A program made the position numbers and the translations under genes. A DNA stretch of 64,000 nt from NCBI RefSeq assembly GCF_000723465.1, contig NZ_HF545616.1, forward strand, positions 2,046,001-2,110,000. Reading direction: 5' to 3'. Each line of letters begins with the position of its first letter. The first letter of the stretch is position 1. Origin of the DNA: Ruminococcus bicirculans (ex Wegman et al. 2014). Its GTDB lineage: Bacteria; Bacillota; Clostridia; Oscillospirales; Ruminococcaceae. Of this stretch, positions 1-64,000 are shown piece by piece. The notes under the pieces were generated by a model. It saw only the letters and a program-made list of their open reading frames with translations, searched no databases and was not told the DNA's origin.

Positions 1-1239
1 AGCTATGTCTGAGATACGCTGTTTGGTTGCCATATAATTAAGGACTTCATCTTCCCTGATAAGCCTATCTTCAACAAGCTTATCATAAACAATGTTATCT
101 AGTTCTGAAATCTCAACCCCATTCTTTCTATCTTCATCTATTCCTTCAATAAAGTAAACTTTGGCTTCAGTTCTCATTGTTTTTATCATTCCATCAATGT
201 ACTCACCAGTTTTGTTTTTGGGGGCTTTTAAACAATCTTGTCTTATTTTATCAAAATCTCTCTCAGTTATTAACGTTGTATAAAGCATATATTCAAGTCT
301 TGAAATTGCAGGCTCATTAGTATCATTCCAATCCATTGCCATTTCAGCACTTTCAATATACTGTTCTTTATCAGCGAGGCTCATATTTTGAGCGTAATGA
401 GATACAAGTTTGCCTGCATAATTTTTATCAGCGTTATCCAACACATCTTCTATAGCCATGTTGTAGTCCTCAAGGTGATCGTCCATTTTCTCGTAACGAT
501 AGATAACGTCAGAAATAAAAAGATTGCTGTTTTTCAGAAAATCCTTTGAAAGTTCAATGTTGCCTATTTTCAGACTATCCATTTCGTCCAAAGCATTGAG
601 TATATCCTGCCGTCTATCATCATTCTCTTTGATACAGTATGCCTGAGATATTTCCGCAGGCGTTAGCTCAATGCCAACTCGCTTTCCGTCAATGACACGT
701 TCGATTATCATTGTATCAGAATTAATCTTATTATAGACAAAAAGCGTAGCATAGCAATCGCCCAAGCTGTTATGTGCAGTTTCAGCTCTTTGTGACCAGT
801 CATAGCCGTAGTAGTCGGCGGCTGTTGTGAGCTTCTGCCATTTATAGCCGTCACGGAAACTGTTCCGTTCACCATATATCTCAGCGAAATCTTCCATAAC
901 ATCAATTGTATCTATATCGTCAGGAACTATCGCACCATTTGCTTTAAGAAAACCAATGTCAAACTGCGTGTTGTACCCGATTATAGTATCAGAATTTTCA
1001 ATAATAGCATTTATCTCTGATATTTTTTCAGAAATAGCAGGGCGATCAGCGACCATTTCAGGACTTATGCCGTTCACCTGTTCAGCTTCTTTCCATTCGG
1101 TACGGTGCTGCGGCTTGAAATATTCATCGAATAATACATTTCCGTCAGTATCTATGATAGATACTTGTAGCAACTCGTCCCCGTCATATGGGTGAAAGCC
1201 AGTTGTTTCTGTGTCAATAATGATATATTTGTTTTTCAT
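1..1239 (-). CDS. DnaQ-like 3'-5' exonuclease with extra C-terminal region (3' end outside window)
   Basis: The frame is open from ATG at 1239 to base 1 (413 codons, no stop), so the end of the protein is missing. Residues 1-170 form a DEDDh exonuclease domain: Exo I is DTETTG with D9 and E11, Exo II is the FD of NTQFDIGFL near 93-94, and Exo III is H156 and D161 in HNSLGD. All catalytic positions are present, so it should degrade DNA or RNA from the 3' end. The following ~240 residues are charged and helical and I do not recognise them. It starts 2 bases after the stop of the upstream paralogue at 1242-2063, suggesting translational coupling. It is the last visible gene of the accessory block of the integrated replicon; a repair, replication or defence role is open. 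Confidence 0.8.
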   Translation of the reverse strand, partial: MKNKYIIIDTETTGFHPYDGDELLQVSIIDTDGNVLFDEYFKPQHRTEWKEAEQVNGISPEMVADRPAISEKISEINAIIENSDTIIGYNTQFDIGFLKANGAIVPDDIDTIDVMEDFAEIYGERNSFRDGYKWQKLTTAADYYGYDWSQRAETAHNSLGDCYATLFVYNKINSDTMIIERVIDGKRVGIELTPAEISQAYCIKENDDRRQDILNALDEMDSLKIGNIELSKDFLKNSNLFISDVIYRYEKMDDHLEDYNMAIEDVLDNADKNYAGKLVSHYAQNMSLADKEQYIESAEMAMDWNDTNEPAISRLEYMLYTTLITERDFDKIRQDCLKAPKNKTGEYIDGMIKTMRTEAKVYFIEGIDEDRKNGVEISELDNIVYDKLVEDRLIREDEVLNYMATKQRISDIA

Positions 1240-1241
1240 AA

Positions 1242-2063
1242 TTATTTATCCTCCTCTATCCAATGCAATTTCTCTTTGTAAATTTTCAAAATAGCTTGAC
1301 ATTTTTCAAGGCTATCCTTTGGAAGTTCAAAGTTATCACATTTACTTAAAATTTTATTGACATTTATTTTTTCTCGGTATTTTTGTTGAAAAATGATGTT
1401 GTTATCATAGAAAAGGTAATCAAAGTAGTTTTGATTATTATGCAAAACTAAATTTGCTTTATTAAATATCGCAACAATCTGGTTAGCCATATCCGACGTT
1501 TGTGGCGCATTAGCAACCATTTCTGGCGTTATTCCGTTTTCCTTTTCAGTTTTTGTCCACTCTTTGTGTTTTTTGGGTTTAAAATAGCTGTTAAAAAGAA
1601 TATCCCCTTTGAAGTTGATGATTGATAGTTGTAATAATTCATCTCCATATTCATATCCCGTTGCTTCAAAGTTCATAGCAATGGCTGTTGACGGATCGTT
1701 ATCAAGAGCATTTATAACCATGCTCAATTCTTCAATTTTTTTCTTGTAAGGCTCAACAGCACACCACTTTGCCTCTTCAAGTTCTCTTTCACGTTCTTCC
1801 TGCTCACGTTCTAGCCTAGCCTTACGATATGCCCTTGCCTGTTCTCTGCGTCTTTCTTTTTCGGGCTGAAAAAAAGCCTGCAACTCACTCTCTGTTGCAG
1901 GTCTGACTTCATCAGGTTTGTAATACTTGCATGGCTGTTTGCTTTGTTTGCTTGGCAAAAGCTCTATGCCCTCTACATTTTCTGCTACAAGAAAGCCCTC
2001 AAGCGCCCACTGACGTTCGGTCTTGTAGCTGTCATATTCTCTGTGATAGTGCTTTACTTTCAT
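1242..2063 (-). CDS. Degenerate DnaQ-like exonuclease paralogue with charged N-terminal extension
   Basis: A 273-residue protein. Residues 1-115 carry an aromatic and then strongly charged Arg/Glu-rich helical region (about 65-100). From residue ~128 it aligns by eye with the exonuclease encoded just downstream: shared stretches include GDELLQ, the FKP turn, and NGI-PEMVA. The first catalytic Asp of the Exo I motif is replaced (NFEATG, N131), Glu133 is kept, the Exo II FD is kept (NQNYFDYLF), and the protein ends without any Exo III His/Asp motif. It is therefore probably inactive as a nuclease. It may be a pseudoenzyme that binds nucleic acid or partners with its active neighbour, or simply decaying after tandem duplication. 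Confidence 0.7.
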   Translation of the reverse strand: MKVKHYHREYDSYKTERQWALEGFLVAENVEGIELLPSKQSKQPCKYYKPDEVRPATESELQAFFQPEKERRREQARAYRKARLEREQEERERELEEAKWCAVEPYKKKIEELSMVINALDNDPSTAIAMNFEATGYEYGDELLQLSIINFKGDILFNSYFKPKKHKEWTKTEKENGITPEMVANAPQTSDMANQIVAIFNKANLVLHNNQNYFDYLFYDNNIIFQQKYREKINVNKILSKCDNFELPKDSLEKCQAILKIYKEKLHWIEEDK

Positions 2064-2085
2064 ACCATTACCTCCATTTCATTAG

Positions 2086-2487
2086 TCACATGAAAATCTC
2101 GAACCTGATTTTGATTGCTTCGAAGTAGTATGGTGCATAGGTGCAGTTGAAAATAGTATTGGGCACATAGTATTTGCTTGGTACATATTCTTTCTCTCCA
2201 TTTTTGTCGATATAAGTTTCAGGTGGATCTGAGTCATAAACAGTGCCGTTCCACAGGTTAAAGGCAAGACGTGTTGTTTTCAAGCTCGTATGAGTCTGAA
2301 AAGGCTTGCTCAAGCCCTCAAAAATAATAACATCTTTTTTTTCATCATATAGTGCACTTATATGTTCACGAAGCACGTTATCCATTGTCAAAAGATATGC
2401 AAGCGACAAGTGATAGCCGTCAAGATAGGGCATTTTCTTGCACAACTTATTAAACAGTTCCTCATGTTCTTCGTCATAAAATATCAT
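2086..2487 (-). CDS. DUF6075-like small protein of mobile elements
   Basis: A 133-residue soluble protein beginning MIFYDEEHEELF. The pattern (EHEELF near the start, a YHLSLAYLL stretch, then RLAFNLWNG, and a C-terminal FNCTYAPYYFEAI segment) resembles the DUF6075 family, which I know from plasmid and phage-like regions of Firmicutes; no function is established. The start codon overlaps the stop of the 40-residue membrane gene upstream (ATGA overlap), so both are probably translated together. The family assignment rests on memory of conserved spacing only. Confidence 0.6.
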   Translation of the reverse strand: MIFYDEEHEELFNKLCKKMPYLDGYHLSLAYLLTMDNVLREHISALYDEKKDVIIFEGLSKPFQTHTSLKTTRLAFNLWNGTVYDSDPPETYIDKNGEKEYVPSKYYVPNTIFNCTYAPYYFEAIKIRFEIFM

Positions 2488-2606
2488 TTTTCTTTCCTGC
2501 CTTTCTTGAAAAGTCTGTATTTTTCAGGAATAAATTCTCTGATTATTCCCCAAATTCCTGTTATACAAAGAGCTATTCCCAGTGAACCATAAAATATTTT
2601 TTCCAT
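2484..2606 (-). CDS. 40-residue single-pass membrane protein
   Basis: This short gene reads MEKIFYGSLGIALCITGIWG, then a basic tail ending KKGRKEK. It has one hydrophobic segment (about residues 5-22) followed by a positively charged end, so the C-terminus should face the cytoplasm. A good ribosome site (AAAGGAG, 8 bases before ATG at 2606) and the ATGA overlap with the next gene support real translation. It lies directly after the terminator of the gene at 2698-3603. Function is unknown; small hydrophobic proteins in this setting include toxin-like peptides, but nothing here proves it. Confidence 0.55.
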   Translation of the reverse strand: MEKIFYGSLGIALCITGIWGIIREFIPEKYRLFKKGRKEK

Positions 2607-2625
2607 TGTCCAATCACTCCTTTTT

Positions 2626-2661
2626 ATAAAAAAAAGGACACCTGAACCTTCAAGTGTCCTT
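2626..2661 (-). terminator. Intrinsic terminator of the 2698-3904 membrane gene pair
   Basis: Stem AAGGACAC/GTGTCCTT with a loop that pairs further (TGAA/TTCA), followed on the minus strand by about nine T residues. The hairpin and the sequence before it are repeated almost exactly at 3946-3979. Confidence 0.8.
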
Positions 2662-2697
2662 AAGTTTGTATTCGATTTTTTCTGTCCTCAGGCAAAA

Positions 2698-3603
2698 TCA
2701 TTTTTCAGCTTTGAATTTATTATATACTTCTTCATCAAGTTCTGCAAGCTCCAAAGCTTCAGATAGCTTAAACCCTCTTGCTAAAAGGTTGTCGATTATA
2801 TTCATCTGCATTTTTATATTAGCTTGAGTTTGTTCCAGTTTCTCTCTTGACTTTTCTACAGATTCATTCGAGCTATGTACTTCTTTCTCATTTATATCCT
2901 CTTTTATCATTTCCATCGTAATATCTTTGCCATCGTTGTATTTATCGATCCAATATCCTTTTATTTCACAAATAAGAGCAGCAATTATATTACTTATTAG
3001 GAATGGTAAGAATGCGTAATTTAATGCTGCCTGCACTATTCCTTTTGGCGTGTAGCCAATCGATATCAGAAAATCGGAAGAATCATATTTTTGAAACAGG
3101 CTATCAGGTAGAACGTCAAAAATAGCGTCCTTAATGTATATCATCAATCCAATTGCAGTAGATAATATAATATTTGCTAATGTAGCAACTTTGTTGTTAG
3201 CCATGCAACTGACAATTGACCATGAAATGGTTATTGCTAATACTATCAATACATATTGTATGATGAAATCATATGAATTATTTCCTAAATGTGCAATTTT
3301 GTTAAAGACATCAAAAAGTACGGCTACCGATATAAGCTCTAAAAAGACACTATCTAATAAAAATGAACGTAATGATGTCGTCATTTTATTTAGTGACCTT
3401 ATAAAATCAATCAGAAAAAAACATATTGATATTATTACTAGCATTGCTTCAGAAAATCCATTCCGAATAATTAAAGTTAATATAATGTTAAAAAACATCA
3501 AAAACCATGCTGTGCTATACATTCGTTCAATCAAGTATCTGTTTTGGTATAAAAAACGTCGAAACTTTAGCCTGCAATTAAACAAGAATTTAAATAAACT
3601 CAC
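2698..3603 (-). CDS. Multi-pass membrane protein with coiled-coil C-terminal tail
   Basis: A 301-residue protein with about six hydrophobic segments between residues 30 and 225. A charged, probably coiled-coil tail follows (about 235-270), then a short helix LARGFKLSEALELAELDEEV similar in style to the tails of Rpn-family nucleases. GTG start at 3603, preceded by GGAAGTGG, overlaps the end of the upstream small membrane gene by 14 bases. I do not recognise the family. The two-gene membrane unit sits among accessory genes of an integrated replicon, where such pairs can be toxin, immunity or defence systems, but there is no motif to decide. The last codons and the downstream terminator are duplicated near 4013. 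Confidence 0.65.
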   Translation of the reverse strand: MSLFKFLFNCRLKFRRFLYQNRYLIERMYSTAWFLMFFNIILTLIIRNGFSEAMLVIISICFFLIDFIRSLNKMTTSLRSFLLDSVFLELISVAVLFDVFNKIAHLGNNSYDFIIQYVLIVLAITISWSIVSCMANNKVATLANIILSTAIGLMIYIKDAIFDVLPDSLFQKYDSSDFLISIGYTPKGIVQAALNYAFLPFLISNIIAALICEIKGYWIDKYNDGKDITMEMIKEDINEKEVHSSNESVEKSREKLEQTQANIKMQMNIIDNLLARGFKLSEALELAELDEEVYNKFKAEK

Positions 3604-3904
3604 GTGTCCACTTCCAACATAGAATTATTAGAAGAATGATTGTTGCACATACAAAAATTACTTTCCATTTTTGCGACAATGGACTGTAATATTTTTCACG
3701 AATTATAATATATATTGCCATTAGCCAAATAACTATCAATCGTGGAAAAAGTAAACGTGTCGATTCTGTTGACATTATATACACCGTCAATAAGCAGAGT
3801 ATATCATATAACGATACCATTAACTCATTCTTTTTGTTCTTATTTTTCACTGTGTATAAAATTCCAACTAAGAATATTATTATGAATATAATACAACCAA
3901 TCAT
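3590..3904 (-). CDS. Small three-helix membrane protein
   Basis: A 104-residue protein with hydrophobic segments at about 1-20, 32-65 (possibly two) and 80-98, separated by basic loops (KNKNKKNE, REKYYSPLSQKWK). ATG at 3904 follows GAATGAGGA. Its 3' end overlaps the start of the larger membrane gene, so the two are very likely one functional unit. No recognised family. Confidence 0.6.
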   Translation of the reverse strand: MIGCIIFIIIFLVGILYTVKNKNKKNELMVSLYDILCLLTVYIMSTESTRLLFPRLIVIWLMAIYIIIREKYYSPLSQKWKVIFVCATIILLIILCWKWTREFI

Positions 3905-3945
3905 TCCTCATTCTCCCATTTTATCATTTAAAGTGACTTTTGTCA

Positions 3946-3979
3946 ACAAAAAAGGACACCTGAAACTTCAAGTGTCCTT
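3946..3979 (-). terminator. Intrinsic terminator after the Rpn-like gene remnant
   Basis: Stem AAGGACAC/GTGTCCTT with six T residues on the minus strand. It is a near copy of the terminator at 2626-2661, including about 25 bases on its upstream side. Confidence 0.75.
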
Positions 3980-3994
3980 ACGTTTGTATTCGAT

Positions 3995-4012
3995 TTTTGT
4001 CCACGGACAAAA
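3995..4012. repeat. Palindrome TTTTGTCC-AC-GGACAAAA, copy 1
   Basis: Eight-base inverted repeat with a 2-base centre. The same 18 bases recur at 5174-5191, a shorter form ATTGTCCATGGACAAT at 6572-6587 (inside the end of parB), and a degraded form near 2680-2695. Each lies at or beside the 3' end of a gene of this element. It could be a protein-binding site such as a centromere-like site for the local ParB, or an operator; this is inference. Confidence 0.55.
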
Positions 4013-4090
4013 TTACTTCTCAGCTTCGCCCTCGTCATAAAAGCCCTGACTTAAATTGCACATATCATCGACCTCAGTTTCTGAACTACG
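4013..4090 (-). pseudogene. Orphan C-terminal fragment of an Rpn-like nuclease gene
   Basis: Minus-strand frame reads, after an in-frame TAG, ETEVDDMCNLSQGFYDEGEAEK and stop. VDDMCNLSQGFYD is identical to an internal piece of the complete gene at 4103-5050 (DNA repeat 4036-4075 versus 4292-4332), while the last residues and the sequence beyond match the tail of the membrane gene at 2698. It is a leftover of recombination between tail segments. No start codon or ribosome site of its own is evident. Confidence 0.7.
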
Positions 4091-4102
4091 CTATAGTCAG
4101 CA

Positions 4103-5050
4103 TTACGCATTCCAATACATATCCATGTATTTCTTGCCGTCCTCATGTGATATGTGCAGCTTATCAACTACCATATCAAGTGTTTTTTCATAACTTGCGC
4201 CAAGTTCTTTGGCGGCATTTATTAAGCCCTTGGCTTCGCCCTCAGCTCTGCCTTCAATTATGCCCTCAGCTCTGCCCTCAGCTTTGCCGTCATCATAAAA
4301 GCCCTGACTTAAATTGCACATATCATCGACCTCCTTCAGTCTGTTTTTAAACTTGACTCCATAATTCTTTTCGAGAATATCCATTGCTTTTTCCACTGAT
4401 ACTCTTCTCATATTCGTAAGCAGGTTAAGCATTTCTATCAATCCGCTGTAATTCTTATCTGACTTTCCCAGATTTATCATTACAAGGGACATCATATCGT
4501 ATTTTTTATTGTCTACAGCACCATTTCCAACTATAGCAGTCGGCTGAAAACTGTATTCTGTGATAGTGTTCTCCAATGCTTTTGGAGCGTGGGTGCATAT
4601 CCAAATGGAATACACCTTTTTCATATCATCAAAATTTGAATTTGCAAACTCAACGTTGTACTGTGATGAAATAAGGCGGCTAAGATAGTATATACCTCGT
4701 TTCTCCAGTGTATACCCATTGTGGTATTTGTTCTGTGACTCGAGATTGACTATCAGCTCGGCTTGCTCGTTGCTGTTCGGAAGCTTGACCTTGTACTTGA
4801 TGTCAAAGCTACGTATGCCGTCATTTTCCGAAACGGACTCACTGCCTGCTGCGTCTATCAGCTCAGGGCTGTCATCAACAGGAACGTTGCCAATCTCAGG
4901 CTCACCATCAAGGCAAGCGATTATCTCGTCAAGGGTACAGTCTTTGAACTCTCTTACTGCGTACTTGAGAATGTTTGCAAATACATCTTTTCTTGAAAGC
5001 AACTGTTTCGCCTTTGCGTCATATAGCTTGGCTTTTTCGGATTTTAACAT
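4103..5050 (-). CDS. Rpn-family (PD-(D/E)XK) recombination-promoting nuclease-like protein
   Basis: A 315-residue protein. A central region with a D followed by ELIVNLESQ (about residues 83-106) fits the PD-(D/E)XK core of the Rpn/transposase-like PDDEXK_2 family, in which the last catalytic position is often Gln. The C-terminal part has the typical repeats (GKAEGRAEGIIEGRAEGEAKG, about 258-276). Family members in E. coli are DNA endonucleases linked to recombination and phage defence, and their tails vary rapidly. The gene has its own promoter (5087-5115), AAAGGACG before the ATG, and a remnant of a second tail just downstream. Family assignment is moderately firm; the biological role here is inferred. 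Confidence 0.7.
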   Translation of the reverse strand: MLKSEKAKLYDAKAKQLLSRKDVFANILKYAVREFKDCTLDEIIACLDGEPEIGNVPVDDSPELIDAAGSESVSENDGIRSFDIKYKVKLPNSNEQAELIVNLESQNKYHNGYTLEKRGIYYLSRLISSQYNVEFANSNFDDMKKVYSIWICTHAPKALENTITEYSFQPTAIVGNGAVDNKKYDMMSLVMINLGKSDKNYSGLIEMLNLLTNMRRVSVEKAMDILEKNYGVKFKNRLKEVDDMCNLSQGFYDDGKAEGRAEGIIEGRAEGEAKGLINAAKELGASYEKTLDMVVDKLHISHEDGKKYMDMYWNA

Positions 5051-5086
5051 AAGCGTCCTTTCTGTGATACATTTGTTTTCATCTTT

Positions 5087-5115
5087 ATTTTATCAGATTT
5101 TTATGATAAAGTCAA
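5087..5115 (-). promoter_or_regulatory. Sigma-A type promoter for the Rpn-like gene
   Basis: On the minus strand TTGACT, 17-base spacer, TAAAAT. The -10 box lies at 5087-5092, about 37 bases before the ATG at 5050. Confidence 0.65.
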
Positions 5116-5173
5116 TAAAAAAGGGCATTTTTCATTGACTGTGCATTAAAAAAACACTCATTAAACACCTTTA

Positions 5174-5191
5174 TTTTGTCCACGGACAAAA
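5174..5191. repeat. Palindrome TTTTGTCC-AC-GGACAAAA, copy 2
   Basis: Identical to the copy at 3995-4012. It begins 5 bases after the stop codon of the gene at 5197-5802 in the direction of transcription. Confidence 0.55.
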
Positions 5192-5196
5192 AACTA

Positions 5197-5802
5197 TCAC
5201 AATGACATTCCGCTATTTATTGTCATGCTCAGTCCGTTATTTTCAGACCTCTCCTTTACCATTTCTGCAAAGCCATTAAGCACTATAGCATGGCTATGAC
5301 ACAGTGGCAGAATTTTGAACTGCTCAAAATCTATATCATTGTTTTGCAGAAAATCATTAGCCCACTCGACAACATCGCTGTGATATCTCATATCACGTCC
5401 GACCTGATTATGTTGCTTGACTACAAGTGCCATTGTGCAGGCAATATCAAATGCCGTGTTATTCTCTATCAGCTCATCATATGCACTGTCAAGGTCATAA
5501 TGATAGCCGTCTGCATTTCTTGCAATACAACTGTCGATATCTTGTGATATCGACATTACTCTGTTCTTATCCTCAAAGTTGAAATACATTTGCCGAAGCT
5601 CCTTTGTAACATTTATCGCTTTTTCCTGTGTTATAAAATCGTATTTGAAACGCCAATCTATTGTGTAGTTGTCTATGAGAGGCTTAGCCACCGCAGAGTA
5701 AACGCCAGTGTTAGCCGATATAATGCAGGCGGCATTATCTGAAAAAGATAGGATTTCAAAAAGTTCTCCGCTATAACCTTGATACAACTCAGCGACTTTC
5801 AT
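5197..5802 (-). CDS. Hypothetical protein of the integrated replicon
   Basis: A 201-residue soluble protein (MKVAELYQGYSGELFEILSF). There is no signal peptide, membrane segment or motif I recognise. The C-terminal part contains LPLCHSHAIVLNGFAEMV, a pattern seen in uncharacterised proteins of clostridial conjugative elements. Its ATG overlaps the stop of the upstream gene (ATGA), so it is part of a parA-parB-led operon that appears to run down to this gene. Function unknown. Confidence 0.6.
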   Translation of the reverse strand: MKVAELYQGYSGELFEILSFSDNAACIISANTGVYSAVAKPLIDNYTIDWRFKYDFITQEKAINVTKELRQMYFNFEDKNRVMSISQDIDSCIARNADGYHYDLDSAYDELIENNTAFDIACTMALVVKQHNQVGRDMRYHSDVVEWANDFLQNNDIDFEQFKILPLCHSHAIVLNGFAEMVKERSENNGLSMTINSGMSL

Positions 5803-6281
5803 CGTCTTATCCTTGAATATATCGTAGGAATTGACTTTCCGTCAGCATCAGTGACATATTCAACGTTAGAGAACGAACAAGTATATCCAAGGTCATGCGC
5901 CCATGCAAGCACTTCTTTTTGCTTGTGAATAAAACATCTCACTCTGCCAAGCTCATTTGGATCAGGCTTAAAACTGTCCTCATTCATCATTTCTGTCACC
6001 TTTTCAGCCGTATAGCGTCCAACATAAGGCAACTTCTTATATGGTCTGAAAGATATTTCATCATTGATAAGACCAATATAGCCGACCTCAAACACCATTT
6101 CTTCCTCATATGGATACCTTGCATAGACAACAGGCTCTAAAGGTCCACGAAAAACAAACGTCATAGAGCCACTGTGATGTTCATCGTCCTTGAAGTATGC
6201 GGCTCTGTAGCCCTCTATTCTTGACTTGTTTTTGAACTTAGAAAGTTCAAAATCTATTGCTCCGAGATGATGTTCAGCCAT
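5799..6281 (-). CDS. Hypothetical protein of the integrated replicon
   Basis: A 160-residue soluble protein when started at the ATG at 6281 (MAEHHLGAIDFELSKF). A longer frame exists from 6311, but the ATG at 6281 has AAAGGAAG in front of it and overlaps the upstream stop by a few bases (ATGGCTGA), which is the usual coupled arrangement here. Contents are mixed alpha/beta with many aromatic and charged residues; no motif recognised. It probably belongs to the accessory set of the mobile replicon. Confidence 0.6.
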   Translation of the reverse strand: MAEHHLGAIDFELSKFKNKSRIEGYRAAYFKDDEHHSGSMTFVFRGPLEPVVYARYPYEEEMVFEVGYIGLINDEISFRPYKKLPYVGRYTAEKVTEMMNEDSFKPDPNELGRVRCFIHKQKEVLAWAHDLGYTCSFSNVEYVTDADGKSIPTIYSRIRR

Positions 6282-6543
6282 TGTTCTCAACTTCCTTTCT
6301 GCTATCTTCACTCTTGACCGCAGGAGCGACTGTTTTCTTCAGCGTAAAGCTTTCCTGAGCAAACAGCTCTCGTACAGCTCTAGGGACATATTTTCTGTAC
6401 ATGACCTCAACAGCTTCGTTGATTTCTTTTGCGAGCTGTTCGTCAAAGTCTGCACTGTCCATGCCCTTTTCCGCCATGTAGTGCCTTATCAGCGTTATCT
6501 TTGTTTTGTCGATATTGTCTGCAAAATTAAATTCGTTCTTCAT
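6274..6543 (-). CDS. DUF6103-like small protein
   Basis: An 89-residue acidic/basic helical protein. The segment LIRHYMAEKGMDSADFDEQL followed by VMYRKYVPRAVREL matches the layout of the DUF6103 family, small proteins found beside ParB and replication genes in clostridial mobile elements; function unknown. The ATG at 6543 follows AAGGGAG at a good distance and lies 14 bases after parB, so co-transcription with parAB is very likely. Confidence 0.6.
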   Translation of the reverse strand: MKNEFNFADNIDKTKITLIRHYMAEKGMDSADFDEQLAKEINEAVEVMYRKYVPRAVRELFAQESFTLKKTVAPAVKSEDSRKEVENNG

Positions 6544-6557
6544 GATTTTAATCTCCC

Positions 6558-7796
6558 TTATTCAGATTTCAGATTGTCCATGGACAATTCTGTGAGTTTT
6601 ATAAGTTCATCGGCTACCTGACGCCATGTCAGTTCCAGTCTTGTTGCGCCATTGGCATTGAGTATACGATTGGTGAATTTAATCAGCATTGTATCTCCGC
6701 AGAAGATGGTGTACTCTCCGTCAGGCGTTCCATAAGACGTATTAATGCAATGATTTCTCAACTGTGTAGCAATGTCAAATGCCGATATATTTCTTTCAAG
6801 CATACGTCTGATATCATACTTTCTCGATATTCTTATCACAGCCGTATCGACCTCAACTTGCATTGATTTGCCGTCCCATCTAACAGGCTTAGTGGCTTCG
6901 TTACCGCCCTCCTGCTGTTCGGTCATATGCTGTTTCAACAGCCTATATACAAGCTCGTCCAACTCTTGCTCACTCATTCCCTGAATGAGCAATGGTTCAA
7001 CGCTGTATATCGTGTTGTAAACAGGACTTTTATAGACCTTTTTAATCTTTGGCGGATTAAGAGCCTTGTCGATATCATCAACTGTAAAGTCTTTGTTTTG
7101 GTCCGCAAGCTCAATTACCTGTTTTGCCGCCTTTGGTGTCAAAGCTTTTTCTACCTTTTTTAGATAGCTAAAAAGCACTTTCTGCTGTTCATTATTCAGA
7201 GCGTCTATTATCTCAACAGCGTGTATCGACAGCATACCAGTATCGACCAACGACTTAAGCTCGTCAATAAGATTATTGATATGGATACACCGATATAACG
7301 TTTTTGGTGAAATTCCAAAAAACGTTGACATTTCCGTTACAGACATATCCTCACCGAAACGTTGTCTGTAGCCATTAAACATATTACATATTTCTGTAGG
7401 CTTCTCACCTTTACGCTGTATATTTGCATGACAAACAGCCTTGAATGCTTCTTTGTCATTAAAATCACAAACACGGCAAAGGATAGTTTTCTTTTCAAGT
7501 TTCTGGAGTGCAATGTATCTCTTATGACCTGAAAGCAACTCGTACTTGCCACTGTCAAGCTCTCTGACAGTGGCAGGCGTAAGCTGTCCCATGCTCTTGA
7601 TAGACTCTGTAAGCCTGTTCAGCTCTTCTTCGTCAATGTTAAAAGGCTGTGCAACATTATTGTCGCTATAAAAATCTATATCCGTGAGCGGTATCTCCGC
7701 ATTATCTTTGATTATTCTGCTTTCCTCGATAACAGTATCTTCTGTCGGAGCTTTGGTGCGGCTCTGAGATGTTGCTAATATCTTATCAAATTTCAT
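6558..7796 (-). CDS. parB: ParB-like partition protein
   Basis: A 412-residue protein from ATG at 7796 (MKFDKILATSQSR), preceded by GAAAGGG; the longer frame to 7829 overlaps parA and lacks this signal. The N-terminal ParB/Srx domain (about 30-125) shows the expected order: IPLTDIDFYSDN, then LTESIKSMGQLTPATVRE, GHKRYIALQKL (counterpart of the GERR CTP-binding box) and ANIQRKGEKPTE. A helix-turn-helix follows (VTEMSTFFGISPKTLYRCI, near 165-185) and then a C-terminal region of ~200 residues peculiar to this group. It should bind a centromere site and work with ParA in segregation of the replicon. The palindrome at 6572-6587 overlaps its last codons. Confidence 0.88.
   Translation of the reverse strand: MKFDKILATSQSRTKAPTEDTVIEESRIIKDNAEIPLTDIDFYSDNNVAQPFNIDEEELNRLTESIKSMGQLTPATVRELDSGKYELLSGHKRYIALQKLEKKTILCRVCDFNDKEAFKAVCHANIQRKGEKPTEICNMFNGYRQRFGEDMSVTEMSTFFGISPKTLYRCIHINNLIDELKSLVDTGMLSIHAVEIIDALNNEQQKVLFSYLKKVEKALTPKAAKQVIELADQNKDFTVDDIDKALNPPKIKKVYKSPVYNTIYSVEPLLIQGMSEQELDELVYRLLKQHMTEQQEGGNEATKPVRWDGKSMQVEVDTAVIRISRKYDIRRMLERNISAFDIATQLRNHCINTSYGTPDGEYTIFCGDTMLIKFTNRILNANGATRLELTWRQVADELIKLTELSMDNLKSE
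6572..6587. repeat. Palindrome ATTGTCCATGGACAAT
   Basis: Perfect 16-base palindrome inside the 3' end of parB (codons for LSMDNLK). It shares the TTGTCC/GGACAA core with copies at 3995 and 5174. Confidence 0.5.
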
Positions 7797-7800
7797 ATGC

Positions 7801-8589
7801 TCACGCCCTTTCCTCAATTTCTGTTGCAAGTTCCTTGTACTGTGCTGACACCCTGTTACGCTGTGCCGAACTCAGCACCACAGCTTTTTCTTTCATCGGT
7901 GACTCAGCTACAGCCGACATTTGCTCTATGTATGTTTTGAATACCAACTCACCGTAGGTATTGTCGATCATTTCTTTTGTATTTTTGCAGATATTAGTTC
8001 TGCTATACATCGTAGTCACTATTCCAAGAATGCTAAGGCTGTCATTCAGTTCTTCCTGAATTTCCTTTACCTGAAGTATCAAATTTGGCAAAGCGCCAAA
8101 AGACATAGGCGAAGCCTGACAAGGAATAAGCACATGGTCTGCGGCAGTCAGAGCATTGTCAAGCATGACATTAAGACTTGCAAGACAATCGATTATAACG
8201 TAGTCATATTTCTCTATGATTTCCTTGCCCTTTGCAAACGCTCTTTTCAGCACTGTTTCCTTAGACCTTACCGAAATGAGGTCTTTCTCAAGCTTGTTCA
8301 TGGCGTTAAGCTCTGAGGGAATGAAGTCAATTTTGTTGACTTCATTGTGTACGATATACTCAGAGATATTGCAATCACGCTTGTTGATGACGTTATACAT
8401 CAGCCCTGCAATATTCTTTTCAGCCGCATAACAGCCAAAGAACTGTGACAGTGACTCCTGCGGGTCAAAGTCGATAAGCAGGACCTTGCGTCCCCTGATA
8501 GCAAGTGCAACACCTGTGTTAATGGCTGTGGTAGTCTTTGCGACTCCACCCTTCTGATTAGCTACTGCGATAATTTTTGTGTTCTTCAT
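7801..8589 (-). CDS. parA: ParA-family partition ATPase
   Basis: A 262-residue Soj/ParA-like ATPase from ATG at 8589 (MKNTKIIAVANQKGG). The deviant Walker A motif is QKGGVAKTTT (residues 11-20), followed by LLIDFDPQESLSQFFG and a Walker B-like YDYVIIDCLASLNVMLDNAL. It lacks the N-terminal HTH of plasmid type Ia ParA, so it is of the shorter chromosomal or type Ib style. AAAGGACG precedes the start; a TTG-initiated longer frame to 8625 exists but is less likely. It ends 4 bases before parB. Its leader carries an unusual folded RNA (8613-8699), and its first codons repeat a segment complementary to the loop of that RNA. Confidence 0.92.
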   Translation of the reverse strand: MKNTKIIAVANQKGGVAKTTTAINTGVALAIRGRKVLLIDFDPQESLSQFFGCYAAEKNIAGLMYNVINKRDCNISEYIVHNEVNKIDFIPSELNAMNKLEKDLISVRSKETVLKRAFAKGKEIIEKYDYVIIDCLASLNVMLDNALTAADHVLIPCQASPMSFGALPNLILQVKEIQEELNDSLSILGIVTTMYSRTNICKNTKEMIDNTYGELVFKTYIEQMSAVAESPMKEKAVVLSSAQRNRVSAQYKELATEIEERA

Positions 8590-8612
8590 GAAACATCGTC
8601 CTTTCAGATATC

Positions 8613-8699
8613 TTGTGTTCTTCAATAATCTAAAAAAGCATAGAAAAGGCAGATGAAGAACACTAAACCTGCCTGTCAGGGAGCTACCCTGTTCTATGC
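8613..8699 (-). ncRNA. Candidate three-way-junction leader RNA of parAB
   Basis: On the minus strand the outer stem GCATAGAA (8692-8699) pairs with TTCTATGC (8638-8645). It encloses hairpin CAGGG/CCCTG (8677-8691) and hairpin AGGCAG/CTGCCT (8647-8674). The outer stem is followed by six T residues (8632-8637), so the whole can act as an intrinsic terminator. The loop of the second hairpin reads GTGTTCTTCAT and is perfectly complementary to the first 11 bases of parA (ATGAAGAACAC, 8579-8589), and over 10 bases to a second copy at 8615-8624. This suggests control of parA transcription or translation by loop pairing. Seen in sequence; the regulatory role is inference. Confidence 0.5.
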
Positions 8700-8868
8700 C
8701 ATGATGATGAAAACATCATCAAAATCATCACCGACAAGCTGTTAGTGACAATTTTCATGTTGCTTTTTTCATCGATCCGCTACTTATATACTTAAAATAC
8801 TTTAATTACTTATATATACTTAGGGAGGTCGCAAATGGCGTATCTACGCTGTTTCAAGCGTTTAAAAA
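8700..8868. other. AT-rich stretch beside the iterons, probable unwinding region
   Basis: The region between the parA leader and the iterons holds a small hairpin (GATGATG/CATCATC, 8703-8718) and, at about 8780-8822, a very AT-rich run with repeated TACTTATATA-like units. In iteron replicons an AT-rich element next to the iterons is where strands open. No DnaA box of good quality was seen here. Confidence 0.45.
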
Positions 8869-9186
8869 CCACTTTTTCCTAACGTAGCGACCACTTTTTC
8901 CTAACCAAAAGCCACCTTTTCCTAACGAAAAACCACCTTTTCCTAACCAATCGACCACTTTTCCCTAACTTTCAACACACTTTCATGTTTTAGAGCCACT
9001 TTTTCCTAACTTTCAACAATTCAGAGCAGAAAAACCTGATTTTTGTCTGCGTAAAGACCACTTTCCCCTAACGAAAAGCCACCTTTTCCTAACCAATCGA
9101 CCACTTTTCCCTAACTTTCAACACACCTTCATGTTTTAGAACCACTTTTTCCTAACTTTAAAAACCACCTCGTTAGGAAAAGGTGG
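8869..9186. repeat. Iteron array: replication origin of the Rep_3 replicon
   Basis: Ten direct copies of a 15-base unit CCAC[C/T]TTT[T/C]CCTAAC (allowing one further C/T change) start at 8869, 8891, 8912, 8933, 8955, 8996, 9058, 9079, 9101 and 9142. Many neighbouring copies are spaced 21-22 bases, i.e. two helical turns. A block of ~85 bases (about 8909-8995) is repeated at 9076-9140. An eleventh, inverted copy (9172-9186) lies within the terminator of the rep gene. Direct iterons beside a Rep_3 initiator are the classic binding sites for initiation and copy-number control. Confidence 0.85.
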
Positions 9187-9191
9187 TTTTT
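9160..9191 (-). terminator. Terminator of the rep gene containing an inverted iteron
   Basis: Stem AAAAACCACCT/AGGTGGTTTTT with loop CGTTAGGAAA; on the minus strand the stem ends in a T run. The loop and 3' arm include an inverted iteron, so the Rep protein could bind its own terminator. The last codon of rep overlaps the stem. Confidence 0.65.
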
Positions 9192-10002
9192 AAATCGGGG
9201 CGTCAGGTTCATCCCAACTTTCATTCCATTCTATGCTTGTTTTGATGATATTATAGTAATCATCACACGGCAGAAAACATTCGCTTCTGCCGAGAAGAAT
9301 GAAAGAAACGCCCTCAACTGCTCTGCCGTTCTTGTTATACTTGGCTGTCAACGTGAACTCTGATGTATCAGAGTTGTTTATTTCAAAAATCGCTTTGCCA
9401 ATGCACTTCTCCTTGAATTGGCTGAATTTTAAAAGCTTATCCTCACAGCCCATAAGCTGTCTGAGCTGTTCAATAGAGTACTCAAACTTGTGCCTATTTC
9501 TTGAAAAGAAACTTGCCTTGAAGTCGGAGAGCAAAATCTCATAGAGCCTGATAGCATATACAGATTTGAAATTCAGGATACTGCCTATCTCGTATTGCGT
9601 ATAAAAGCCTTTTTGTTGCAAAACAAAAGGCTTAACATCATCGTTAAGCCTGATAGTAAGTATTCCATTGTTGCATGAGCAGGAAGAAATGAGGTTGATT
9701 TTTAGCCAACTTTCACGATTTCCAATACCACCCGTATTGATTTTAATGAACGCTTGCATAAGCTTATCCGTAAGCTCATTAATATCACCATACATGGACT
9801 TAGGTTTCATTCCAAGATACTTCGCAAGGTCCGTTATCTTACAAGTATATGTTTCCAGACCCTTGTCTGAGGGCTTTATCTGCGAAATGAGCAAGCGAAA
9901 AATCTTATGCTGCCACAGTGTCAACACATCCTGCTTGCCCTTGACCATGCTGTTTGACATGACTATTTTGAAGTCCTTATTCAAAACCAACGCATTGCCC
10001 AT
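9190..10002 (-). CDS. Rep_3-type plasmid replication initiator
   Basis: A 270-residue protein. The N-terminal winged-helix region contains LTLWQHKIFRLLISQIKPSD (about 26-45), a hallmark of initiator proteins of the Rep_3 (RepB/RepA) superfamily; the second winged helix follows at about 130-230 (SVYAIRLYEILLSDFK, then YSIEQLRQLMGCEDKL). It should bind the iterons lying immediately downstream and start replication. ATG at 10002 has GGGGGAG in front. It is transcribed toward the iterons and parA. It sits only 48 bases from the tRNA-like attachment site at 10050, marking the edge of the inserted element. Confidence 0.88.
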   Translation of the reverse strand: MGNALVLNKDFKIVMSNSMVKGKQDVLTLWQHKIFRLLISQIKPSDKGLETYTCKITDLAKYLGMKPKSMYGDINELTDKLMQAFIKINTGGIGNRESWLKINLISSCSCNNGILTIRLNDDVKPFVLQQKGFYTQYEIGSILNFKSVYAIRLYEILLSDFKASFFSRNRHKFEYSIEQLRQLMGCEDKLLKFSQFKEKCIGKAIFEINNSDTSEFTLTAKYNKNGRAVEGVSFILLGRSECFLPCDDYYNIIKTSIEWNESWDEPDAPI

Positions 10003-10049
10003 GATTTTCTCCCCCTTTTTTGCCGATTATTTCCTCAAAAAACTTGAGT

Positions 10050-10073
10050 GTTCAAGTCCCGTTTGCCGCACCA
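10050..10073 (+). other. Probable attR: 3' end of a tRNA gene (likely tRNA-Leu)
   Basis: Reads GTTCAAGTCCCG then TTTGCCGCACCA: T-loop TTCAAGT, 3' side of the T-stem, 3' acceptor strand TTGCCGC, discriminator A and encoded CCA. The sequence to the left (CTCAAAAAACTTGAGT) cannot form the rest of a tRNA, so this is only the 3' fragment. Discriminator A and the similarity to clostridial tRNA-Leu ends favour Leu. Tyrosine integrases use such ends; the intact tRNA should lie at the other end of the element, left of the window. A terminator follows, as after a real tRNA gene. Confidence 0.75.
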
Positions 10074-10083
10074 AGTTAGAAAG

Positions 10084-10122
10084 CTTGCAAATCCTTTATT
10101 TATGAGGGTTTGCGAGTTTTTT
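10084..10122 (+). terminator. Terminator downstream of the tRNA 3' fragment
   Basis: Stem CTTGCAAATCC/GGGTTTGCGAG followed by six T residues on the plus strand. Its place just after the CCA end suggests it is the original terminator of the target tRNA gene, left on the chromosomal side of the junction. Confidence 0.65.
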
Positions 10123-10132
10123 GTTTTACAAT

Positions 10133-10174
10133 AAAAACAGCTTCCGAACAGCCGCTGACAACTGCTCGGAAGCT
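10133..10174 (-). terminator. Terminator of the oppB-to-MATE operon
   Basis: Stem AGCTTCCGAACAG/CTGCTCGGAAGCT (one G-U pair) followed on the minus strand by TTTTTAT. It ends the leftward operon 14 bases after the MATE stop codon. Confidence 0.75.
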
Positions 10175-10187
10175 AATGCTTTACCTA

Positions 10188-11567
10188 TCATATATCGCTT
10201 ATCCCTGCACTATCTTTCTTCTTGCACATGATCCTATACCCCACTCTCCCGTAAATAAAACTCAGAACCCAGCCTGCCGGCATTGACAGCCATACTGCCG
10301 ATACGCCTATGACCGATACCAGAGCGTAGGTGAAAATAATTCGGAACGTGAGATTTATTATGCTTCCGGATAAAAACAGCTTCAAACACCCAAGCCCCCT
10401 TAACATTCCGTTGAAGCTTGAATTTATTCCCATTATTATATAACAAAACGCAAGGTCTGTCATGTAGCCCATGCCTGTTTCTATAGCGGAAGCTGAAGAG
10501 CTTGACAAGTCCATAAAAAAGCCCAAAAATCGCCGTCTGAGAAGCATTATCACTGCAAATTCTATCACCGCTATGCCTGCGCATAACAGCACGCTCGCCT
10601 TGTAGCCCTCTCTGATACGCTCTTTTTTGCCTGCCCCAAGATTTTGTGCTGTGTAGGTGGATACCGCATTTCCACAAGCTATGAACGGCATTATCGCAAA
10701 GGAGTCTATCTTTGAAGCCGCCGTGTACCCTGCAAGCACGTCCGAGCCAAAGGGATTGACAGCAGACTGCACTATTAACATTCCCACCGACACCACTGAC
10801 TGCTGTATCACCGATACTGCCGCATAGGACGACATCTCTTTTAACACTGCCCCCGAAAAGAAGCTGAACTCTGCTCTTTCATGGTCTTTTATGTATACCT
10901 TGTCAGTAAGAAGCAGAAACGATATCACTGCCGATACTCCCTGAGCAATGAAAGTCGCCCATGCCGCACCTGATACGCCCATGGAAAATCCCCCTACAAA
11001 CATAAGGTCAAGCCCTATGTTCAGCAAAGAGGACATCACAAGCAGATGAAAAGGCGTCTTTGAGTTGCCAAGGGCACTAAATACCGACGCTTGCACGTTG
11101 TAAAGAAACATAAACGGCATACCTAAGGAATATATCCGCAGATAGTCAGCAGCGTCATTTATGATATTCTGCGGCGTTTTCAGAAGTCTTAAAAGCGGCA
11201 TACTAAGCACCACACCAAGCACCGCTATCAACGCTGCGACCATAAGTGAAAATATCAGCACAGTGGAAATGCCCGTCTTGACCTTTGACTTGTTCCCGGC
11301 ACCGCAGTATTTCGCTATAAGCACCGATGTTCCTATGCCCGTACCAGTTGCAACGGCTATCATGACCATTGTCACTGCAAAGGAAACTCCCACCGCCGCA
11401 AGAGCTTCGTCACCATTTATCTTGCCCACTATTATGGTGTCCATGGTGTTGTAAAGCTGCTGAAAAAGATTCGCAAGTATAAGAGGCTGTGCAAATCGGA
11501 ATATTATTTTCTTAGGGTCGCCCTCTGTCATTATTACATTTTCCGGCTTATTTTTCAAATTCTTCAC
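10188..11567 (-). CDS. MATE family efflux transporter
   Basis: A 459-residue membrane protein with about 12 helices in two halves. It begins with the MATE pattern IIFRFAQPLILANLFQQLYNTMDTIIVGK near residues 20-48, and ALAAVGVS follows. MATE proteins export cationic compounds using Na+ or H+. The frame opens with GTG at 11567, inside the end of the adenine deaminase gene; ATG at 11531 (MTEGDPKK) is an alternative start and matches where many homologues begin. It is last in the operon after a MerR regulator, ureohydrolase and adenine deaminase, so export of a cationic product such as a polyamine is possible but unproven. Confidence 0.85.
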   Translation of the reverse strand: MKNLKNKPENVIMTEGDPKKIIFRFAQPLILANLFQQLYNTMDTIIVGKINGDEALAAVGVSFAVTMVMIAVATGTGIGTSVLIAKYCGAGNKSKVKTGISTVLIFSLMVAALIAVLGVVLSMPLLRLLKTPQNIINDAADYLRIYSLGMPFMFLYNVQASVFSALGNSKTPFHLLVMSSLLNIGLDLMFVGGFSMGVSGAAWATFIAQGVSAVISFLLLTDKVYIKDHERAEFSFFSGAVLKEMSSYAAVSVIQQSVVSVGMLIVQSAVNPFGSDVLAGYTAASKIDSFAIMPFIACGNAVSTYTAQNLGAGKKERIREGYKASVLLCAGIAVIEFAVIMLLRRRFLGFFMDLSSSSASAIETGMGYMTDLAFCYIIMGINSSFNGMLRGLGCLKLFLSGSIINLTFRIIFTYALVSVIGVSAVWLSMPAGWVLSFIYGRVGYRIMCKKKDSAGISDI

Positions 11568-13302
11568 CGCCTGTGAATGTGGGTATGTATCTTTGCTGGT
11601 TTACGTCAAAAAGCCCTTTTTCCGTCAGCCCCACCTCTGGGATAGTCTGACACAGCGACACTGTGAGCACCACCGTCATACGCTGTATGTTTCCCCCTGT
11701 GAGGGCAAGGGCTTCTCTGAAAGCTTTCTGTGCCTTTATCTCGCCTGTGATGTTTTCACCGCTTAGTATGCCTGCCACAGGAAGGGAGTAAAGCCCTGCC
11801 ACCTTGCCGTCAATAGCTATAGCCGCACCGCCGCCGTTCGCTTCAACAGCTTTCACAGCGCAAAGCATATCCTCAGGGTCAACGCCCGATACAACGACAT
11901 TATTGCTCTCCTGAGCAAAGCTTGCGGCAACAGCTCCCCTTTTAATGCCAAGACCTTTTATAAAGCCACTGCCTATCTCACCACTCCTGCCGAAACGCTC
12001 CACAACGAATATGGGCAGAATATCGGCTTTTGTATCACCGCATACAATGCCGTTGCTGACTTCAAGCCTGCCTTTTACAAGCCTTGTGACTATGCCACCC
12101 TCGGGCATTTCAATTGCATTTGCAGTAACATAGCCCCTCTCAAAGCCTGCTTTTATCTCAAAAGAATGGCTGTCAAGCCCTCTGGGCAATATCACAGTGT
12201 TTTTAAGCTCAGGATAGCAAGTTATGTCAAACTCATGCCTGCAAAGAAACTCGCCGTTTTCAGCCACAAGCCTGCCCTGGTGATAGACCTTTTTCACTGT
12301 CATATTTTCAAGGCTATCCATAAGCAGAAAATTCGCCTTTCTTGAGGGAGCGACCGAGCCTATGATATCGTCAACACCATAGTGCCTTGCGACGTTGAGA
12401 GTAGCCATTTTTATTGCTGACACAGGGGAAATACCGCATTTCACTGCAATGCGCAGAGCATTATCTATACAGCCGTTTTCCTTTATATCCTCCGCAGACT
12501 TGTCATCAGTGCAGAATATTATATCGTCCGTAGGGATATGATTTTTTACTATCCCCTCGCAAAGAGTGCGGCAGTTCGGCTCTATAGTTCCCTCTCTTAC
12601 CAACACCGCCATTCCGCAGGCCAGCCGCTGCTCAAGGTCGCTTATGCTTTCGCACTCATGGTCGTCACAAAGCCCGGCGCAAGCCGCCTGCTGAACGTCA
12701 CGAAATCCCATTGACGGACAGTGACCATTCACCTTTACACCTGCCCTTTTTGCCGCACCGAGAAGCTTTATTATCTCCTCATTCCCGACCACAGCACCGC
12801 TTATCTCACCCACAGTTTTCGCCCTGCACTCTTTGATAACATTGGTGATATCATCTTGCGTTTTCAGGGTGGAAAGATACTGCGAAGAAAGCTGCAAAAA
12901 GCTTTCTATGGGCATTTCTCCAAGCATTTCGCATATAGCTTTTATGCCCTTAAGACCAAGAGTATTGGACATCTGCATAGGGTCAAAGAATACACAGCCC
13001 GTTCCGTGCGGCACTGCGCCCTCGCAGTATGCAAAAGGCGTGAGCTTTGAGGACTCTATGTGCATATGAGCGTCGATAAAAGAAGGCGCAAGATACATCC
13101 CTCTGCAATCAATAAACTCTGTTGCTCCAGGCTCAAAGTCAGGGCAAACTGCGGCGATAATGCCGTTTTTTATCCCCACCGAGCCGCTGTCTATTATCCG
13201 TTCTCTGTAAACGTCAACTATTCTTGCGTTGTAAAAATAAATATCAAAAGGCAGCTTACCCTTAGCCGCCAGTATAAGTTCCTTTAGCTGCCGATCATTC
13301 AT
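11548..13302 (-). CDS. ade: Adenine deaminase
   Basis: A 584-residue amidohydrolase of the bacterial Ade type, converting adenine to hypoxanthine and ammonia. The metal motif DAHMHIESS is at 77-85, the central segment has VNGHCPSMGF and DDHECES, and the C-terminal Ade-specific half has MTVVLTVSLCQTIPEVGLT. Length equals the family norm (~570-600). It lies 28 bases after the ureohydrolase gene and overlaps the MATE gene, so it is part of the nitrogen-salvage operon, supplying ammonia and a salvageable purine. Confidence 0.93.
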   Translation of the reverse strand: MNDRQLKELILAAKGKLPFDIYFYNARIVDVYRERIIDSGSVGIKNGIIAAVCPDFEPGATEFIDCRGMYLAPSFIDAHMHIESSKLTPFAYCEGAVPHGTGCVFFDPMQMSNTLGLKGIKAICEMLGEMPIESFLQLSSQYLSTLKTQDDITNVIKECRAKTVGEISGAVVGNEEIIKLLGAAKRAGVKVNGHCPSMGFRDVQQAACAGLCDDHECESISDLEQRLACGMAVLVREGTIEPNCRTLCEGIVKNHIPTDDIIFCTDDKSAEDIKENGCIDNALRIAVKCGISPVSAIKMATLNVARHYGVDDIIGSVAPSRKANFLLMDSLENMTVKKVYHQGRLVAENGEFLCRHEFDITCYPELKNTVILPRGLDSHSFEIKAGFERGYVTANAIEMPEGGIVTRLVKGRLEVSNGIVCGDTKADILPIFVVERFGRSGEIGSGFIKGLGIKRGAVAASFAQESNNVVVSGVDPEDMLCAVKAVEANGGGAAIAIDGKVAGLYSLPVAGILSGENITGEIKAQKAFREALALTGGNIQRMTVVLTVSLCQTIPEVGLTEKGLFDVNQQRYIPTFTGGEEFEK

Positions 13303-13330
13303 AAGCTGCCTCTTTCAGATACAAATATTA

Positions 13331-14428
13331 TCAGTGTTTATATAGCGACTTGTTCAGCGCAAGATTGCAAAGCACATTGATTATACATCTTGACGCCGCA
13401 AGTGAAGTTATCTCGCTCACATCAAACGGAGGAGATACCTCCACAACGTCCATTCCACAGATACCGGGAGCTGTCACGAGCTTGAGAAGCCTTAAAAGCT
13501 CTCTCGGGAGCATACCGCCAAAATCAGGTGTGCCAGTACCCGGGCAGAAAGCAGCTTCCAGAACGTCTATATCAAGGCTCACATACACTGCCTTACAGCC
13601 CTTCCATGCGATATCGAGGGCAAGCTCTGCCACCTTGTCGATACCATACTTGTCTATATCCTCCATTGAGATCGCAGTACAGCCGCTGTCACGGGTGAAT
13701 TTTGACCATGACTTGCAGCAGTTTCCGCCTATGCCTATCTGCACAAGATTTTTTGCGCTGAGGTTAGGCAGGTGAGTGGAATGATACCATTCTGTGCCGT
13801 GCATTTTTTCGTCCATTTGGATAGCGTCGCAATCGCTGTGGCGGTCGATATGGATAACGCCGATATTGCCGTCGATATACTTTGAAATGCCCCTGAGCGT
13901 AGGGAAAGTGGTAGAGTGGTCGCCCCCAAGAACGATAGGCGTTACCCCCTGAGAGAATATATAGCCTATGCCCTTTGTTATCTGGTCGAAAGTCTTTTCG
14001 GCATTTGCAGGAAGTGTGTAGATATCTCCTGCGTCGCAAAGCTTTATGTTTTCGTATAGGTCAACGCCATAGTCAGGGTTGAAAGGGGATATCTGCGAAG
14101 AAGCGTGTCTTATGCCGGCAGGGCCAAGTCTTGTGCCTGAGCGGTTTGACGCACCGCTGTCATATGGGATACCCACCACTGCAACGTCATATTCCGACAC
14201 CTTATGGATATCCTCGCAGAAAGGGCTTCTGAGAAAAGTTTCGTGGCTTGTGTATGTAGGGCCGAGATTTGTTCTTGCAAAACAGCTCATGCCCTCGCTT
14301 TTAATGCTGTCCGCAGGCTCTAATCCAAGCTCAACGGCTCTCTTTGCCATTGTAGGAAATCTTGTGTTGCCAAATTCATCAAATCTTGCCGCCGTTTTCA
14401 TGGCGTGCAGTTCATTTCTGTCTATCAT
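13331..14428 (-). CDS. Agmatinase-family ureohydrolase with N-terminal extension
   Basis: A 365-residue Mn/Ni-type ureohydrolase releasing urea from a guanidino compound. Metal motifs: GGDHST (168-173), HIDRHSDCD (193-201; D, H and D kept, but R replaces the usual A/S) and SLDIDVLEAAF (284-294; both metal Asp kept, the following D-P replaced by E-A), then PGTGTP. It has about 70 residues before the usual start, longer than classic SpeB (~306). Agmatine, guanidinobutyrate, arginine derivatives or free guanidine are all possible substrates; length and altered motifs argue against assuming agmatine. It follows a MerR-type regulator by 2 bases and precedes ade. Confidence 0.82.
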   Translation of the reverse strand: MIDRNELHAMKTAARFDEFGNTRFPTMAKRAVELGLEPADSIKSEGMSCFARTNLGPTYTSHETFLRSPFCEDIHKVSEYDVAVVGIPYDSGASNRSGTRLGPAGIRHASSQISPFNPDYGVDLYENIKLCDAGDIYTLPANAEKTFDQITKGIGYIFSQGVTPIVLGGDHSTTFPTLRGISKYIDGNIGVIHIDRHSDCDAIQMDEKMHGTEWYHSTHLPNLSAKNLVQIGIGGNCCKSWSKFTRDSGCTAISMEDIDKYGIDKVAELALDIAWKGCKAVYVSLDIDVLEAAFCPGTGTPDFGGMLPRELLRLLKLVTAPGICGMDVVEVSPPFDVSEITSLAASRCIINVLCNLALNKSLYKH

Positions 14429-14430
14429 GA

Positions 14431-15330
14431 TTATTTCTCCCTGCTTTCTTTTATAAGCGGAAACTGAAGCTCCGCTATAGTTTCATCACTGTTGTCCGTA
14501 AGTGTTATGTCTATACGGTATATCATCACTCCGACGCTTCCAAGGGTGTAGCCATGCTCCTGTGCAAGACAGCGCATTTTCATTATAAGCTCACCGAAAT
14601 AGCTGTAGCAATTCCTGTGAAAAGCGCAAACGTATTTTCCTCCTGCCACTGTTGTGAAGCTTTCCTTGTCAGCCTGATCTGCCGAGCAGAACACCATAGG
14701 GCAGACCTCGGAGTCCATATCGTCAGGGTCAACTGAGTTTTTTATGGTCATTGCCACCTTATCAGTGGCAAGCACAGGTGAAGTTCCGCCTATAGCCTCC
14801 TCAAGCTTCATAAACTCTATACCAGTGAGATTCGTTCTGAACTTATTGCTCTCCCCTTTGAGGGCATATCGTTCAGGAAGCTCCTTTATAACAGGGTCAT
14901 CAAGCTTGAAATCTGTGTTGTTAAGTTCTCTGATAAATTTAAGCTTTTCTTTCAGCACACGGCTTATTTCAAGCTTATCCGCTATCTCCTGCTGTAAAAG
15001 CTCATAACGCTGTCTGAGAACACGCTCGGACTTTTCAAGGTTTCTGTCGCTGAAATAGTCCTCTATTTCTTTCAGTGATAAGTTCAGCCTGCGAAGCTCT
15101 TTTATAGTGCCAAGCTTTTCACACTGCTGTGCCGAATAAAACCTCCGCCCTGTGAGCTTGTCAACATAGTCAGGTCTTAAAAGCCCTATCTTATCGTAAT
15201 ATCTAAGCCGTTCGGTAGGTATGTTTCGATACTTTGCTATCTCGGTTATGCTCAGAAGCTTTTCCCCATTCGGGACAAGCTGTCCGTTTTCGTCTGTATA
15301 AAACACAGTGTATTTCATATCATCAGTCAT
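14431..15330 (-). CDS. MerR-family regulator with effector-binding domain
   Basis: A 299-residue regulator. The winged HTH is at about 26-95 (LSITEIAKYRNIPTERLRYY, then IGLLRPDYVD and TGRRFYSAQQ), followed by a long dimerisation helix (~100-150) and a C-terminal GyrI-like/BmrR-type ligand domain of ~140 residues, the type that binds organic cations. ATG at 15330 is preceded by GGGGGAC. It lies between the Amt-PII gene and the ureohydrolase in one operon that ends with a MATE exporter, so it probably senses a cationic metabolite and controls these genes; the target is inferred from position only. Confidence 0.85.
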   Translation of the reverse strand: MTDDMKYTVFYTDENGQLVPNGEKLLSITEIAKYRNIPTERLRYYDKIGLLRPDYVDKLTGRRFYSAQQCEKLGTIKELRRLNLSLKEIEDYFSDRNLEKSERVLRQRYELLQQEIADKLEISRVLKEKLKFIRELNNTDFKLDDPVIKELPERYALKGESNKFRTNLTGIEFMKLEEAIGGTSPVLATDKVAMTIKNSVDPDDMDSEVCPMVFCSADQADKESFTTVAGGKYVCAFHRNCYSYFGELIMKMRCLAQEHGYTLGSVGVMIYRIDITLTDNSDETIAELQFPLIKESREK

Positions 15331-15362
15331 ATCTTGTCCCCCATTCCAATTATTATGGCAGC

Positions 15363-17033
15363 TTATTCAAGAGCCTGCTCGTCCTCTGCACCTGTTCTTA
15401 TCTTCACAACGTTTGCAACGTCATAAACAAATATCTTTCCGTCGCCTATCTTGCCCGTATAAAGCACCTTTCTGATAGTGTCGATAAGAAGTCCAAGAGG
15501 AACAGTGCTTATAACTATCTCCACCTTTATCTTAGGCAGAAGCCTTGATTCAAGCTCAGAGCCTCTGTAAAGCTCAGTGCTTCCTTTTTGTATTCCACAG
15601 CCGCTCACCTGCGTAACTGTCATACCTGTTATATCAAGCTTATCCAAAGCATTTTTCAGCAACTCGAACTTTGCGACGTTCATAAGAACGACCACCTTGT
15701 GCATCTTTCCGTCCGCCTTGTAGTCAGAAGCGTTAAGCTCTGAGGCTTCGTCTATAGCCCTCACCTTTGAAGGCTCGTCAGCGGCAGCGGTGATGAACTG
15801 AGCAGTGTTGAGAAGATCCGCATAGCTGCTTGAAAGTCCATGCTCGCACTTGTCAAGGCCAACTATCTCTGTGTTCTCGCTAACTCTCAGACCCATTGTT
15901 TTCTTTATCACTGTGAACACTATCACCATAATAAGCGCTGTCCATGCCGCCACTGAAAGCACGCCTGCAAGCTGTATAAGCAGATCCTTCGGGCTTCCTG
16001 AATATATAAGACCGCTTTTCTTTGCGAAAACGCCCGTCATAAGCGTTCCCCATGCTCCACACAAACCGTGAACACTTACCGCACCCACAGGGTCGTCAGC
16101 CTTTAGCTTTGTTATAAGCTCAACACCAAACACCATTACAAAGCCTGCTGTTATGCCGATAAAGAATGCTCCTCCTGCCGAAACTGTGTCACAGCCTGCG
16201 GTTGAAGCCACAAGTCCTGCAAGTGCTCCGTTAAGGGTCATTGTCACGTCAGGCTTGCCGTAGCGCACCCATGTGATGAACATTGCAGCTATTGCGCAAG
16301 CCGCCGCAGATATGTTTGTGTTAAAGAAGATATCCCCAAGCTTTGCCGCCGCATTGCCGCCCTGAGCGGTGAGAAGCGAGCCACCGTTAAATCCGAACCA
16401 GCCTATCCACAAAATGAATATGCCCAAAGCTCCGATAGTGAGATTATGTCCCGGTATGGCTCTCGCCTTGCCGTTTTTATCAAACTTGCCTATCCTTGCT
16501 CCCACAAGCAGCGCACCTATAAGTGCAGTAGTTCCGCCAACAACGTGAACGGCAGTTCCGCCTGCGAAATCGTGAAAGCCTATACTTTTGAGCCAGCCTG
16601 CACTGTTCCATATCCAGTGACCTGTTATAGGATAAACTATTCCGCTCATAACAGCCGAATATGTAAGATAAGCCTTGAACTTTGTTCTGCCTGCCATTGC
16701 TCCTGAAACTATAGTCGTGGCAGTTGAACAAAAGACAGTTGCGAACATAAGGAACACTCGCTTAGGCAGATCTCCTGCGGCTGCAAACTTTCCTGCTGCG
16801 AACAGGCTTGGCGTTCCGATAAATCCTCCTATGGAGTCGCCATACAAAAAGCTGAAGCCGATAACCCAGAAAAGAACAGAGCCTATGCAGTAATCCATAA
16901 GGTTTTTCATTATTATGTTGCCTGCATTTTTTGCTCTGGTGAAGCCTGTTTCCAGCATTGCAAAGCCTGCCTGCATAAAGAATATCAAAGCTGTGCAGAG
17001 AAGAACCCACACGGTATCCAGAGATGAATACAT
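15363..17033 (-). CDS. amt: Ammonium transporter fused to a PII signalling domain
   Basis: A 556-residue fusion. Residues 1-395 form an 11-helix Amt channel with the twin pore histidines (HVVGGTTA, H163, and HGLCGAWG, H322) and the family block TTIVSGAMAGR. After a ~45-residue linker, residues 443-550 form a PII protein: T-loop region STELYRGSELESRLLPK with the Tyr, and the signature TGKIGDGKIF. Normally PII (GlnK) is a separate protein plugging Amt under nitrogen excess; here the plug is tethered. It sits between the peptide ABC binding protein (28 bases) and the MerR gene, with AAAGGAAG before the ATG. Ammonium import would be self-gated by ADP/ATP and 2-oxoglutarate. Confidence 0.93.
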   Translation of the reverse strand: MYSSLDTVWVLLCTALIFFMQAGFAMLETGFTRAKNAGNIIMKNLMDYCIGSVLFWVIGFSFLYGDSIGGFIGTPSLFAAGKFAAAGDLPKRVFLMFATVFCSTATTIVSGAMAGRTKFKAYLTYSAVMSGIVYPITGHWIWNSAGWLKSIGFHDFAGGTAVHVVGGTTALIGALLVGARIGKFDKNGKARAIPGHNLTIGALGIFILWIGWFGFNGGSLLTAQGGNAAAKLGDIFFNTNISAAACAIAAMFITWVRYGKPDVTMTLNGALAGLVASTAGCDTVSAGGAFFIGITAGFVMVFGVELITKLKADDPVGAVSVHGLCGAWGTLMTGVFAKKSGLIYSGSPKDLLIQLAGVLSVAAWTALIMVIVFTVIKKTMGLRVSENTEIVGLDKCEHGLSSSYADLLNTAQFITAAADEPSKVRAIDEASELNASDYKADGKMHKVVVLMNVAKFELLKNALDKLDITGMTVTQVSGCGIQKGSTELYRGSELESRLLPKIKVEIVISTVPLGLLIDTIRKVLYTGKIGDGKIFVYDVANVVKIRTGAEDEQALE

Positions 17034-17061
17034 TATCGCACTTCCTTTTTCATATTATTTC

Positions 17062-18696
17062 TTATTTTGCGACATGAACGTCTGCATAACTGAAGTTATA
17101 CCAGAACATCGGGCTTGGGTCATATGTGAACTTGTCGCTTACTGCGTAAACATCAGATGATGTGTAAAGTCCAAGGTAAGGGCACTCATCAGCAAATATC
17201 TTATATGCGTCAGTATAGTAACCCATTTTCTCAGCGTCGTCTGTTGTCTGAGCCACTTTATCAAGAAGTCCGTCTGCTTCTGTGCTTGTCCAAAGTGTTT
17301 CATTCGTTCCGCCCTCGCAAGCGTTAGAGCCTGCATATAATGTCTTTAACATTCCCATAGGGTCAAGGAAGTCTGACATCATGTATGTGCCGACTGCGTT
17401 GTAATATCTCTCGCCGTTATCCTTTGTCTTGTAGCCGAACATATAGCTGAAGATATCGCTGTCAGGCACTTCCACAAGATTCATTGTGATAGCGCCACTT
17501 GCGTCTACCATTGACTTGAGAAGCTCAGCCTGCTTCTGCGTCTGTGAAGTCGTATAGAAATCAAACTCAAAGCCGTCAGGATACTTTGACTTTGCAAGAC
17601 ATTCCTTTACCTTGTCATAATCCTGAGTATAAACATCGCTTTCGGCGATAGTTGAATCCCACTTATCCTTATCCATATACATCATGGATTCGCTCATTGG
17701 AACAACAGCCGACTGCTTTGCATAATCACCGCCGATAGTTGTTGTTATCTGGGAACGGTCGATACAATATGCAACAGCCTTTCTTGCCCACTCGTCATCA
17801 AAAGGCTTTGAAGCTGTGTTGAATGCGATATAGTTTGAAGTCGTTCCCTCGCATGAGAGGATATTGAAGTTCTGACAGCTCTGATATACAGACATAACGC
17901 TGTTTGACATACCCTCGACAAAGTCTATCTGTCCGCCCTTTGCCGCAAGTGCTAATGCGCTTTCGTCCTCGATAACGTAATATTCTACCTTGTCGATATC
18001 GAGAGTATCAGGGTCGCCCCACCAGTTTTCGTTCTTTTCAAGAACTATCTCGCTTCCTGATGACCATGAAGAAAGCTTGTAAGGACCTGTGCCGACAGTC
18101 TTTCCGTCAGCAGTGCCGTACTTGTCGCCTTGCTCCTCTGTTACAGACTTCTCGACTATAGTGCAGGCTGATGTTGCAGGAACATACTGCCATGATGAGT
18201 CAGGCTGCTTAAGATGAACTGTCAGCGTCCAAGTATCGTTGTCGGCTTCAAAGCTGTCAACGTTTGCAAAAAGATAGCTCATATAATAGTTGTCTTCTGT
18301 TACTCTGTTAAGAGAATAAAGCACATCGTCCATTGTCATTTCATTGCCGTCTGAGAACTTTACTCCCTGTCTTATCTTGTATGTGTATGTAGTATCGTCA
18401 ACCTGCTCCCAAGATTCTGCAAGGGCAGGTTCAACTTTTGTGCCGTCATGTGAGAAGTTAAGAAGCGTGTCATAGCAGTCATAACCTGTGAGAGTTGCTG
18501 CCACGATAGTGAAGTCGGCAGGGTCAAATGATGACGGCTCCTGAGTATAGCCTACTCTGAGAACTGTCTCTGAATTTCCTCCTGAAGAACCTGAGCCTGA
18601 ACCGGAACCTGTGTTGTTGAAGCAGCCTGTCATACAGCTTGAAACTGTTATTGCCAATGCAGCAGCGGCCGCGATCTTGCGTGAGAATTTTTTCAT
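17062..18696 (-). CDS. Peptide-type ABC transporter substrate-binding lipoprotein
   Basis: A 544-residue SBP_bac_5 protein. ATG at 18696 (MKKFSRKIAAAAALAITVSS) with AAAGGAAAG before it is the true start; the longer frame runs into the ATPase gene. A signal peptide ends in a lipobox ending at Cys (SSC or MTGC, residues ~21-25), then a Gly/Ser-rich linker and the family start RVGYTQEPSSFDPADF. It anchors to the outer face of the membrane and presents peptides (or another small solute such as a nickel chelate) to OppBC. It is placed last in the oppBCDF-SBP gene order. Confidence 0.88.
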   Translation of the reverse strand: MKKFSRKIAAAAALAITVSSCMTGCFNNTGSGSGSGSSGGNSETVLRVGYTQEPSSFDPADFTIVAATLTGYDCYDTLLNFSHDGTKVEPALAESWEQVDDTTYTYKIRQGVKFSDGNEMTMDDVLYSLNRVTEDNYYMSYLFANVDSFEADNDTWTLTVHLKQPDSSWQYVPATSACTIVEKSVTEEQGDKYGTADGKTVGTGPYKLSSWSSGSEIVLEKNENWWGDPDTLDIDKVEYYVIEDESALALAAKGGQIDFVEGMSNSVMSVYQSCQNFNILSCEGTTSNYIAFNTASKPFDDEWARKAVAYCIDRSQITTTIGGDYAKQSAVVPMSESMMYMDKDKWDSTIAESDVYTQDYDKVKECLAKSKYPDGFEFDFYTTSQTQKQAELLKSMVDASGAITMNLVEVPDSDIFSYMFGYKTKDNGERYYNAVGTYMMSDFLDPMGMLKTLYAGSNACEGGTNETLWTSTEADGLLDKVAQTTDDAEKMGYYTDAYKIFADECPYLGLYTSSDVYAVSDKFTYDPSPMFWYNFSYADVHVAK

Positions 18697-18724
18697 GATA
18701 ACTTTCCTTTCTTCAAAAGATTTA

Positions 18725-19744
18725 TTACATATCCGAAGCAGTCTTGCTGCGGTCAATGCCTAGCGGGAAATGACAGGCAACGTAATGCCCGTTTCCAATG
18801 TCTTTGAGCTTTGGCGTGCGGTTGTCGCACAAGCCCTCTTTGAAATATCTGCACCTGCCTGCAAAGCGACAGCCCTCGGGGATATCCACTGCGTTCGGTA
18901 TATCTCCCTCCAGCAGGATATGCTTCTTATTTTCAAGAGGGTGTTCCTTTGGCTTTGCTGAAATAAGTGCCTGAGTATAAGGGTGAGCAACGCTGTTATA
19001 TACCTGCTCCACCGTACCCATTTCCATTACCGCTCCCAGATATACCACCGCTATCCTGTCGCAAACGTGACGGACAACGTTCAAATCATGGGAGATAAAA
19101 AGTATCGTCTGCCCTTTATCCTCTTTCAGGTCGAGCATAAGATTCAATATCTGCGCCTGCACAGAAACGTCAAGTGCCGAAACAGGCTCGTCTGCAAGAA
19201 TGAAATCAGGCTCCAGCATAAGCGCCCTTGCTATTGCAAGCCTTTGGAGCTGACCGCCCGAAAGGTCTTTAGGATATCTTGTGAGCAAGTCCTCCGGAAG
19301 CGCTATATACTCCATAAGCTGTTTTATCCTAGCCTTGTAGACCTCAGGCTTTATCTTATGCACCTTTGCAGATTCTTCAAGGCTAAAGCGTATAGTCTTT
19401 TTCGGGTCAAAGGAAGCAAGAGGGTTTTGAAAGACCATTTGCATTCTTGAACGCAGTTCCTGCTGTTCCTTTCGGCTCACATGAGTTATGTTTTTGCCGT
19501 CAAAATATATCTCGCCTGAATCAACGTCGATAAGCTTCAGAACGCATCTTCCTATGGTTGATTTGCCCGAGCCGCTCTCGCCTATTATGCCGAATATCTC
19601 GCCTTTGTAGATATCAAAGCTAACATCATCAACGGCGTGGATATATCTCGTCTTTGCCTTTGCAAGCTTGTAATTGTCAAGGCAGAAATACTTTTTCAGA
19701 TCTCTGACGCTTATAAAAGGCTGTCTGTCTTTTTCTTTGCTCAT
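18725..19744 (-). CDS. oppF: Oligopeptide ABC transporter ATP-binding protein OppF type
   Basis: A 339-residue ATPase from ATG at 19744 (GGGAGGTGAC upstream). Walker A GESGSGKST, signature LSGGQLQRLAIARAL, Walker B FILADEPVSALD, and the C-terminal oligo/dipeptide extension with the Cys cluster CRFAGRCRYFKEGLC. The ATG overlaps the oppD stop (ATGA). With OppD it powers uptake through OppBC. Confidence 0.92.
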   Translation of the reverse strand: MSKEKDRQPFISVRDLKKYFCLDNYKLAKAKTRYIHAVDDVSFDIYKGEIFGIIGESGSGKSTIGRCVLKLIDVDSGEIYFDGKNITHVSRKEQQELRSRMQMVFQNPLASFDPKKTIRFSLEESAKVHKIKPEVYKARIKQLMEYIALPEDLLTRYPKDLSGGQLQRLAIARALMLEPDFILADEPVSALDVSVQAQILNLMLDLKEDKGQTILFISHDLNVVRHVCDRIAVVYLGAVMEMGTVEQVYNSVAHPYTQALISAKPKEHPLENKKHILLEGDIPNAVDIPEGCRFAGRCRYFKEGLCDNRTPKLKDIGNGHYVACHFPLGIDRSKTASDM

Positions 19745-20736
19745 TGTGATGTCACCTCCCGCCACTTGAAGCAAGCTGTGCTGTGTCCCTCAGACACATT
19801 TTCTGTAACAGGCACGCAGCTTCTGCATTTATCGTCAGCATACTTACATCTTGGTGCAAAGGCACAGCCCTTGAACTTTTCATACAGAAGCGGAGGACTG
19901 CCAGGTATGCTTTTCATTCTTTTTTCTGTGTCACTCTCTCTTGGATTGCTTTCAAGGAGCGCCTTTGTGTATGGGTGAGCAGGGTGGTCGAAAATATCCA
20001 CAACGCTTGCGGTCTCAACAGCCTTTCCTGCATACATTACAGTTACGCTGTCGCAAATCTCAGCCACAACACCAAGGTTGTGAGTGATGAATATTACCGA
20101 CGTTCCGCTTTCCTGCTGGAGCTTTTTTATAAGCTTTAGTATCTGCGCCTGGATAGTAACATCAAGCGCCGTGGTAGGTTCATCTGCAATAAGAAGCTTC
20201 GGCTCGCATATAAGCGCCATTGCTATCATTATTCTCTGTAACATTCCTCCGCTCATTTCAAACGGATACTGCTCGTATCTTTTCTCTGCAGGTGTTATGC
20301 CTATCTTTTCAAACATCTCGATGACCTTTTCTCTTGCTTCACGGCGATTTAAGTTTTTCTTCGCCCTTAGCATTTCTGCTATCTGCTCGCCTGCTTTCAT
20401 GATAGGGTCAAGGGAAGTCATAGGGTCTTGGAATATCATTGCGGCTGTGCTGCCCCTGAAATCACGGAGCTGCTTTTTGCTCATTGCAAGAACATCTTTC
20501 TCGCCGCTGTCATCTCTTATGTAGATATCCCCTGCATATCTGGTGGTCTCCTCGTTATGGAGCCTTATGACCGACTTTGATGTTACGCTTTTTCCACAGC
20601 CGCTCTCGCCTACGATACCATGTATCTCCCCTTGCTTCACTTCAAGGTCAACGCCCTGAACGGCGTATACGATACCTCTAACTGTCATAAAGTCTACAGA
20701 AAGGTCTTTTATTTCAAGAACGTTTCCTTTTTTCAT
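19741..20736 (-). CDS. oppD: Oligopeptide ABC transporter ATP-binding protein OppD type
   Basis: A 331-residue ATPase. Walker A GESGCGKSVTS, Q-loop region MIFQDPMTSLDP, signature MSGGMLQRIMIAMAL, Walker B LLIADEPTTALD, and the Cys-containing C-terminal extension FAPRCKYADDKC. It starts 3 bases after oppC. Confidence 0.92.
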   Translation of the reverse strand: MKKGNVLEIKDLSVDFMTVRGIVYAVQGVDLEVKQGEIHGIVGESGCGKSVTSKSVIRLHNEETTRYAGDIYIRDDSGEKDVLAMSKKQLRDFRGSTAAMIFQDPMTSLDPIMKAGEQIAEMLRAKKNLNRREAREKVIEMFEKIGITPAEKRYEQYPFEMSGGMLQRIMIAMALICEPKLLIADEPTTALDVTIQAQILKLIKKLQQESGTSVIFITHNLGVVAEICDSVTVMYAGKAVETASVVDIFDHPAHPYTKALLESNPRESDTEKRMKSIPGSPPLLYEKFKGCAFAPRCKYADDKCRSCVPVTENVSEGHSTACFKWREVTSQ

Positions 20737-20739
20737 CTT

Positions 20740-21651
20740 TTACGCCTCCCCGTTTGCCTTAACTGCTGAAAGCTTCTTTATGCCGTGTTTCTTTTCGTAT
20801 TTCTTGAATGACGGAAGCTTTCTTGATGACGGGTCGAGATAGTTCTGAACACCGTCGCTGAAAAGGTTTATGGATACTGTTACAAGTATTACGCATATTG
20901 CAGGTATAAAAAGCAGTGCCGAGCTATTATAAAGGTTGCCCATGCCGTCACGGAGAAGCGTTCCCCAGTCGGCATTCGGAGCCTGAACACCAAGTCCCAG
21001 AAAGCTCAGAGTAGCCATTGATGTGATAGCCGTACCGATATCAAGTGTGAACTGCGATATCATAGGTGTGATGATGTTCGGCAGGATATGCACGAAAATT
21101 ATCCTTGCGTCTGAAAAGCCCATTGATTTGCAGGCTTCAATATACACCGCCTTTTTCTCTGTCATTATCATTGATCTTGCGGTCTTTGTTGTAAGAGGAA
21201 TATAAGAAATGCCTATGGCGATGATACCTGTCATCATGCCCTTTCCCATTACTGCAATAAGGATAAAGGAAAGAAGAAGTGGCGGTATTGCACTTATAAC
21301 GTCCCACACCCTCATTACGATACTGTCAAGAGGACCTCTGTAGTATCCGCAGATAAGCCCAAGAGGAACACCTATGACTACCTCTATGGCAACTATAAGA
21401 AAGGCATTCAAAATGGAAGTTCTTGCACTGCATATAAGCCTTGAAAAAAGATCTCTGCCAAGTCCGTCAGTTCCGAAAATGTGTCCCTCAGAAAAGGCTG
21501 GAGCATATATGGCATTCACGTCTGTGGCAAGAGGGTCATACGGTGCGATAACGCTTGCAAAGAGCGATACGAAAACTATTACCGCAAGGAATATTCCCGT
21601 CACCGCCACAACAGGTGTGAAAAACGTTCCTGCTTTATTTTTCTTCTTCAT
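20740..21651 (-). CDS. oppC: Peptide ABC transporter permease OppC type
   Basis: A 303-residue permease from ATG at 21651 (AAGGTGGGA upstream); a longer frame to 21717 overlaps oppB and is not needed. N-terminal helix, the OppC block HIFGTDGLGRDLFSRL, and the EAA loop EACKSMGFSDARIIFVHILP near residues 180-200. It forms the channel with OppB. The last ~35 residues are basic and cytoplasmic. Confidence 0.9.
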   Translation of the reverse strand: MKKKNKAGTFFTPVVAVTGIFLAVIVFVSLFASVIAPYDPLATDVNAIYAPAFSEGHIFGTDGLGRDLFSRLICSARTSILNAFLIVAIEVVIGVPLGLICGYYRGPLDSIVMRVWDVISAIPPLLLSFILIAVMGKGMMTGIIAIGISYIPLTTKTARSMIMTEKKAVYIEACKSMGFSDARIIFVHILPNIITPMISQFTLDIGTAITSMATLSFLGLGVQAPNADWGTLLRDGMGNLYNSSALLFIPAICVILVTVSINLFSDGVQNYLDPSSRKLPSFKKYEKKHGIKKLSAVKANGEA

Positions 21652-21664
21652 TAAAAATCCCACC

Positions 21665-22609
21665 TTATTTAAGATCAACTCTCGGATCAAGAACGGTATA
21701 AAGTATGTCGATAACAAAACTCATTACAAGATAAGCTCCAAGCATGAAAAGCACAAGTATCTGAACTATAGGAAAATTGTTTTCCTCTATCGCCGATATG
21801 AGCAGACCGCCTATACCAGGAAGAGAAAAGACCTGCTCAACTATTACCGTCGAGCCTATAGAGCCTGCTATCATGTATCCTGCAACTGTTATAACAGGAA
21901 TAACGGCGTTGTGAAAAGCGTGCTTGTAGGTTATGTTGCTTTGCTTTAATCCCTTTGCAGCCGCCGTTGCGATATAAGGGGATTGAAGCTGATTTATCAT
22001 GTTGCTTCGTGTGATACGTCCAAGCATCGCAACGAACGTCAGCGCCATTATCAGGCTCGGTATCGTTATACGCTGTAAGAACTCTCCGAAATTTGTATAT
22101 GTTCCGATAAACGAATATCCAGGAACGTACTTTGTCATGAAAATAAGTATCAGTATGCTTACCAAAAATGACGGCGCACCTGAAAGCACAAGCATAAGTC
22201 CCGAAATTGCTGCGTCTGAGGGTCTGCCTTTTCTCAACGCCGCTGCAACTCCCATTATAACAGCTATCACTGAGCCTATGACGGAACTCATTATCACAAG
22301 TCCGAATGTTATTGGAAGCCTTGACATTATAAGACCTTTTACGTCCTGACCGTCAACATAGTCTGTGCCGAAGTCGCCTGAAAGAACTCCCTTTATCCAC
22401 CTGAGATACTGTATATGCACAGGGTCGTCAAGGTGATATTTTTTTGTAAGAGCCTGCCTGAGTTCAGGAGTGGATTGATTGTTTCCTATCATTACTGTGA
22501 GAGGGTCTGCGTCTGACATTCTCAGAACAACGAACACCAGAAAGGATACCAAAAACATTATGACTATCATTGAAAGCAGCCGTTTGATTATAAATCTGAA
22601 CCTTTTCAC
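21665..22609 (-). CDS. oppB: Peptide ABC transporter permease OppB type
   Basis: A 314-residue permease starting at GTG 22609 with AGGAGGAATGTAAA before it. The N-terminal helix and SDADPLTVMIG-type periplasmic loop, YLRWIKGVLSGDFGTDY, and the EAA loop TAAAKGLKQSNITYKHAFHN are characteristic. First gene of the long nitrogen operon running to 10188; gaps between all genes are under 35 bases or overlaps, with no terminator seen until 10174. Confidence 0.9.
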   Translation of the reverse strand: MKRFRFIIKRLLSMIVIMFLVSFLVFVVLRMSDADPLTVMIGNNQSTPELRQALTKKYHLDDPVHIQYLRWIKGVLSGDFGTDYVDGQDVKGLIMSRLPITFGLVIMSSVIGSVIAVIMGVAAALRKGRPSDAAISGLMLVLSGAPSFLVSILILIFMTKYVPGYSFIGTYTNFGEFLQRITIPSLIMALTFVAMLGRITRSNMINQLQSPYIATAAAKGLKQSNITYKHAFHNAVIPVITVAGYMIAGSIGSTVIVEQVFSLPGIGGLLISAIEENNFPIVQILVLFMLGAYLVMSFVIDILYTVLDPRVDLK

Positions 22610-22890
22610 TTTACATTCCTCCTATATTTACAGCTGCGCTTTGCAGGATTTTCTTGTTTAACTTTCATTTTGCTTTTTGAAAATAATTTACTCCGCGAAA
22701 CTTTTCTTTCGATATACCTATGATATATCCTGTAGCAACTACAACTGCAATACTAAAAATCAGTCATTTTATATTTTATATATAAACTTTTTATTAATGC
22801 AAGCTGCTTTTTCAACTTACAGAAAATGTTGCATGAATAAAGAAACTTTATATCCTGCATTTTGTTCATATTCACAAATACAAGAAAAGA
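22610..22890 (-). promoter_or_regulatory. Upstream region of the oppB-led operon, AT-rich
   Basis: No gene is supported here. On the minus strand a weak promoter is TTGCAT (22797-22802), 16-base spacer, TATAAA (22775-22780); another possibility further down is TTGCAG, 17 bases, TATATC. No copy of the TTATTC-N6-GAATAA dyad found upstream of the neighbouring operons was seen. Confidence 0.35.
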
Positions 22891-22916
22891 GGGGCGCTCC
22901 AAAGCAGAAGCACCCC
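22891..22916 (-). terminator. Terminator of the amino-acid transport operon
   Basis: On the minus strand GGGGTGCT/AGCGCCCC stem with a 10-base loop, then TCTTTTCTTG. It lies 32 bases after the stop of the cytidylate-kinase-like gene. Confidence 0.65.
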
Positions 22917-22947
22917 ACAAATGAAGATTTGGTAATCAGTAGAAAGC

Positions 22948-23553
22948 TTAGTCCTCAAACATCTTTCTTGCAGCGAAGCATATCATCTCGGCAGCGAGAT
23001 CAGTGCCGTATTCGCTTACGTCGATCATAAGATGTTTGTTGTCACGGTCACCACGATTTTTGCCTGTGACGTATTTATAATAGTTGTGGCGCTGGCGGTC
23101 AACACGTTTTATGAGCTTGTCAGCCTCCGGCCATGAAAGGTCATAAGTTTCACACATATGCTTTATCCTTGCTTCCAAAGGCGCATAAAGAAAAACGTTC
23201 ATGTGGTTTGGATATTCTCTGAGAACATAGTCTGCACATCTGCCAAAGAATATGGCGGATACACGCTTGTTTGCAAGATCTCTGATGATATCCACCTGCG
23301 CTTTTACAGCCTTGTCGGAATAAAACTGAGTTGATGAGCCGTAACCGAATGACTTCAGCAGGCGGTCAGCGTTCTTGTCAAGCATTTCCTCACTGTCAAG
23401 AAACGAGTCACGGCTTATGCCTGCACGCTCCGCCGCCATATCTACAAGGTCCTTGTCATAAAACTCCACGCCAAGCTCAGCCGCCGCCTTTCTTGCGACC
23501 TCTCTTGCGTTGCAGCCGAACTCACGGCTTATGGTAATAATAAACTTTTTCAT
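22948..23553 (-). CDS. Cytidylate-kinase-like protein
   Basis: A 201-residue protein of the Cytidylate_kin2 family, common in Clostridia. N-terminus IITISREFGCNAREVARKAA stands where the P-loop should be; family members usually have GSGGRE, here GCNARE, so nucleotide binding may differ. Conserved later segments are FYDKDLVDMAAER, IFFGRCADYVL and RVDRQRHNYYKYVTG. Phosphorylation of a nucleotide is the family presumption; activity is unproven. Last gene of the operon, 3 bases after the channel gene. Confidence 0.75.
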   Translation of the reverse strand: MKKFIITISREFGCNAREVARKAAAELGVEFYDKDLVDMAAERAGISRDSFLDSEEMLDKNADRLLKSFGYGSSTQFYSDKAVKAQVDIIRDLANKRVSAIFFGRCADYVLREYPNHMNVFLYAPLEARIKHMCETYDLSWPEADKLIKRVDRQRHNYYKYVTGKNRGDRDNKHLMIDVSEYGTDLAAEMICFAARKMFED

Positions 23554-23556
23554 AGT

Positions 23557-24267
23557 CTATGCTCCTTTTTTATTTATGAGATTTTCTTTCGTGGCGGCTA
23601 TCCTCCGCTCCTGTCTGGCTTTTATCTGGATCTTCGGCAAATTCCAACCGAATTTCACCGACATGAGCCTTAGGGAAAACGTCACCACAAGGCTCACCAT
23701 GCAGGCAGGCATGAACGACATCATGCCATAGCAAAGCAGAAAAGCCGCTGCACCTGTGGCAGAAGCGCAGGCATAAATGTTGCCCACAAATATCTCAGGC
23801 TTCTTGTTCACGAAAATATCCCTGAGAACTCCGCCCCCAACGCCCGTTATAACTCCCGAAAACACAAGCAAAAAAGTGTTGTCTGACACGCCGCTCCTCA
23901 TTGCCGCTGTTATACCTGTAACAGTGAAAATGCCAAGCCCTATAGTATCGAGCATGAGCATTGCAGTATCATAAAGCTTCAACGCCTTGCCCCCCAGGTC
24001 GCCTTTTACAGCCAAGGCTGCAAACACAAGCACCGATATCAAAGCCGCCGCACTCATTGCAAGGGGGTCACGAAACGCCGCCACAGGGTGACTTCCGATG
24101 ACGATATCACGCATTATCCCACCGCCCACAGCCGTTGTCACTCCTATTATTATAACGCCGAAAAGGTCAAAACGTCTTTTTATCGCTGTCAGCGCACCGC
24201 TTGCCGCAAACGCCGCAGTGCCGATAAGTTCAAGTATCGTAACGATAACATCAAAACGCTCATTCAT
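23557..24267 (-). CDS. TRIC/UPF0126 family membrane channel protein
   Basis: A 236-residue protein with seven predicted helices in two repeats. Each repeat has the family glycine motif (VGGGIMRDIVIG near 47-58 and VGGGVLRDIFVNKKP near 140-154). Bacterial members are trimeric cation channels or YicG-like small-molecule (glycine) transporters. Its ATG overlaps the stop of the PAS-AAA+ regulator, so amino-acid-linked transport in this operon is a reasonable guess. Confidence 0.85.
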   Translation of the reverse strand: MNERFDVIVTILELIGTAAFAASGALTAIKRRFDLFGVIIIGVTTAVGGGIMRDIVIGSHPVAAFRDPLAMSAAALISVLVFAALAVKGDLGGKALKLYDTAMLMLDTIGLGIFTVTGITAAMRSGVSDNTFLLVFSGVITGVGGGVLRDIFVNKKPEIFVGNIYACASATGAAAFLLCYGMMSFMPACMVSLVVTFSLRLMSVKFGWNLPKIQIKARQERRIAATKENLINKKGA

Positions 24268-25538
24268 TCAACGTCCCTGCCTGCATATTTGTGTATCTTC
24301 CGCACCGCCGTCGCCTGACTTATGCCAAGCTTCTGAGCCACAGCCACAGATGTTCTGTATTTTTCATAGGCTCTCATCACAAGTCCGCTTTCGTAAAATT
24401 CAAGCATATCCTTTAGGGAAGCATTCTGTGCAAATACCTCAGACGAACCGCCTGTTATCCTGTCAGGCAAGTCGAAAACGTCCACCTTTTTCTTCTCGGT
24501 AGTAAGAACGATACGCTCGATAGTCCTATGCACCTCGTCGATATTTTCTTTCCAATCATATCCCAACAAACAGCCCATGGCACGAGGTGTGAACTCAACG
24601 CTCCGTGAGTATTTCTTGTTTGCCGAGCCGAGATAATAGTCGATAAAGCTTTTAAGATCCTCCGCACGCTCGCCAAGAGAATACATCTGTACCTGATAAG
24701 GCTCGAACTCGCTTATAAACTCCTCCGACAGCTTGTCAGCACCTTTAAGCTCCTCCACCGAATGTTCAGAAAGCCCCACAGGCACAATGCCTGCTTTTGC
24801 GCATTTTTCAAGGACTGCCCTTTGAAGCCTAGGCGACAGCCTGTCTATATGCTTTATTATCACAGCGTAAATGCCCGAAAGCGGCGATATCATCGACCCC
24901 TCTCCAAGAAGCTCCTTTTCTATGACTTCTTCCCCGACAGGTGCGCAGTCATAGGTGTAAAGCGTTCCTTTTTTGCCGTATATAGTGGAAGCAAGATAGC
25001 TTTTGCCGCTTCCTGTGGGACCATAGATGTAACACGGACAGCCTGCGTCACAGAAAACTCCTGCAAGCCGCCTTGCGTCTCTTGAACGGCTGCTTTGGGC
25101 GATATAACGCTGTCCACCGTCACGTCCTGTCATAAGCTCTATTTCATCAAGAAGCTTTTTGTTCTGATACTGCAAAACATTGTAACGCTCCCTCAGGTCG
25201 TCAAAGCCTGTTATCTCCCAAGAGGAATAGCTTATTATCATCTCAAGCTCTCCGTCCTTGAATACCGGTATTCCCGTGACGAAAGTTTCGTCATTGTCAA
25301 CGCCTTTTTGCACCGTTGTGACACGCTTGTGGCTTTCAAAAACCATTTGCGTCACGCAAGGGGAAAACATCTTCATCATTTCCTCTGAGCCTGCGAATTT
25401 ACCTATTATGTCAGAGCCTTTTACGCTTCTGCCGCTGAGATAGGAGTTTGAAACAAATCTGAACACTCCGCTGCTGTCGGCAATAGTCACTCCTGGGTGG
25501 ATACTTTCGAGAATGTGCCCTAGCTGTTCATAATCCAT
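24264..25538 (-). CDS. PAS-AAA+-HTH regulator lacking the sigma-54 contact motif
   Basis: A 424-residue TyrR/RocR-like protein. PAS-type sensor at about 1-110 (ILESIHPGVTIADSSGVFRFVSN), coiled linker, AAA+ domain at about 150-370 with intact Walker A GPTGSGKS (173-180). The GAFTGA loop that contacts sigma-54 is absent, the region after ELLGEG is shortened, and the Walker B site is VIIKHID rather than a D-E pair. C-terminal Fis/HTH_8 helix-turn-helix (VAVAQKLGISQATAVRKIHK, about 396-418). By analogy with TyrR it should act through ordinary sigma-70-type promoters. It is encoded inside the amino-acid transport operon and is a candidate binder of the three dyads at 29890-30076. Confidence 0.8.
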   Translation of the reverse strand: MDYEQLGHILESIHPGVTIADSSGVFRFVSNSYLSGRSVKGSDIIGKFAGSEEMMKMFSPCVTQMVFESHKRVTTVQKGVDNDETFVTGIPVFKDGELEMIISYSSWEITGFDDLRERYNVLQYQNKKLLDEIELMTGRDGGQRYIAQSSRSRDARRLAGVFCDAGCPCYIYGPTGSGKSYLASTIYGKKGTLYTYDCAPVGEEVIEKELLGEGSMISPLSGIYAVIIKHIDRLSPRLQRAVLEKCAKAGIVPVGLSEHSVEELKGADKLSEEFISEFEPYQVQMYSLGERAEDLKSFIDYYLGSANKKYSRSVEFTPRAMGCLLGYDWKENIDEVHRTIERIVLTTEKKKVDVFDLPDRITGGSSEVFAQNASLKDMLEFYESGLVMRAYEKYRTSVAVAQKLGISQATAVRKIHKYAGRDVE

Positions 25539-25569
25539 TTGTCTGCACTCCTTTCTGCGGCTTTATAGT

Positions 25570-26349
25570 TTACACATTAAGTATCTTTGAGAAGAACTGC
25601 TTTGCACGGTCGCTCTTAGGGTGCTTGAACACTTCCTCAGGGGTGCCGTCCTCGATAACATAGCCGCCGTCCATAAAGCAGACTCTGTTTGCCACCTCTG
25701 CCGCAAAGCCCATTTCGTGTGTAACAACTATCATTGTCATTCCTGCCTGAGCCAGGTCTTTCATAACGTTCAGAACTTCGCCAACGAACTCAGGGTCAAG
25801 GGCGGAAGTCGGCTCGTCAAAGAGTATGACCTCAGGCTCCATTGCAAGGGTCCTCGCAATAGCCACACGCTGCTGCTGACCGCCTGAAAGCTGAGTAGGA
25901 TAAGCGTCTGCCTTGCCGTCCATTCCAACTCTCGCAAGAAGCTCCATGGCTTTCTTCTTTGTTTCTTCCTTGTTAGCCTTTTTAACCTGAACAGGACACT
26001 CCATGACGTTTTCAAGCACTGTTTTGTGCGGCCAAAGGTTGAACTGCTGGAACACCATTCCAACGTTCTTTCTTATGACCTTTGCAGCCTTTTCGTTAAG
26101 TTTTTTGTTGTGCTTGTCCTCGTCGATGCCCTTCAGGGAAACTCCGCCTATATCTATCTCGCCTGATGTCAGCTCCTCGAGATAGTTCAGGCATCTGAGA
26201 AAAGTGCTTTTGCCAGAGCCGCTGGGGCCGATAACGCTTACCACCTCGCCCTTGTAAATATCCATATCTATTTTTCTGAGGACCTTAAGCTCCCCGTAAT
26301 TCTTTGCCAGATCGTGAACCGATATAACAGGCTTTCTGCTTTCAGCCAT
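25570..26349 (-). CDS. Polar amino-acid ABC transporter ATP-binding protein
   Basis: A 259-residue GlnQ/HisP-type ATPase: Walker [25 protein letters not shown], signature [15 protein letters not shown], Walker [21 protein letters not shown], and switch H in VVTHEMGFA. Works with the two permeases and binding lipoprotein encoded directly upstream to import an amino acid. Confidence 0.93.
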
Positions 26350-26371
26350 TGTATTTTACACTCCTTTTTCG

Positions 26372-27031
26372 TCAGATAGCAACACGGTTGTTGTGCTTTT
26401 CTATACATCTTGATGCGAACTCGATAACAAGGTTCAGCGCCCAGTAAAGAACGCCTGCACAGATATAAACTATCAGAGGACTGAAAGTTATACCGATAGC
26501 CTCTTTTGTCATCATTGTCATTTCTGCAACTGTGATGATAGAAAGGATAGATGAGTCCTTAACAGTCTGAACAAACTGTCCTGTCAGTGACGGAACGATT
26601 ATTTTCAAAGTCTGCGGGAAAATTATTCTCACCATTGTTTTAAATCTTGACATTCCCATTGCATATGAAGCTTCAAACTGTCCCTTTGGGATAGCGCTGA
26701 CGCCGCTTTCAAGGATAACTGCGGTATAAGCCGCTGTGTACATTCCAAGAATTATAACGCCTGTTGAGAACGCTGAAACGTTCAGACCAAGAGCAGGGAG
26801 TCCGTAATACGCAAGATATACCTGCACCATAAAAGGGGTGCATCTGAATATCTTTATAAACGCCCTTGCGATAAGCTCAACAGCCTTGTTTTTTGAAAGG
26901 CACATATAGCCTACCGCCGAGCCTAACACCATTGCAATAAGGATAGACAGCACCGATATTGCCGCCGTTGTTCCAAGACCCTGCAAAAGCAGCGGAAGCG
27001 CTATTTCCGCAACGTGCATAAATTCGTTCAT
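26372..27031 (-). CDS. Polar amino-acid ABC transporter permease (second)
   Basis: A 219-residue His/Glu/Gln/Arg-type permease with five to six helices; the EAA loop reads EASYAMGMSRFKTMVRIIFPQ (about 130-150). It starts 14 bases after the first permease stop. A heterodimeric channel with the 27046-27708 product is expected. Confidence 0.9.
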   Translation of the reverse strand: MNEFMHVAEIALPLLLQGLGTTAAISVLSILIAMVLGSAVGYMCLSKNKAVELIARAFIKIFRCTPFMVQVYLAYYGLPALGLNVSAFSTGVIILGMYTAAYTAVILESGVSAIPKGQFEASYAMGMSRFKTMVRIIFPQTLKIIVPSLTGQFVQTVKDSSILSIITVAEMTMMTKEAIGITFSPLIVYICAGVLYWALNLVIEFASRCIEKHNNRVAI

Positions 27032-27045
27032 ATATCTGCGCCTCC

Positions 27046-27708
27046 TTATCTTCTTTCAAGTCTTTTCTTCTGAAGCTTTACAAGTTCTTCAAGTCCTGCG
27101 CAGATAACAAAATACATAACTGCGATAGCAATATAGAAAGGCAGGTTTATGTATGTCTGCGTTACAAGACGCTGAGCCGTTCTTGTAAGCTCTACGATTG
27201 CCAACACAGAAAGCATCGGCGACACCTTTATAACGTTTATGAACTCGCTTGTTAGCTGCGGCAAAGCTACCTTGAATACCTGCGGGAAAACTATCCTCAT
27301 TAGTATCTTTGGCTCGCTCATACCCAAGGCTCTGGCCGCCTCCGTCTGACCTTTTGGCACAGCCGTAAGTCCGCCACGGATTATTTCTGCGATAAATCCG
27401 CCGCTGTTAAGGCTAAGAGCGATTATGCCTGACGCCAGGTTTGAAAGGTTCAGACCCATTACTGCAAGCGCCTGATATATAATGTATATCTGCACCAGCA
27501 CAGGCGTGCCACGGACAAAGCTTATATAAACTGCGACTATCTTTTTCAGTATTCTTGAAGGAAGCGAGTCGCCGCCCATTCTCATCACCGAAAGCAGCAT
27601 ACCAACGCAAAGCGCTATAAGTATCGCTGCAACGGATACGAATACTGTATAGCCAAGACCTTTCAGCAGCAGGTCTTTATAATGCCATACTATGTTGAAA
27701 TTCTCCAT
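27046..27708 (-). CDS. Polar amino-acid ABC transporter permease (first)
   Basis: A 220-residue permease from ATG at 27708 (MENFNIVWHYKDLLLKGLGY), the usual family start. EAA loop EAARALGMSEPKILMRIVFPQ. A strong AAAGGAGG lies at 27744-27752, but a perfect 8-bp hairpin (27718-27743) separates it from the ATG; a second GGAG inside the hairpin lies 12 bases before the ATG. A longer frame to 27756 reads through the hairpin and has no ribosome site of its own. Confidence 0.88.
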   Translation of the reverse strand: MENFNIVWHYKDLLLKGLGYTVFVSVAAILIALCVGMLLSVMRMGGDSLPSRILKKIVAVYISFVRGTPVLVQIYIIYQALAVMGLNLSNLASGIIALSLNSGGFIAEIIRGGLTAVPKGQTEAARALGMSEPKILMRIVFPQVFKVALPQLTSEFINVIKVSPMLSVLAIVELTRTAQRLVTQTYINLPFYIAIAVMYFVICAGLEELVKLQKKRLERR

Positions 27709-27717
27709 TGATATATA

Positions 27718-27743
27718 ATGCTCCGCCGTTTGCGACGGAGCAT
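27718..27743 (-). promoter_or_regulatory. Hairpin between the binding-protein gene and permease gene
   Basis: ATGCTCCG/CGGAGCAT with a 10-base loop, directly between a consensus ribosome site and the permease start. Such intercistronic hairpins often protect the upstream binding-protein message or lower translation of the membrane components. Here it could also bring the Shine-Dalgarno sequence close to the ATG. Confidence 0.55.
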
Positions 27744-27765
27744 TTCCTCCTTTCAAAGGTGCTTT

Positions 27766-28656
27766 TTACTCGGCAGGGATATAATCGCTCTCAGGCAGGT
27801 CAACGGCTTCACCAAACCATTTCTTCTGGAGCTCTGCAAGAGTTCCGTCCTCTTTGAACTTGTGTATCTCAGAGTTGATATAGTCAGAAAGCTCTGTGTC
27901 TTCCTTACGAACAGCCCATGATACCCAAGTGTCTGTGCCGACCATTTCAGCCTTGCCTGAATCGTCAGCCACTATCTCATAATCGTCAGGATTCCTCATT
28001 ACAACTGCGGCGCAGCTTGCATAGTTCTGAGCAACAAGGTCTATCTTGCCGTTCTTAAGCTCTGCAAAAGCCTCAGGGAATGAGTCGTATTTGAGCAGTT
28101 CAGCATAGCCGTCCTTGCCCTCTGACTTTAGCTTCTCGTTGAATTTCTTTGTATCGTCCTCATTGTAGCAAGAAGTCTGTGTGCCGACCTTTTTGCCTGA
28201 CATATCTTCGATAGACTTGATGCTGTCATCGCCCTTTCTCTTTACGAAAACTGTAGTTCCGTTCTGGATAGGATAAGTCATCGTGTACTTGCCTGCACGT
28301 TCAGCAGTTACGCCGAGTGTTGCTCCAACAACGTCATATTTCTTTGCTTCAAGTCCTGCAAGTATTCCTTGGAACGGCAGGTCGATATAATCAAGCTCTA
28401 CCCCCAGATCGTCGCAGATCTTAGCGAACAGATCTGCGTTGTAGCCTATGATCTTATCGCCGTCCATGTATTCAAAAGGCTCATAAGCGGCTTCTGTCGC
28501 AACTGTGAGCTTACCGTTTTCCTTGATCTGATCCAGTGTGAGCGGACCTGTGTTCTTGCTGCTTCCGCAGGCTGTAAGACATCCTGCCGCAAGTACTGAA
28601 GCCACTGCCACTGCACAAACTTTTCTTAACATTCCAAATCTTCTTCCGCTTTTCAT
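27766..28656 (-). CDS. Amino-acid ABC transporter substrate-binding lipoprotein
   Basis: A 296-residue SBP_bac_3 protein from ATG at 28656 (MKSGRRFGMLRKVCAVAVAS). Signal peptide with lipobox LTAC (Cys ~29), then GKLTVATEAAYEPFEYMDGDKIIGYNADL-type family start (split here: LTVATEAAYEPFEYMD and IIGYNADLF), ligand segment DVVGATLGVTAERAG. It binds a polar amino acid outside the membrane. The preceding 130 bases form a folded region (28687-28780). Confidence 0.9.
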   Translation of the reverse strand: MKSGRRFGMLRKVCAVAVASVLAAGCLTACGSSKNTGPLTLDQIKENGKLTVATEAAYEPFEYMDGDKIIGYNADLFAKICDDLGVELDYIDLPFQGILAGLEAKKYDVVGATLGVTAERAGKYTMTYPIQNGTTVFVKRKGDDSIKSIEDMSGKKVGTQTSCYNEDDTKKFNEKLKSEGKDGYAELLKYDSFPEAFAELKNGKIDLVAQNYASCAAVVMRNPDDYEIVADDSGKAEMVGTDTWVSWAVRKEDTELSDYINSEIHKFKEDGTLAELQKKWFGEAVDLPESDYIPAE

Positions 28657-28686
28657 AACTGATTCCAACCTTTCACTTACTTTTCT

Positions 28687-28780
28687 AAATAATTCGGAGC
28701 GCTGACAAGCCAGACACCCTAGTGCCGCTGTCAACGCTCCGTTGCGTTTGATATTATATTTATTGGAAGGCGAATTATTT
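28687..28780 (-). ncRNA. Candidate structured RNA between ureohydrolase and binding-protein genes
   Basis: On the minus strand AAATAATTCG (28771-28780) pairs with CGAATTATTT (28687-28696), closing a domain that contains a 13-bp hairpin with one mismatch (28695-28707 with 28729-28741; CGGAGCG arms, loop containing CACTAGGGTGTCTGGC). There is no T run after it, so a simple terminator is unlikely. It lies 31 bases upstream of the binding-protein ATG. It may be an mRNA processing element or a metabolite-sensing leader; I could not match a known riboswitch class with confidence. Confidence 0.4.
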
Positions 28781-28788
28781 TTCTATCT

Positions 28789-29751
28789 TTATTTTCTCTT
28801 GCCGATCTTCTTCTGATAAGCAAGGATAGACATGAACTCAAAAATGATATTTGCGCCCATATAAGCTGTTATCTCTGAGTGGTCATATGGAGGAGCAACT
28901 TCTACTACATCAAAGCCTGTGAAGTTCAAATCTTTCAGTGCTCTTATATATTGAAGTGTTTCAAAGGAAGTAAATCCGCCCACTTCAGGAGTACCTGTAC
29001 CTGGTGCATAAGCCGGGTCAACAAAGTCGATATCGAATGTAAGGAACACCTTATTGTCGCCAACCTTTTCCTTGATGACCTTGAGAAGATCTTCAGGAGA
29101 ATATGTGTGGAGCTTGTCACCTGGGATAACCGTGAAGCCAAGGTCTGCGGCGATCTTGAAATCGTCAGGATCGTAAAGAGAACCTCTCATGCCGATCTGA
29201 ACCGACTTCTCAGGATCAATAAGACCTTCCTCCATTGCTCTTCTGAATGGTGTGCCGTGATTGTATTTCTGACCGAAAACCGTATCGCACAGGTCAAGGT
29301 GTGAATCGAAATGCACAAGGCTTACCTTTCCATGCTTCTTTGCGATAGCTCTGAGTTCGCCAAGGGTGATAGCGTGGTCGCCGCCAATGCTTATTGGAAC
29401 TGCACCGCATTCAAGAACACCGTCCAAGGTCTGCTCGATAGCCGCATATGTTTCATGGATATAGTCAGGAATTACAGGAACGTCGCCAAGGTCTGCGCCC
29501 TTGAGTGAATCCATAATGTTGACGCCCATTGCAACATTGTTAGGCTTTATCATTGCCGAGATGTTTCTTACACCGTTAGGACCAAATCTTGCGCCTGCTC
29601 TGAAAGAAGCGGCGGTATCGAACGGTATACCAACGATAGCGAAATCCAATCCCTCTGCTGAGGTCGCGTGAGGAAGCCTCATGAAATTACCCATATTACA
29701 AAAACGAGGAGAGCCTGAGGCACTCGGTGGCTGACAATTGTTGTTGATCAT
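28789..29751 (-). CDS. Agmatinase/guanidinobutyrase-type ureohydrolase
   Basis: A 320-residue ureohydrolase with complete metal motifs: GGDHA (123-127), FDSHLDLCD (148-156) and FDIDFVDPAYAPGTGTP (from 239). The loop after the second motif reads YNHGTPFRRA, the form seen in guanidinobutyrase, guanidinopropionase and related enzymes rather than the HGTMF of classic agmatinase. It releases urea from a guanidino substrate. AAAGGAAAG precedes the ATG and a near-consensus promoter lies at 29835-29863. First gene of an operon with an amino-acid importer; the urea formed could be used by the urease transcribed divergently. Confidence 0.88.
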   Translation of the reverse strand: MINNNCQPPSASGSPRFCNMGNFMRLPHATSAEGLDFAIVGIPFDTAASFRAGARFGPNGVRNISAMIKPNNVAMGVNIMDSLKGADLGDVPVIPDYIHETYAAIEQTLDGVLECGAVPISIGGDHAITLGELRAIAKKHGKVSLVHFDSHLDLCDTVFGQKYNHGTPFRRAMEEGLIDPEKSVQIGMRGSLYDPDDFKIAADLGFTVIPGDKLHTYSPEDLLKVIKEKVGDNKVFLTFDIDFVDPAYAPGTGTPEVGGFTSFETLQYIRALKDLNFTGFDVVEVAPPYDHSEITAYMGANIIFEFMSILAYQKKIGKRK

Positions 29752-29834
29752 TTGAGGTCACTTTCCTTTCAAAATCACTGAGAAACATATCCGCATGACC
29801 GTTCAAGTCATTTCTGAATTGCTCTATGTGCAGA

Positions 29835-29863
29835 ATTATATCACCATTCCTGCAAGTTGTCAA
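29835..29863 (-). promoter_or_regulatory. Promoter of the ureohydrolase/amino-acid transport operon
   Basis: Minus strand TTGACA, 17 bases, TATAAT: full consensus. Predicted start near 29828, giving a leader of ~77 bases. Confidence 0.85.
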
Positions 29864-29889
29864 GAGCTAATTTTCAATTTTTCTGAAAA

Positions 29890-30076
29890 TTATTCACTTT
29901 GGAATAAGTTTTGTTATCACTCATATAGCGCATTTACGCCATTTCGTCCATATCAAAGTCACAACTATTCATTTTTGAATAGTTTCTTTGTACAAATCTA
30001 CAAATGACAATAATGCAACATTCAGGTGTCAGACTTTCATTTTGTTCATATCTATTTTTTATTCAAAGCTGAATAA
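29890..30076. promoter_or_regulatory. Three 18-bp dyads TTATTC-N6-GAATAA in the divergent region
   Basis: Copies are TTATTCACTTTGGAATAA (29890-29907), CTATTCATTTTTGAATAG (29965-29982) and TTATTCAAAGCTGAATAA (30059-30076). All have the same 6-base spacer. The outer two are centred at about -70 relative to the predicted start of the leftward operon and about -68 relative to that of the urease operon, typical of activator sites. The architecture equals that of TyrR boxes, and a TyrR-like regulator is encoded in the leftward operon. Binding protein is inferred. Confidence 0.65.
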
Positions 30077-30100
30077 AATAAGAATTTTTCATTAACACTA

Positions 30101-30129
30101 TTGCCAAATAAAAAGCTCTGTGCTATACT
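30101..30129 (+). promoter_or_regulatory. Urease operon promoter
   Basis: TTGCCA, 17-base spacer, TATACT; predicted start near 30136. The transcript would at once enter the terminator at 30146-30201. Confidence 0.75.
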
Positions 30130-30145
30130 GATAATCAAAGCAATG

Positions 30146-30201
30146 ACGCTCTTATAACCGATACGGCAATGCCTGTCGGTTTATAAGGGCGTTGTTTTTT
30201 T
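30146..30201 (+). terminator. Leader terminator (attenuator) of the urease operon
   Basis: Arms ACGCTCTTATAA-CCGA and TCGG-TTTATAAGGGCGT form a long stem capped by GGC-AAT-GCC, followed by seven T residues, between the promoter and the first gene (ATG 30251). A terminator here implies that read-through is regulated, for example by an antitermination protein of the ANTAR type known for nitrogen genes in Firmicutes, or by an RNA-binding ligand. The regulator is not visible in the window. Confidence 0.75.
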
Positions 30202-30250
30202 ATTATCACTATGTTAAACTCAGAAAACAATTTTGAAAGGAAGTTTTATT

Positions 30251-30661
30251 ATGGCTTGTTTTTTAGTACCAGCAACAGAAGCGATCGTTACAACTATTGT
30301 GGCAAAGGCAGTAAAGTCTCACGAGGCAAAGGCAGAGGAGCAGACAAAGGTCAAAGCTCTTTCGGAGGACAAGCTTCCTCTTTCTAAAAAGATAACAAGG
30401 CTCTCAGGCTTTCTGTGGGGCGGCTCAGGACTTTTGGCATTTGAGCATCTGTGGCATGGCGAGATATCTCCGTTCTTCCCATTCCTGACAGCGGCTAACG
30501 ACCCTTCGGAAATGGCAGTAGCATTCCACGAAATGGCGACTGTCGGAACATCAATGGCTGTTCTTGTGACAGCGGTATGGGCTGTGATGACTGTGGTGTC
30601 TGACAAGATACTGAAACGTAAGCCAAAAGAGACTGCAAAGCTGGGCGGTGACGCCGTATGA
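30251..30661 (+). CDS. Small membrane protein at the head of the urease operon
   Basis: A 136-residue protein from ATG at 30251 (GAAAGGAAG upstream). Likely helices at about 2-22, 52-74 and 98-120, with a basic middle loop (KAVKSHEAKAEEQTK). Conserved-looking acidic/His residues sit in and after helix 2 (FEHLWHGEISPFFPF) and before helix 3 (FHEMATVG). Its stop overlaps the next start (ATGA). I do not recognise the family; in this place it may carry urea, ammonium or nickel, with its partner giving a six-helix assembly. Position is the only evidence. Confidence 0.7.
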   Translation: MACFLVPATEAIVTTIVAKAVKSHEAKAEEQTKVKALSEDKLPLSKKITRLSGFLWGGSGLLAFEHLWHGEISPFFPFLTAANDPSEMAVAFHEMATVGTSMAVLVTAVWAVMTVVSDKILKRKPKETAKLGGDAV

Positions 30662-30975
30662 CGCTTCTTATCACACTCATAGCAGCCGTTATCATTACCA
30701 TAGTATGGTACACATCACCAAAAGCCAGAAAGCTTAAAGTGGGGCTGATGTGCTATATGTACTGGGGCGCATCTATAATGTGGCTCGTGGACGCACTTTT
30801 TGAATACAAAGAGCAGGGCGCAGGATATTTCACCCCTGCCACCGCAGACATGATAAACGACAGCTTTTTAGGAATCTGCGTTGTTGCACTCGGCACCGTC
30901 GTATGGCTCGGCACTATGCTCATAAGCGACCCTGAGGGAGTAGTAAGAAAAGCCCTTACAGAGAAAAAGCAGTAG
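30658..30975 (+). CDS. Second small membrane protein of the urease operon
   Basis: A 105-residue protein with three helices (about 1-19, 28-50, 69-92) and a charged C-terminus. Translationally coupled to the preceding gene by ATGA overlap and followed after 33 bases by the fused ureAB. No recognised family; probably a partner of the 136-residue protein. Confidence 0.7.
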   Translation: MTLLITLIAAVIITIVWYTSPKARKLKVGLMCYMYWGASIMWLVDALFEYKEQGAGYFTPATADMINDSFLGICVVALGTVVWLGTMLISDPEGVVRKALTEKKQ

Positions 30976-31008
30976 ATACACTATACTATATAAATAGGAG
31001 GAATAATA

Positions 31009-31689
31009 ATGCGACTTGTTCCAAGAGAGCAGGATAAGCTTATGCTCCATTATGCGGGCATGCTTGCCCGTGACCGAAAGGCACAGGGATTAAAGCTAAA
31101 CTACCCTGAAGCTGTGGCATACATAAGCATGGAAGTAATGGAAAAAGCAAGAGCAGGAGCGTCAGCCGCTGAACTTATGCAATACGGCACAAAGCTTCTT
31201 ACTGCTGATGACGTTATGGACGGCGTTCCTGAAATGATACGCGAAATACAAATAGAATCCACAATGCCCGACGGCACAAAGCTTGTGACAGTACACAACC
31301 CTATCAAGGGTGCAAGCAAGCTTCACCCAGGGGAATTTATCGTTGAGGAAGGCACTGTCAAGCTCAACGAGGGAACAGAAAGCATTGAGCTTACAGTTTC
31401 AAACACAGGGGACAGACCTATCCAGACAGGCTCCCACTTCCACTTTTTTGAGGTAAACAAGGCTTTGGAGTTTGACCGCAAGGCGGCTTATGGTATGCGA
31501 CTTGATATTCCCGCAGGCACAGCGGTAAGATTTGAGCCGGGAGAGAAAAAGACCGTCCGTCTTATACCTATCGGCGGCGACCGCATAGGCTATGGTCTGA
31601 ATGGTCTTGTAAACGGAAAAATGGACGACGAAAACATCAAGCAGGCAGCCTTTGAAAAGGCTAAAAAGCTTGGCTTCAAGGGGGTGTAG
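31009..31689 (+). CDS. ureAB: Fused urease gamma and beta subunits
   Basis: A 226-residue fusion. Residues 1-100 are the gamma subunit ([17 protein letters not shown], then [13 protein letters not shown] and [20 protein letters not shown]). From ~103 the beta subunit begins ([50 protein letters not shown]). Most bacteria have separate ureA and ureB; the fusion is known from Helicobacter. AGGAGGAATAATA precedes the ATG. Forms the urease trimer with UreC. Confidence 0.95.
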
Positions 31690-31692
31690 GAA

Positions 31693-33405
31693 ATGATCGA
31701 AATATCGAGAAAAGCTTACTGCGATATGTATGGCCCGACAGTTGGCGACAGGGTGCGCTTAGGCGACACTTCTCTTATTGCAGAAGTGGAAAAAGATTTG
31801 ACAGTTCATGGCGATGAAGCAAAGTTCGGTGGAGGAAAATCTCTCCGTGACGGCATGGGGCAATCCTGCAAAGCCACTGACAAGGAGTGCCTTGACACTG
31901 TTATCACAAACGCTCTTATCATCGACAGCACAGGCATCATAAAGGCTGACGTTGGCATAAAGGACGGCAGGATAGCAGGAATAGGCAAAGCAGGCAACCC
32001 TGACATCATGAATGGCGTTGACAAAAACATGATAATAGGCGCTTCCACGGAAGCTATCGCAGGCGAGGGACTTATCCTCACCGCTGGCGGACTTGACACG
32101 CACATTCATTTTATCTCTCCAACTCAGGTGAGAACAGCCCTTTACAGCGGAATCACCACCATGATAGGCGGTGGTACAGGTCCTGCCGACGGCACCAATG
32201 CCACCACCTGTACACCTGGCGAGTTCAATATCCACAGAATGTTGGAAGCCTCAGAAGACCTGCCAATGAATTTCGGCTATCTTTGCAAGGGAAATTCAAG
32301 CGACATCACAACTCTTGAGGAGCAGATAAAGGCAGGCTGTATAGGCTTGAAGATACACGAGGACTGGGGCTCTACCCCTGACGTTATCGACCACGCACTT
32401 ACTGTTGCGGATATGTATGACGTTCAGGCGGCTATCCACACCGACACTCTTAACGAGGGCGGATTTGTTGAAGATACCGTCAATGCTTTCAAGGGCAGGA
32501 CTATCCACACTTATCACACAGAGGGTGCAGGCGGCGGACACGCTCCTGACATTATCAGAGCGGCGGCGTTCCCGAATGTTCTCCCTTCCTCAACGAACCC
32601 TACAATGCCTTACACCGCAAACACTCTTGACGAACATCTTGATATGCTCATGGTGTGTCATCACCTTGACAAAAACGTACCGGAGGACATTGCTTTTGCG
32701 GATTCAAGGATACGTCCTGAAACTATTGCCGCAGAGGACGTTTTGCACGATATGGGAATATTCTCAATGATGAGTTCCGACTCTCAGGCAATGGGACGTG
32801 TAGGCGAAGTTATCACACGAACATGGCAGACCGCTGACAAAATGAAGAAACAGCGTGGCGCACTCCCCGAGGACAGCGAGCGAAACGACAATTTCAGAAT
32901 AAAACGCTACATTTCAAAATACACTATCAACCCTGCTATAACCCACGGCGTATCAGAATATGTGGGCTCAGTGGAAGTTGGCAAGGTGGCAGACCTTGTT
33001 CTTTGGAATCCTGCATTTTTCGGTGCAAAGCCTGACATGATAATAAAGGGCGGATTTATTTTCGCATCAAAAATGGGCGACGCAAACGCTTCTATCCCTA
33101 CCCCTCAGCCTGTGTGTTACACAGAAATGTTCGGTGGTCACGGGCTTGCCCTTTCAAGCACCTGTATCACGTTCGTATCAAAATACGCCTACGAGGACGG
33201 CATAAAAGAGAAGCTTTGTCTTAAAAGGCAGGTGCTTCCTGTGAAAAACTGCCGAAACATCTCAAAGGCTGATATGGTATACAACAACGTCTGCGGTGAT
33301 ATAAGAGTAGACCCTGAGACCTACACTGTCACAGTTGACGGCGAAGTTATTACCTGCGAGCCTTTTGACGAGCTTGCATTGGCACAGCGTTACTTTATGT
33401 TCTAA
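31693..33405 (+). CDS. ureC: Urease alpha (catalytic) subunit
   Basis: A 570-residue nickel enzyme hydrolysing urea to ammonia and carbamate. All active-site residues are visible: HIH at 137-139, carbamylated Lys220 in GLKIHEDWG, His222, His249 and His275 ([12 protein letters not shown]), the flap CHH at 322-324, and Asp363 in SSDSQ. Full family length. It lies 3 bases after ureAB. Confidence 0.97.
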
Positions 33406-33420
33406 AGCGAGGAAACAAAA

Positions 33421-33909
33421 ATGATAGCAGAAAAAATATTAGGCAATCTTTCTGAAAGCACCCCCTCTGTAGAAGTAGACACAGTTGAGCTTGATTGGTT
33501 TGAAGCCGAGAAAAAGCGCATAAGAAAAACCACCGCAGGAGGACGTGACATAGGCATTGCCATTGACGAAAACCTAAAGGACGGGGATATCATCTATCTT
33601 GACGATAAGCTTTGCGTAGCAGTGAAGCTCACAAGATGTCCTCTTATCAAGATAAACGTTCACACTATGCAGGAAATGGGCAGGCTTTGCTTTGAGATAG
33701 GCAACAGGCATTTGTCACTTAAAATATCTGAAGACAACGTGCTTATCCCACATGACGAGCCTACAGAAAAGCACCTGAAAAACCTCGGCTTTGAGTGCGA
33801 GAACATCATAGGCAGATTTGACGATTTTATCGTCTGCAAAGCTCACGGACACTCACACAGCCACTCCCACGAGCATGGGGAACATCATCACCACGAACAT
33901 TCACACTAA
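33421..33909 (+). CDS. ureE: Urease accessory nickel chaperone
   Basis: A 162-residue UreE: N-terminal domain with RKTTAGGRDIGIAID, C-terminal metal-binding domain, and a histidine-rich tail from residue ~142 (HGHSHSHSHEHGEHHHHEHS). The tail binds several nickel ions and delivers them for UreC activation. It follows ureC by 15 bases. Confidence 0.95.
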   Translation: MIAEKILGNLSESTPSVEVDTVELDWFEAEKKRIRKTTAGGRDIGIAIDENLKDGDIIYLDDKLCVAVKLTRCPLIKINVHTMQEMGRLCFEIGNRHLSLKISEDNVLIPHDEPTEKHLKNLGFECENIIGRFDDFIVCKAHGHSHSHSHEHGEHHHHEHSH

Positions 33910-33925
33910 ACGGAGCTGATAAAAA

Positions 33926-34600
33926 ATGACCGATACCGCAGGACTTATGCACATTCTGCAAATATGCGACAGCCTTTTCCCAGTGGGTGCGTTCACGCTT
34001 TCAAACGGGCTTGAAACCTACGTTCAGCATGATATCATCACTTCGCCAAAAGGGCTTGAAGAATATCTCCATTCTTACATCTCAGTGCTGCCCTACAATG
34101 AGCTTGGTGCGGCGGCAGCGGCATACAATGCAGACGAAAAGGAACTTTGCCGTCTTGATGAGATATACTCTGCGGTGAAAACACCATTTGAGATACGAAG
34201 CGGCTCAGAAAAGGTCACAAGGCGTTTTTTCAAAATATGCAACAATGATCGGGAAAGCTTCACAGGGCTTTATAAAAGCCTGACTGAGCAAGGCATATGC
34301 AAAGGTCATCAGTGCATCGCCTATGGACTTTATATGCGTGACAATGGCATCGGGCTTTCAGAGGGGCTTGCGGTATACGGCTATTCCATATGCTCCGCCA
34401 TAGTCACAAACTGCGTGAAGCTTGTACCTCTTAGTCAGCTTGCAGGGCAGAAAATTCTCGGAGAGAGCTTTGAGCTTATATCCTCCGCTTCAGAAGAAGC
34501 CCTTTTCACTGATATAAACGATATCGGCATAAGCGGCGCAGGCTTTGACCTGCGTGCAATGCAGCACGAGCGGCTGTATTCAAGACAGTATATGTCATAA
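33926..34600 (+). CDS. ureF: Urease accessory protein UreF
   Basis: A 224-residue all-helical protein beginning LMHILQICDSLFPVGAFTLSNGLET, the standard UreF signature (split: LQICDSLFPVGAFTLS). It works with UreD and UreG in the nickel-insertion complex and gates UreG GTPase. Length is typical. Confidence 0.93.
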   Translation: MTDTAGLMHILQICDSLFPVGAFTLSNGLETYVQHDIITSPKGLEEYLHSYISVLPYNELGAAAAAYNADEKELCRLDEIYSAVKTPFEIRSGSEKVTRRFFKICNNDRESFTGLYKSLTEQGICKGHQCIAYGLYMRDNGIGLSEGLAVYGYSICSAIVTNCVKLVPLSQLAGQKILGESFELISSASEEALFTDINDIGISGAGFDLRAMQHERLYSRQYMS

Positions 34601-34636
34601 GCTATGATTTATATAATATAATAAGGAGTACCAAAA

Positions 34637-35248
34637 ATGAGCTATGTAAAAATAGGCGTAGGCGGACCTGTGGGATCGGGAAAAACCGCACTTATCGAAC
34701 GCCTTACAAGAGAAATGTCAAAAGAATATTCCATATGCGTTGTAACAAACGATATCTACACCAAAGAGGACGCAGAATTTCTTACAAAAAACTCATGCCT
34801 GCCTGCTGACAGGATAGTTGGTGTTGAAACAGGCGGCTGTCCTCACACTGCCATAAGAGAAGACTGCTCAATGAACCTGGAAGCCGTTGACGAAATGGTG
34901 AAAAAGCACCCTGACACGCAGATAGTTTTCATTGAAAGCGGCGGCGACAATCTTTCCGCCACGTTCTCCCCTGACCTTGCAGACGCTTCTATCTATGTTA
35001 TCGACGTTGCACAGGGTGAAAAGATACCAAGAAAAGGCGGCCCTGGCGTGACACGTTCCGACCTGCTTGTTATCAACAAGACAGACCTTGCGCCACTTGT
35101 TGGAGCTTCCCTTGAAGTAATGGCTTCCGACTCAAAGCGCATGAGGGGCGACAGACCGTTTCTTTTCACAAATCTCATGAGCCGTGAGGGCGTTTCTCAG
35201 GTCATAGACTGGATAAAAAAATCAGTGCTTTTTGAGGATCTGAAATGA
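34637..35248 (+). CDS. ureG: Urease accessory GTPase UreG
   Basis: A 203-residue GTPase: P-loop [13 protein letters not shown], metal motif [15 protein letters not shown] (Cys-Pro-His nickel site), switch [17 protein letters not shown] and base specificity NKTDLAP. Preceded by AAGGAG. Couples GTP hydrolysis to nickel delivery. Confidence 0.96.
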
Positions 35249-36012
35249 ACGGCAGACTAAGCCTGTCAACAGCCTTTGACGGACAAAAAAACGTTACTGA
35301 GGACTTATATTTCGCTCCCCCTTTCAAGGTGTATTCACCATTTTATGACCAAAAAGGCTGGGCGAAATATATCTCAATGTGTGGCTCAGCAGGAGTATTG
35401 GCAGGTGACAAAAACGAGATAAAGCTTTTTGTGGGGGAAAACTGCAAGGTCATTTTCACAGATCAGGGCTATCAAAAGCTTTTCAACACAAACGGCGGCG
35501 TATCAAAACAGAGCATAAAGCTTGTTGTGCGCAAAAACGCAAGGCTTTGCTATATGCCCCACCCTATTATGACTTTCACAGGCTGTGAGCATATCTCTAT
35601 GGGCAAGGTGAACATCACAGAAAGCTCTGAGCTTATTTTCTCTGAGATATACTGCTGTGGCAGAACTGCAATGGGGGAGGAGTTTGGCTTGAAGCGCTTT
35701 CGCTCACGCACCGAGATAGCAATTGACGGCAGGGCGGATTTTATCGACAACACTCTTATCGACCCCGCCGCACTGCCCATACGGCAAAAAGGCTTTTTCG
35801 AGAGCTTCACCCACACGGGATTTATGTATATCTACACCCCTGACAAGACAATGCTGGAAAGCATTTACCAAGCCGACTACACAGGCGACCCTGACAGCGC
35901 ACAGCTTTGTGCCACTCACACGGAACGTGGCATAGCCATAAGAGCCTTGGGACGTTCGGGAGAAGAGATTTTTGACGCTTTTCAGAACATTGCAGAAAAA
36001 ATTCGCACATAA
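35245..36012 (+). CDS. ureD: Urease accessory protein UreD/UreH
   Basis: A 255-residue protein overlapping the ureG stop by 4 bases. Typical segments are [39 protein letters not shown] and [18 protein letters not shown], which match UreD. It is the scaffold that docks UreF-UreG onto apo-urease. Last gene of the operon, followed by a strong terminator. Confidence 0.9.
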
Positions 36013-36058
36013 AAACAGCGTATAAAATATTGTTAAACTTTTTATAAATGATAAACAA

Positions 36059-36096
36059 AACCAGTGAAAGCCTGCTGTGGGCTTACACTGGTTTTG
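36059..36096. terminator. Bidirectional terminator between ureD and the 36097 gene
   Basis: AACCAGTGAAAGCC/GGCTTACACTGGTT stem with T-rich flanks on both strands, serving convergent transcription from ureD and the gene at 36097-36564. Confidence 0.85.
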
Positions 36097-36564
36097 TTAT
36101 TTCTCACGACAATATTCTTCGTATGCTTCGTCTATAAGAGGTCTCAAGGCGTTGTAGTCATCGTCACCTGATATAAAGCTATAGCACGGCACACACAGAT
36201 CTTTAGCAGGACAAGTCTTACCATAATCATTAAAATACTGCTTATCGTAATAATTTACCGCAAAGTCACGGACATTGGGTTTTATATCATTCTCACAAAA
36301 TGCACCGTCCAATATGTGCATAAGATATTCCGCACCGCTCATTTTGCCCTCACGGACCTGCACACAGGATTCCTCGTCACTTTCATCAATAAGCTCGTTA
36401 AAACCCCTGTCAATAAGCCACCTTAAAAATAATCCTATATGATTTGACGCCAACAGCCATATTTCTTCCTGCTGTTCCTCCGTGAGCTTGCCCTCAACAT
36501 TATTTGTTTTCCTATACAGCTTTTCAGTATCGTCCCAATGCCAATCTGCCTTATCTATAGCCAT
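36097..36564 (-). CDS. DUF7832-like cytoplasmic protein
   Basis: A 155-residue acidic protein. The layout DKADWHWDD near the start, NHIGLFLRWLIDRGF in the middle and VNYYDKQYFNDYG later is that of a family of uncharacterised ~150-residue proteins (I believe DUF7832), some near polymorphic-toxin immunity genes. No function can be assigned. A consensus promoter lies upstream. Confidence 0.6.
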   Translation of the reverse strand: MAIDKADWHWDDTEKLYRKTNNVEGKLTEEQQEEIWLLASNHIGLFLRWLIDRGFNELIDESDEESCVQVREGKMSGAEYLMHILDGAFCENDIKPNVRDFAVNYYDKQYFNDYGKTCPAKDLCVPCYSFISGDDDYNALRPLIDEAYEEYCREK

Positions 36565-36593
36565 ATGCTCTCCCCCTTTTGTTATATACCTTT

Positions 36594-36622
36594 ATTGTAT
36601 CACAAACTCTCTTTCATGTCAA
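36594..36622 (-). promoter_or_regulatory. Promoter of the 36097-36564 gene
   Basis: Minus strand TTGACA, 17 bases, TACAAT, ending ~30 bases before the ATG. Confidence 0.8.
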
Positions 36623-36660
36623 CATTTTCCGAATGCCTCACAAGCACACCCCCTCCCCCC

Positions 36661-36689
36661 TTGTCAACCCAAACAAAATATGCTATAAT
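36661..36689 (+). promoter_or_regulatory. Promoter of the GH95-GH26 operon
   Basis: TTGTCA, 17 bases, TATAAT; predicted start about 60 bases before the ATG at 36755. Confidence 0.8.
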
Positions 36690-36754
36690 ATAAGGGATTG
36701 TAACCTACAACCATATTAAAATACAGATATATACAGATAACGAAAGGATTAGCT

Positions 36755-39034
36755 ATGGATACTTCCGCACTTCTTTGGTATAAGACCCCTGCAGACGATT
36801 GGAACAAAGCACTGCCCCTTGGAAACGGCAGGATAGGCGCAATGGTGTTCTCTCAGCCACTTGAAGAGAGGATTCAGCTCAATGAGGACTCCGTCTGGTC
36901 GGGCGGCTTCCGTGAAAGAAATAATAAGTCCGCACTGCCTAATCTCGAAAAAGTGAGAAAACTGCTTTTTGAGGAGAAAATAAACGAGGCTGAAAAAATA
37001 ATCTATGGCGCTTTCTGTGGCACGCCTGTAAATCAAAGGCACTATATGCCACTTGGCGACATGAACGTTATACATTATAAAGAGAGCGAATGTGACTTCA
37101 AGAGCAGAAGCCTTGACCTTAACACCGCTGTCTGCACCACAGAATATGCCATAAACGGCGTTGACTACACAAGAGAAGTGTTTATCTCACAGCCCGATCA
37201 GGTGCTTGTTATGCACATAACGGCTTCCGAGAAAAAAGCGATAAGCGTCCGTGTACGCATTGACGGCAGAGATGATTATTTTGATGATAACTCGCCCGTT
37301 CATGACAACGATATCCTCTTTTACGGTGGATGTGGCTCAGAGGACGGCATAAACTTTGCCGCTTATATAAAGGTACTCCACAAGGGCGGAAAGGTCTACC
37401 CATATGGAAGCTTCATAACCTGTGAGGACTGCGACGAGGTGACTATCCTCCTTGGCGCACAGACAAGCTACCGCTGTGAAGATTACAAGGGACAGGCTGT
37501 CTTTGACGTTGAAAGAGCCGAGGAAAAAACCTATGCACAGCTTAAAGCTGACCATATCGCAGACTACAAGTCATACTATGACCGTGCGAATATCTCCCTT
37601 TGCGACAACAGCTCAGGTAATTCCACCCTGCCTACAGACGAAAGACTTGCACTTGTGAAAGAGGGCGATCCCGACAACAAGCTTATTGAAATGTATCACA
37701 ATTTCGGCAGATATCTTCTTATTGCAGCCAGCCGAGAAAAGACCCTGCCTACAAATCTCCAAGGCATTTGGAACAAGGATATGTGGCCTGCTTGGGGCTG
37801 TAAATTCACTATCAATATCAATACCGAAATGAACTATTGGTGTGCAGAGAACTGTAATCTCTCAGAGCTTCATATGCCTCTTATCGACCATATCGAGAAG
37901 CTCCGTCCAAACGGCAGAAAGACCGCAAGGAATATGTATGGCTGCCGTGGCTTTGTCTGTCACCATAACACCGACATATGGGGCGACACCGCACCGCAGG
38001 ACTTGTGGATACCCGGAACACAATGGCCAATGGGTGCGGCATGGCTCTGCCTGCACATATGGGAGCATTATCTCTATGTTCAGGACAGAGAGTTTCTCAG
38101 CGAGAAATATGACACCCTGAAAGAAGCGGCAGAATTTTTCCTCGACTTCCTTATCGAGGACAAAAAAGGCAGACTTGTTACCTGCCCGTCAGTTTCCCCT
38201 GAGAATACCTATCTCACAGCTTCAGGCTCAAAAGGCTCTATCTGCATAGGTCCGTCTATGGACAGCCAGATAATCTATGAGCTTTTCACTGCCGTTGCGG
38301 AAGCTTCAAAAATACTTGAAACTGACGGAGGTTTCAGAAAGAAAGTCCTTGAAGCCAGAGACAGACTTCCTGCACCTGAGATAGGCAAATACGGTCAGAT
38401 AATGGAATGGGCAGAGGACTATGACGAGGTAGAGCCTGGTCACAGGCACATCTCACAGCTTTTCGCACTCTATCCTGCTGACATCATAACAATGCGAAAG
38501 ACCCCTGAGCTTGCCAAAGCCGCAAGGACTACCCTTGAAAGACGTCTTTCACACGGTGGCGGACACACAGGCTGGTCAAGGGCATGGATAATAAACCACT
38601 GGGCAAGACTTTTTGACGGCGAAAAAGTGTACGAAAATGTTATAGCACTTCTTTCAAATTCCACAAGCGAGAATATGTTCGATATGCACCCGCCTTTCCA
38701 GATAGACGGAAACTTCGGTGGCACAGCCGGTATCACGGAGGCACTTTTGCAAAGCGAGAACGGCGAGATAATTCTCCTGCCTGCGCTGCCGAAAGAATGG
38801 TCGGAGGGCAGCTTCAAAGGACTTTGTGCAAGAGGCGGCTTTGTTATCGACCTTGAGTGGAAAGACTCAAAGATAACAGCCTGCCACATTCACTCAAGGT
38901 GCGGAAAGAAGTGCAGGATAGTGTGTGACAGTGTAAAGGTACACACTGCAAGCAGCGAGGTACAGACCTTGTACACAGACGGCGCAGCAGAGTTTGACAC
39001 GGAAACAGGTAAAACATACACGCTCACATTCTGA
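36755..39034 (+). CDS. GH95 family glycosidase (alpha-L-fucosidase or alpha-L-galactosidase)
   Basis: A 759-residue protein without signal peptide, so cytoplasmic. Family blocks: WNKALPLGNGRIGAMVF and LNEDSVWSGG (N-terminal beta domain), TNLQGIWNKDM, NINTEMNYWCAENCNL (catalytic-site Asn residues), VCHHNTDIWGDTAP, PSVSPENTY and GHRHISQLFALYP, then DGNFGGTAGITEALLQ. GH95 enzymes remove terminal alpha-1,2-fucose or alpha-L-galactose; with the GH74 protein at the window end, trimming of xyloglucan oligosaccharides is likely. Precise sugar is uncertain. Co-transcribed with the GH26 gene. Confidence 0.9.
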   Translation: MDTSALLWYKTPADDWNKALPLGNGRIGAMVFSQPLEERIQLNEDSVWSGGFRERNNKSALPNLEKVRKLLFEEKINEAEKIIYGAFCGTPVNQRHYMPLGDMNVIHYKESECDFKSRSLDLNTAVCTTEYAINGVDYTREVFISQPDQVLVMHITASEKKAISVRVRIDGRDDYFDDNSPVHDNDILFYGGCGSEDGINFAAYIKVLHKGGKVYPYGSFITCEDCDEVTILLGAQTSYRCEDYKGQAVFDVERAEEKTYAQLKADHIADYKSYYDRANISLCDNSSGNSTLPTDERLALVKEGDPDNKLIEMYHNFGRYLLIAASREKTLPTNLQGIWNKDMWPAWGCKFTININTEMNYWCAENCNLSELHMPLIDHIEKLRPNGRKTARNMYGCRGFVCHHNTDIWGDTAPQDLWIPGTQWPMGAAWLCLHIWEHYLYVQDREFLSEKYDTLKEAAEFFLDFLIEDKKGRLVTCPSVSPENTYLTASGSKGSICIGPSMDSQIIYELFTAVAEASKILETDGGFRKKVLEARDRLPAPEIGKYGQIMEWAEDYDEVEPGHRHISQLFALYPADIITMRKTPELAKAARTTLERRLSHGGGHTGWSRAWIINHWARLFDGEKVYENVIALLSNSTSENMFDMHPPFQIDGNFGGTAGITEALLQSENGEIILLPALPKEWSEGSFKGLCARGGFVIDLEWKDSKITACHIHSRCGKKCRIVCDSVKVHTASSEVQTLYTDGAAEFDTETGKTYTLTF

Positions 39035-39064
39035 GCAAAAGACAAAATTTGAGAGGATATTGAA

Positions 39065-40777
39065 ATGAGACATTATCGGATAATGGCAGCGGCTGTTGCA
39101 GCAATTTGCACGCTGTCAGGCTGCGGAGTGCAGATAGGCAGAAACGAGAGCATGACCGCCCCCGAAAAAACATCTGTTGTAACCACAACAAAGAAACAGA
39201 CAAACGATGACAGCAAGGCTGACGAGCAGGCTTTAAAAAGCTATGAAGAAACAAAGATAGTGGCAAACGCCATACCTTATGTGAAGTTTTCAAAAAGCGT
39301 TGAAGCCGAAACAGGCTCAGTTTCAGGCAAGGCGAAAGTAAAAAGCGACCGCAAGGGCTACAAGGGCAAGGGTTATGTGACGAACATTTCCGCTGAGGAA
39401 GATTGGTCAAGAGAGATCGAGCTTACCGACTCACAGTATTATAACCTTACCATAACAGTGGCTTCCGATGTGCCGTGCGTGAACGGCATAGCTGTGAACG
39501 GCAAAAAGCTTCAGGATTTCTCAGCCAGCGGCTCGGGCAAGTTTGAAAAGGTGACTTTCAAGAACATCTACATAGAAAAAGGCAAGACGGCAATATCCGT
39601 TATCCCTGTGGACGGCGGACTTGACGTTGACTGCCTGACCCTCACCGCAAGCGAGGATATATCAAAACTTGACCTTACTATATCAAAGCCTGCTCTTTCA
39701 AACAAAGACTCCGACTACAACGCAAAAGCGCTTTATCAGTATCTTTGCGAAAGCTACGGCAAGCAGGTGCTTTTGGGTCAGCATGACACCATCGGCACAT
39801 CTGCTGAAACAGACATGATATACAAAACCACAGGAAAATACCCTGCAATACGTTTTGGCGACCTTATGCTTGCCACTGAAAAGGACAGCATCACCACCGA
39901 CACCGAGATGAACATCGCCATGGATTGGGCTTCAAAGGACGGCATAGTGGGCTATATGTGGCACTGGGCTGCCCCTGACGACAAGCGTGAATATTATGCC
40001 GACCAGACGGATTTTGACATCAAAAAGGCAGTTACAAAGGAAAATATCGCAGAACTCAGCCTTGAGGATATCAAAAAGCTTCAAAAGGACGGCAAGGTAA
40101 GCAAAGAATGTGTTGCTGTCGTTCAGGATATCGACACCGTATCTGAGAAACTCTCCACCCTCCGTGATGAGGGAATAGCAGTGCTTTGGCGACCGCTCCA
40201 CGAGGCCAGCAACGGCGATTTCTGGTGGGGCAATGACAAGGAAGCCTACAAATGGCTTTGGAAGCTTATGTACGAGCGTCAGACGAAATACCACAAGCTG
40301 AACAATCTCATATGGGTATGGTCAGCACAGAATGCCGATTGGTATGTGGGCGACGAATACTGCGACGTGCTTTCCTGCGATGTTTATGACGACGGCAATA
40401 AGGACGCACAGGTGAACATAATGCTTTTCCTGCAAAGCATATCAAAGAACAAGCCTATTGCAATGAGCGAATGTGGAAGCTTCCCTGACATACAGAGCAT
40501 TGCAGACGAAAAAGCCATGTGGGCGTTCATAGGTCAATGGGGCGGAAATTATCTTATGACCGATGACGGCAAGCTTGCTGAAGAAAACAACACCGCCGCC
40601 GAGCTTATCAAGACGTATAACAACAATCTCACTCTAACAAGGGATAAGCTCCCCGACTTCACCCACCTTGCAAGTTCCATAAAGGACACGGAAGAAAAAT
40701 CCGCTGAGAGCAAAAAGAATGATAGCTCAAAGGCTGACAGCAAGACGAAGAAAGAAAATACTTCTAAAGCAGAATAG
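39065..40777 (+). CDS. GH26 beta-mannanase lipoprotein with CBM35-like domain
   Basis: A 570-residue protein. Signal peptide and lipobox LSGC (Cys ~20), Ser/Thr/Lys-rich linker, CBM35-like beta domain at about 75-200 (VEAETGSVSG, YKGKGYVTNI, IYIEKGKTAISV), then the GH26 barrel at ~205-525: LGQHDTIG, acid/base Glu in WRPLHEASNGDFWWG and nucleophile Glu in AMSECGSFP. A ~35-residue Lys/Ser tail ends the protein. It should hydrolyse mannan at the cell surface. Confidence 0.92.
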   Translation: MRHYRIMAAAVAAICTLSGCGVQIGRNESMTAPEKTSVVTTTKKQTNDDSKADEQALKSYEETKIVANAIPYVKFSKSVEAETGSVSGKAKVKSDRKGYKGKGYVTNISAEEDWSREIELTDSQYYNLTITVASDVPCVNGIAVNGKKLQDFSASGSGKFEKVTFKNIYIEKGKTAISVIPVDGGLDVDCLTLTASEDISKLDLTISKPALSNKDSDYNAKALYQYLCESYGKQVLLGQHDTIGTSAETDMIYKTTGKYPAIRFGDLMLATEKDSITTDTEMNIAMDWASKDGIVGYMWHWAAPDDKREYYADQTDFDIKKAVTKENIAELSLEDIKKLQKDGKVSKECVAVVQDIDTVSEKLSTLRDEGIAVLWRPLHEASNGDFWWGNDKEAYKWLWKLMYERQTKYHKLNNLIWVWSAQNADWYVGDEYCDVLSCDVYDDGNKDAQVNIMLFLQSISKNKPIAMSECGSFPDIQSIADEKAMWAFIGQWGGNYLMTDDGKLAEENNTAAELIKTYNNNLTLTRDKLPDFTHLASSIKDTEEKSAESKKNDSSKADSKTKKENTSKAE

Positions 40778-40784
40778 AAAAAGA

Positions 40785-40813
40785 CCGCTGAGAGAGTTCT
40801 CAGCGGCATTTTT
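40785..40813 (+). terminator. Terminator of the GH95-GH26 operon
   Basis: CCGCTGAGA/TCTCAGCGG stem, 4-base loop, then five T residues. Confidence 0.85.
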
Positions 40814-40818
40814 ATACC

Positions 40819-40938
40819 CTATTTATCTTTCAACGCCTCAGAAAGCGTCCGCCAGCCAAGCATTGCACACTTTACTCTCGCAGGCATATGGGAAATATCC
40901 CTGTGCGCAGAAGCTTCTTCAAGGCTGTCTAGGAATTT
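40819..40938 (-). pseudogene. Relic of a sufU (NifU-like Fe-S scaffold) gene
   Basis: The minus-strand frame reads LEEASAHRDISHMPARVKCA then MLGWRTLSEALKDK and stop. PARVKCA-L-W-TL-EAL is the C-terminus of SufU, whose Cys is a cluster/zinc ligand. The frame is closed by TGA about 38 codons upstream, and no other suf gene is near, so only the 3' end remains. Its presence marks an old deletion or rearrangement point. Confidence 0.7.
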
Positions 40939-41006
40939 TCAGCAAACAATTATTCTAAACTAACTCGCATAAAGTGATGATAACAAAAAAAATTCGATTT
41001 TACCCC

Positions 41007-41035
41007 TTGACAAATAATATTATATGACGTATAAT
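41007..41035 (+). promoter_or_regulatory. Promoter of the padR operon
   Basis: TTGACA, 17 bases, TATAAT: full consensus. Confidence 0.88.
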
Positions 41036-41051
41036 ATATTCAACGATATAG

Positions 41052-41071
41052 TATTATAGATCTATATAATA
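41052..41071 (+). promoter_or_regulatory. Probable PadR operator
   Basis: Perfect palindrome TATAGATCTATA (41055-41066) within a longer AT-rich dyad lies just downstream of the -10 box, where a PadR dimer could repress its own operon. Inferred from position and symmetry. Confidence 0.45.
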
Positions 41072-41101
41072 ACCGAGCTTACTAAAGAGAGGAGAGAGTA
41101 A

Positions 41102-41425
41102 ATGGGCTTTCCAATAAGTGCAGGACTGCTTGATTCCATGGTACTGTCAGTGGTAGACAGAGAGGATACCTATGGATATGAGATAACGCAGTTCATACGC
41201 AGTGCGGTGGACGTTTCAGAATCCACCTTGTATCCTGTACTGAAACGGCTTCAAAAAAACGAGCTGCTTGAAACCTATGACAAGGAATATATGGGCAGGA
41301 ACAGACGTTATTATCACGTTACCCCAAAGGGAGAAAAAGCTCTTGAAGAATACCGCAGAGAGTGGAAGAAGCATAAGAATATGGTAGACCGTATATTATT
41401 AGAAAAAGGTGGAGAAAACACATGA
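41102..41425 (+). CDS. PadR-family transcriptional regulator
   Basis: A 107-residue winged-helix protein: GLLDSMVLSVVDREDTYGYE, STLYPVLKRLQKNELLETY and RRYYHVTPKGEKALEEY are the PadR pattern, ending in a dimerisation helix. It overlaps the DUF1700 gene by 4 bases. Typically represses its own envelope-linked operon until an inducer binds. Confidence 0.93.
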   Translation: MGFPISAGLLDSMVLSVVDREDTYGYEITQFIRSAVDVSESTLYPVLKRLQKNELLETYDKEYMGRNRRYYHVTPKGEKALEEYRREWKKHKNMVDRILLEKGGENT

Positions 41426-42051
41426 ACAGACTTGAGTATCTTACCCAACTGCGCAGATTGCTTGAAGACGGCGGACTTGCCGAAGATGAAATAAATGACG
41501 CAATGGGGTTTTATGAGGAGATATTCCTTGATGCAGGTGCAGCCCACGAAGCTGAAACTGCCGCAAACCTCGGCTCGCCCGAAGAGCTTGCCAACAAAAT
41601 TTTGCAGGACAGTGGCATACACCCACAGGGCGACTCGGTATTTCAAATGGAAGCCGCCGCTGACCCCTCACAGGCTCGTGATACTGACAATAATGTGCCA
41701 CATAACGGCAATTCTCTCTCAAAGCTTCTTGTTATCATCATCACAAGCCCAATATGGTTCAGCCTTATGTGTGCCTTTGCCGCAATAGCCCTGGCGATAC
41801 TTTGCGCACTTTTAAGCATAATAATTGCAGTTTTCGCAACAGGCTTCTCCCTTACAATAGGCGGTATAGTAACGCTTTTCACTGTCTATCCCGCAGGCAT
41901 TGCCCTTATCGGTGCAGGACTTATTTGTATCGGACTTGGAGGCATGATTGTAATGCCTGTTATAAGGTGCATATGGCGTGGCTGTGTAAGCCTTTTCAAC
42001 AAATTCACAAACTTTGTCCATAGGTTTGTAAGCTCAAAGGCGGTGGCATAA
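41422..42051 (+). CDS. DUF1700 (HAAS domain) membrane protein
   Basis: A 209-residue protein. Residues 1-55 match the HAAS/DUF1700 start (MNRLEYLTQLRRLLEDGGLA, then FYEEIFLDAG and LGSPEELANKIL), followed by a linker and three to four hydrophobic helices (105-195). It is usually encoded between PadR and DUF4097 proteins, as here, in a cell-envelope stress-type module; mechanism unknown. Confidence 0.88.
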   Translation: MNRLEYLTQLRRLLEDGGLAEDEINDAMGFYEEIFLDAGAAHEAETAANLGSPEELANKILQDSGIHPQGDSVFQMEAAADPSQARDTDNNVPHNGNSLSKLLVIIITSPIWFSLMCAFAAIALAILCALLSIIIAVFATGFSLTIGGIVTLFTVYPAGIALIGAGLICIGLGGMIVMPVIRCIWRGCVSLFNKFTNFVHRFVSSKAVA

Positions 42052-42875
42052 TGGCAAAATATGATAACACAGGCGACGTAAAACGCAGACGTTTCCCATT
42101 TTTTTTGACGATATTTATTATCGGCATAGTGCTTTTCATTGTGGGCGTGGTGCTTATCAAGGTCACAAACACCAAAAGCCTTGGCAAGCGTTATTCCTAC
42201 AACGAAACTTTTGACGTTGCCACTATAGATAATATGGAGATCGACTTCTCCGCAGGGGATCTCAACATCAAAAAGAGCAGTGACGAAAATATCCACGTCA
42301 CAGGAGAAAATCTCCCGGAGAAGATAAATTTCTCGTCATCAAACAGCAAGCTTCAGGTCAAGACCGCCGACAGCCTTTTGCACCTTAAAGGCGGATATAT
42401 CTCCTTTGACGGAAGTCAGCCTACGCTGACTATAGAGCTTCCTGAAAAAGCGTTTGACACTGTAAAGATAGACGCAGGTGCAGGACAAATGAAGCTTTCA
42501 GATCTGACCTGTGAAAACCTCGACATAGATTTCGGTGCAGGAAGCTCAGAGGTCATTAACGTCACCTGCAAAAATGAAGCCGACTTTGACCTTGGAGTAG
42601 GAAAAACAGTTTTCAAAGACTGCACTTTTAACGATTCCGACTTTGACTGCGGAGTAGGCGAAACAGACTTTTCAGGAAAGCTTCTCGGCGACGCTGAGAT
42701 AGACGGCGGCATAGGAAGAATAAATTTTGATATTGACGGCTGCAAAAACGACTATAAGATAAAATCAGACAGCAAAGTGAATATAAATAGCACAACAGAA
42801 GAGAACGAGCTTCTCTACAAAATAAAACTTGACATTGACAACGGTATCGGCGAAATTTCGCTTAATTTCAGATAA
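42051..42875 (+). CDS. DUF4097 beta-repeat membrane-anchored protein
   Basis: A 274-residue protein with one N-terminal membrane helix (about 15-38) and an extracytoplasmic right-handed beta structure of repeated short strands (DNMEIDFSAGDLNIKKSSDE, then IDAGAGQMKLSDLTCENLDI and similar). The TAATG overlap couples it to the DUF1700 gene. Function unknown, associated with PadR-controlled envelope modules. Confidence 0.85.
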   Translation: MAKYDNTGDVKRRRFPFFLTIFIIGIVLFIVGVVLIKVTNTKSLGKRYSYNETFDVATIDNMEIDFSAGDLNIKKSSDENIHVTGENLPEKINFSSSNSKLQVKTADSLLHLKGGYISFDGSQPTLTIELPEKAFDTVKIDAGAGQMKLSDLTCENLDIDFGAGSSEVINVTCKNEADFDLGVGKTVFKDCTFNDSDFDCGVGETDFSGKLLGDAEIDGGIGRINFDIDGCKNDYKIKSDSKVNINSTTEENELLYKIKLDIDNGIGEISLNFR

Positions 42876-42887
42876 GGAGTGATAGAA

Positions 42888-43070
42888 ATGGCAAAGCCAC
42901 TTTACAAATTAAGAGAAGGCAGAATAATTTCAGGCGTTTGCGCAGGACTAGCGGAGTATTTCAACATCGACGTGAACATAGTCCGTATCTGTGCAGTGCT
43001 TATAGGCTGTGCAGGCGGTGCAGGAGTTATCGCATATATTGCGGCTGCAATGCTTCTGCCTGAGAGATAA
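42888..43070 (+). CDS. PspC domain protein
   Basis: A 60-residue PspC protein from ATG at 42888 (AAGGAGTG upstream): LYKLREGRIISGVCAGLAEY and FNIDVNIVRICAVL then a glycine-rich membrane helix. The longer frame from 42879 adds three residues without a better ribosome site. Member of the envelope-stress module. Confidence 0.9.
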   Translation: MAKPLYKLREGRIISGVCAGLAEYFNIDVNIVRICAVLIGCAGGAGVIAYIAAAMLLPER

Positions 43071-43085
43071 GACCGTACTAAAAAC

Positions 43086-43124
43086 AAAAACCACGGCTGA
43101 ATGTAAACTCAGCCGTGGTTTTTT
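43086..43124 (+). terminator. Terminator of the padR operon
   Basis: AAACCACGGCTGA/TCAGCCGTGGTTT stem followed by TTTTTT. Confidence 0.9.
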
Positions 43125-43224
43125 ACGTCTTAACAAATATCTTTTCTGTTCATGAAAGTATGTGACCAATGCACAAAAGTGCCGCACCAAAACTGTGCAA
43201 ACAAATGATTTATATTTTAATTTG

Positions 43225-43253
43225 GCAACAATTATGCAATTGTTGCATTTTTT
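43225..43253 (+). terminator. Terminator-like hairpin ahead of the lysis cassette
   Basis: GCAACAATT/AATTGTTGC stem, ATGC loop, six T residues, 47 bases before the first gene of the cassette. It could attenuate entry of transcription into the holin-lysozyme genes. Confidence 0.55.
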
Positions 43254-43299
43254 ATGCAACAAAACACCTCTTTTTCGGGATAAGTAGGAGGTGATAAAC

Positions 43300-43533
43300 A
43301 TGGAAGCAGTAATAGCGGCGTTCATAGCGGCGGCCGCCAGCATAGCCTGCCAGCTTATAATAGCTCGTTCGGGAGCTAAAGAAAACAAAAAATCACAGGA
43401 AGCCACCGAACGGCTTATTATATATAGAATAGATAGGCTGGAACAAACAGTTTCCGAGCATAACGCACTCATCTCAAGAATGGCGGCAGCGGAACAAAAG
43501 ATAACAGACATGGAAAGGGAGAGATATTCATGA
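43300..43533 (+). CDS. Phage-type small membrane/coiled-coil protein
   Basis: A 77-residue protein from ATG at 43300 (AGGAGGTGATAAAC upstream). N-terminal hydrophobic helix (2-24) and a coiled coil RIDRLEQTVSEHNALISRM followed by AAAEQKITDMERE. This resembles the small proteins next to holins in Firmicute prophages (XhlA-like or DUF7365-like). It overlaps the holin gene by 4 bases. Confidence 0.7.
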   Translation: MEAVIAAFIAAAASIACQLIIARSGAKENKKSQEATERLIIYRIDRLEQTVSEHNALISRMAAAEQKITDMERERYS

Positions 43534-43727
43534 AAGAAAAACTCGCAAAGCTCATTGACGTAAAATCGCTTGTCACACTGCTTATGACAAGCGTGTTCTG
43601 TATCCTCACGCTGAAAGGGATAGTCAGCGGAGAGCAGTTCATCACAGTTTTCACCGTGGTGATATCATTTTACTTTGGCGTACAGACGGCAAAAAAATCT
43701 GGAGGTGACGGCAATGGAAAAAGCTAA
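43530..43727 (+). CDS. Small holin-like protein
   Basis: A 65-residue protein with two hydrophobic helices (about 14-32 and 37-53) and basic ends. The pattern LIDVKSLVTLLMTSVFC and GEQFITVFTVVISFYFGVQ matches small phage holins of Firmicutes. Encoded directly before, and overlapping, the lysozyme gene, as in lysis cassettes. Confidence 0.75.
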   Translation: MKEKLAKLIDVKSLVTLLMTSVFCILTLKGIVSGEQFITVFTVVISFYFGVQTAKKSGGDGNGKS

Positions 43728-44586
43728 GGGCATAGACGTTTCCCATTGGCAGGGAAAAATTGATTTTGAAAAGGTGAAGTCACAGGGTTACAGCTTTGTG
43801 ATGATAAACGCAGGCTACGGCAAGTACATCAGTCAAAAAGACGAAAATTTCGAGAAGAACTATGCCGCCGCCAGAAAGGCTGGTCTTAATATCGGCACAT
43901 ACTGGTATTCCTACGCCCTCACAGAAGCCGATGCACTTGCGGAAGCGAAAACTTTTCTTGAAGCGGTCAAAGGCAAAATGTTTGAATATCCCCTCGCCTT
44001 TGATATCGAGGACGCTTCCCAAAGCGAACTTCCAAACGCTGCCGTAAACAAAATTATAGAAGCTTTCTGCGACTATCTCGAAAGCAACGGCTACTATGCG
44101 GCTGTCTACAGCTACGCAAACTTTTTCAAGCGCAAGGTATCAGACTCCGTAAAAAGCCGCTACGACATTTGGGTGGCACACTTTGACGTTGCAAAGCCTG
44201 CCATATCAAACTATGGAATGTGGCAGTATACAAGCAAAGGAACTGTAAATGGTGTTTCCGACCGCTGCGATTGCAACTACGCCTACAAAGACTACCCTGC
44301 CATAATGAAGAAAAAGTGCCTTAACCTTTACCCTTCCAACGCAATAGATCTCGATACCACAGGCTACAAAAAAGGCGATAAAGGCAATGGTGTCCTTGCA
44401 CTGAAATATCTTCTTATGCTTGCAAAGAAAAAGGGTATGCACAATATCAACCTTGATAAAAACGATATTTTCGGTGCAGGTACTCAGAAAGCCATGAACA
44501 ATATACTCAAAAACCACAGCTATTCACAAAACGGCATAGCAGGCAAAAAGTTCATTGACCTCATTGGCAATGAACTTCTAAAATAA
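43714..44586 (+). CDS. GH25 family lysozyme (endolysin)
   Basis: A 290-residue protein from ATG at 43714 (GGAGGTGA upstream; the longer frame from 43675 overlaps the holin). GH25 barrel at 1-195: GIDVSHWQGKIDF with the first Asp, AFDIED with the Asp-Glu pair, WQYTSKGTVNGVSDRCDCN. Residues ~210-290 resemble a peptidoglycan-binding repeat (GDKGNGVLALKYLLMLAKKK and GAGTQKAMNNILK). No signal peptide, so release depends on the holin, as for phage endolysins. Confidence 0.9.
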   Translation: MEKAKGIDVSHWQGKIDFEKVKSQGYSFVMINAGYGKYISQKDENFEKNYAAARKAGLNIGTYWYSYALTEADALAEAKTFLEAVKGKMFEYPLAFDIEDASQSELPNAAVNKIIEAFCDYLESNGYYAAVYSYANFFKRKVSDSVKSRYDIWVAHFDVAKPAISNYGMWQYTSKGTVNGVSDRCDCNYAYKDYPAIMKKKCLNLYPSNAIDLDTTGYKKGDKGNGVLALKYLLMLAKKKGMHNINLDKNDIFGAGTQKAMNNILKNHSYSQNGIAGKKFIDLIGNELLK

Positions 44587-44608
44587 CCACAAACCATAGC
44601 CACACTTG

Positions 44609-44631
44609 TAGGGGCGAACAACGTTCGCCCG
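44609..44631. repeat. Short dispersed palindromic repeat
   Basis: TAGGGGCGAACAACG followed by TTCGCCCG: GGGGCGA/TCGCCC arms. Two related units are at 61188-61207 and 61224-61248. Such units are common between genes in this group of Clostridia. Confidence 0.5.
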
Positions 44632-44666
44632 CATATCTTGATACCAATGCCCAAATATAACCACAT

Positions 44667-44698
44667 AAAAAAGGCTGTACCCTTACGGATACAGCCTT
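44667..44698 (-). terminator. Terminator of the ribosomal supercluster
   Basis: Minus strand AAGGCTGTA/TACAGCCTT stem then TTTTTT, 20 bases after rplQ. Confidence 0.88.
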
Positions 44699-44717
44699 GA
44701 ATGCTATGCAAAATTTA

Positions 44718-45059
44718 TTAAACCAACTGAATGATAGCCATTTCAGCAGCGTCGCCACGACGTGGTCCGATCTTGATGATCTTTGTATAGCCGCCGTTTC
44801 TGCCCTCATATGAAGGTGCAATGTTGTCAAACAGCTTCTTAGCTACGTCTTCCTTAGTTACATAAGAAAGTACCTGACGCTTTGAGTGAAGGTCGCCTGC
44901 CTTGCCGAGAGTAATCATTTTCTCAGTCATAGCAGCAACTTCCTTAGCTCTTGTTACAGTGGTTTCAATCTTACCGTTTTCGAGAAGATAAGTAACCATA
45001 GCTCTGAGCATTGCTTTTCTCTGGTCGCTAGTTCTTCCCAGCTTTCTTGTGCCTGGCAT
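44718..45059 (-). CDS. rplQ: 50S ribosomal protein L17
   Basis: A 113-residue protein, short bacterial form: [20 protein letters not shown] and a C-terminal [19 protein letters not shown]. Binds 23S rRNA near the exit tunnel. Last gene of the cluster, 18 bases after rpoA. Confidence 0.97.
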
Positions 45060-45077
45060 AGATTTTCACTCCTTACT

Positions 45078-46037
45078 TTAATTATCGTCCTCTGAATTAA
45101 GGTCGTAACCCAATGAATGAAGCTTTTCCTTGACCTCGTCGAATGACTTCTTACCAAGGTTTCTTACCTTCATCATTTCTTCAGCAGACTTTTCAATCAA
45201 ATCGTTAACCGTGTTAATTCCTGCACGCTTCAGACAGTTAAATGAACGCACAGATAAGTCAAGTTCCTCAATGGTCATCTCAAGGATCTTTTCCTTGCCC
45301 TTTTCATCCTTTTCAACCATCATCTCTACAACGTTAGTCTCTTCTGAGAGATCAACAAAGAGATTCAGATGCTCGTTGAGGAGTTTGGCTGCCATTGATA
45401 CAGCTTCCTTAGCGGAGATAGTACCGTCGGTCCAAACCTCCAATGTCAGCTTATCAAAATCGGTGATCTGTCCAACACGGGTGTTGTCAACCGTGAAGTT
45501 CACCTTTAATACAGGCGTATAAATACTGTCTACTGCAATAACACCAATAGGGGCGTTAGGCATAAGCGCCTTGTTCTTTTCCGCAGAAACATATCCACGA
45601 CCTCTGTCGATGACAATTTCCATATAAAGCTTTGCGCCCGGTCCCAAAGTTGCAATGTGCATATCAGGAACAAGAATGTCCACCTCAGAATCTGTCTTGA
45701 TGTCGCCGGCAGTGACAACGCACTCGCCCTCGGCCTCAATGTAGATAGTCTTAGGACCCTCGCCGTAAAGCTTTGCAGTTAAACCCTTGAGGTTAAGAAT
45801 GATCTCAGTAACATCTTCCTTAACTCCGGGAATTGTTGATAGTTCGTGGTGTACACCGTCGATCTTTACCGATGTAACGGCGACGCCTGGCAAAGAGGAG
45901 AGCAGTACACGTCTCAGACTATTTCCGAGCGTAATACCATAGCCACGCTCCAGAGGCTCGAGAATAAACTTGCCGTATGTTCCGTTGCTCTTTAGCTCGG
46001 CTGTTTCGATTTCAGGCTTTTCTATTTTTTCAAGCAT
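45078..46037 (-). CDS. rpoA: RNA polymerase alpha subunit
   Basis: A 319-residue protein. N-terminal assembly domain ([20 protein letters not shown] near 30-50) and C-terminal domain from ~245 ([20 protein letters not shown], then [17 protein letters not shown]) for DNA and activator contact. Full length and intact. Confidence 0.98.
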
Positions 46038-46124
46038 TTAAGACCCTCCTGTTTTCAAACTCGATTGTTTTATATGATCAATAACACATACACTTCCAAA
46101 AACATATCAAGTATTTCTCCGATA

Positions 46125-46141
46125 CGCACTCTTGAAGAGTG
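46125..46141 (-). other. Hairpin in the rpsD-rpoA gap
   Basis: GCACTCTT-GA-AGAGTGC in a 131-base gap, larger than usual in this cluster. No T run, so processing or mild attenuation rather than termination is possible. Confidence 0.35.
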
Positions 46142-46168
46142 CATACCGTAAGAACCACTATCAATACA

Positions 46169-46765
46169 TTATTTAGAATACAACTCGACGATGAGGTGCT
46201 CCTCGATGTCATAGTCAAGGTCTTCCTTAACAGGCATACGAAGAACCTTAGCTGTCTGGTTGTCCTTGTTTACATCAAGCCATGTAGGAGCTGCCTTTGA
46301 AGCGTTAGCCTCAATGATCTGCTTGAACTTCTCGCTCTTCTTGCTGTTTTCCTTAAGTGAGATAACATCGCCTTCCTTGATTCTGTAAGAAGGAATGTCA
46401 ACTCTCTTGCCGTTAACAAGATAATGACCGTGAACAACGAGCTGACGAGCCTCTCTTCTTGTCATTGAAAGACCCATTCTGTATACAACATTGTCAAGTC
46501 TTGACTCGAGAAGAGTAATGAGGTTAGCACCGGCCTGACCCTCCATTTTCTCAGCAAGCTCGAACAGGTGACGGAACTGCTTCTCAAGAACGCCGTAGAT
46601 GAACTTGAGCTTCTGCTTTTCCTTAAGCTGCATACCATATTCTGAAACTTTCTTTCTCTTGTTAGCGTTAGGATCACGCTTTGTTTCCTTAGCGATACCC
46701 ATAACTGCTGGGCTGATTCCGAGAGATTTACATCTCTTGAGTATTGGTTCTCTATTTACTGCCAT
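46169..46765 (-). CDS. rpsD: 30S ribosomal protein S4
   Basis: A 198-residue zinc-free S4: EKQKLKFIYGVLEKQFRHLF, then the S4 RNA-binding fold LESRLDNVVYRMGLSMTRRE and HYLVNGKRVDIPSYRIKEGD. Primary 16S rRNA binder and 30S assembly initiator. Separated from rpsK by 92 bases. Confidence 0.97.
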   Translation of the reverse strand: MAVNREPILKRCKSLGISPAVMGIAKETKRDPNANKRKKVSEYGMQLKEKQKLKFIYGVLEKQFRHLFELAEKMEGQAGANLITLLESRLDNVVYRMGLSMTRREARQLVVHGHYLVNGKRVDIPSYRIKEGDVISLKENSKKSEKFKQIIEANASKAAPTWLDVNKDNQTAKVLRMPVKEDLDYDIEEHLIVELYSK

Positions 46766-46857
46766 GGTAAATACCTCCGTTTTCTAAATGTTATCGGGTC
46801 TTAGCCGAATTGCTTACCCGACTTTGAGTAAACTACAAACTCAAATTGTCTTATAAA

Positions 46858-47256
46858 CTATACACGTCTTCTCTTTGGAGGACGGCATCCATTGTGAGGG
46901 ATCGGAGTTACATCCTTGATAAGTCTAACTTCAAGATCCTCAGACTGCAAAGCTCTGATTGCAGCCTCACGGCCAGCACCAGGTCCCTTTACAAAAACTT
47001 CAACTGTCTTAAGGCCATGCTCCTTAGCAGCTCTTGCAGCAGTTTCAGCAGCTGTCTGAGCAGCGAATGGAGTAGACTTCTTAGAACCTCTGAAGCCGAG
47101 TCCGCCGGCAGATGCCCAAGAAATAGCATTGCCCTGCATATCTGTAATAGTTACGATAGTGTTGTTAAAAGTAGACTGGATATGAACCTGTCCCTGTTCA
47201 ATGTTCTTTCTTTCACGACGACGACGAATAGTAGTCTTCTTCTTAGCCTGAGCCAT
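46858..47256 (-). CDS. rpsK: 30S ribosomal protein S11
   Basis: A 132-residue protein with the family core [20 protein letters not shown] and [13 protein letters not shown], ending [11 protein letters not shown]. Platform protein of the 30S subunit. Confidence 0.97.
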
Positions 47257-47270
47257 TGTTCACACCCTCC

Positions 47271-47639
47271 TTACTTCTTCTTATTAGCGATTGTCTTTAC
47301 AGGACCCTTACGAGTTCTTGCGTTGGTCTTTGTTCTCTGACCTCTAACTGGGAGACCTCTTCTGTGACGAAGACCACGATAACAACCGATTTCTGTCAAT
47401 CTCTTGATATTGAGCGCAACATTTCTTCTGAGGTCGCCCTCAACAGTGATGTTATGGTCAATATATTCACGCAATTTAGCTACATCGTCCTCAGACATAT
47501 CCTTAACTCTTGTGTCAGGATTTACGCCTGTTTCATTAAGAATCTTAGTAGCAGTTTTCTGACCTATACCATAGATATAAGTAAGAGCAATTTCAATTCT
47601 CTTATCCTTTGGCAGGTCGATACCAGCAATACGAGCCAT
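47271..47639 (-). CDS. rpsM: 30S ribosomal protein S13
   Basis: A 122-residue protein: [20 protein letters not shown] at the start and [20 protein letters not shown] near the end. Head protein contacting the P-site tRNA. Confidence 0.97.
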
Positions 47640-47668
47640 TATTTAGCTGCACCTCCATTATTGGTTTG

Positions 47669-47824
<156 letters not shown>

Positions 47825-47842
47825 TTAAACTTACGGGAAAGC

Positions 47843-48061
47843 TTACTTAGCTCTCCATGTGATTCTTCCCTTTGTCAAGTCATACGGTGACATTTCGACC
47901 GTTACCTTATCTCCGGGTACGATACGAATATAATTCATACGCAGCTTACCCGAAATATGAGCAAGGATTTTATGACCGTTTGAAAGTTCTACCAGAAACG
48001 TTGCATTTGGCTTAGCCTCAATTACCGTTCCCTCAAGTTCGATAACGTCTTCCTTTGACAT
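47843..48061 (-). CDS. infA: Translation initiation factor IF-1
   Basis: A 72-residue S1-fold protein: [20 protein letters not shown] and [18 protein letters not shown]. Binds the 30S A site during initiation. Start overlaps the stop of the KOW gene by one base. Confidence 0.97.
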
Positions 48062-48360
48062 TAAAAAACCTCCCCATCTAAAAGGTTTTGGTCTGCTGTA
48101 ACACGGTTTGGGTCAAAACCTTGTATCAGCCGTCTTAATTTCCTGTTTGTCAGCTCATCAGTGCTGATGTTGACGCCCGCAGGTGAAATGTGTTTTATGT
48201 TTTTACGCTTTGGCTTTTCGAGCTTACGCTCCTTGCCGTCTGCGATATACACAAAACCGCCGCTGGCAGCTACCGCAACAAAATATCTGCCCTTATCACG
48301 GCCTGCGTTCGCAAGCACCACTGAACCGATCGGTATATCTACAACGCTTTTCTCCGTCAT
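48061..48360 (-). CDS. KOW-domain RNA-binding protein (L14e-like)
   Basis: A 99-residue protein with an N-terminal KOW/SH3-type fold ([20 protein letters not shown]), found between map and infA in many Clostridia and Bacilli relatives. Probably binds ribosomal or other RNA; the exact role is not established. Overlaps map by 4 bases. Confidence 0.85.
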
Positions 48361-49103
48361 ACTTTGGTCAGGATAACTGCCCCGTCAGGAGTAACTGCGA
48401 TTGTATGCTCAAAATGAGCCGCCCACTTTCCGTCTTTTGTCTTGACAGTCCAACCGTCAGGCATTGTCTTGATATCAGCCGTACCCATGTTTATCATAGG
48501 CTCTATGGCTATTACCATACCTGCCACAAGTCTGATTCCGTGACCAGCCTTGCCATAGTTTGGAACTTCTGGATCTTCGTGCAGGTTTTTGCCCACACCG
48601 TGACCAACGAACTGTCTTACAACGGAGTAGCCGTTGTCCTCATTGTATTTCTGAATGGCCGCACCCAAGTCGCCAAGTCTAACGCCCGGCTTTACCATAT
48701 CTATTGCAAGATACAGACTTTCTTCGGTGGACTTCATCAGAGCCTCTGCCTCAGGGGAAATCTTGCCTACAGCAAAGGTCTTGCAGGAATCTCCGTGATA
48801 GCCGTCAATGTAAGCACCAACGTCTACTGAAACTATGTCGCCCTCGCAAAGCTTGCGTGGGCCGGGGATACCATGGATTATCTCATCGTTGACGGAAATG
48901 CAGGCTGAGCCTGGAAATCCGCCGTAGCCAAGGAAGCTTGGCTTTGCACCATGAGAAGTGATATATCTGTGAACGACTTTATCAAGCTCGTAGGTAGTCA
49001 TACCCGGTCTGATAGCCTCGCCCGCAGCGATCAATGCTCCGGCGGTTATTGCGCCCGCCTTCTGCATTTTTTCGATCTCTTTATTGGATTTAACGCATAT
49101 CAT
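48357..49103 (-). CDS. map: Methionine aminopeptidase type I
   Basis: A 248-residue enzyme from ATG at 49103 (MICVKSNKEIEKMQKAG); the longer frame overlaps adk. Metal ligands lie in VSVDVGAYIDGYHGDSC, FVGHGVGKNLHEDP, AIEPMI and FEHTIAV. Removes N-terminal Met from new proteins. Confidence 0.96.
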   Translation of the reverse strand: MICVKSNKEIEKMQKAGAITAGALIAAGEAIRPGMTTYELDKVVHRYITSHGAKPSFLGYGGFPGSACISVNDEIIHGIPGPRKLCEGDIVSVDVGAYIDGYHGDSCKTFAVGKISPEAEALMKSTEESLYLAIDMVKPGVRLGDLGAAIQKYNEDNGYSVVRQFVGHGVGKNLHEDPEVPNYGKAGHGIRLVAGMVIAIEPMINMGTADIKTMPDGWTVKTKDGKWAAHFEHTIAVTPDGAVILTKV

Positions 49104-49119
49104 TAAAAACGCCTCGGAT

Positions 49120-49752
49120 CTATGCCTTAACAGCTTCGAGAACAAGCTTTGAAGTGTCCTCTACCTTATCCTGTCCCTCAACAGTAACGAGCTTACCCTG
49201 CTTACCGTAATAATCTTTAAGAGGAGCGGTTGATTTGTGATATGTCTGAAGTCTGCTGATAACTGTTGCAGGTTCGTCGTCCTTACGGATAACGATCGGC
49301 TTTCCGCAAACATCGCACACGCCCTCTACCTTTGAAGGCTTGAAAGCTGTGTGGTAAGTAGCACCACAGTCGAGGCAAACTCTTCTGCCTGAAAGTCTCT
49401 GCTGGATAGTCTCGTCAGGAACATATATCTCTATGACCTTGTCTATCTTAACGCCCATAGCGTCAAGAGCCTCAGCCTGAGGAACTGTTCTTGGGAAACC
49501 GTCCAGAATGAAACCGTTCTGAGCGTCAGGCTCAGCGATCCTGTCCTTAAGGATACCAATTACGATATCGTCTGATACAAGGTCGCCTGCGTCCATAGCA
49601 GCCTTAGCCTTGAGACCGTACTCAGTGCCAGCCTTAACAGCAGCTCTGAGCATATTGCCTGTAGAAATAGTAGGAATGTTCAGAGCCTTGCAGATGACCT
49701 CAGCCTGAGTTCCTTTTCCCGCACCGGGAGCACCTAAAAGAATGATATTCAT
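49120..49752 (-). CDS. adk: Adenylate kinase
   Basis: A 210-residue enzyme: P-loop [10 protein letters not shown] (7-16), [16 protein letters not shown], and a LID domain with a four-Cys zinc site (CLDCG and CDVCG), the Gram-positive form. Interconverts AMP, ADP and ATP. Confidence 0.97.
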
Positions 49753-49790
49753 TTTTAACTCCTTTTTATCTCAAACGTAAAGCCTATGGT

Positions 49791-51086
49791 TTATTCAAGG
49801 AAGCCCTTATGATGACGCATCATCATTTGAGATTCCATAGTTCTTGCAGTTTCAAGAGCAACTGATACAACGATAAGGATCGAAGTACCGCCCATTGCAA
49901 TATTCATCTTTGTGATCGAAGTGAAGATAATAGGGAAGATAGCGATTATTCCGAGGAACACAGCTCCTACCAATGTTATCTTTGACAGAACCTTCTTAAG
50001 ATAATCGGAAGTTGGTCTACCAGGTCTGATACCAGGGATACCGCCGTTGTTCTGTCTGAGGTTGTTTGCGATCTCAAGTGGGTTATACTGCATTGAAACA
50101 TAGAAATAGTTGAAGCCGATTATCAGCACAAAGTACAGACAAGCGTAGAACGGATGAGTGTACTCGAACCAGTGAAGGAAGTGATCGTAGAAGCTTCCGC
50201 TCTTTGGTTCAATGAACATTTTGAGTGTTGAAGGCAGTGACATGAAAGCCATTGCAAAGATGATAGGCATAACGCCGCTCATTGCGATCTTGATCGGAAT
50301 AAAAGTATTCTGACCGCCGTACTGTTTTCTGCCGACTACTCTCTTAGCGTACTGTATCGGTATTCTTCTTTCAGCCTCGTTCATAAAGATGATAAAGCCT
50401 ATCATCAGAATGAATACAACAAGGATAGCAATTACGAGAATGATGTTCTTAGCCTCGCCTGTCTTCATGTAATCGAACAGACCGATAACTGCTGAAGGAC
50501 CTCTTGCAATGATACCTGCGAACAGGAGCATTGAGATACCGTTTCCGATACCCTTCTCGTTTATCTCGTCACCAAGCCAGATCGTCAGTGACGCACCTGC
50601 TGTAAAGCAAGCGATAATAACTATCTCAGCGAATATCTTGCTAAAGCCCTCTGTGTAAACACAAGCACCCGCTTTCTTCATGGTGAGGTAATAAGCCCAC
50701 GCCTGGAAGATAGCAATAGCAAGTGACGCATATTTTGTTATCTTGTTAAGTTTCTTTCTACCCTCAGGACCTTCCTTCTGGAGTCTTTCCAGCGGTGGGA
50801 GAGCGTAGGTCAGAAGCTGAATGATAATTTGTGCATTGATATAAGGTGAAACGGAGAGCGCCAAGAGAGTAGCTTTTGAAAAGTTACCTCCTGACAGAAC
50901 GTTCAGATAGCTGAAAAAGTCACCTGACGAAGCACTCTGTTCAAACCATGCTGACAATGCGACTGAGTCAAGGTAAGGTACAGGAACTGTACCGCCGACT
51001 CTGTAGATGATGATGATGAAAAAAGTAAATAGAAGTTTTTTTCTTAATTCCGGAACTCTCCAGGCATTACGAAATGTCTCTATCAC
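49791..51086 (-). CDS. secY: Preprotein translocase subunit SecY
   Basis: A 431-residue ten-helix channel protein: IYRVGGTVPVPYLD, LSVSPYINAQIIIQLLTYAL, IPIQYAKRVVGRKQYGG, and the C-terminal cytoplasmic loop PGIRPGRPTSDYL. Starts 2 bases after rplO. Confidence 0.97.
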   Translation of the reverse strand: MIETFRNAWRVPELRKKLLFTFFIIIIYRVGGTVPVPYLDSVALSAWFEQSASSGDFFSYLNVLSGGNFSKATLLALSVSPYINAQIIIQLLTYALPPLERLQKEGPEGRKKLNKITKYASLAIAIFQAWAYYLTMKKAGACVYTEGFSKIFAEIVIIACFTAGASLTIWLGDEINEKGIGNGISMLLFAGIIARGPSAVIGLFDYMKTGEAKNIILVIAILVVFILMIGFIIFMNEAERRIPIQYAKRVVGRKQYGGQNTFIPIKIAMSGVMPIIFAMAFMSLPSTLKMFIEPKSGSFYDHFLHWFEYTHPFYACLYFVLIIGFNYFYVSMQYNPLEIANNLRQNNGGIPGIRPGRPTSDYLKKVLSKITLVGAVFLGIIAIFPIIFTSITKMNIAMGGTSILIVVSVALETARTMESQMMMRHHKGFLE

Positions 51087-51088
51087 AA

Positions 51089-51529
51089 TTACATCACCTC
51101 AACCTTCCCGCCTGCCTTTTCAATCTTTTCCTTAGCAGCTACTGAGAACTTAGCAGCCTTAACGGTAAGGTTTTTAGTTAATTCGCCGTTTCCGAGGATC
51201 TTGACGCCGTCAAGTTCCTTCTTGATGATGCCTGAAGCTTTAAGAAGCTCAGTATCAACAACTGTGCCGTCAACAAATCTATCAAGATCAGATACATTTA
51301 CGATAGCATACTTTGTTGCGAAAATATTGTTGAATCCACGCTTAGGGATTCTTCTTGCGAGCATTGTCTGTCCGCCTTCAAAGCCCGGTCTTATTCCGCC
51401 GCCGGAACGAGCCTTCTGACCCTTGTGTCCCTTGCCTGCGGTCTTTCCGTTACCAGAACCGTGACCTCTGCCCTTGCGCTTGCTCTCCTTTACGGAGCCT
51501 GCAACAGGTGATAATTCGTGCAGTTTCAT
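51089..51529 (-). CDS. rplO: 50S ribosomal protein L15
   Basis: A 146-residue protein; Gly/Arg-rich N-terminus [20 protein letters not shown] and [20 protein letters not shown] are diagnostic. Late 50S assembly protein. Confidence 0.97.
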
Positions 51530-51544
51530 TCAGATTGCACCTCC

Positions 51545-51721
51545 TTATGCTTCAGTTACTTTAATAAGATGGGAGATAACCTTTACCTTTCCCTTTGTCT
51601 GAGGATTGTCAGGCTGACAAGTCTTATCCCCGATTTTTCTGAGACCCAGTGAATTAGCGGTAGCGACCTGCTTATCGCTTCTTCCGTTAAGGCTCTTTAT
51701 CAGTTCGATGTTTATTGCCAT
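51545..51721 (-). CDS. rpmD: 50S ribosomal protein L30
   Basis: A 58-residue protein: MAINIELIKSLNGRSDKQVA, TANSLGLRKIGD and VKVISHLIKVTEA. Normal bacterial length and place between rpsE and rplO; its stop is followed at once by the rplO ribosome site. Confidence 0.95.
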   Translation of the reverse strand: MAINIELIKSLNGRSDKQVATANSLGLRKIGDKTCQPDNPQTKGKVKVISHLIKVTEA

Positions 51722-51735
51722 AACTGTTATCCTCC

Positions 51736-52236
51736 TTAGCCTGTAATTTCTTTAACTGTCTTGCCTCTGAGAGCTGCTACTGTTTCAGCGCTTCTGATGT
51801 TAGCAAGACCGCTTATTGCAGCTCTTACTGCGTTGTAAGGATTGTTTGAACGGAGCTGCTTAGCTCTGATATCCTTAATTCCAGCAGCTTCTACAACGGC
51901 TCTTACTGTGCCGCCTGCGATAACTCCAGTACCTGGTGCTGCAGGCTTGAGAAGAACCTCGCCTGCACCGAACTTACCGATAATTTCGTGTGGGATCGTT
52001 GTTCCCTTAAGTGAAATTCTGATAAGGTTCTTCTTGGCGTCCTGGATTGCCTTTCTGATTGCGTCAGGAACTTCTCCTGATTTACCGATTCCGAAACCTA
52101 CTACTCCGTTTCCGTCGCCTACTACTACGAGGACTGAGAACTTCATTATACGGCCGCCCTTAACAGTCTTTGATACTCTGTTAATTGCAACGACCTTTTC
52201 AGTAAGTTCCATGTTTGAAGCATCTATTAAAGCCAA
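51736..52236 (-). CDS. rpsE: 30S ribosomal protein S5
   Basis: A 166-residue protein: [39 protein letters not shown] and [19 protein letters not shown]. Acts in mRNA entry and decoding accuracy. Confidence 0.97.
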
Positions 52237-52251
52237 TGTTTACCCTCCTCT

Positions 52252-52611
52252 TTAGAACTTAAGTCCGCCTTCACGGGCTCCGTCTGCCAACTCCTGAACA
52301 CGTCCGTGGTAAAGGTAGCCGCCTCTGTCGAATACGACATTCTCGATGCCCTTTGCCTTAGCCGCCTGAGCGATCATTTCGCCGACCTTACGAGCGCCTT
52401 CCTTGTTGCCGCCGTTGCCTTCAAAGTCCTTGGACATTGAGGAAGCGCTGCAAAGTGTTACGCCGTTTACGTCGTCGATAACCTGTGCATAAATATGCTT
52501 AGAGGAGCGGAATACGTTGAGGCGAGGACAATCAGCTGTTCCGTTGATCTTGTTGCGGACTCTCTGATGTCTTTTTGCTCTTGCCTTAGCCTTGTCAAGC
52601 TTTTTAACCAT
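52252..52611 (-). CDS. rplR: 50S ribosomal protein L18
   Basis: A 119-residue protein binding 5S r[37 protein letters not shown] and [20 protein letters not shown]. Confidence 0.97.
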
Positions 52612-52629
52612 AGTAATTCTCTCCTTTTA

Positions 52630-53181
52630 TTACTTCTTGCTGCCCTTACCAGCCTTACCTTCCTTACGGATAACATACTCGCCTTCGTAACGAATACCCT
52701 TACCCTTATAAGGCTCTGGTGGACGCTTCTCACGGATCTCACAAGCAAACTGACCTACTTCCTGCTTGTCGCAACCTGAAATTACGATGTGGTTTGCGTC
52801 AGGTACATCGATCTTGATAGTATCTGTTTCAGGTACGATTACCTGATGAGAAAAACCAAGGTTCATAACAAGGTTCTTACCCTGCTTCTGTGCTCTGTAA
52901 CCTACACCAACGATCTCAAGCTTCTTTGCGAAACCCTCTGTAACACCCTCTACCATGTTGTGTACGAGTGTTCTTGTCAGACCGTGCAGTGACTTGTGGA
53001 GCTTATCCTCTGAAGGACGCTCTACTGTGATCACGCCGTCTGCACACTTTATGATCATATCCTTGTGGAACTCTTTTGTGAGTGAACCCTTAGGACCCTT
53101 TACTGTAACTACATTTCCGTCTGCAACAGTAACCTCTACACCTGCAGGAACACTAATTGGCTTAATACCTATTCTTGACAT
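52630..53181 (-). CDS. rplF: 50S ribosomal protein L6
   Basis: A 183-residue protein with duplicated fold: [17 protein letters not shown] and the C-terminal signature [16 protein letters not shown]. Located near the factor-binding site. Confidence 0.97.
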
Positions 53182-53194
53182 AACTTAGTCCTCC

Positions 53195-53593
53195 TTACCA
53201 GATGAATGCGAGAACTTCTCCGCCGACATTCAGCTCTCTAGCCTTCTTGTCTGTGATAACGCCCTTTGAAGTAGATACGATAGCAATGCCAAGACCCTTT
53301 ATAACCTTTGGCATATCCTCGCAGCTTGCGTAAATTCTCAGACCAGGCTTTGATACTCTTCTGAGTCCTGTGATGACTGGATTTCTGTTCTCGTCATATT
53401 TAAGAGTAATTCTAATGATACCCTGCTTACCGTCTTCAATGATCTTGAAGTCCTTAACGTATCCTTCGTCTACGAGGATCTGTGTGATCGACTTCTTCAT
53501 ATTAGATGCAGGAACGTCAACTGTTGCGTGCTTCGCAGTACTTGCGTTACGGATTCTTGTAAGAAGATCCGCTATTGTATCAGTAATTTGCAT
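53195..53593 (-). CDS. rpsH: 30S ribosomal protein S8
   Basis: A 132-residue protein: [20 protein letters not shown] and [20 protein letters not shown]. Binds 16S rRNA; in other bacteria also a translational repressor of this operon. Confidence 0.97.
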
Positions 53594-53609
53594 GCGTGTT
53601 AACCTCCTT

Positions 53610-53795
53610 TTACCAACTAGCCTTCTTAACTCCCGGAATCTTACCCTCGTGAGCCAACTCTCTGAAACAGATACGGCAAACGCCGAATTTTCTCAGATAA
53701 GCGTGAGGTCTTCCGCAGATCTTACATCTGTTGTAAGCACGAGTGGAATATTTAGGCGTAGCCTGCTGTTTGTTGATCATAGCCTTCTTAGCCAT
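53610..53795 (-). CDS. rpsN: 30S ribosomal protein S14 type Z
   Basis: A 61-residue zinc-binding S14 with CKICG and [10 protein letters not shown] holding four Cys. The short zinc form, usual in Gram-positive bacteria. Confidence 0.97.
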
Positions 53796-53809
53796 TTTTT
53801 ATCCTCCTC

Positions 53810-54352
53810 TTACTTATCAGCAAATGGAGCACCCATAAGTGAAAGCAGCTCCTTTGCCTCTTCATCAGTTTTTGCAGTTGTGATAAAGTTGATATCCATA
53901 CCACGAACCTTATCTATCTTATCGTATTCGATCTCAGGGAAGATCAGCTGCTCCTTAAGACCAGTAGAGTAGTTGCCTCTGCCGTCGAAAGAGTTAGGGT
54001 TGATACCTCTGAAATCTCTTACACGAGGAAATGCTACGTTGAAAAGTCTGTCAACGAATTCATACATTTTCTCAGCTCTCAGTGTTACCTTAACACCGAT
54101 GATCTGTCCGTCTCTGAGCTTGAAGTTAGCAACGGACTTCTTTGCCTTACAAACGATCGGCTTCTGTCCTGTGATAGCAGCCAGATCAGTCATGATAGCG
54201 TCGATAACCTTCTTGTTATCCTTATCTGCGCCGCAGCCCACGTTGATAACTACCTTATCAAGCTTTGGGATCTGCATAACGTTAGCGTATTCGAATTTCT
54301 TCATCATAGCAGGAGCTACGTCGCTAACATAATATTCTTTAAGTCTAGCCAT
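53810..54352 (-). CDS. rplE: 50S ribosomal protein L5
   Basis: A 180-residue protein: [39 protein letters not shown] and [20 protein letters not shown]. Binds 5S rRNA and contacts the P-site tRNA. Confidence 0.97.
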
Positions 54353-54368
54353 CGTAATATCCTCCTAA

Positions 54369-54692
54369 TTAAAATTCTTCGCCGCAGTCTGCGTTCTTGC
54401 AGACTCTAACTTTAGTACCGTCCTCAAGGAACTTATGAGCGACTCTTGTTGGCTTGCCGCACTTAGGGCAAACTGCCTGTACCTTTGAAGCGTACATTGC
54501 AGCCTCAGCCTCAACTATGCCGCCCTGCTCGCCCTGACGTCTTGGCTTAACGTGCTTTGTAGCAATGTTAAGACCCTCAACGATTACCTTTCCCTCCTTA
54601 GGGGAAACTTCCAGGACCTTGCCCTTCTTACCCTTGTCCTTACCGGAGAGGATAACGACGGTGTCGCCTGTTTTTACGTGTACCTTATTCAT
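54369..54692 (-). CDS. rplX: 50S ribosomal protein L24 with C-terminal zinc motif
   Basis: A 107-residue protein. KOW motif [20 protein letters not shown] at the start; the C-terminal third has CPKCG and CKNADCG, a likely zinc ribbon present in many clostridial L24 proteins. Assembly initiator protein of 50S. Confidence 0.96.
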
Positions 54693-54709
54693 TGTTACGA
54701 CACCTCCAA

Positions 54710-55078
54710 TTAAAGAACTTCTGGAGCAAGTGAAAGGATCTTCATATAGTCCTTCTCTCTGAGCTCCTTAGCTACTGGTCCAAATATACGAGTACCTCTT
54801 GGGTTCTTGTCTTCTTTGATAATAACAGCTGCGTTTTCGTCAAAACGGATATATGTGCCGTCTGCACGACGAAGACCCTTAGCTGAACGAACGATTACTG
54901 CTTTAACAACGTCGCCCTTTTTAACAACTCCGCCTGGTGTTGCCTTTTTAACAGAACAAACTACAACGTCACCGATGTTTGCATACTTTCTGCGTGTTCC
55001 GCCGAGTACCCTGATGCACATAAGCTCCTTTGCTCCGGAGTTATCTGCTACCTTCAGGTAAGTCTGCATTTGTATCAC
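54710..55078 (-). CDS. rplN: 50S ribosomal protein L14
   Basis: A 122-residue protein: [20 protein letters not shown] and [20 protein letters not shown]. Forms part of an intersubunit bridge. Confidence 0.97.
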
Positions 55079-55151
55079 AGTGCGTTCCTCCTTTCAGAAT
55101 TTAACGTGCGGTCGGCAGAAGTTATCTGCCACCTGCACTATTGCGTTTTAA

Positions 55152-55412
55152 TTACTTAGCCTTCTCAAGAACGTTAACAAGACGCCATCTCTTGTCCTTT
55201 GACAGAGGTCTTGTTTCCATAACTTCAACCTTGTCGCCTATATTGCAGACATTGTTTTCGTCATGTGCCTTAAGCTTAACTGTTCTCTTGATGATCTTCT
55301 TGTAAAGTGGGTGCTGTACGTTATCCTTGATAGCAACTACGATAGTCTTATCCATCTTGTTGGAAACTACAACGCCAACTCTGGTTTTTCTCAAATTTCT
55401 CTCTTCGCTCAC
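55152..55412 (-). CDS. rpsQ: 30S ribosomal protein S17
   Basis: An 86-residue protein: [20 protein letters not shown] and [20 protein letters not shown]. Separated from rplN by ~73 bases, a slightly wider gap than its neighbours. Confidence 0.97.
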
Positions 55413-55433
55413 AGTTAATCCTCCCTTCGAAAA

Positions 55434-55631
55434 TTACTGAACATTGGACTCTTGCTTACGAATGAATGTCTTTACACGAGCAATATCCTTCTTCACAGCC
55501 TGAAGTCTCTTAGGATTCTCCAACTGATTTACAGCGTGCTGGAAACGAAGGTTAAAAAGCTCCTGCTTGAGCTCAGCGAGTTTGCTGTTGAGCTCGTCGA
55601 CTGTCATATCCTTGATTTCATTAGCCTTCAT
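55434..55631 (-). CDS. rpmC: 50S ribosomal protein L29
   Basis: A 65-residue helical protein: [20 protein letters not shown] and [19 protein letters not shown]. Start overlaps the rplP stop by one base. Confidence 0.96.
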
Positions 55632-56062
55632 TATTGCTCACCACCCGTTTCTTGAGTATCTCTTTTAACGAACTTACACTTGATAGGCAGCTTGTGCATT
55701 GCAAGACGCATTGCTTCTCTAGCTGTCTCTTCAGGTACTCCTGCGATCTCGAACATTACTCTGCCTGGCTTAACAACGGCTACCCAATACTCAGGTGCGC
55801 CCTTACCTTTACCCATTCGAGTTCCAAGAGGCTTTCTTGTTGCAGGCTTATCTGGGAAGATCTTGATCCAAACCTGACCGCCACGCTTGATGTATCTTGT
55901 CATTGCGATACGGGCAGCTTCGATCTGATTTGATGTGATCCAAGCAGGCTGAAGAGCCTGAAGACCATACTCACCGTGAGAAACTGTGTTACCTCTCATA
56001 GCCTTGCCTGTCATACGGCCACGGTGCTGTTTTCTGAACTTAACTCTCTTTGGAAGCAGCAT
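55631..56062 (-). CDS. rplP: 50S ribosomal protein L16
   Basis: A 143-residue protein: [20 protein letters not shown] and [20 protein letters not shown]. Needed for A-site tRNA positioning. One-base overlap with rpsC. Confidence 0.97.
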
Positions 56063-56844
56063 TACTTGTTACCTCCCTCTTTTTTAGCCTTATTGAAGTC
56101 ACGCTTACCATTTCTGTTCTGGCGTCTTCTGTCGTTTGACTCTCTCTTGTCTGAAGCAGCAACTTCGCCCTTAAGAACCTCGCCTCTGTATATCCATACC
56201 TTAACGCCGATCCTACCGTAAGTTGTGTGTGCCTCAGCTGTACCATAGTCGATGTCAGCTCTGATCGTCTGAAGTGGAATTGTACCCTCGTGGTATGTTT
56301 CTGCTCTAGCGATCTCTGCACCGCCAAGACGGCCGCCGCATCTAACCTTGATACCCTTAGCGCCGAGCTTCATTGCTCTGCCGATAGACTGCTTCATTGC
56401 TCTTCTGAATGAGATTCTATCTTCAAGATCGTGTGCGATCTTTTCTGCAACGAGCTGTGCATTGATGTCAGGCTGCTTTACCTCAACGATGTTGATAGCA
56501 ACGCTCTTGCCGATCATCTTTTCAACGTTTGCACGGAGCTTTTCGATCTCTGCGCCGCCTCTGCCTATTACGATACCAGGCTTTGCACAGTGGATGTGGA
56601 TTCTTACCTTCTGACCGCCGTCCTTATCGGCAAATCTTTCGATCTCTACTTTTGGAACGCCGGCGTATACGCACTTATCTGCTGGATTCTTTGATCTTGT
56701 ATTCAGCTCTTTAAGAATAAAGTTACGAACGTTGTAATCCTCAACCAGTGTATCGCCAAAAGTACCCTTTTCTGCAAACCAGCGGGAGTCCCAATTCTTA
56801 ATCACACCGACACGAAGTCCGTGTGGATTTACTTTCTGTCCCAT
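56062..56844 (-). CDS. rpsC: 30S ribosomal protein S3
   Basis: A 260-residue protein: [22 protein letters not shown]-domain core [17 protein letters not shown] and [20 protein letters not shown]. The tail after ~215 is long and basic ([19 protein letters not shown]), making it longer than the E. coli protein. Confidence 0.97.
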
Positions 56845-56864
56845 AGTTTACCTCCTCTTTCAGC

Positions 56865-57200
56865 TTATTCCTTTTCCTTAAGAACGATCGTAACGTGTGA
56901 TGTTCTCTTAAGGATTCTATATGCTCTGCCTTGTGCTCTTGGCATGATTCTCTTCATTATCGGTCCTGGACAAACATAGCACTCTGCAACGTAAAGGTTG
57001 TTCTTATCCATGTTATGGTTGTTCTCAGCGTTGTGAGCGGCGGACTTCAGAAGCTTCTCAAGATATTCACTTGCAGCCTTTGGTGTATGCTTTACTGTTG
57101 CCATCGCAACATCATAGTCTTTTCCTCTGATCAGATCGAGAACGATCTGTACCTTACGAGGAGCAATACGAGCATTTCTCAGAATTGCTTTTGCTTCCAT
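56865..57200 (-). CDS. rplV: 50S ribosomal protein L22
   Basis: A 111-residue protein from ATG at 57200 (AAGGAGGAATACAA upstream): [20 protein letters not shown] and [20 protein letters not shown]. The longer frame overlaps rpsS and is not used. Its loop lines the exit tunnel. Confidence 0.97.
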
Positions 57201-57219
57201 TTGTATTCCTCCTTCCGCA

Positions 57220-57501
57220 CTACTTACCGTTGTTTGAGGTCTTTGAACCTGCATGACCCTTGAATGTTCTTGTTGGAGCGAACTCTCCCAGCTTGTGACC
57301 AACCATGTCCTCTGTTACATATACAGGAACGTGCTTACGTCCGTCGTGAACTGCGAATGTGTGACCAACGAATTCAGGGAATATTGTAGAAGCTCTGCTC
57401 CATGTCTTGAGCACCTTCTTCTCGCCTGCATCGTTCATTGCCTTAACTCTCTTGTAAAGGACCTCCTGTACGTATGGTCCCTTCTTGACACTTCTACCCA
57501 T
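57220..57501 (-). CDS. rpsS: 30S ribosomal protein S19
   Basis: A 93-residue protein: [20 protein letters not shown] and the core [19 protein letters not shown]. Head protein binding 16S rRNA with S13. Confidence 0.97.
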
Positions 57502-57524
57502 TGATCATCTGCCTCCTTTCAGCA

Positions 57525-58358
57525 TTACTTACCGTTTCTGCGTTTTACGATAAACTTATCGGAGCGATGATGCTTAGCACGGGTCTTGTATCCCATTGTA
57601 GGCTTACCCCAAGGTGTAACTGGAGTTGGTCTACCAACTGGAGCACGACCCTCACCACCACCGTGTGGGTGATCGCATGGGTTCATTACAGAACCTCTAA
57701 CGGTAGGTCTCCAGCCCATATGGCGCTTTCTACCTGCCTTACCGATATTTACGTTCTCATGGTCGATGTTTCCTACCTGACCGATTGTAGCCATGCAGTT
57801 TACAGGGACCTTTCTCATCTCGCCTGAAGGAAGTCTTACAAGTGCGTAGTTGTCTTCCTTACCCATGAGCTGAGCCATGTTTCCTGCTGAACGAACGAGC
57901 TGTGCGCCCTTACCAGGATAAAGCTCGATGTTGTGGATGAAAGTACCAACAGGAATGTTTATCATTGCAAGTGCATTACCAGGCTTGATGTCTGCGTCTG
58001 CGCCTGCTCTGATAACGTCACCAACCTTAAGACCATAAGGTGCGATGATGTATCTCTTCTCGCCGTCCTCATACTCTACAAGAGCAATGAATGCTGAACG
58101 GTTTGGATCGTACTCGATAGTAAGAACTGTTGCGTTCATATCGAGTTTGTTTCTCTTAAAATCAATTACACGGTATTTTCTTCTTACTCCGCCGCCTCTG
58201 TGACGAACAGTGATTCTACCGTAGCTGTTTCTACCTGAGTTCTTCTTGAGTGGCTCAAGCAGAGACTTACATGGAGCAACCTTTGAAAGCTCGGAATAAT
58301 CGGTAACTGTCATACCTCTTCTGCCGGCTGTTGTAGGCTTGTAGCTCTTTATTGCCAT
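57525..58358 (-). CDS. rplB: 50S ribosomal protein L2
   Basis: A 277-residue protein: [20 protein letters not shown] and the C-terminal GVAMNP-type motif seen here as [20 protein letters not shown]. Essential for peptidyl transferase centre assembly. Its upstream gap is unusually long. Confidence 0.97.
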
Positions 58359-58364
58359 TTGAAA

Positions 58365-58551
58365 TTCACTCCTTATCTGAGTTTTGCGAAAAGGTCAAAG
58401 CGTTTTCACGCCAAGCGCCCTTCCATACTTACGTCCTGCGGTGAAATGATGAGCGGTCCTCGCCGCCTCGCAAGACCTTTCCGAAGACTTCTCGGTATTC
58501 ATGAAGTTCTTCGGAGCAATGCAGCCTTACGCTGCACCTCTTTTAGAGGAT
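58365..58551 (-). promoter_or_regulatory. Structured gap between rplW and rplB
   Basis: About 190 bases without a gene inside an otherwise tightly packed operon. On the minus strand it can form TGCAGC-GTAAG-GCTGCA, a long hairpin CCGAAGAACTT/AAGTCTTCGG, and pairing around GGGCGCTTGGCGTGAAAA/CGCTT. No T run. It is a candidate intercistronic protein-binding leader for rplB; no evidence beyond folding and position. Confidence 0.4.
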
Positions 58552-58842
58552 TTAGAACAAGCCCTCGAAGAATTCGATTGTCTTGTCACCCTCAAGAGTA
58601 ACGATCGCTTTTTTCCAGTCTGGTCTGTAGCCTACGCTTCTTCCCATTCTCTTCTGCTTACCCTTAACGCTGATCGTGTTTACCTTAGCTACCTTTACGT
58701 TGAAAAGCTCTTCAACTGCCTTAGCGATCTCGATCTTGTTAGCGTCCTTAGCGACCTTGAAAGTGTATCTGTTAGCCTGAAGTCTGTCCATAGAATCTTC
58801 AGTGATAACTGGCTTTAAAATTATATCTTGAGCAGTTCTCAT
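58552..58842 (-). CDS. rplW: 50S ribosomal protein L23
   Basis: A 96-residue protein: [20 protein letters not shown] and [20 protein letters not shown]. Docking site for trigger factor and SRP at the tunnel exit. TAATG overlap with rplD. Confidence 0.97.
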
Positions 58843-59465
58843 TATGCGTAAACCTCCTCAATCTTCTTTACAGCCTCTGAAGAAACGATAAACTTATCAT
58901 AGTTCAGAATGTCGTAAACACTGAGAGTATTTACAGTAGCTGTCTTAACGCCAGGAATGTTGGCTGCACTCTTGACAACAGTCTTGTCAGACTCTGCTGT
59001 AACGATGAGAGCCTTACCCTCAGCACCAAGTGCCTTGAGCATCTCAACAACTGCCTTTGTCTTGTAGCTCTCGAGCTTGATCGAATCAACAACTACGAGA
59101 TTCTCGTCAACGACCTTTGTTGAAAGTGCAGACTTCATACCGAGTCTTCTTTCCTTTTTATTAAGTGAATAGCTGTAATCTCTTGGCTTAGGACCGAGAG
59201 CAACACCACCGTGTACCCACTGTGGAGCTCTGATAGAACCCTGTCTTGCGTGACCTGTTCCCTTCTGTCTCCATGGCTTTCTACCACCGCCTCTTACTTC
59301 TGTTCTTGTAAGAGTTGACTGTGTGCCCTGTCTCTGGTTAGCAAGATAATTTACAACCATAGCGTGCATGATAGCCTTGTTTGGCTCGATACCGAAAATA
59401 GCATCGTTAAGCTCAGTGTCGGCAACCTTTTTGCCTGTCATATCAAATACTGAAATCTGTGACAT
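58842..59465 (-). CDS. rplD: 50S ribosomal protein L4
   Basis: A 207-residue protein from ATG at 59465 (GAAGGAGGAATCATA upstream): [20 protein letters not shown] and [20 protein letters not shown]. In E. coli L4 also represses the S10 operon through its leader. Confidence 0.97.
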
Positions 59466-59482
59466 TATGATTCCTCCTTCCA

Positions 59483-60118
59483 CTAAGCCTTCTTAACGCA
59501 GTCGCAAATTGTAACTGTACCGTTCTTTGGTCCAGGAATTGCGCCCTTGATTGCGATAAGATTGTTTTCTGCGTCTACCTTGACGATCTCAAGATTCTGT
59601 ACAGTTACCTTTACGTTACCGTACTGACCAGGCATACCCTTGCCCTTGAAGATTCTTGAAGGTGATGAACAAGCACCCATAGAACCTGCATGTCTGTGTA
59701 CAGGACCTGTACCGTGAGTTTCCTTAAGTCTTGAGTTGTTGTGACGCTTGATCGTACCGGAGAATCCGTGACCCTTGCTTGTACCGCTGACATCAACGAT
59801 GTCGCCTGCAGCAAATGTGTCAGCCTTTACGATATCTCCAACATTAAGAGCTGATGTGTCAGCAAGTCTGAACTCCTTAAGAGTTCTCTTCATTGCAACG
59901 TCAGCCTTCTTGAAGTGACCCTGAAGAGGCTTGTTTACTCTCTTCGCTCTGATGTCGCCATAGCCAAGCTGAACAGCCTCATAGCCGTCATTCTCAACTG
60001 TCTTCTTCTGAACGACAACGCAAGGACCAGCTTCAACAACTGTTACAGGAATTACTTTTCCTGCTTCATCGAAAATCTGTGTCATACCGATTTTCTTACC
60101 GATGATTCCCTTTTGCAT
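59483..60118 (-). CDS. rplC: 50S ribosomal protein L3
   Basis: A 211-residue protein: [20 protein letters not shown] and the loop [20 protein letters not shown], then [20 protein letters not shown]. Early 50S assembly protein. Confidence 0.97.
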
Positions 60119-60212
60119 TATGTTTTCCTCCTATGTGGTTATTGGTCGGACTTGTCCGACGTGACCTGCGTGTTAAATGTTTTTTGAGATCGCACGCGAT
60201 CTCATTTGGAGA

Positions 60213-60527
60213 TTACTTGATCTCCATAACAATGTTAACGCCTGCAGGAAGTTCAAGATTTTCAAGAGCTGCTGTTGTTTCCTTTGTAGGTCTCAGAACA
60301 TCGATAAGTCTCTTGTGAGTTCTCATCTCGAACTGCTCACGGCTATCCTTGTACTTGTGTACAGCTCTGAGGATAGTGATTACCTCTTTGTCTGTAGGAA
60401 GTGGGATAGGACCTGAAACCTGTGCGCCTGAACGCTTAACAGCCTCAACGATCTTTGCTGCAGCTGCGTCTACAACCGCATGCTCGTAACCCTTGATCTT
60501 GATTCTGATCTTTTCATTGACTGCCAC
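60213..60527 (-). CDS. rpsJ: 30S ribosomal protein S10
   Basis: A 104-residue protein starting at GTG 60527 with AAGGAGGCGATTTAA before it: [20 protein letters not shown] and [20 protein letters not shown]. Also the transcription antitermination factor NusE. First gene of the cluster, preceded by a leader of ~430 bases. Confidence 0.97.
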
Positions 60528-60956
60528 TTAAATCGCCTCCTTGTGCAAATTAAAAAAGTTTAGGGGGCAGCTTTCTTTCACTCAAGCCTCAGTCAATTGC
60601 GTAAATGATCGAGGCATGCCGATCGCTTACGCAATTGACAGGTTCGAGCTTTAAAAGCTTTCTGTTGATACCCGTTTACACTCTGCCGTGTGTTCCCTGC
60701 CGTTCTCATAAAAAATTCCGAAACCCACAAGGCTTTCGGACTCAGAAAACAGCGCACACAGCATCACACATACTCACGCTAAAGCAGACCTTGTCCGCTA
60801 TCGCAAGAAGCATAAGCACATACTGTGTTCGGTATTAACAGTCGCCCGGTTTAAAATCGGACATACTCCACGGAAATTACCTGACCAACTGTCAGCAACC
60901 TTCCGCTTCATCGCATATCATCATCGTGTACATTAAATACACTGTGCAGTCACGCA
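60528..60956 (-). promoter_or_regulatory. Long structured leader of the rpsJ operon
   Basis: No gene is seen between the promoter and rpsJ. The leader contains a terminator-like hairpin (60711-60740) and a strong hairpin at 60592-60639 whose 13-bp outer arms GTCAATTGCGTAA/TTACGCAATTGAC enclose a further GATCG/CGATC pairing. The combination suggests regulated read-through, possibly by a ribosomal protein as in other S10 leaders. Confidence 0.55.
60711..60740 (-). terminator. Terminator inside the rpsJ leader (attenuator)
   Basis: Minus strand TCCGAAAGCC-TTGT-GGGTTTCGGA (one internal mismatch) followed by ATTTTTT. It lies ~215 bases after the predicted start and ~185 bases before rpsJ. Confidence 0.65.
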
Positions 60957-60962
60957 AGTATT

Positions 60963-60991
60963 ATTATACACTACTTTCAAGCCATTTGCAA
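60963..60991 (-). promoter_or_regulatory. Promoter of the ribosomal supercluster
   Basis: Minus strand TTGCAA, 17-base spacer, TATAAT, predicted start near 60956. Confidence 0.7.
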
Positions 60992-61187
60992 GCGGTTACA
61001 GACAAATTACAATATAGAATTTTCACCTACTTCTCAACGTGTTTATATGCACATTGCACAAATTTCACTATGAGTATTATTTACCGCTACATTTTATTCA
61101 TATTCGTTATAAAAGTCGGTTTTTCGGGGCTTTAGCGTGGTAAAACACAACTATTTATCGCAATAATTTTGCTATCGCCAAAAGAAT

Positions 61188-61248
61188 GGGCGACCACAGA
61201 TCGCCCCTGCAAGATGTATGGTGTAGGGGACGGCGTCCTCGACGTCCC
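61188..61248. repeat. Two dispersed palindromic repeat units
   Basis: GGGCGACCACAGATCGCCCC (61188-61207) and TAGGGGACGGCG followed by TCCTCGACGTCCC (61224-61248). The first is the inverted form of the unit at 44609. The rest of 60992-61280 shows no gene. Confidence 0.5.
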
Positions 61249-61280
61249 ATTTTGCTGTATCATGTTATACAAAGTTTATA

Positions 61281-61928
61281 TTACGCCACTTTGTCAGTAT
61301 TATAGTACGCCTTGACCTTTTCTTCCGTTTCAGCGATGATCTTCTTTTTGATCTCTGTTTCCTCATCGCTGAATATAATATCGGCCAGCTCAGAGGGGAT
61401 AGTTTCCCTGATCGAGCCTTCATACATTGCTCCGCCTCTCGGCTCCCACAGATAATCACCCACCCATTGACCTTTCTGCTTTTCAAAATCTATCATTTTC
61501 ACCACAAGACTGCCGCTTTGCAACACGCTGTCCTTATAATGCCCACAATCGCTCAGCAGATAGACCTTGCAATTTTTATTGTCGATATTCTGCACACCTA
61601 ATAAATAGTGTGTTTCAACAAAGAAGTCGCTTTCGCCGGCGGTCGTATATTCGTGATCAAAGCCGTTATCGTATTCATCCTTTATAACAGCATTGGAGAT
61701 ATCCTCGTCAGTGAGACCCTCTGGCAGTTGGTGGACGACCTCCGCATCACAGCCCTTATAAAAATAGTGTCCTCCAATTCCATGGGTTCTGTAATAAAAC
61801 AGCACGAACTTTGCCCCTAAAACTATGAACAGCGCCGTTATCAACGCAAGAAATATTATAAGCTTTACATACACCTTCTTTTTCGGCTCTTCATAAGCTG
61901 TGTTTGTTTCTTTATTTGCATCGTTCAT
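61281..61928 (-). CDS. Membrane-anchored protein of unknown function
   Basis: A 215-residue protein from ATG at 61928 (AAAGGGGTG upstream). One hydrophobic helix (about 22-44) after a Lys-rich stretch, so the C-terminal ~165 residues are probably outside the cell. That part is acidic, with three to four Cys-, Tyr- and Trp-containing segments (FYKGCDAEVVHQLPEG, WVGDYLWEPRGGAMYEG). No family recognised. It stands alone, with its own promoter. Confidence 0.6.
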   Translation of the reverse strand: MNDANKETNTAYEEPKKKVYVKLIIFLALITALFIVLGAKFVLFYYRTHGIGGHYFYKGCDAEVVHQLPEGLTDEDISNAVIKDEYDNGFDHEYTTAGESDFFVETHYLLGVQNIDNKNCKVYLLSDCGHYKDSVLQSGSLVVKMIDFEKQKGQWVGDYLWEPRGGAMYEGSIRETIPSELADIIFSDEETEIKKKIIAETEEKVKAYYNTDKVA

Positions 61929-61980
61929 ATTAAGCACCCCTTTCTGTTGTCTGTATCTTCTGATTTGTTCTTACAGTAAC

Positions 61981-62009
61981 ATAATAACAAAAATCTGCAC
62001 CAAATGCAA
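61981..62009 (-). promoter_or_regulatory. Promoter of the 61281-61928 gene
   Basis: Minus strand TTGCAT, 17 bases, TATTAT, ~53 bases before the ATG. Confidence 0.55.
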
Positions 62010-62125
62010 GCATTTGTAATTTTGCTAAGATGATTTTAAGATTTATCATAACAATGCACAAATTTGCACTTCCGATTTTATTCACTTATACAATGTGCAG
62101 AAATGCTTTGCATTCGGGCAAAGAC

Positions 62126-62158
62126 AAAAACAGAGCGGCACTATCTGCACCGCTCTGT
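62126..62158 (-). terminator. Terminator of the GH74 gene
   Basis: ACAGAGCGG/CCGCTCTGT stem followed on the minus strand by TTTTTG, 18 bases after the GH74 stop codon. Confidence 0.85.
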
Positions 62159-62176
62159 TCGCTATATTATAATGTA

Positions 62177-64000
62177 TTACTGCTTAACGTTTCCCATAAT
62201 GATACCACGTCCGTCAGTGCCTACATAAACTCTGCCGTATACCTTAGGGTCGCCGCTGATTATCTTTCTAACGTTGCCCCACTTCTGTGTGTCATCATTG
62301 ATACGCTTCCATGTTACGCCCTTGTCGGTGGACTGGTAGATTCCGTAGCCGTCGCCGTTTGCCTCGCCCATCATGTAGAGTGCCATGTAGTCGCCGTCCT
62401 TTTCTGCCTTACCAAGACCGATAGCATCGCACAGTGTAACGTCCTTAGATGTAGGAGCGAGAGTGCCTGTTGATGAGTCAAGATAGTAAACTCCGCCCGC
62501 ACCTACAGGTATCCAAAGGTCGCCCTCTTTATCAGGACAAACTTTTATTGATGTTGCTGAAACGAGCATATTTGCGATAGGGCTGAAAGTTTTTCCGCCG
62601 TCTGTACTCATATAGAACGTTCCGTCATATGAGCCGTAGAACTTATCAGGATTTACCTTATCTGTTTCAATAACTGCACCGGCAGGAAGTCCCTCGCAGG
62701 TAGTCCATGTTTTGCCAAAATCGCTTGTTACTGCCGCAGCAACGCCTGTTGTGCCGCTCTGATAGAAAATGGTCTTGCCGTCAGCGGAAAGCTTAGCTGT
62801 GCCGCCTGCTTTTTTGCCAACGCCCTCCGGAAGTGTTTCCACTGCCTGCCAAGTTTCGGCTGCGTCTGTTGAATAGTAAACCGAGCCGTCGCCATCGTCT
62901 GTCGCTCTTACTACTATCTTATAATCCTGTGCTGCACAATCTATAGAGGTCGCCTTAAAGTCGCCATAATGCTCCTGCGGAGCTTTTGTTACATCATCAT
63001 GACGGAAGCCGTAAAGGTCACCCATTGTGGAATAAAGCTCAGGAGTACCCTCGCCATTATCGAGAGGTGAAACGAAGTCAAAGATAGCTGTCATTTCAAT
63101 GCCCATTGCCTTTACGCTTATGTCAACAGGCTCGTCCTTTATCTTTGAAAGATTTGATGTGCCGAAGATAGTTGCACCTGTTGTGTAAAGAACTTCATCT
63201 GGGTTGAATGGGTTGATAGCAACACCTGTCATCCACCAGCCCGGCTTGAGCTGTCCCTGCCAATCCAGCCAAGGAGCATTGCTTATATCGAGATTAAAGT
63301 TGTTTACCTCTTTGCCGTTCTCGTCACTGCCCCAAATGCCGTTCCAAGTTTCGCCTCCGTCATAGGAAACGAAAAGGTTGTCGTAATATGCCCAAAGGTC
63401 AAGAGTTGTGCATACTATCATGTTAGGGTCGTTAGGGTTTACTGAGATACCATTGTAACCGCAAGTATAAGATCTCTCAGGAGTTATCTCTGTCCACTCG
63501 CCTGTTTTAAGGTTATACTTCTGAACTGCTCCGTCAGAAGCACCGTTTGGTCCTACCTTATAAGACCATGTTGAATAGAGATATCCGTCAGAAGATATCT
63601 CGCCCTGACAAGGCTTGAGCTTCTCGGTCTTGTCGCCTGTAGCCTCAGACTTTGGATTAGGGATAGCTGTCCAAGTTTCGCCTGCGTCATCAGAACGATA
63701 GAGATAATCCCCCTGAGTTCCTGCTGAGCCAACGATTATTGTCTTTGTTGCCTGACCCTTTTCAGAGCTTGATTTATCGAATGCCACGAATGTAAGTCCG
63801 ATAGAATATCCGTCTTCAGTATATCCGCCCTTTGTAGGGAATGAAGTGACCTCGTTCCATGTTGCGCCATAGTCTGTGGACTTCCAAAGTCCGTCAGCTC
63901 TTGAGCCGAAGTAAAGTATTGAGTTATCGTTAGGGTCTACCTGAAGTCTTTCACCGCAGCCTCTTCCGACCTCGTTACCGCCCATGCCGAAAGGCATTTC
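62177..64000 (-). CDS. GH74 xyloglucanase, C-terminal part (5' end outside window)
   Basis: The frame is open to the window edge (608 codons). It begins near the GH74 block MGGNEVGRGCGERLQVDPND and contains repeated beta-propeller blades of the form GLWKSTDYGATWNEV, LYRSDDAGETW, LFVSYDGGETWNG, VYYSTDAAETW, FYMSTDGGKTF, IYQSTDKGVTW. SIDCAAQDYKIVVRAT holds the likely second catalytic Asp; the first is outside the window. The protein stops directly after the catalytic domain (DPKVYGRVYVGTDGRGI), with no dockerin or carbohydrate-binding module at this end. It should cut the backbone of xyloglucan. Confidence 0.92.
   Translation of the reverse strand, partial: EMPFGMGGNEVGRGCGERLQVDPNDNSILYFGSRADGLWKSTDYGATWNEVTSFPTKGGYTEDGYSIGLTFVAFDKSSSEKGQATKTIIVGSAGTQGDYLYRSDDAGETWTAIPNPKSEATGDKTEKLKPCQGEISSDGYLYSTWSYKVGPNGASDGAVQKYNLKTGEWTEITPERSYTCGYNGISVNPNDPNMIVCTTLDLWAYYDNLFVSYDGGETWNGIWGSDENGKEVNNFNLDISNAPWLDWQGQLKPGWWMTGVAINPFNPDEVLYTTGATIFGTSNLSKIKDEPVDISVKAMGIEMTAIFDFVSPLDNGEGTPELYSTMGDLYGFRHDDVTKAPQEHYGDFKATSIDCAAQDYKIVVRATDDGDGSVYYSTDAAETWQAVETLPEGVGKKAGGTAKLSADGKTIFYQSGTTGVAAAVTSDFGKTWTTCEGLPAGAVIETDKVNPDKFYGSYDGTFYMSTDGGKTFSPIANMLVSATSIKVCPDKEGDLWIPVGAGGVYYLDSSTGTLAPTSKDVTLCDAIGLGKAEKDGDYMALYMMGEANGDGYGIYQSTDKGVTWKRINDDTQKWGNVRKIISGDPKVYGRVYVGTDGRGIIMGNVKQ

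Follow-up and report, generated by a model that had tools for sequence, protein, structure and literature searches.

A conserved dyad array between divergent ureohydrolase and urease operons of Ruminococcus bicirculans as candidate operator of a TyrR-like regulator

Introduction

Several described regulatory systems come close to the locus analysed here. TyrR boxes have the form TGTAAA-N6-TTTACA with an invariant G-N14-C, and at akr-ipdC, where more than one box lies in a divergent intergenic region, TyrR both represses and activates (PMC4374768). The TyrR-like enhancer-binding protein GcsR of Pseudomonas aeruginosa has three 18-bp palindromes before its target operon (PMC4894688). For 15 groups of clostridial enhancer-binding proteins, PrdR among them, TGT-N10-12-ACA sites have been reported, and the Clostridium agmatine regulon of AguQ has aguDA, aguBC and aguQT as its targets (PMC6615313). 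At the RNA level, the target element of ANTAR proteins reads AGCAANGRRGCUY, with a hexaloop carrying A at position 1 and G at position 4 (PMC3369931).

Here, we analyse a stretch of 64,000 nucleotides of Ruminococcus bicirculans (hereafter the window; contig NZ_HF545616.1, positions 2,046,001 to 2,110,000), in which an original prediction had proposed that three dyads are shared operators of divergent nitrogen operons. Among the matches listed by a literature search, which lay mostly outside subscription journals and preprints, nothing concerned this operator or locus.

Results

The dyads lie in an intergenic stretch of 481 bp (29752-30232). To its left, the minus strand carries an operon that begins at 29751 with an agmatinase-family ureohydrolase (28789-29751; family matches; 96% identical in genome G028 and 87% in locus L054), followed by an amino-acid-type ABC importer made up of a family 3 binding protein, two permeases and an ATPase (25570-28734; family matches, except that the permease at 27046-27756 was assigned by tblastn against its relatives alone), by the TyrR-like regulator (24264-25538) and, apparently in the same operon, by a Gly_transporter-type membrane protein and a cytidylate-kinase-like protein (22948-24267; family matches). 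The ureohydrolase scored over the cutoffs of agmatinase models, and its best solved relatives are a guanidinobutyrase and a guanidinopropionase. To the right, the plus strand carries the urease operon, the first ORF of which has its ATG at 30251. Two small ORFs (30251-30975), which matched no Pfam or NCBIfam family and precede ureAB in G014 and G028 also, are candidates for a urea channel or a urease-linked membrane pair. They are followed by urease itself, with a fused gamma-beta subunit (PF00547 and PF00699), the alpha subunit and accessory proteins E, F, G and D/H (31009-36012), in the same order as in G014 and G028; the accessory names were judged by eye from sequence and gene order, without a family search.

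The two operons together encode 16 proteins, each of which has a match in G028 (55-96% identical), in one collinear row running from agmatinase to urease. Since all 16 are collinear there and inter-ORF gaps are at most about 130 bp, a joint function of the two operons is supported. Both gene sets probably feed nitrogen, one by importing and splitting a urea-releasing compound and the opposite one through urease, and the chemistry suggests a single path in which a guanidino compound is imported, urea is released and ammonia is formed. Both the Gly_transporter-type and the kinase-like genes follow the regulator in G028, and the kinase-like one does so in L054 as well. The cytidylate-kinase-like protein (22948-23553) adjoins the regulator, as does its 67% identical L054 counterpart (L054:11293-11898), and a 33% identical kinase-like protein of G014 (L051:4786-5487) adjoins what by eye appears to be a urea-type ABC transporter.

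The motif TTATTC-N6-GAATAA had been reported to occur three times within 190 bases. Two copies are indeed exact, namely dyad 1 (29890-29907, TTATTC-ACTTTG-GAATAA) and dyad 3 (30059-30076, TTATTC-AAAGCT-GAATAA, with symmetry reaching 30057-30078), whereas the middle one, dyad 2 (29965-29982), reads CTATTC-ATTTTT-GAATAG, i.e. the copies are not identical. The two changes in dyad 2 form a symmetric pair that keeps the palindrome, and its symmetry reaches 29963-29984 (AACTATTC-N6-GAATAGTT). The exact form has no other copy in the window (shuffle mean 0), as had been stated, and neither has the core TATTC-N6-GAATA, which is common to all three dyads; with up to two mismatches allowed, the exact form gives 6 sites in the window against 4.74 by chance. 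Dinucleotide shuffles of the 481-bp region contained one core in 25 of 20,000 cases and more than one in 0 of 20,000, to be compared with the three observed. When any 5-bp arm with a free spacer of 3-12 was counted, provided that the same arm occurred at least three times, such arrays arose in 14 of 3,000 shuffles. Because of this look-elsewhere result, the array alone is notable, not overwhelming, and the case is carried by the comparative evidence given below.

The genome-wide motif scan for other targets that had been proposed yielded no clear regulon. Over the whole genome of 2,968,500 bp, the core was found 7 times, of which 3 are at the present locus, against 16 occurrences of the reversed-pattern control; three of the other four copies are inside ORFs and one is between ORFs. 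The two-mismatch scan of the whole genome gave 288 sites (control 313) and was uninformative. Core and control counts were 7 and 16 in the source genome (G000), 4 and 10 in G028, 14 and 9 in G023, 9 and 9 in G014, and 9 and 8 in G533, and the placing of copies against genes covered the four others of G000 and few of those in the remaining four genomes. A genome-wide dyad regulon was thus rejected. With the core at chance level across the genome, the operator looks local, which speaks against a global regulator.

The two best predictions of sigma-70-type promoters fall one to each operon, with starts set 7 bases after the -10. The promoter of the agmatinase-ABC-regulator operon (29835-29863, minus strand; TTGACA-17-TATAAT, 12/12) has its predicted start at about 29828, and that of the urease operon (30101-30129, plus strand; TTGCCA-17-TATACT, 10/12) at about 30136. 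Promoter-like sites over the whole intergenic region are near shuffle level (3 versus 2.2), and the minus promoter is conserved in G028, where 22 of its 29 bases match and both hexamers are kept. Relative to the predicted minus start, the centres of dyads 1, 2 and 3 fall at -70.5, -145.5 and -239.5; relative to the plus start, they fall at -237.5, -162.5 and -68.5. The outer copies therefore sit about 70 bases upstream of the two predicted starts, in agreement with the original prediction; the middle copy is between them but not half-way, its centre (29973.5) being about 9 bp off the midpoint. At 10.5 bp per helical turn, the centre spacings of 75, 94 and 169 bp correspond to approximately 7, 9 and 16 turns, and such near-whole-turn spacings are compatible with looping without proving it. 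As the three dyads are upstream of both predicted starts, they are in neither transcript and are thus not RNA hairpins of these.

Two further palindromic features were observed near the minus promoter. A weak dyad-like match (29804-29821, score 9.6) has its centre 15.5 bp beyond the predicted minus start on the downstream side, and in G028 another (L044:15663-15680, score 6.6) lies at the same distance; both are possibly weak operators. Between the -35 and dyad 1, at 29872-29887, lies the palindrome AATTTTTCTGAAAATT, which resembles the CodY consensus; by eye, none was seen in the upstream DNA of G028 and L054.

We compared the dyads with the operators of the described systems. With two palindromic arms, a 6-bp spacer and 18 bp in total, they have the layout of TyrR boxes, and the proposed match in spacing holds for the N6 spacer. 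It does not extend to sequence: the arms here are YTATTC/GAATAR, the G-N14-C is absent, and no TGTAAA-N6-TTTACA box was found in 29700-30250 at up to 3 mismatches. The sites of GcsR have 7-bp arms and an N4 spacer (PMC4894688) and can be compared with TATTCA-N4-TGAATA here, which is perfect in dyads 2 and 3 and has one mismatch in dyad 1. GcsR works with RpoN and glycine; at the present locus, two divergent promoters flank the sites, and the genome yielded no sigma-54.

A TyrR-like protein had been predicted to be encoded in one of the operons, and the left-operon gene 24264-25538 (minus strand) does encode a protein of 424 residues with a C-terminal TyrR-type HTH (HTH_50, PF18024; 41.1 bits versus a cutoff of 27). 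AAA_lid_14 also scored over its cutoff, the match to Sigma54_activat was partial (residues 146-213 only), that to TIGR04381 was under the cutoff (22.1 bits versus 30) and that to the TyrR homologue 1g2h had an E of 0.0088. The best NCBIfam match was PrdR with 98.1 bits (cutoff 795), and TyrR (NF008085) scored 36.1 bits (cutoff 576); with both scores below their cutoffs, the regulator qualifies as neither. On inspection by eye, its AAA+ part appears degenerate: the Walker A motif reads GPTGSGKS, a GAFTGA is missing, and the place of the acidic Walker B residues DE is taken by VIIKHID. The N-terminus of TyrR consists of ACT and PAS and binds aromatic amino acids; in the present regulator, residues before 146 matched no Pfam family. 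Its predicted structure is poor (mean pLDDT 54.7 from three sequences, with residues 1-144 below 50), and the top Foldseek matches of this poor model were NtrX, ZraR, VpsR and NtrC1, with a query TM of about 0.3; given the quality of the model, these count for the AAA+/HTH part only.

The sigma-54 DNA-binding domain was found in none of five genomes (G000, G028, G014, G023 and G533; the own genome 99.95% complete, one of the five 87%), with 4 of 14 controls positive, and sigma-54 promoter logic was therefore rejected. Since no sigma-54 was found in its genome, the regulator probably works on sigma-70 promoters, and a sigma-70-working TyrR-like protein is, from its sequence, the best description that we can give. 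It shares with TyrR of Escherichia coli and Enterobacter the TyrR-type HTH, a sigma-54-activator-like centre combined with sigma-70 promoters, and N6 palindromes that occur more than once in a divergent intergenic region, and differs in arm sequence, in gene targets and in the weakness of the overall similarity scored above. To PrdR and other clostridial enhancer-binding proteins it is linked by its best NCBIfam match and by amino-acid and nitrogen catabolism; unlike it, these are sigma-54 activators, and the reported AguQ targets differ from the genes found here (PMC6615313).

Loci with the regulator were sought in the contigs of named genomes by two short peptide patterns, a procedure by which relatives can be missed. 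Three were obtained, in Ruminococcus sp. RUG12579 (L052, regulator 99% identical), Ruminococcus sp. RGIG8501 (L053, 76%; over 19,942 bases its DNA and that of the G028 contig are 100% identical) and an uncultured Eubacteriales (L054, 43%). Every regulator locus, i.e. 4 of 4 including the window and representing three lineages, has at least one exact core before agmatinase: three in L052, one in G028, and one together with a 1-mismatch copy in L054. Only three lineages are independent, as the window, L052 and G023 are close strains. Shuffles of the upstream region gave one exact core in 41 of 20,000 cases for G028 and in 4 of 20,000 for L054. The single G028 copy is exactly at -145.5 from the predicted start, which is the position of dyad 2, and is identical to it at 17 of 18 bases, while from the site to the -35 the two sequences match at 47 of 101 bases ungapped. 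No good dyad match was found near -70 in G028, so a site there is not required in every species. The two L054 copies are 74 bp apart (75 for dyads 1 and 2) and lie between two divergent agmatinase-family genes; an extra exact core is inside the second of these genes (4839), i.e. in coding sequence. In L054, agmatinase (87% identical) and the four ABC proteins (69-75%) stand in the same order as here, together with the regulator and the kinase-like protein; the Gly_transporter-type protein and the eight right-hand proteins were unmatched in the 21 kb searched. As no urease protein was matched in these 21 kb, it is the Ruminococcus loci that connect the dyads with urease.

Four regulator-less upstream regions of urease or agmatinase genes were also analysed, and the exact core was present in 0 of 4. 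In the urease locus of G014, no exact core occurs in 18 kb and the sole 1-mismatch core is far upstream, 8.9 kb from where the first ORF of the urease operon lies. Two agmatinase genes of G014 and one agmatinase-family cluster of G024 have no core upstream at up to one mismatch; their proteins being only 43-53% identical, these are weaker controls. G023 is the exception in the other direction, with all three dyads and no regulator either in its 16-kb stretch or among the matches listed. Its contig breaks within the binding-protein gene, at L050:6315, into DNA like the repeat at window 8902-9286, and L052, 99.97% identical to the G023 locus over 7.3 kb, runs on into the regulator operon; the absence in G023 is possibly a recent deletion or an assembly fault. 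In the window, 8864-9286 is an array of a 22-bp repeat (AAAAGACCACTTTTTCCTAACC), and it is to similar DNA that the broken binding-protein gene of G023 is joined.

Between the window and L050/L052, 13 positions vary in 29864-30100, none of them in the dyads (hypergeometric P 0.017-0.031), and the promoters and the urease leader are likewise free of differences, end-gap columns being uncounted. Wider searches for the regulator gave 11 matches at E <= 0.001 among 150 relatives, strong ones in G000 and G028 only and the next at 25% identity; 57 at E <= 1e-25 among 391 class-level genomes, all but that of G000 at 198 bits or less; and G533 alone at E <= 1e-60 among 295 relatives of G533. In the 391- and 295-genome searches the best 4-5 first-look candidates per genome were scored, so that relatives can be missed. 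Because relatives with the same neighbouring regulator gene also carry the dyads there, these are probably the landing sites of the regulator, and the 24264-25538 protein, named as binder by the original prediction, emerges as the likeliest one from its co-occurrence with the dyad in three lineages, G023 excepted. The proposal of operators shared by two divergent nitrogen operons is likewise supported, as is the -70 geometry at the predicted sigma-70-type promoters.

A second candidate regulatory element, not noticed in the original prediction, is apparent in the predicted urease leader. At the predicted 5' end of the transcript, an ANTAR-type hairpin, AGC-AAUGAC-GCU, with hexaloop A1 and G4 (30139-30150, plus strand), begins about 3 bases past the predicted plus start. 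It overlaps a strong terminator-like hairpin with a run of seven T (30142-30201, plus strand), and the two hairpins are mutually exclusive; folding of 30105-30215 gave -41.1 kcal/mol (z -7.7). Relative to AGCAANGRRGCUY there is one departure, C in place of the second R. The candidate for a second hairpin, CGGC-AAUGCCU-GUCG, has seven bases in its loop, as does a third candidate, the stem of which consists of 3 pairs; among five other leaders, four have no second hairpin, and in that of GSIII a variant with 3 pairs overlaps the first. The leader of G014 urease is of the same kind, with GGC for AGC, and so is that of the G028 gene divergent from agmatinase (a circularly permuted ATP-grasp). Rfam gave four matches in the window at E <= 1, none of them to an ANTAR-type element.

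One ANTAR protein scored over the cutoff in the genome (65.3 bits, cutoff 27.3), and its gene (L001:1105-1677) is downstream of a glutamine synthetase gene. The pattern AGCAANGNNGCT...TTTTT occurs at 4 distinct sites in the genome (control 0), namely before urease, at GSIII (GSIII_N; L103), at a Na/H exchanger (L099) and at the 3' end of a gene that by eye is serA-like (L100). The last is probably a plain terminator, and since the pattern thus also occurs where a gene ends, it does not by itself prove an ANTAR target. The resemblance to ANTAR antitermination by EutV and NasR consists in a hexaloop hairpin over a terminator, nitrogen-related targets and a genome with an ANTAR protein; the differences are that the canonical second hexaloop hairpin was not found and that the first starts so close to the predicted start. 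The ANTAR reading is therefore likely, though unsettled. The leader common to urease and GSIII suggests, at the level of sequence, an additional nitrogen-linked antitermination.

Discussion

Together, these results favour the reading that the dyads are operators of the operon-encoded TyrR-like protein, which would activate both operons; we hold this to be reasonably probable. A conserved local operator for such a regulator is probably real. What is observed at the dyads, i.e. the sites, their positions, their conservation and their co-occurrence with the regulator, could be accounted for by binding, activation and a signal in the following manner. The regulator would descend from sigma-54 enhancer-binding proteins and act on sigma-70 promoters, its N-terminal region presumably sensing a nitrogen signal or a substrate. 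Dimers would bind dyads 1 and 3, each about 70 bp upstream of a predicted start, and dyad 2 between them, possibly with contact or looping between sites. Bound regulator would then activate the import-and-ureohydrolase operon, including its own gene, and the urease operon, and by this coordinated activation urea from the ureohydrolase operon would be split by urease. At urease, there is probably a second switch, in which the ANTAR protein would let RNA polymerase pass the terminator when nitrogen is short.

Alternatively, the local regulator may bind the dyads and repress, or repress one operon and activate the other. TyrR offers a precedent at akr-ipdC (PMC4374768), and the weak sites just past the predicted minus start, in the window and in G028, would fit this reading. 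These, however, score far below (9.6 and 6.6) the six sites behind the dyad matrix (15.2-24.9), and no strong dyad overlaps a predicted promoter or start, all being upstream, in the position of an activator. We therefore regard repression as unlikely, while giving it some weight.

A different binder, i.e. a more global nitrogen or arginine regulator such as ArgR/AhrC, a CodY-like or a GlnR-like protein, seems improbable. The ARG-box palindrome is TGAAT-N4-ATTCA, and the dyad arms do contain ATTCA/TGAAT, as its half-sites do; in the dyads, however, the half-sites point the opposite way, and the intergenic region has no TGAAT-N4-ATTCA at up to one mismatch, so that the ARG box was rejected. The CodY-like palindrome beside dyad 1 and the dyads of G023, where no regulator was found, would fit a global regulator. 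Against it, no clear core regulon stands out from the reversed control in G000, G028, G014, G533 and G023, and the dyad tracks the local regulator gene across lineages. Finally, chance or structural palindromes in an A+T-rich spacer, with no binding protein, are very hard to credit, for although 14 of 3,000 shuffles reach three or more equal dyads of whatever arm and spacer, the same sequence recurs before the same gene in G028 and L054 (41 and 4 of 20,000 shuffles), at the exact -145.5 position in G028. The dyads are moreover unchanged between close strains, and they lie outside both predicted transcripts and are hence not RNA hairpins of these.

Returning to activation by the TyrR-like protein, we tentatively put forward a joint reading of the two layers, which as a whole we consider rather doubtful. 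An enhancer-binding-type protein may have survived the loss of sigma-54 and act at a distance on sigma-70 promoters, proximal copies of its site may have been added when urease came to lie divergently, and urease may have gained a single-hairpin ANTAR-type gate. In this joint reading, the sole strong site of G028, 145.5 bp upstream, would be too far away for ordinary polymerase contact without looping.

In bacteria of the rumen and the gut, urease sets the share of urea nitrogen that is turned into ammonia. With a putative operator at the DNA level and a leader at the RNA level, the locus presents a two-layer switch that can be tested and that would couple urease with the import and cleavage of urea-releasing guanidino compounds, and it is a test case for sigma-54 activators becoming sigma-70 regulators.

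Some other features of the window were recorded. No tRNA was found in it, and a PHROGs search returned one weak match, with no function assigned. An Rfam match to 5_ureB_sRNA (31843-32132, minus strand, 128 bits) runs antisense to the gene for the urease alpha subunit and is probably due to conservation of the coding sequence, not to an RNA gene. An S10-Clostridia ribosomal protein leader was matched at 60839-60920 on the minus strand (Rfam, 46.8 bits).
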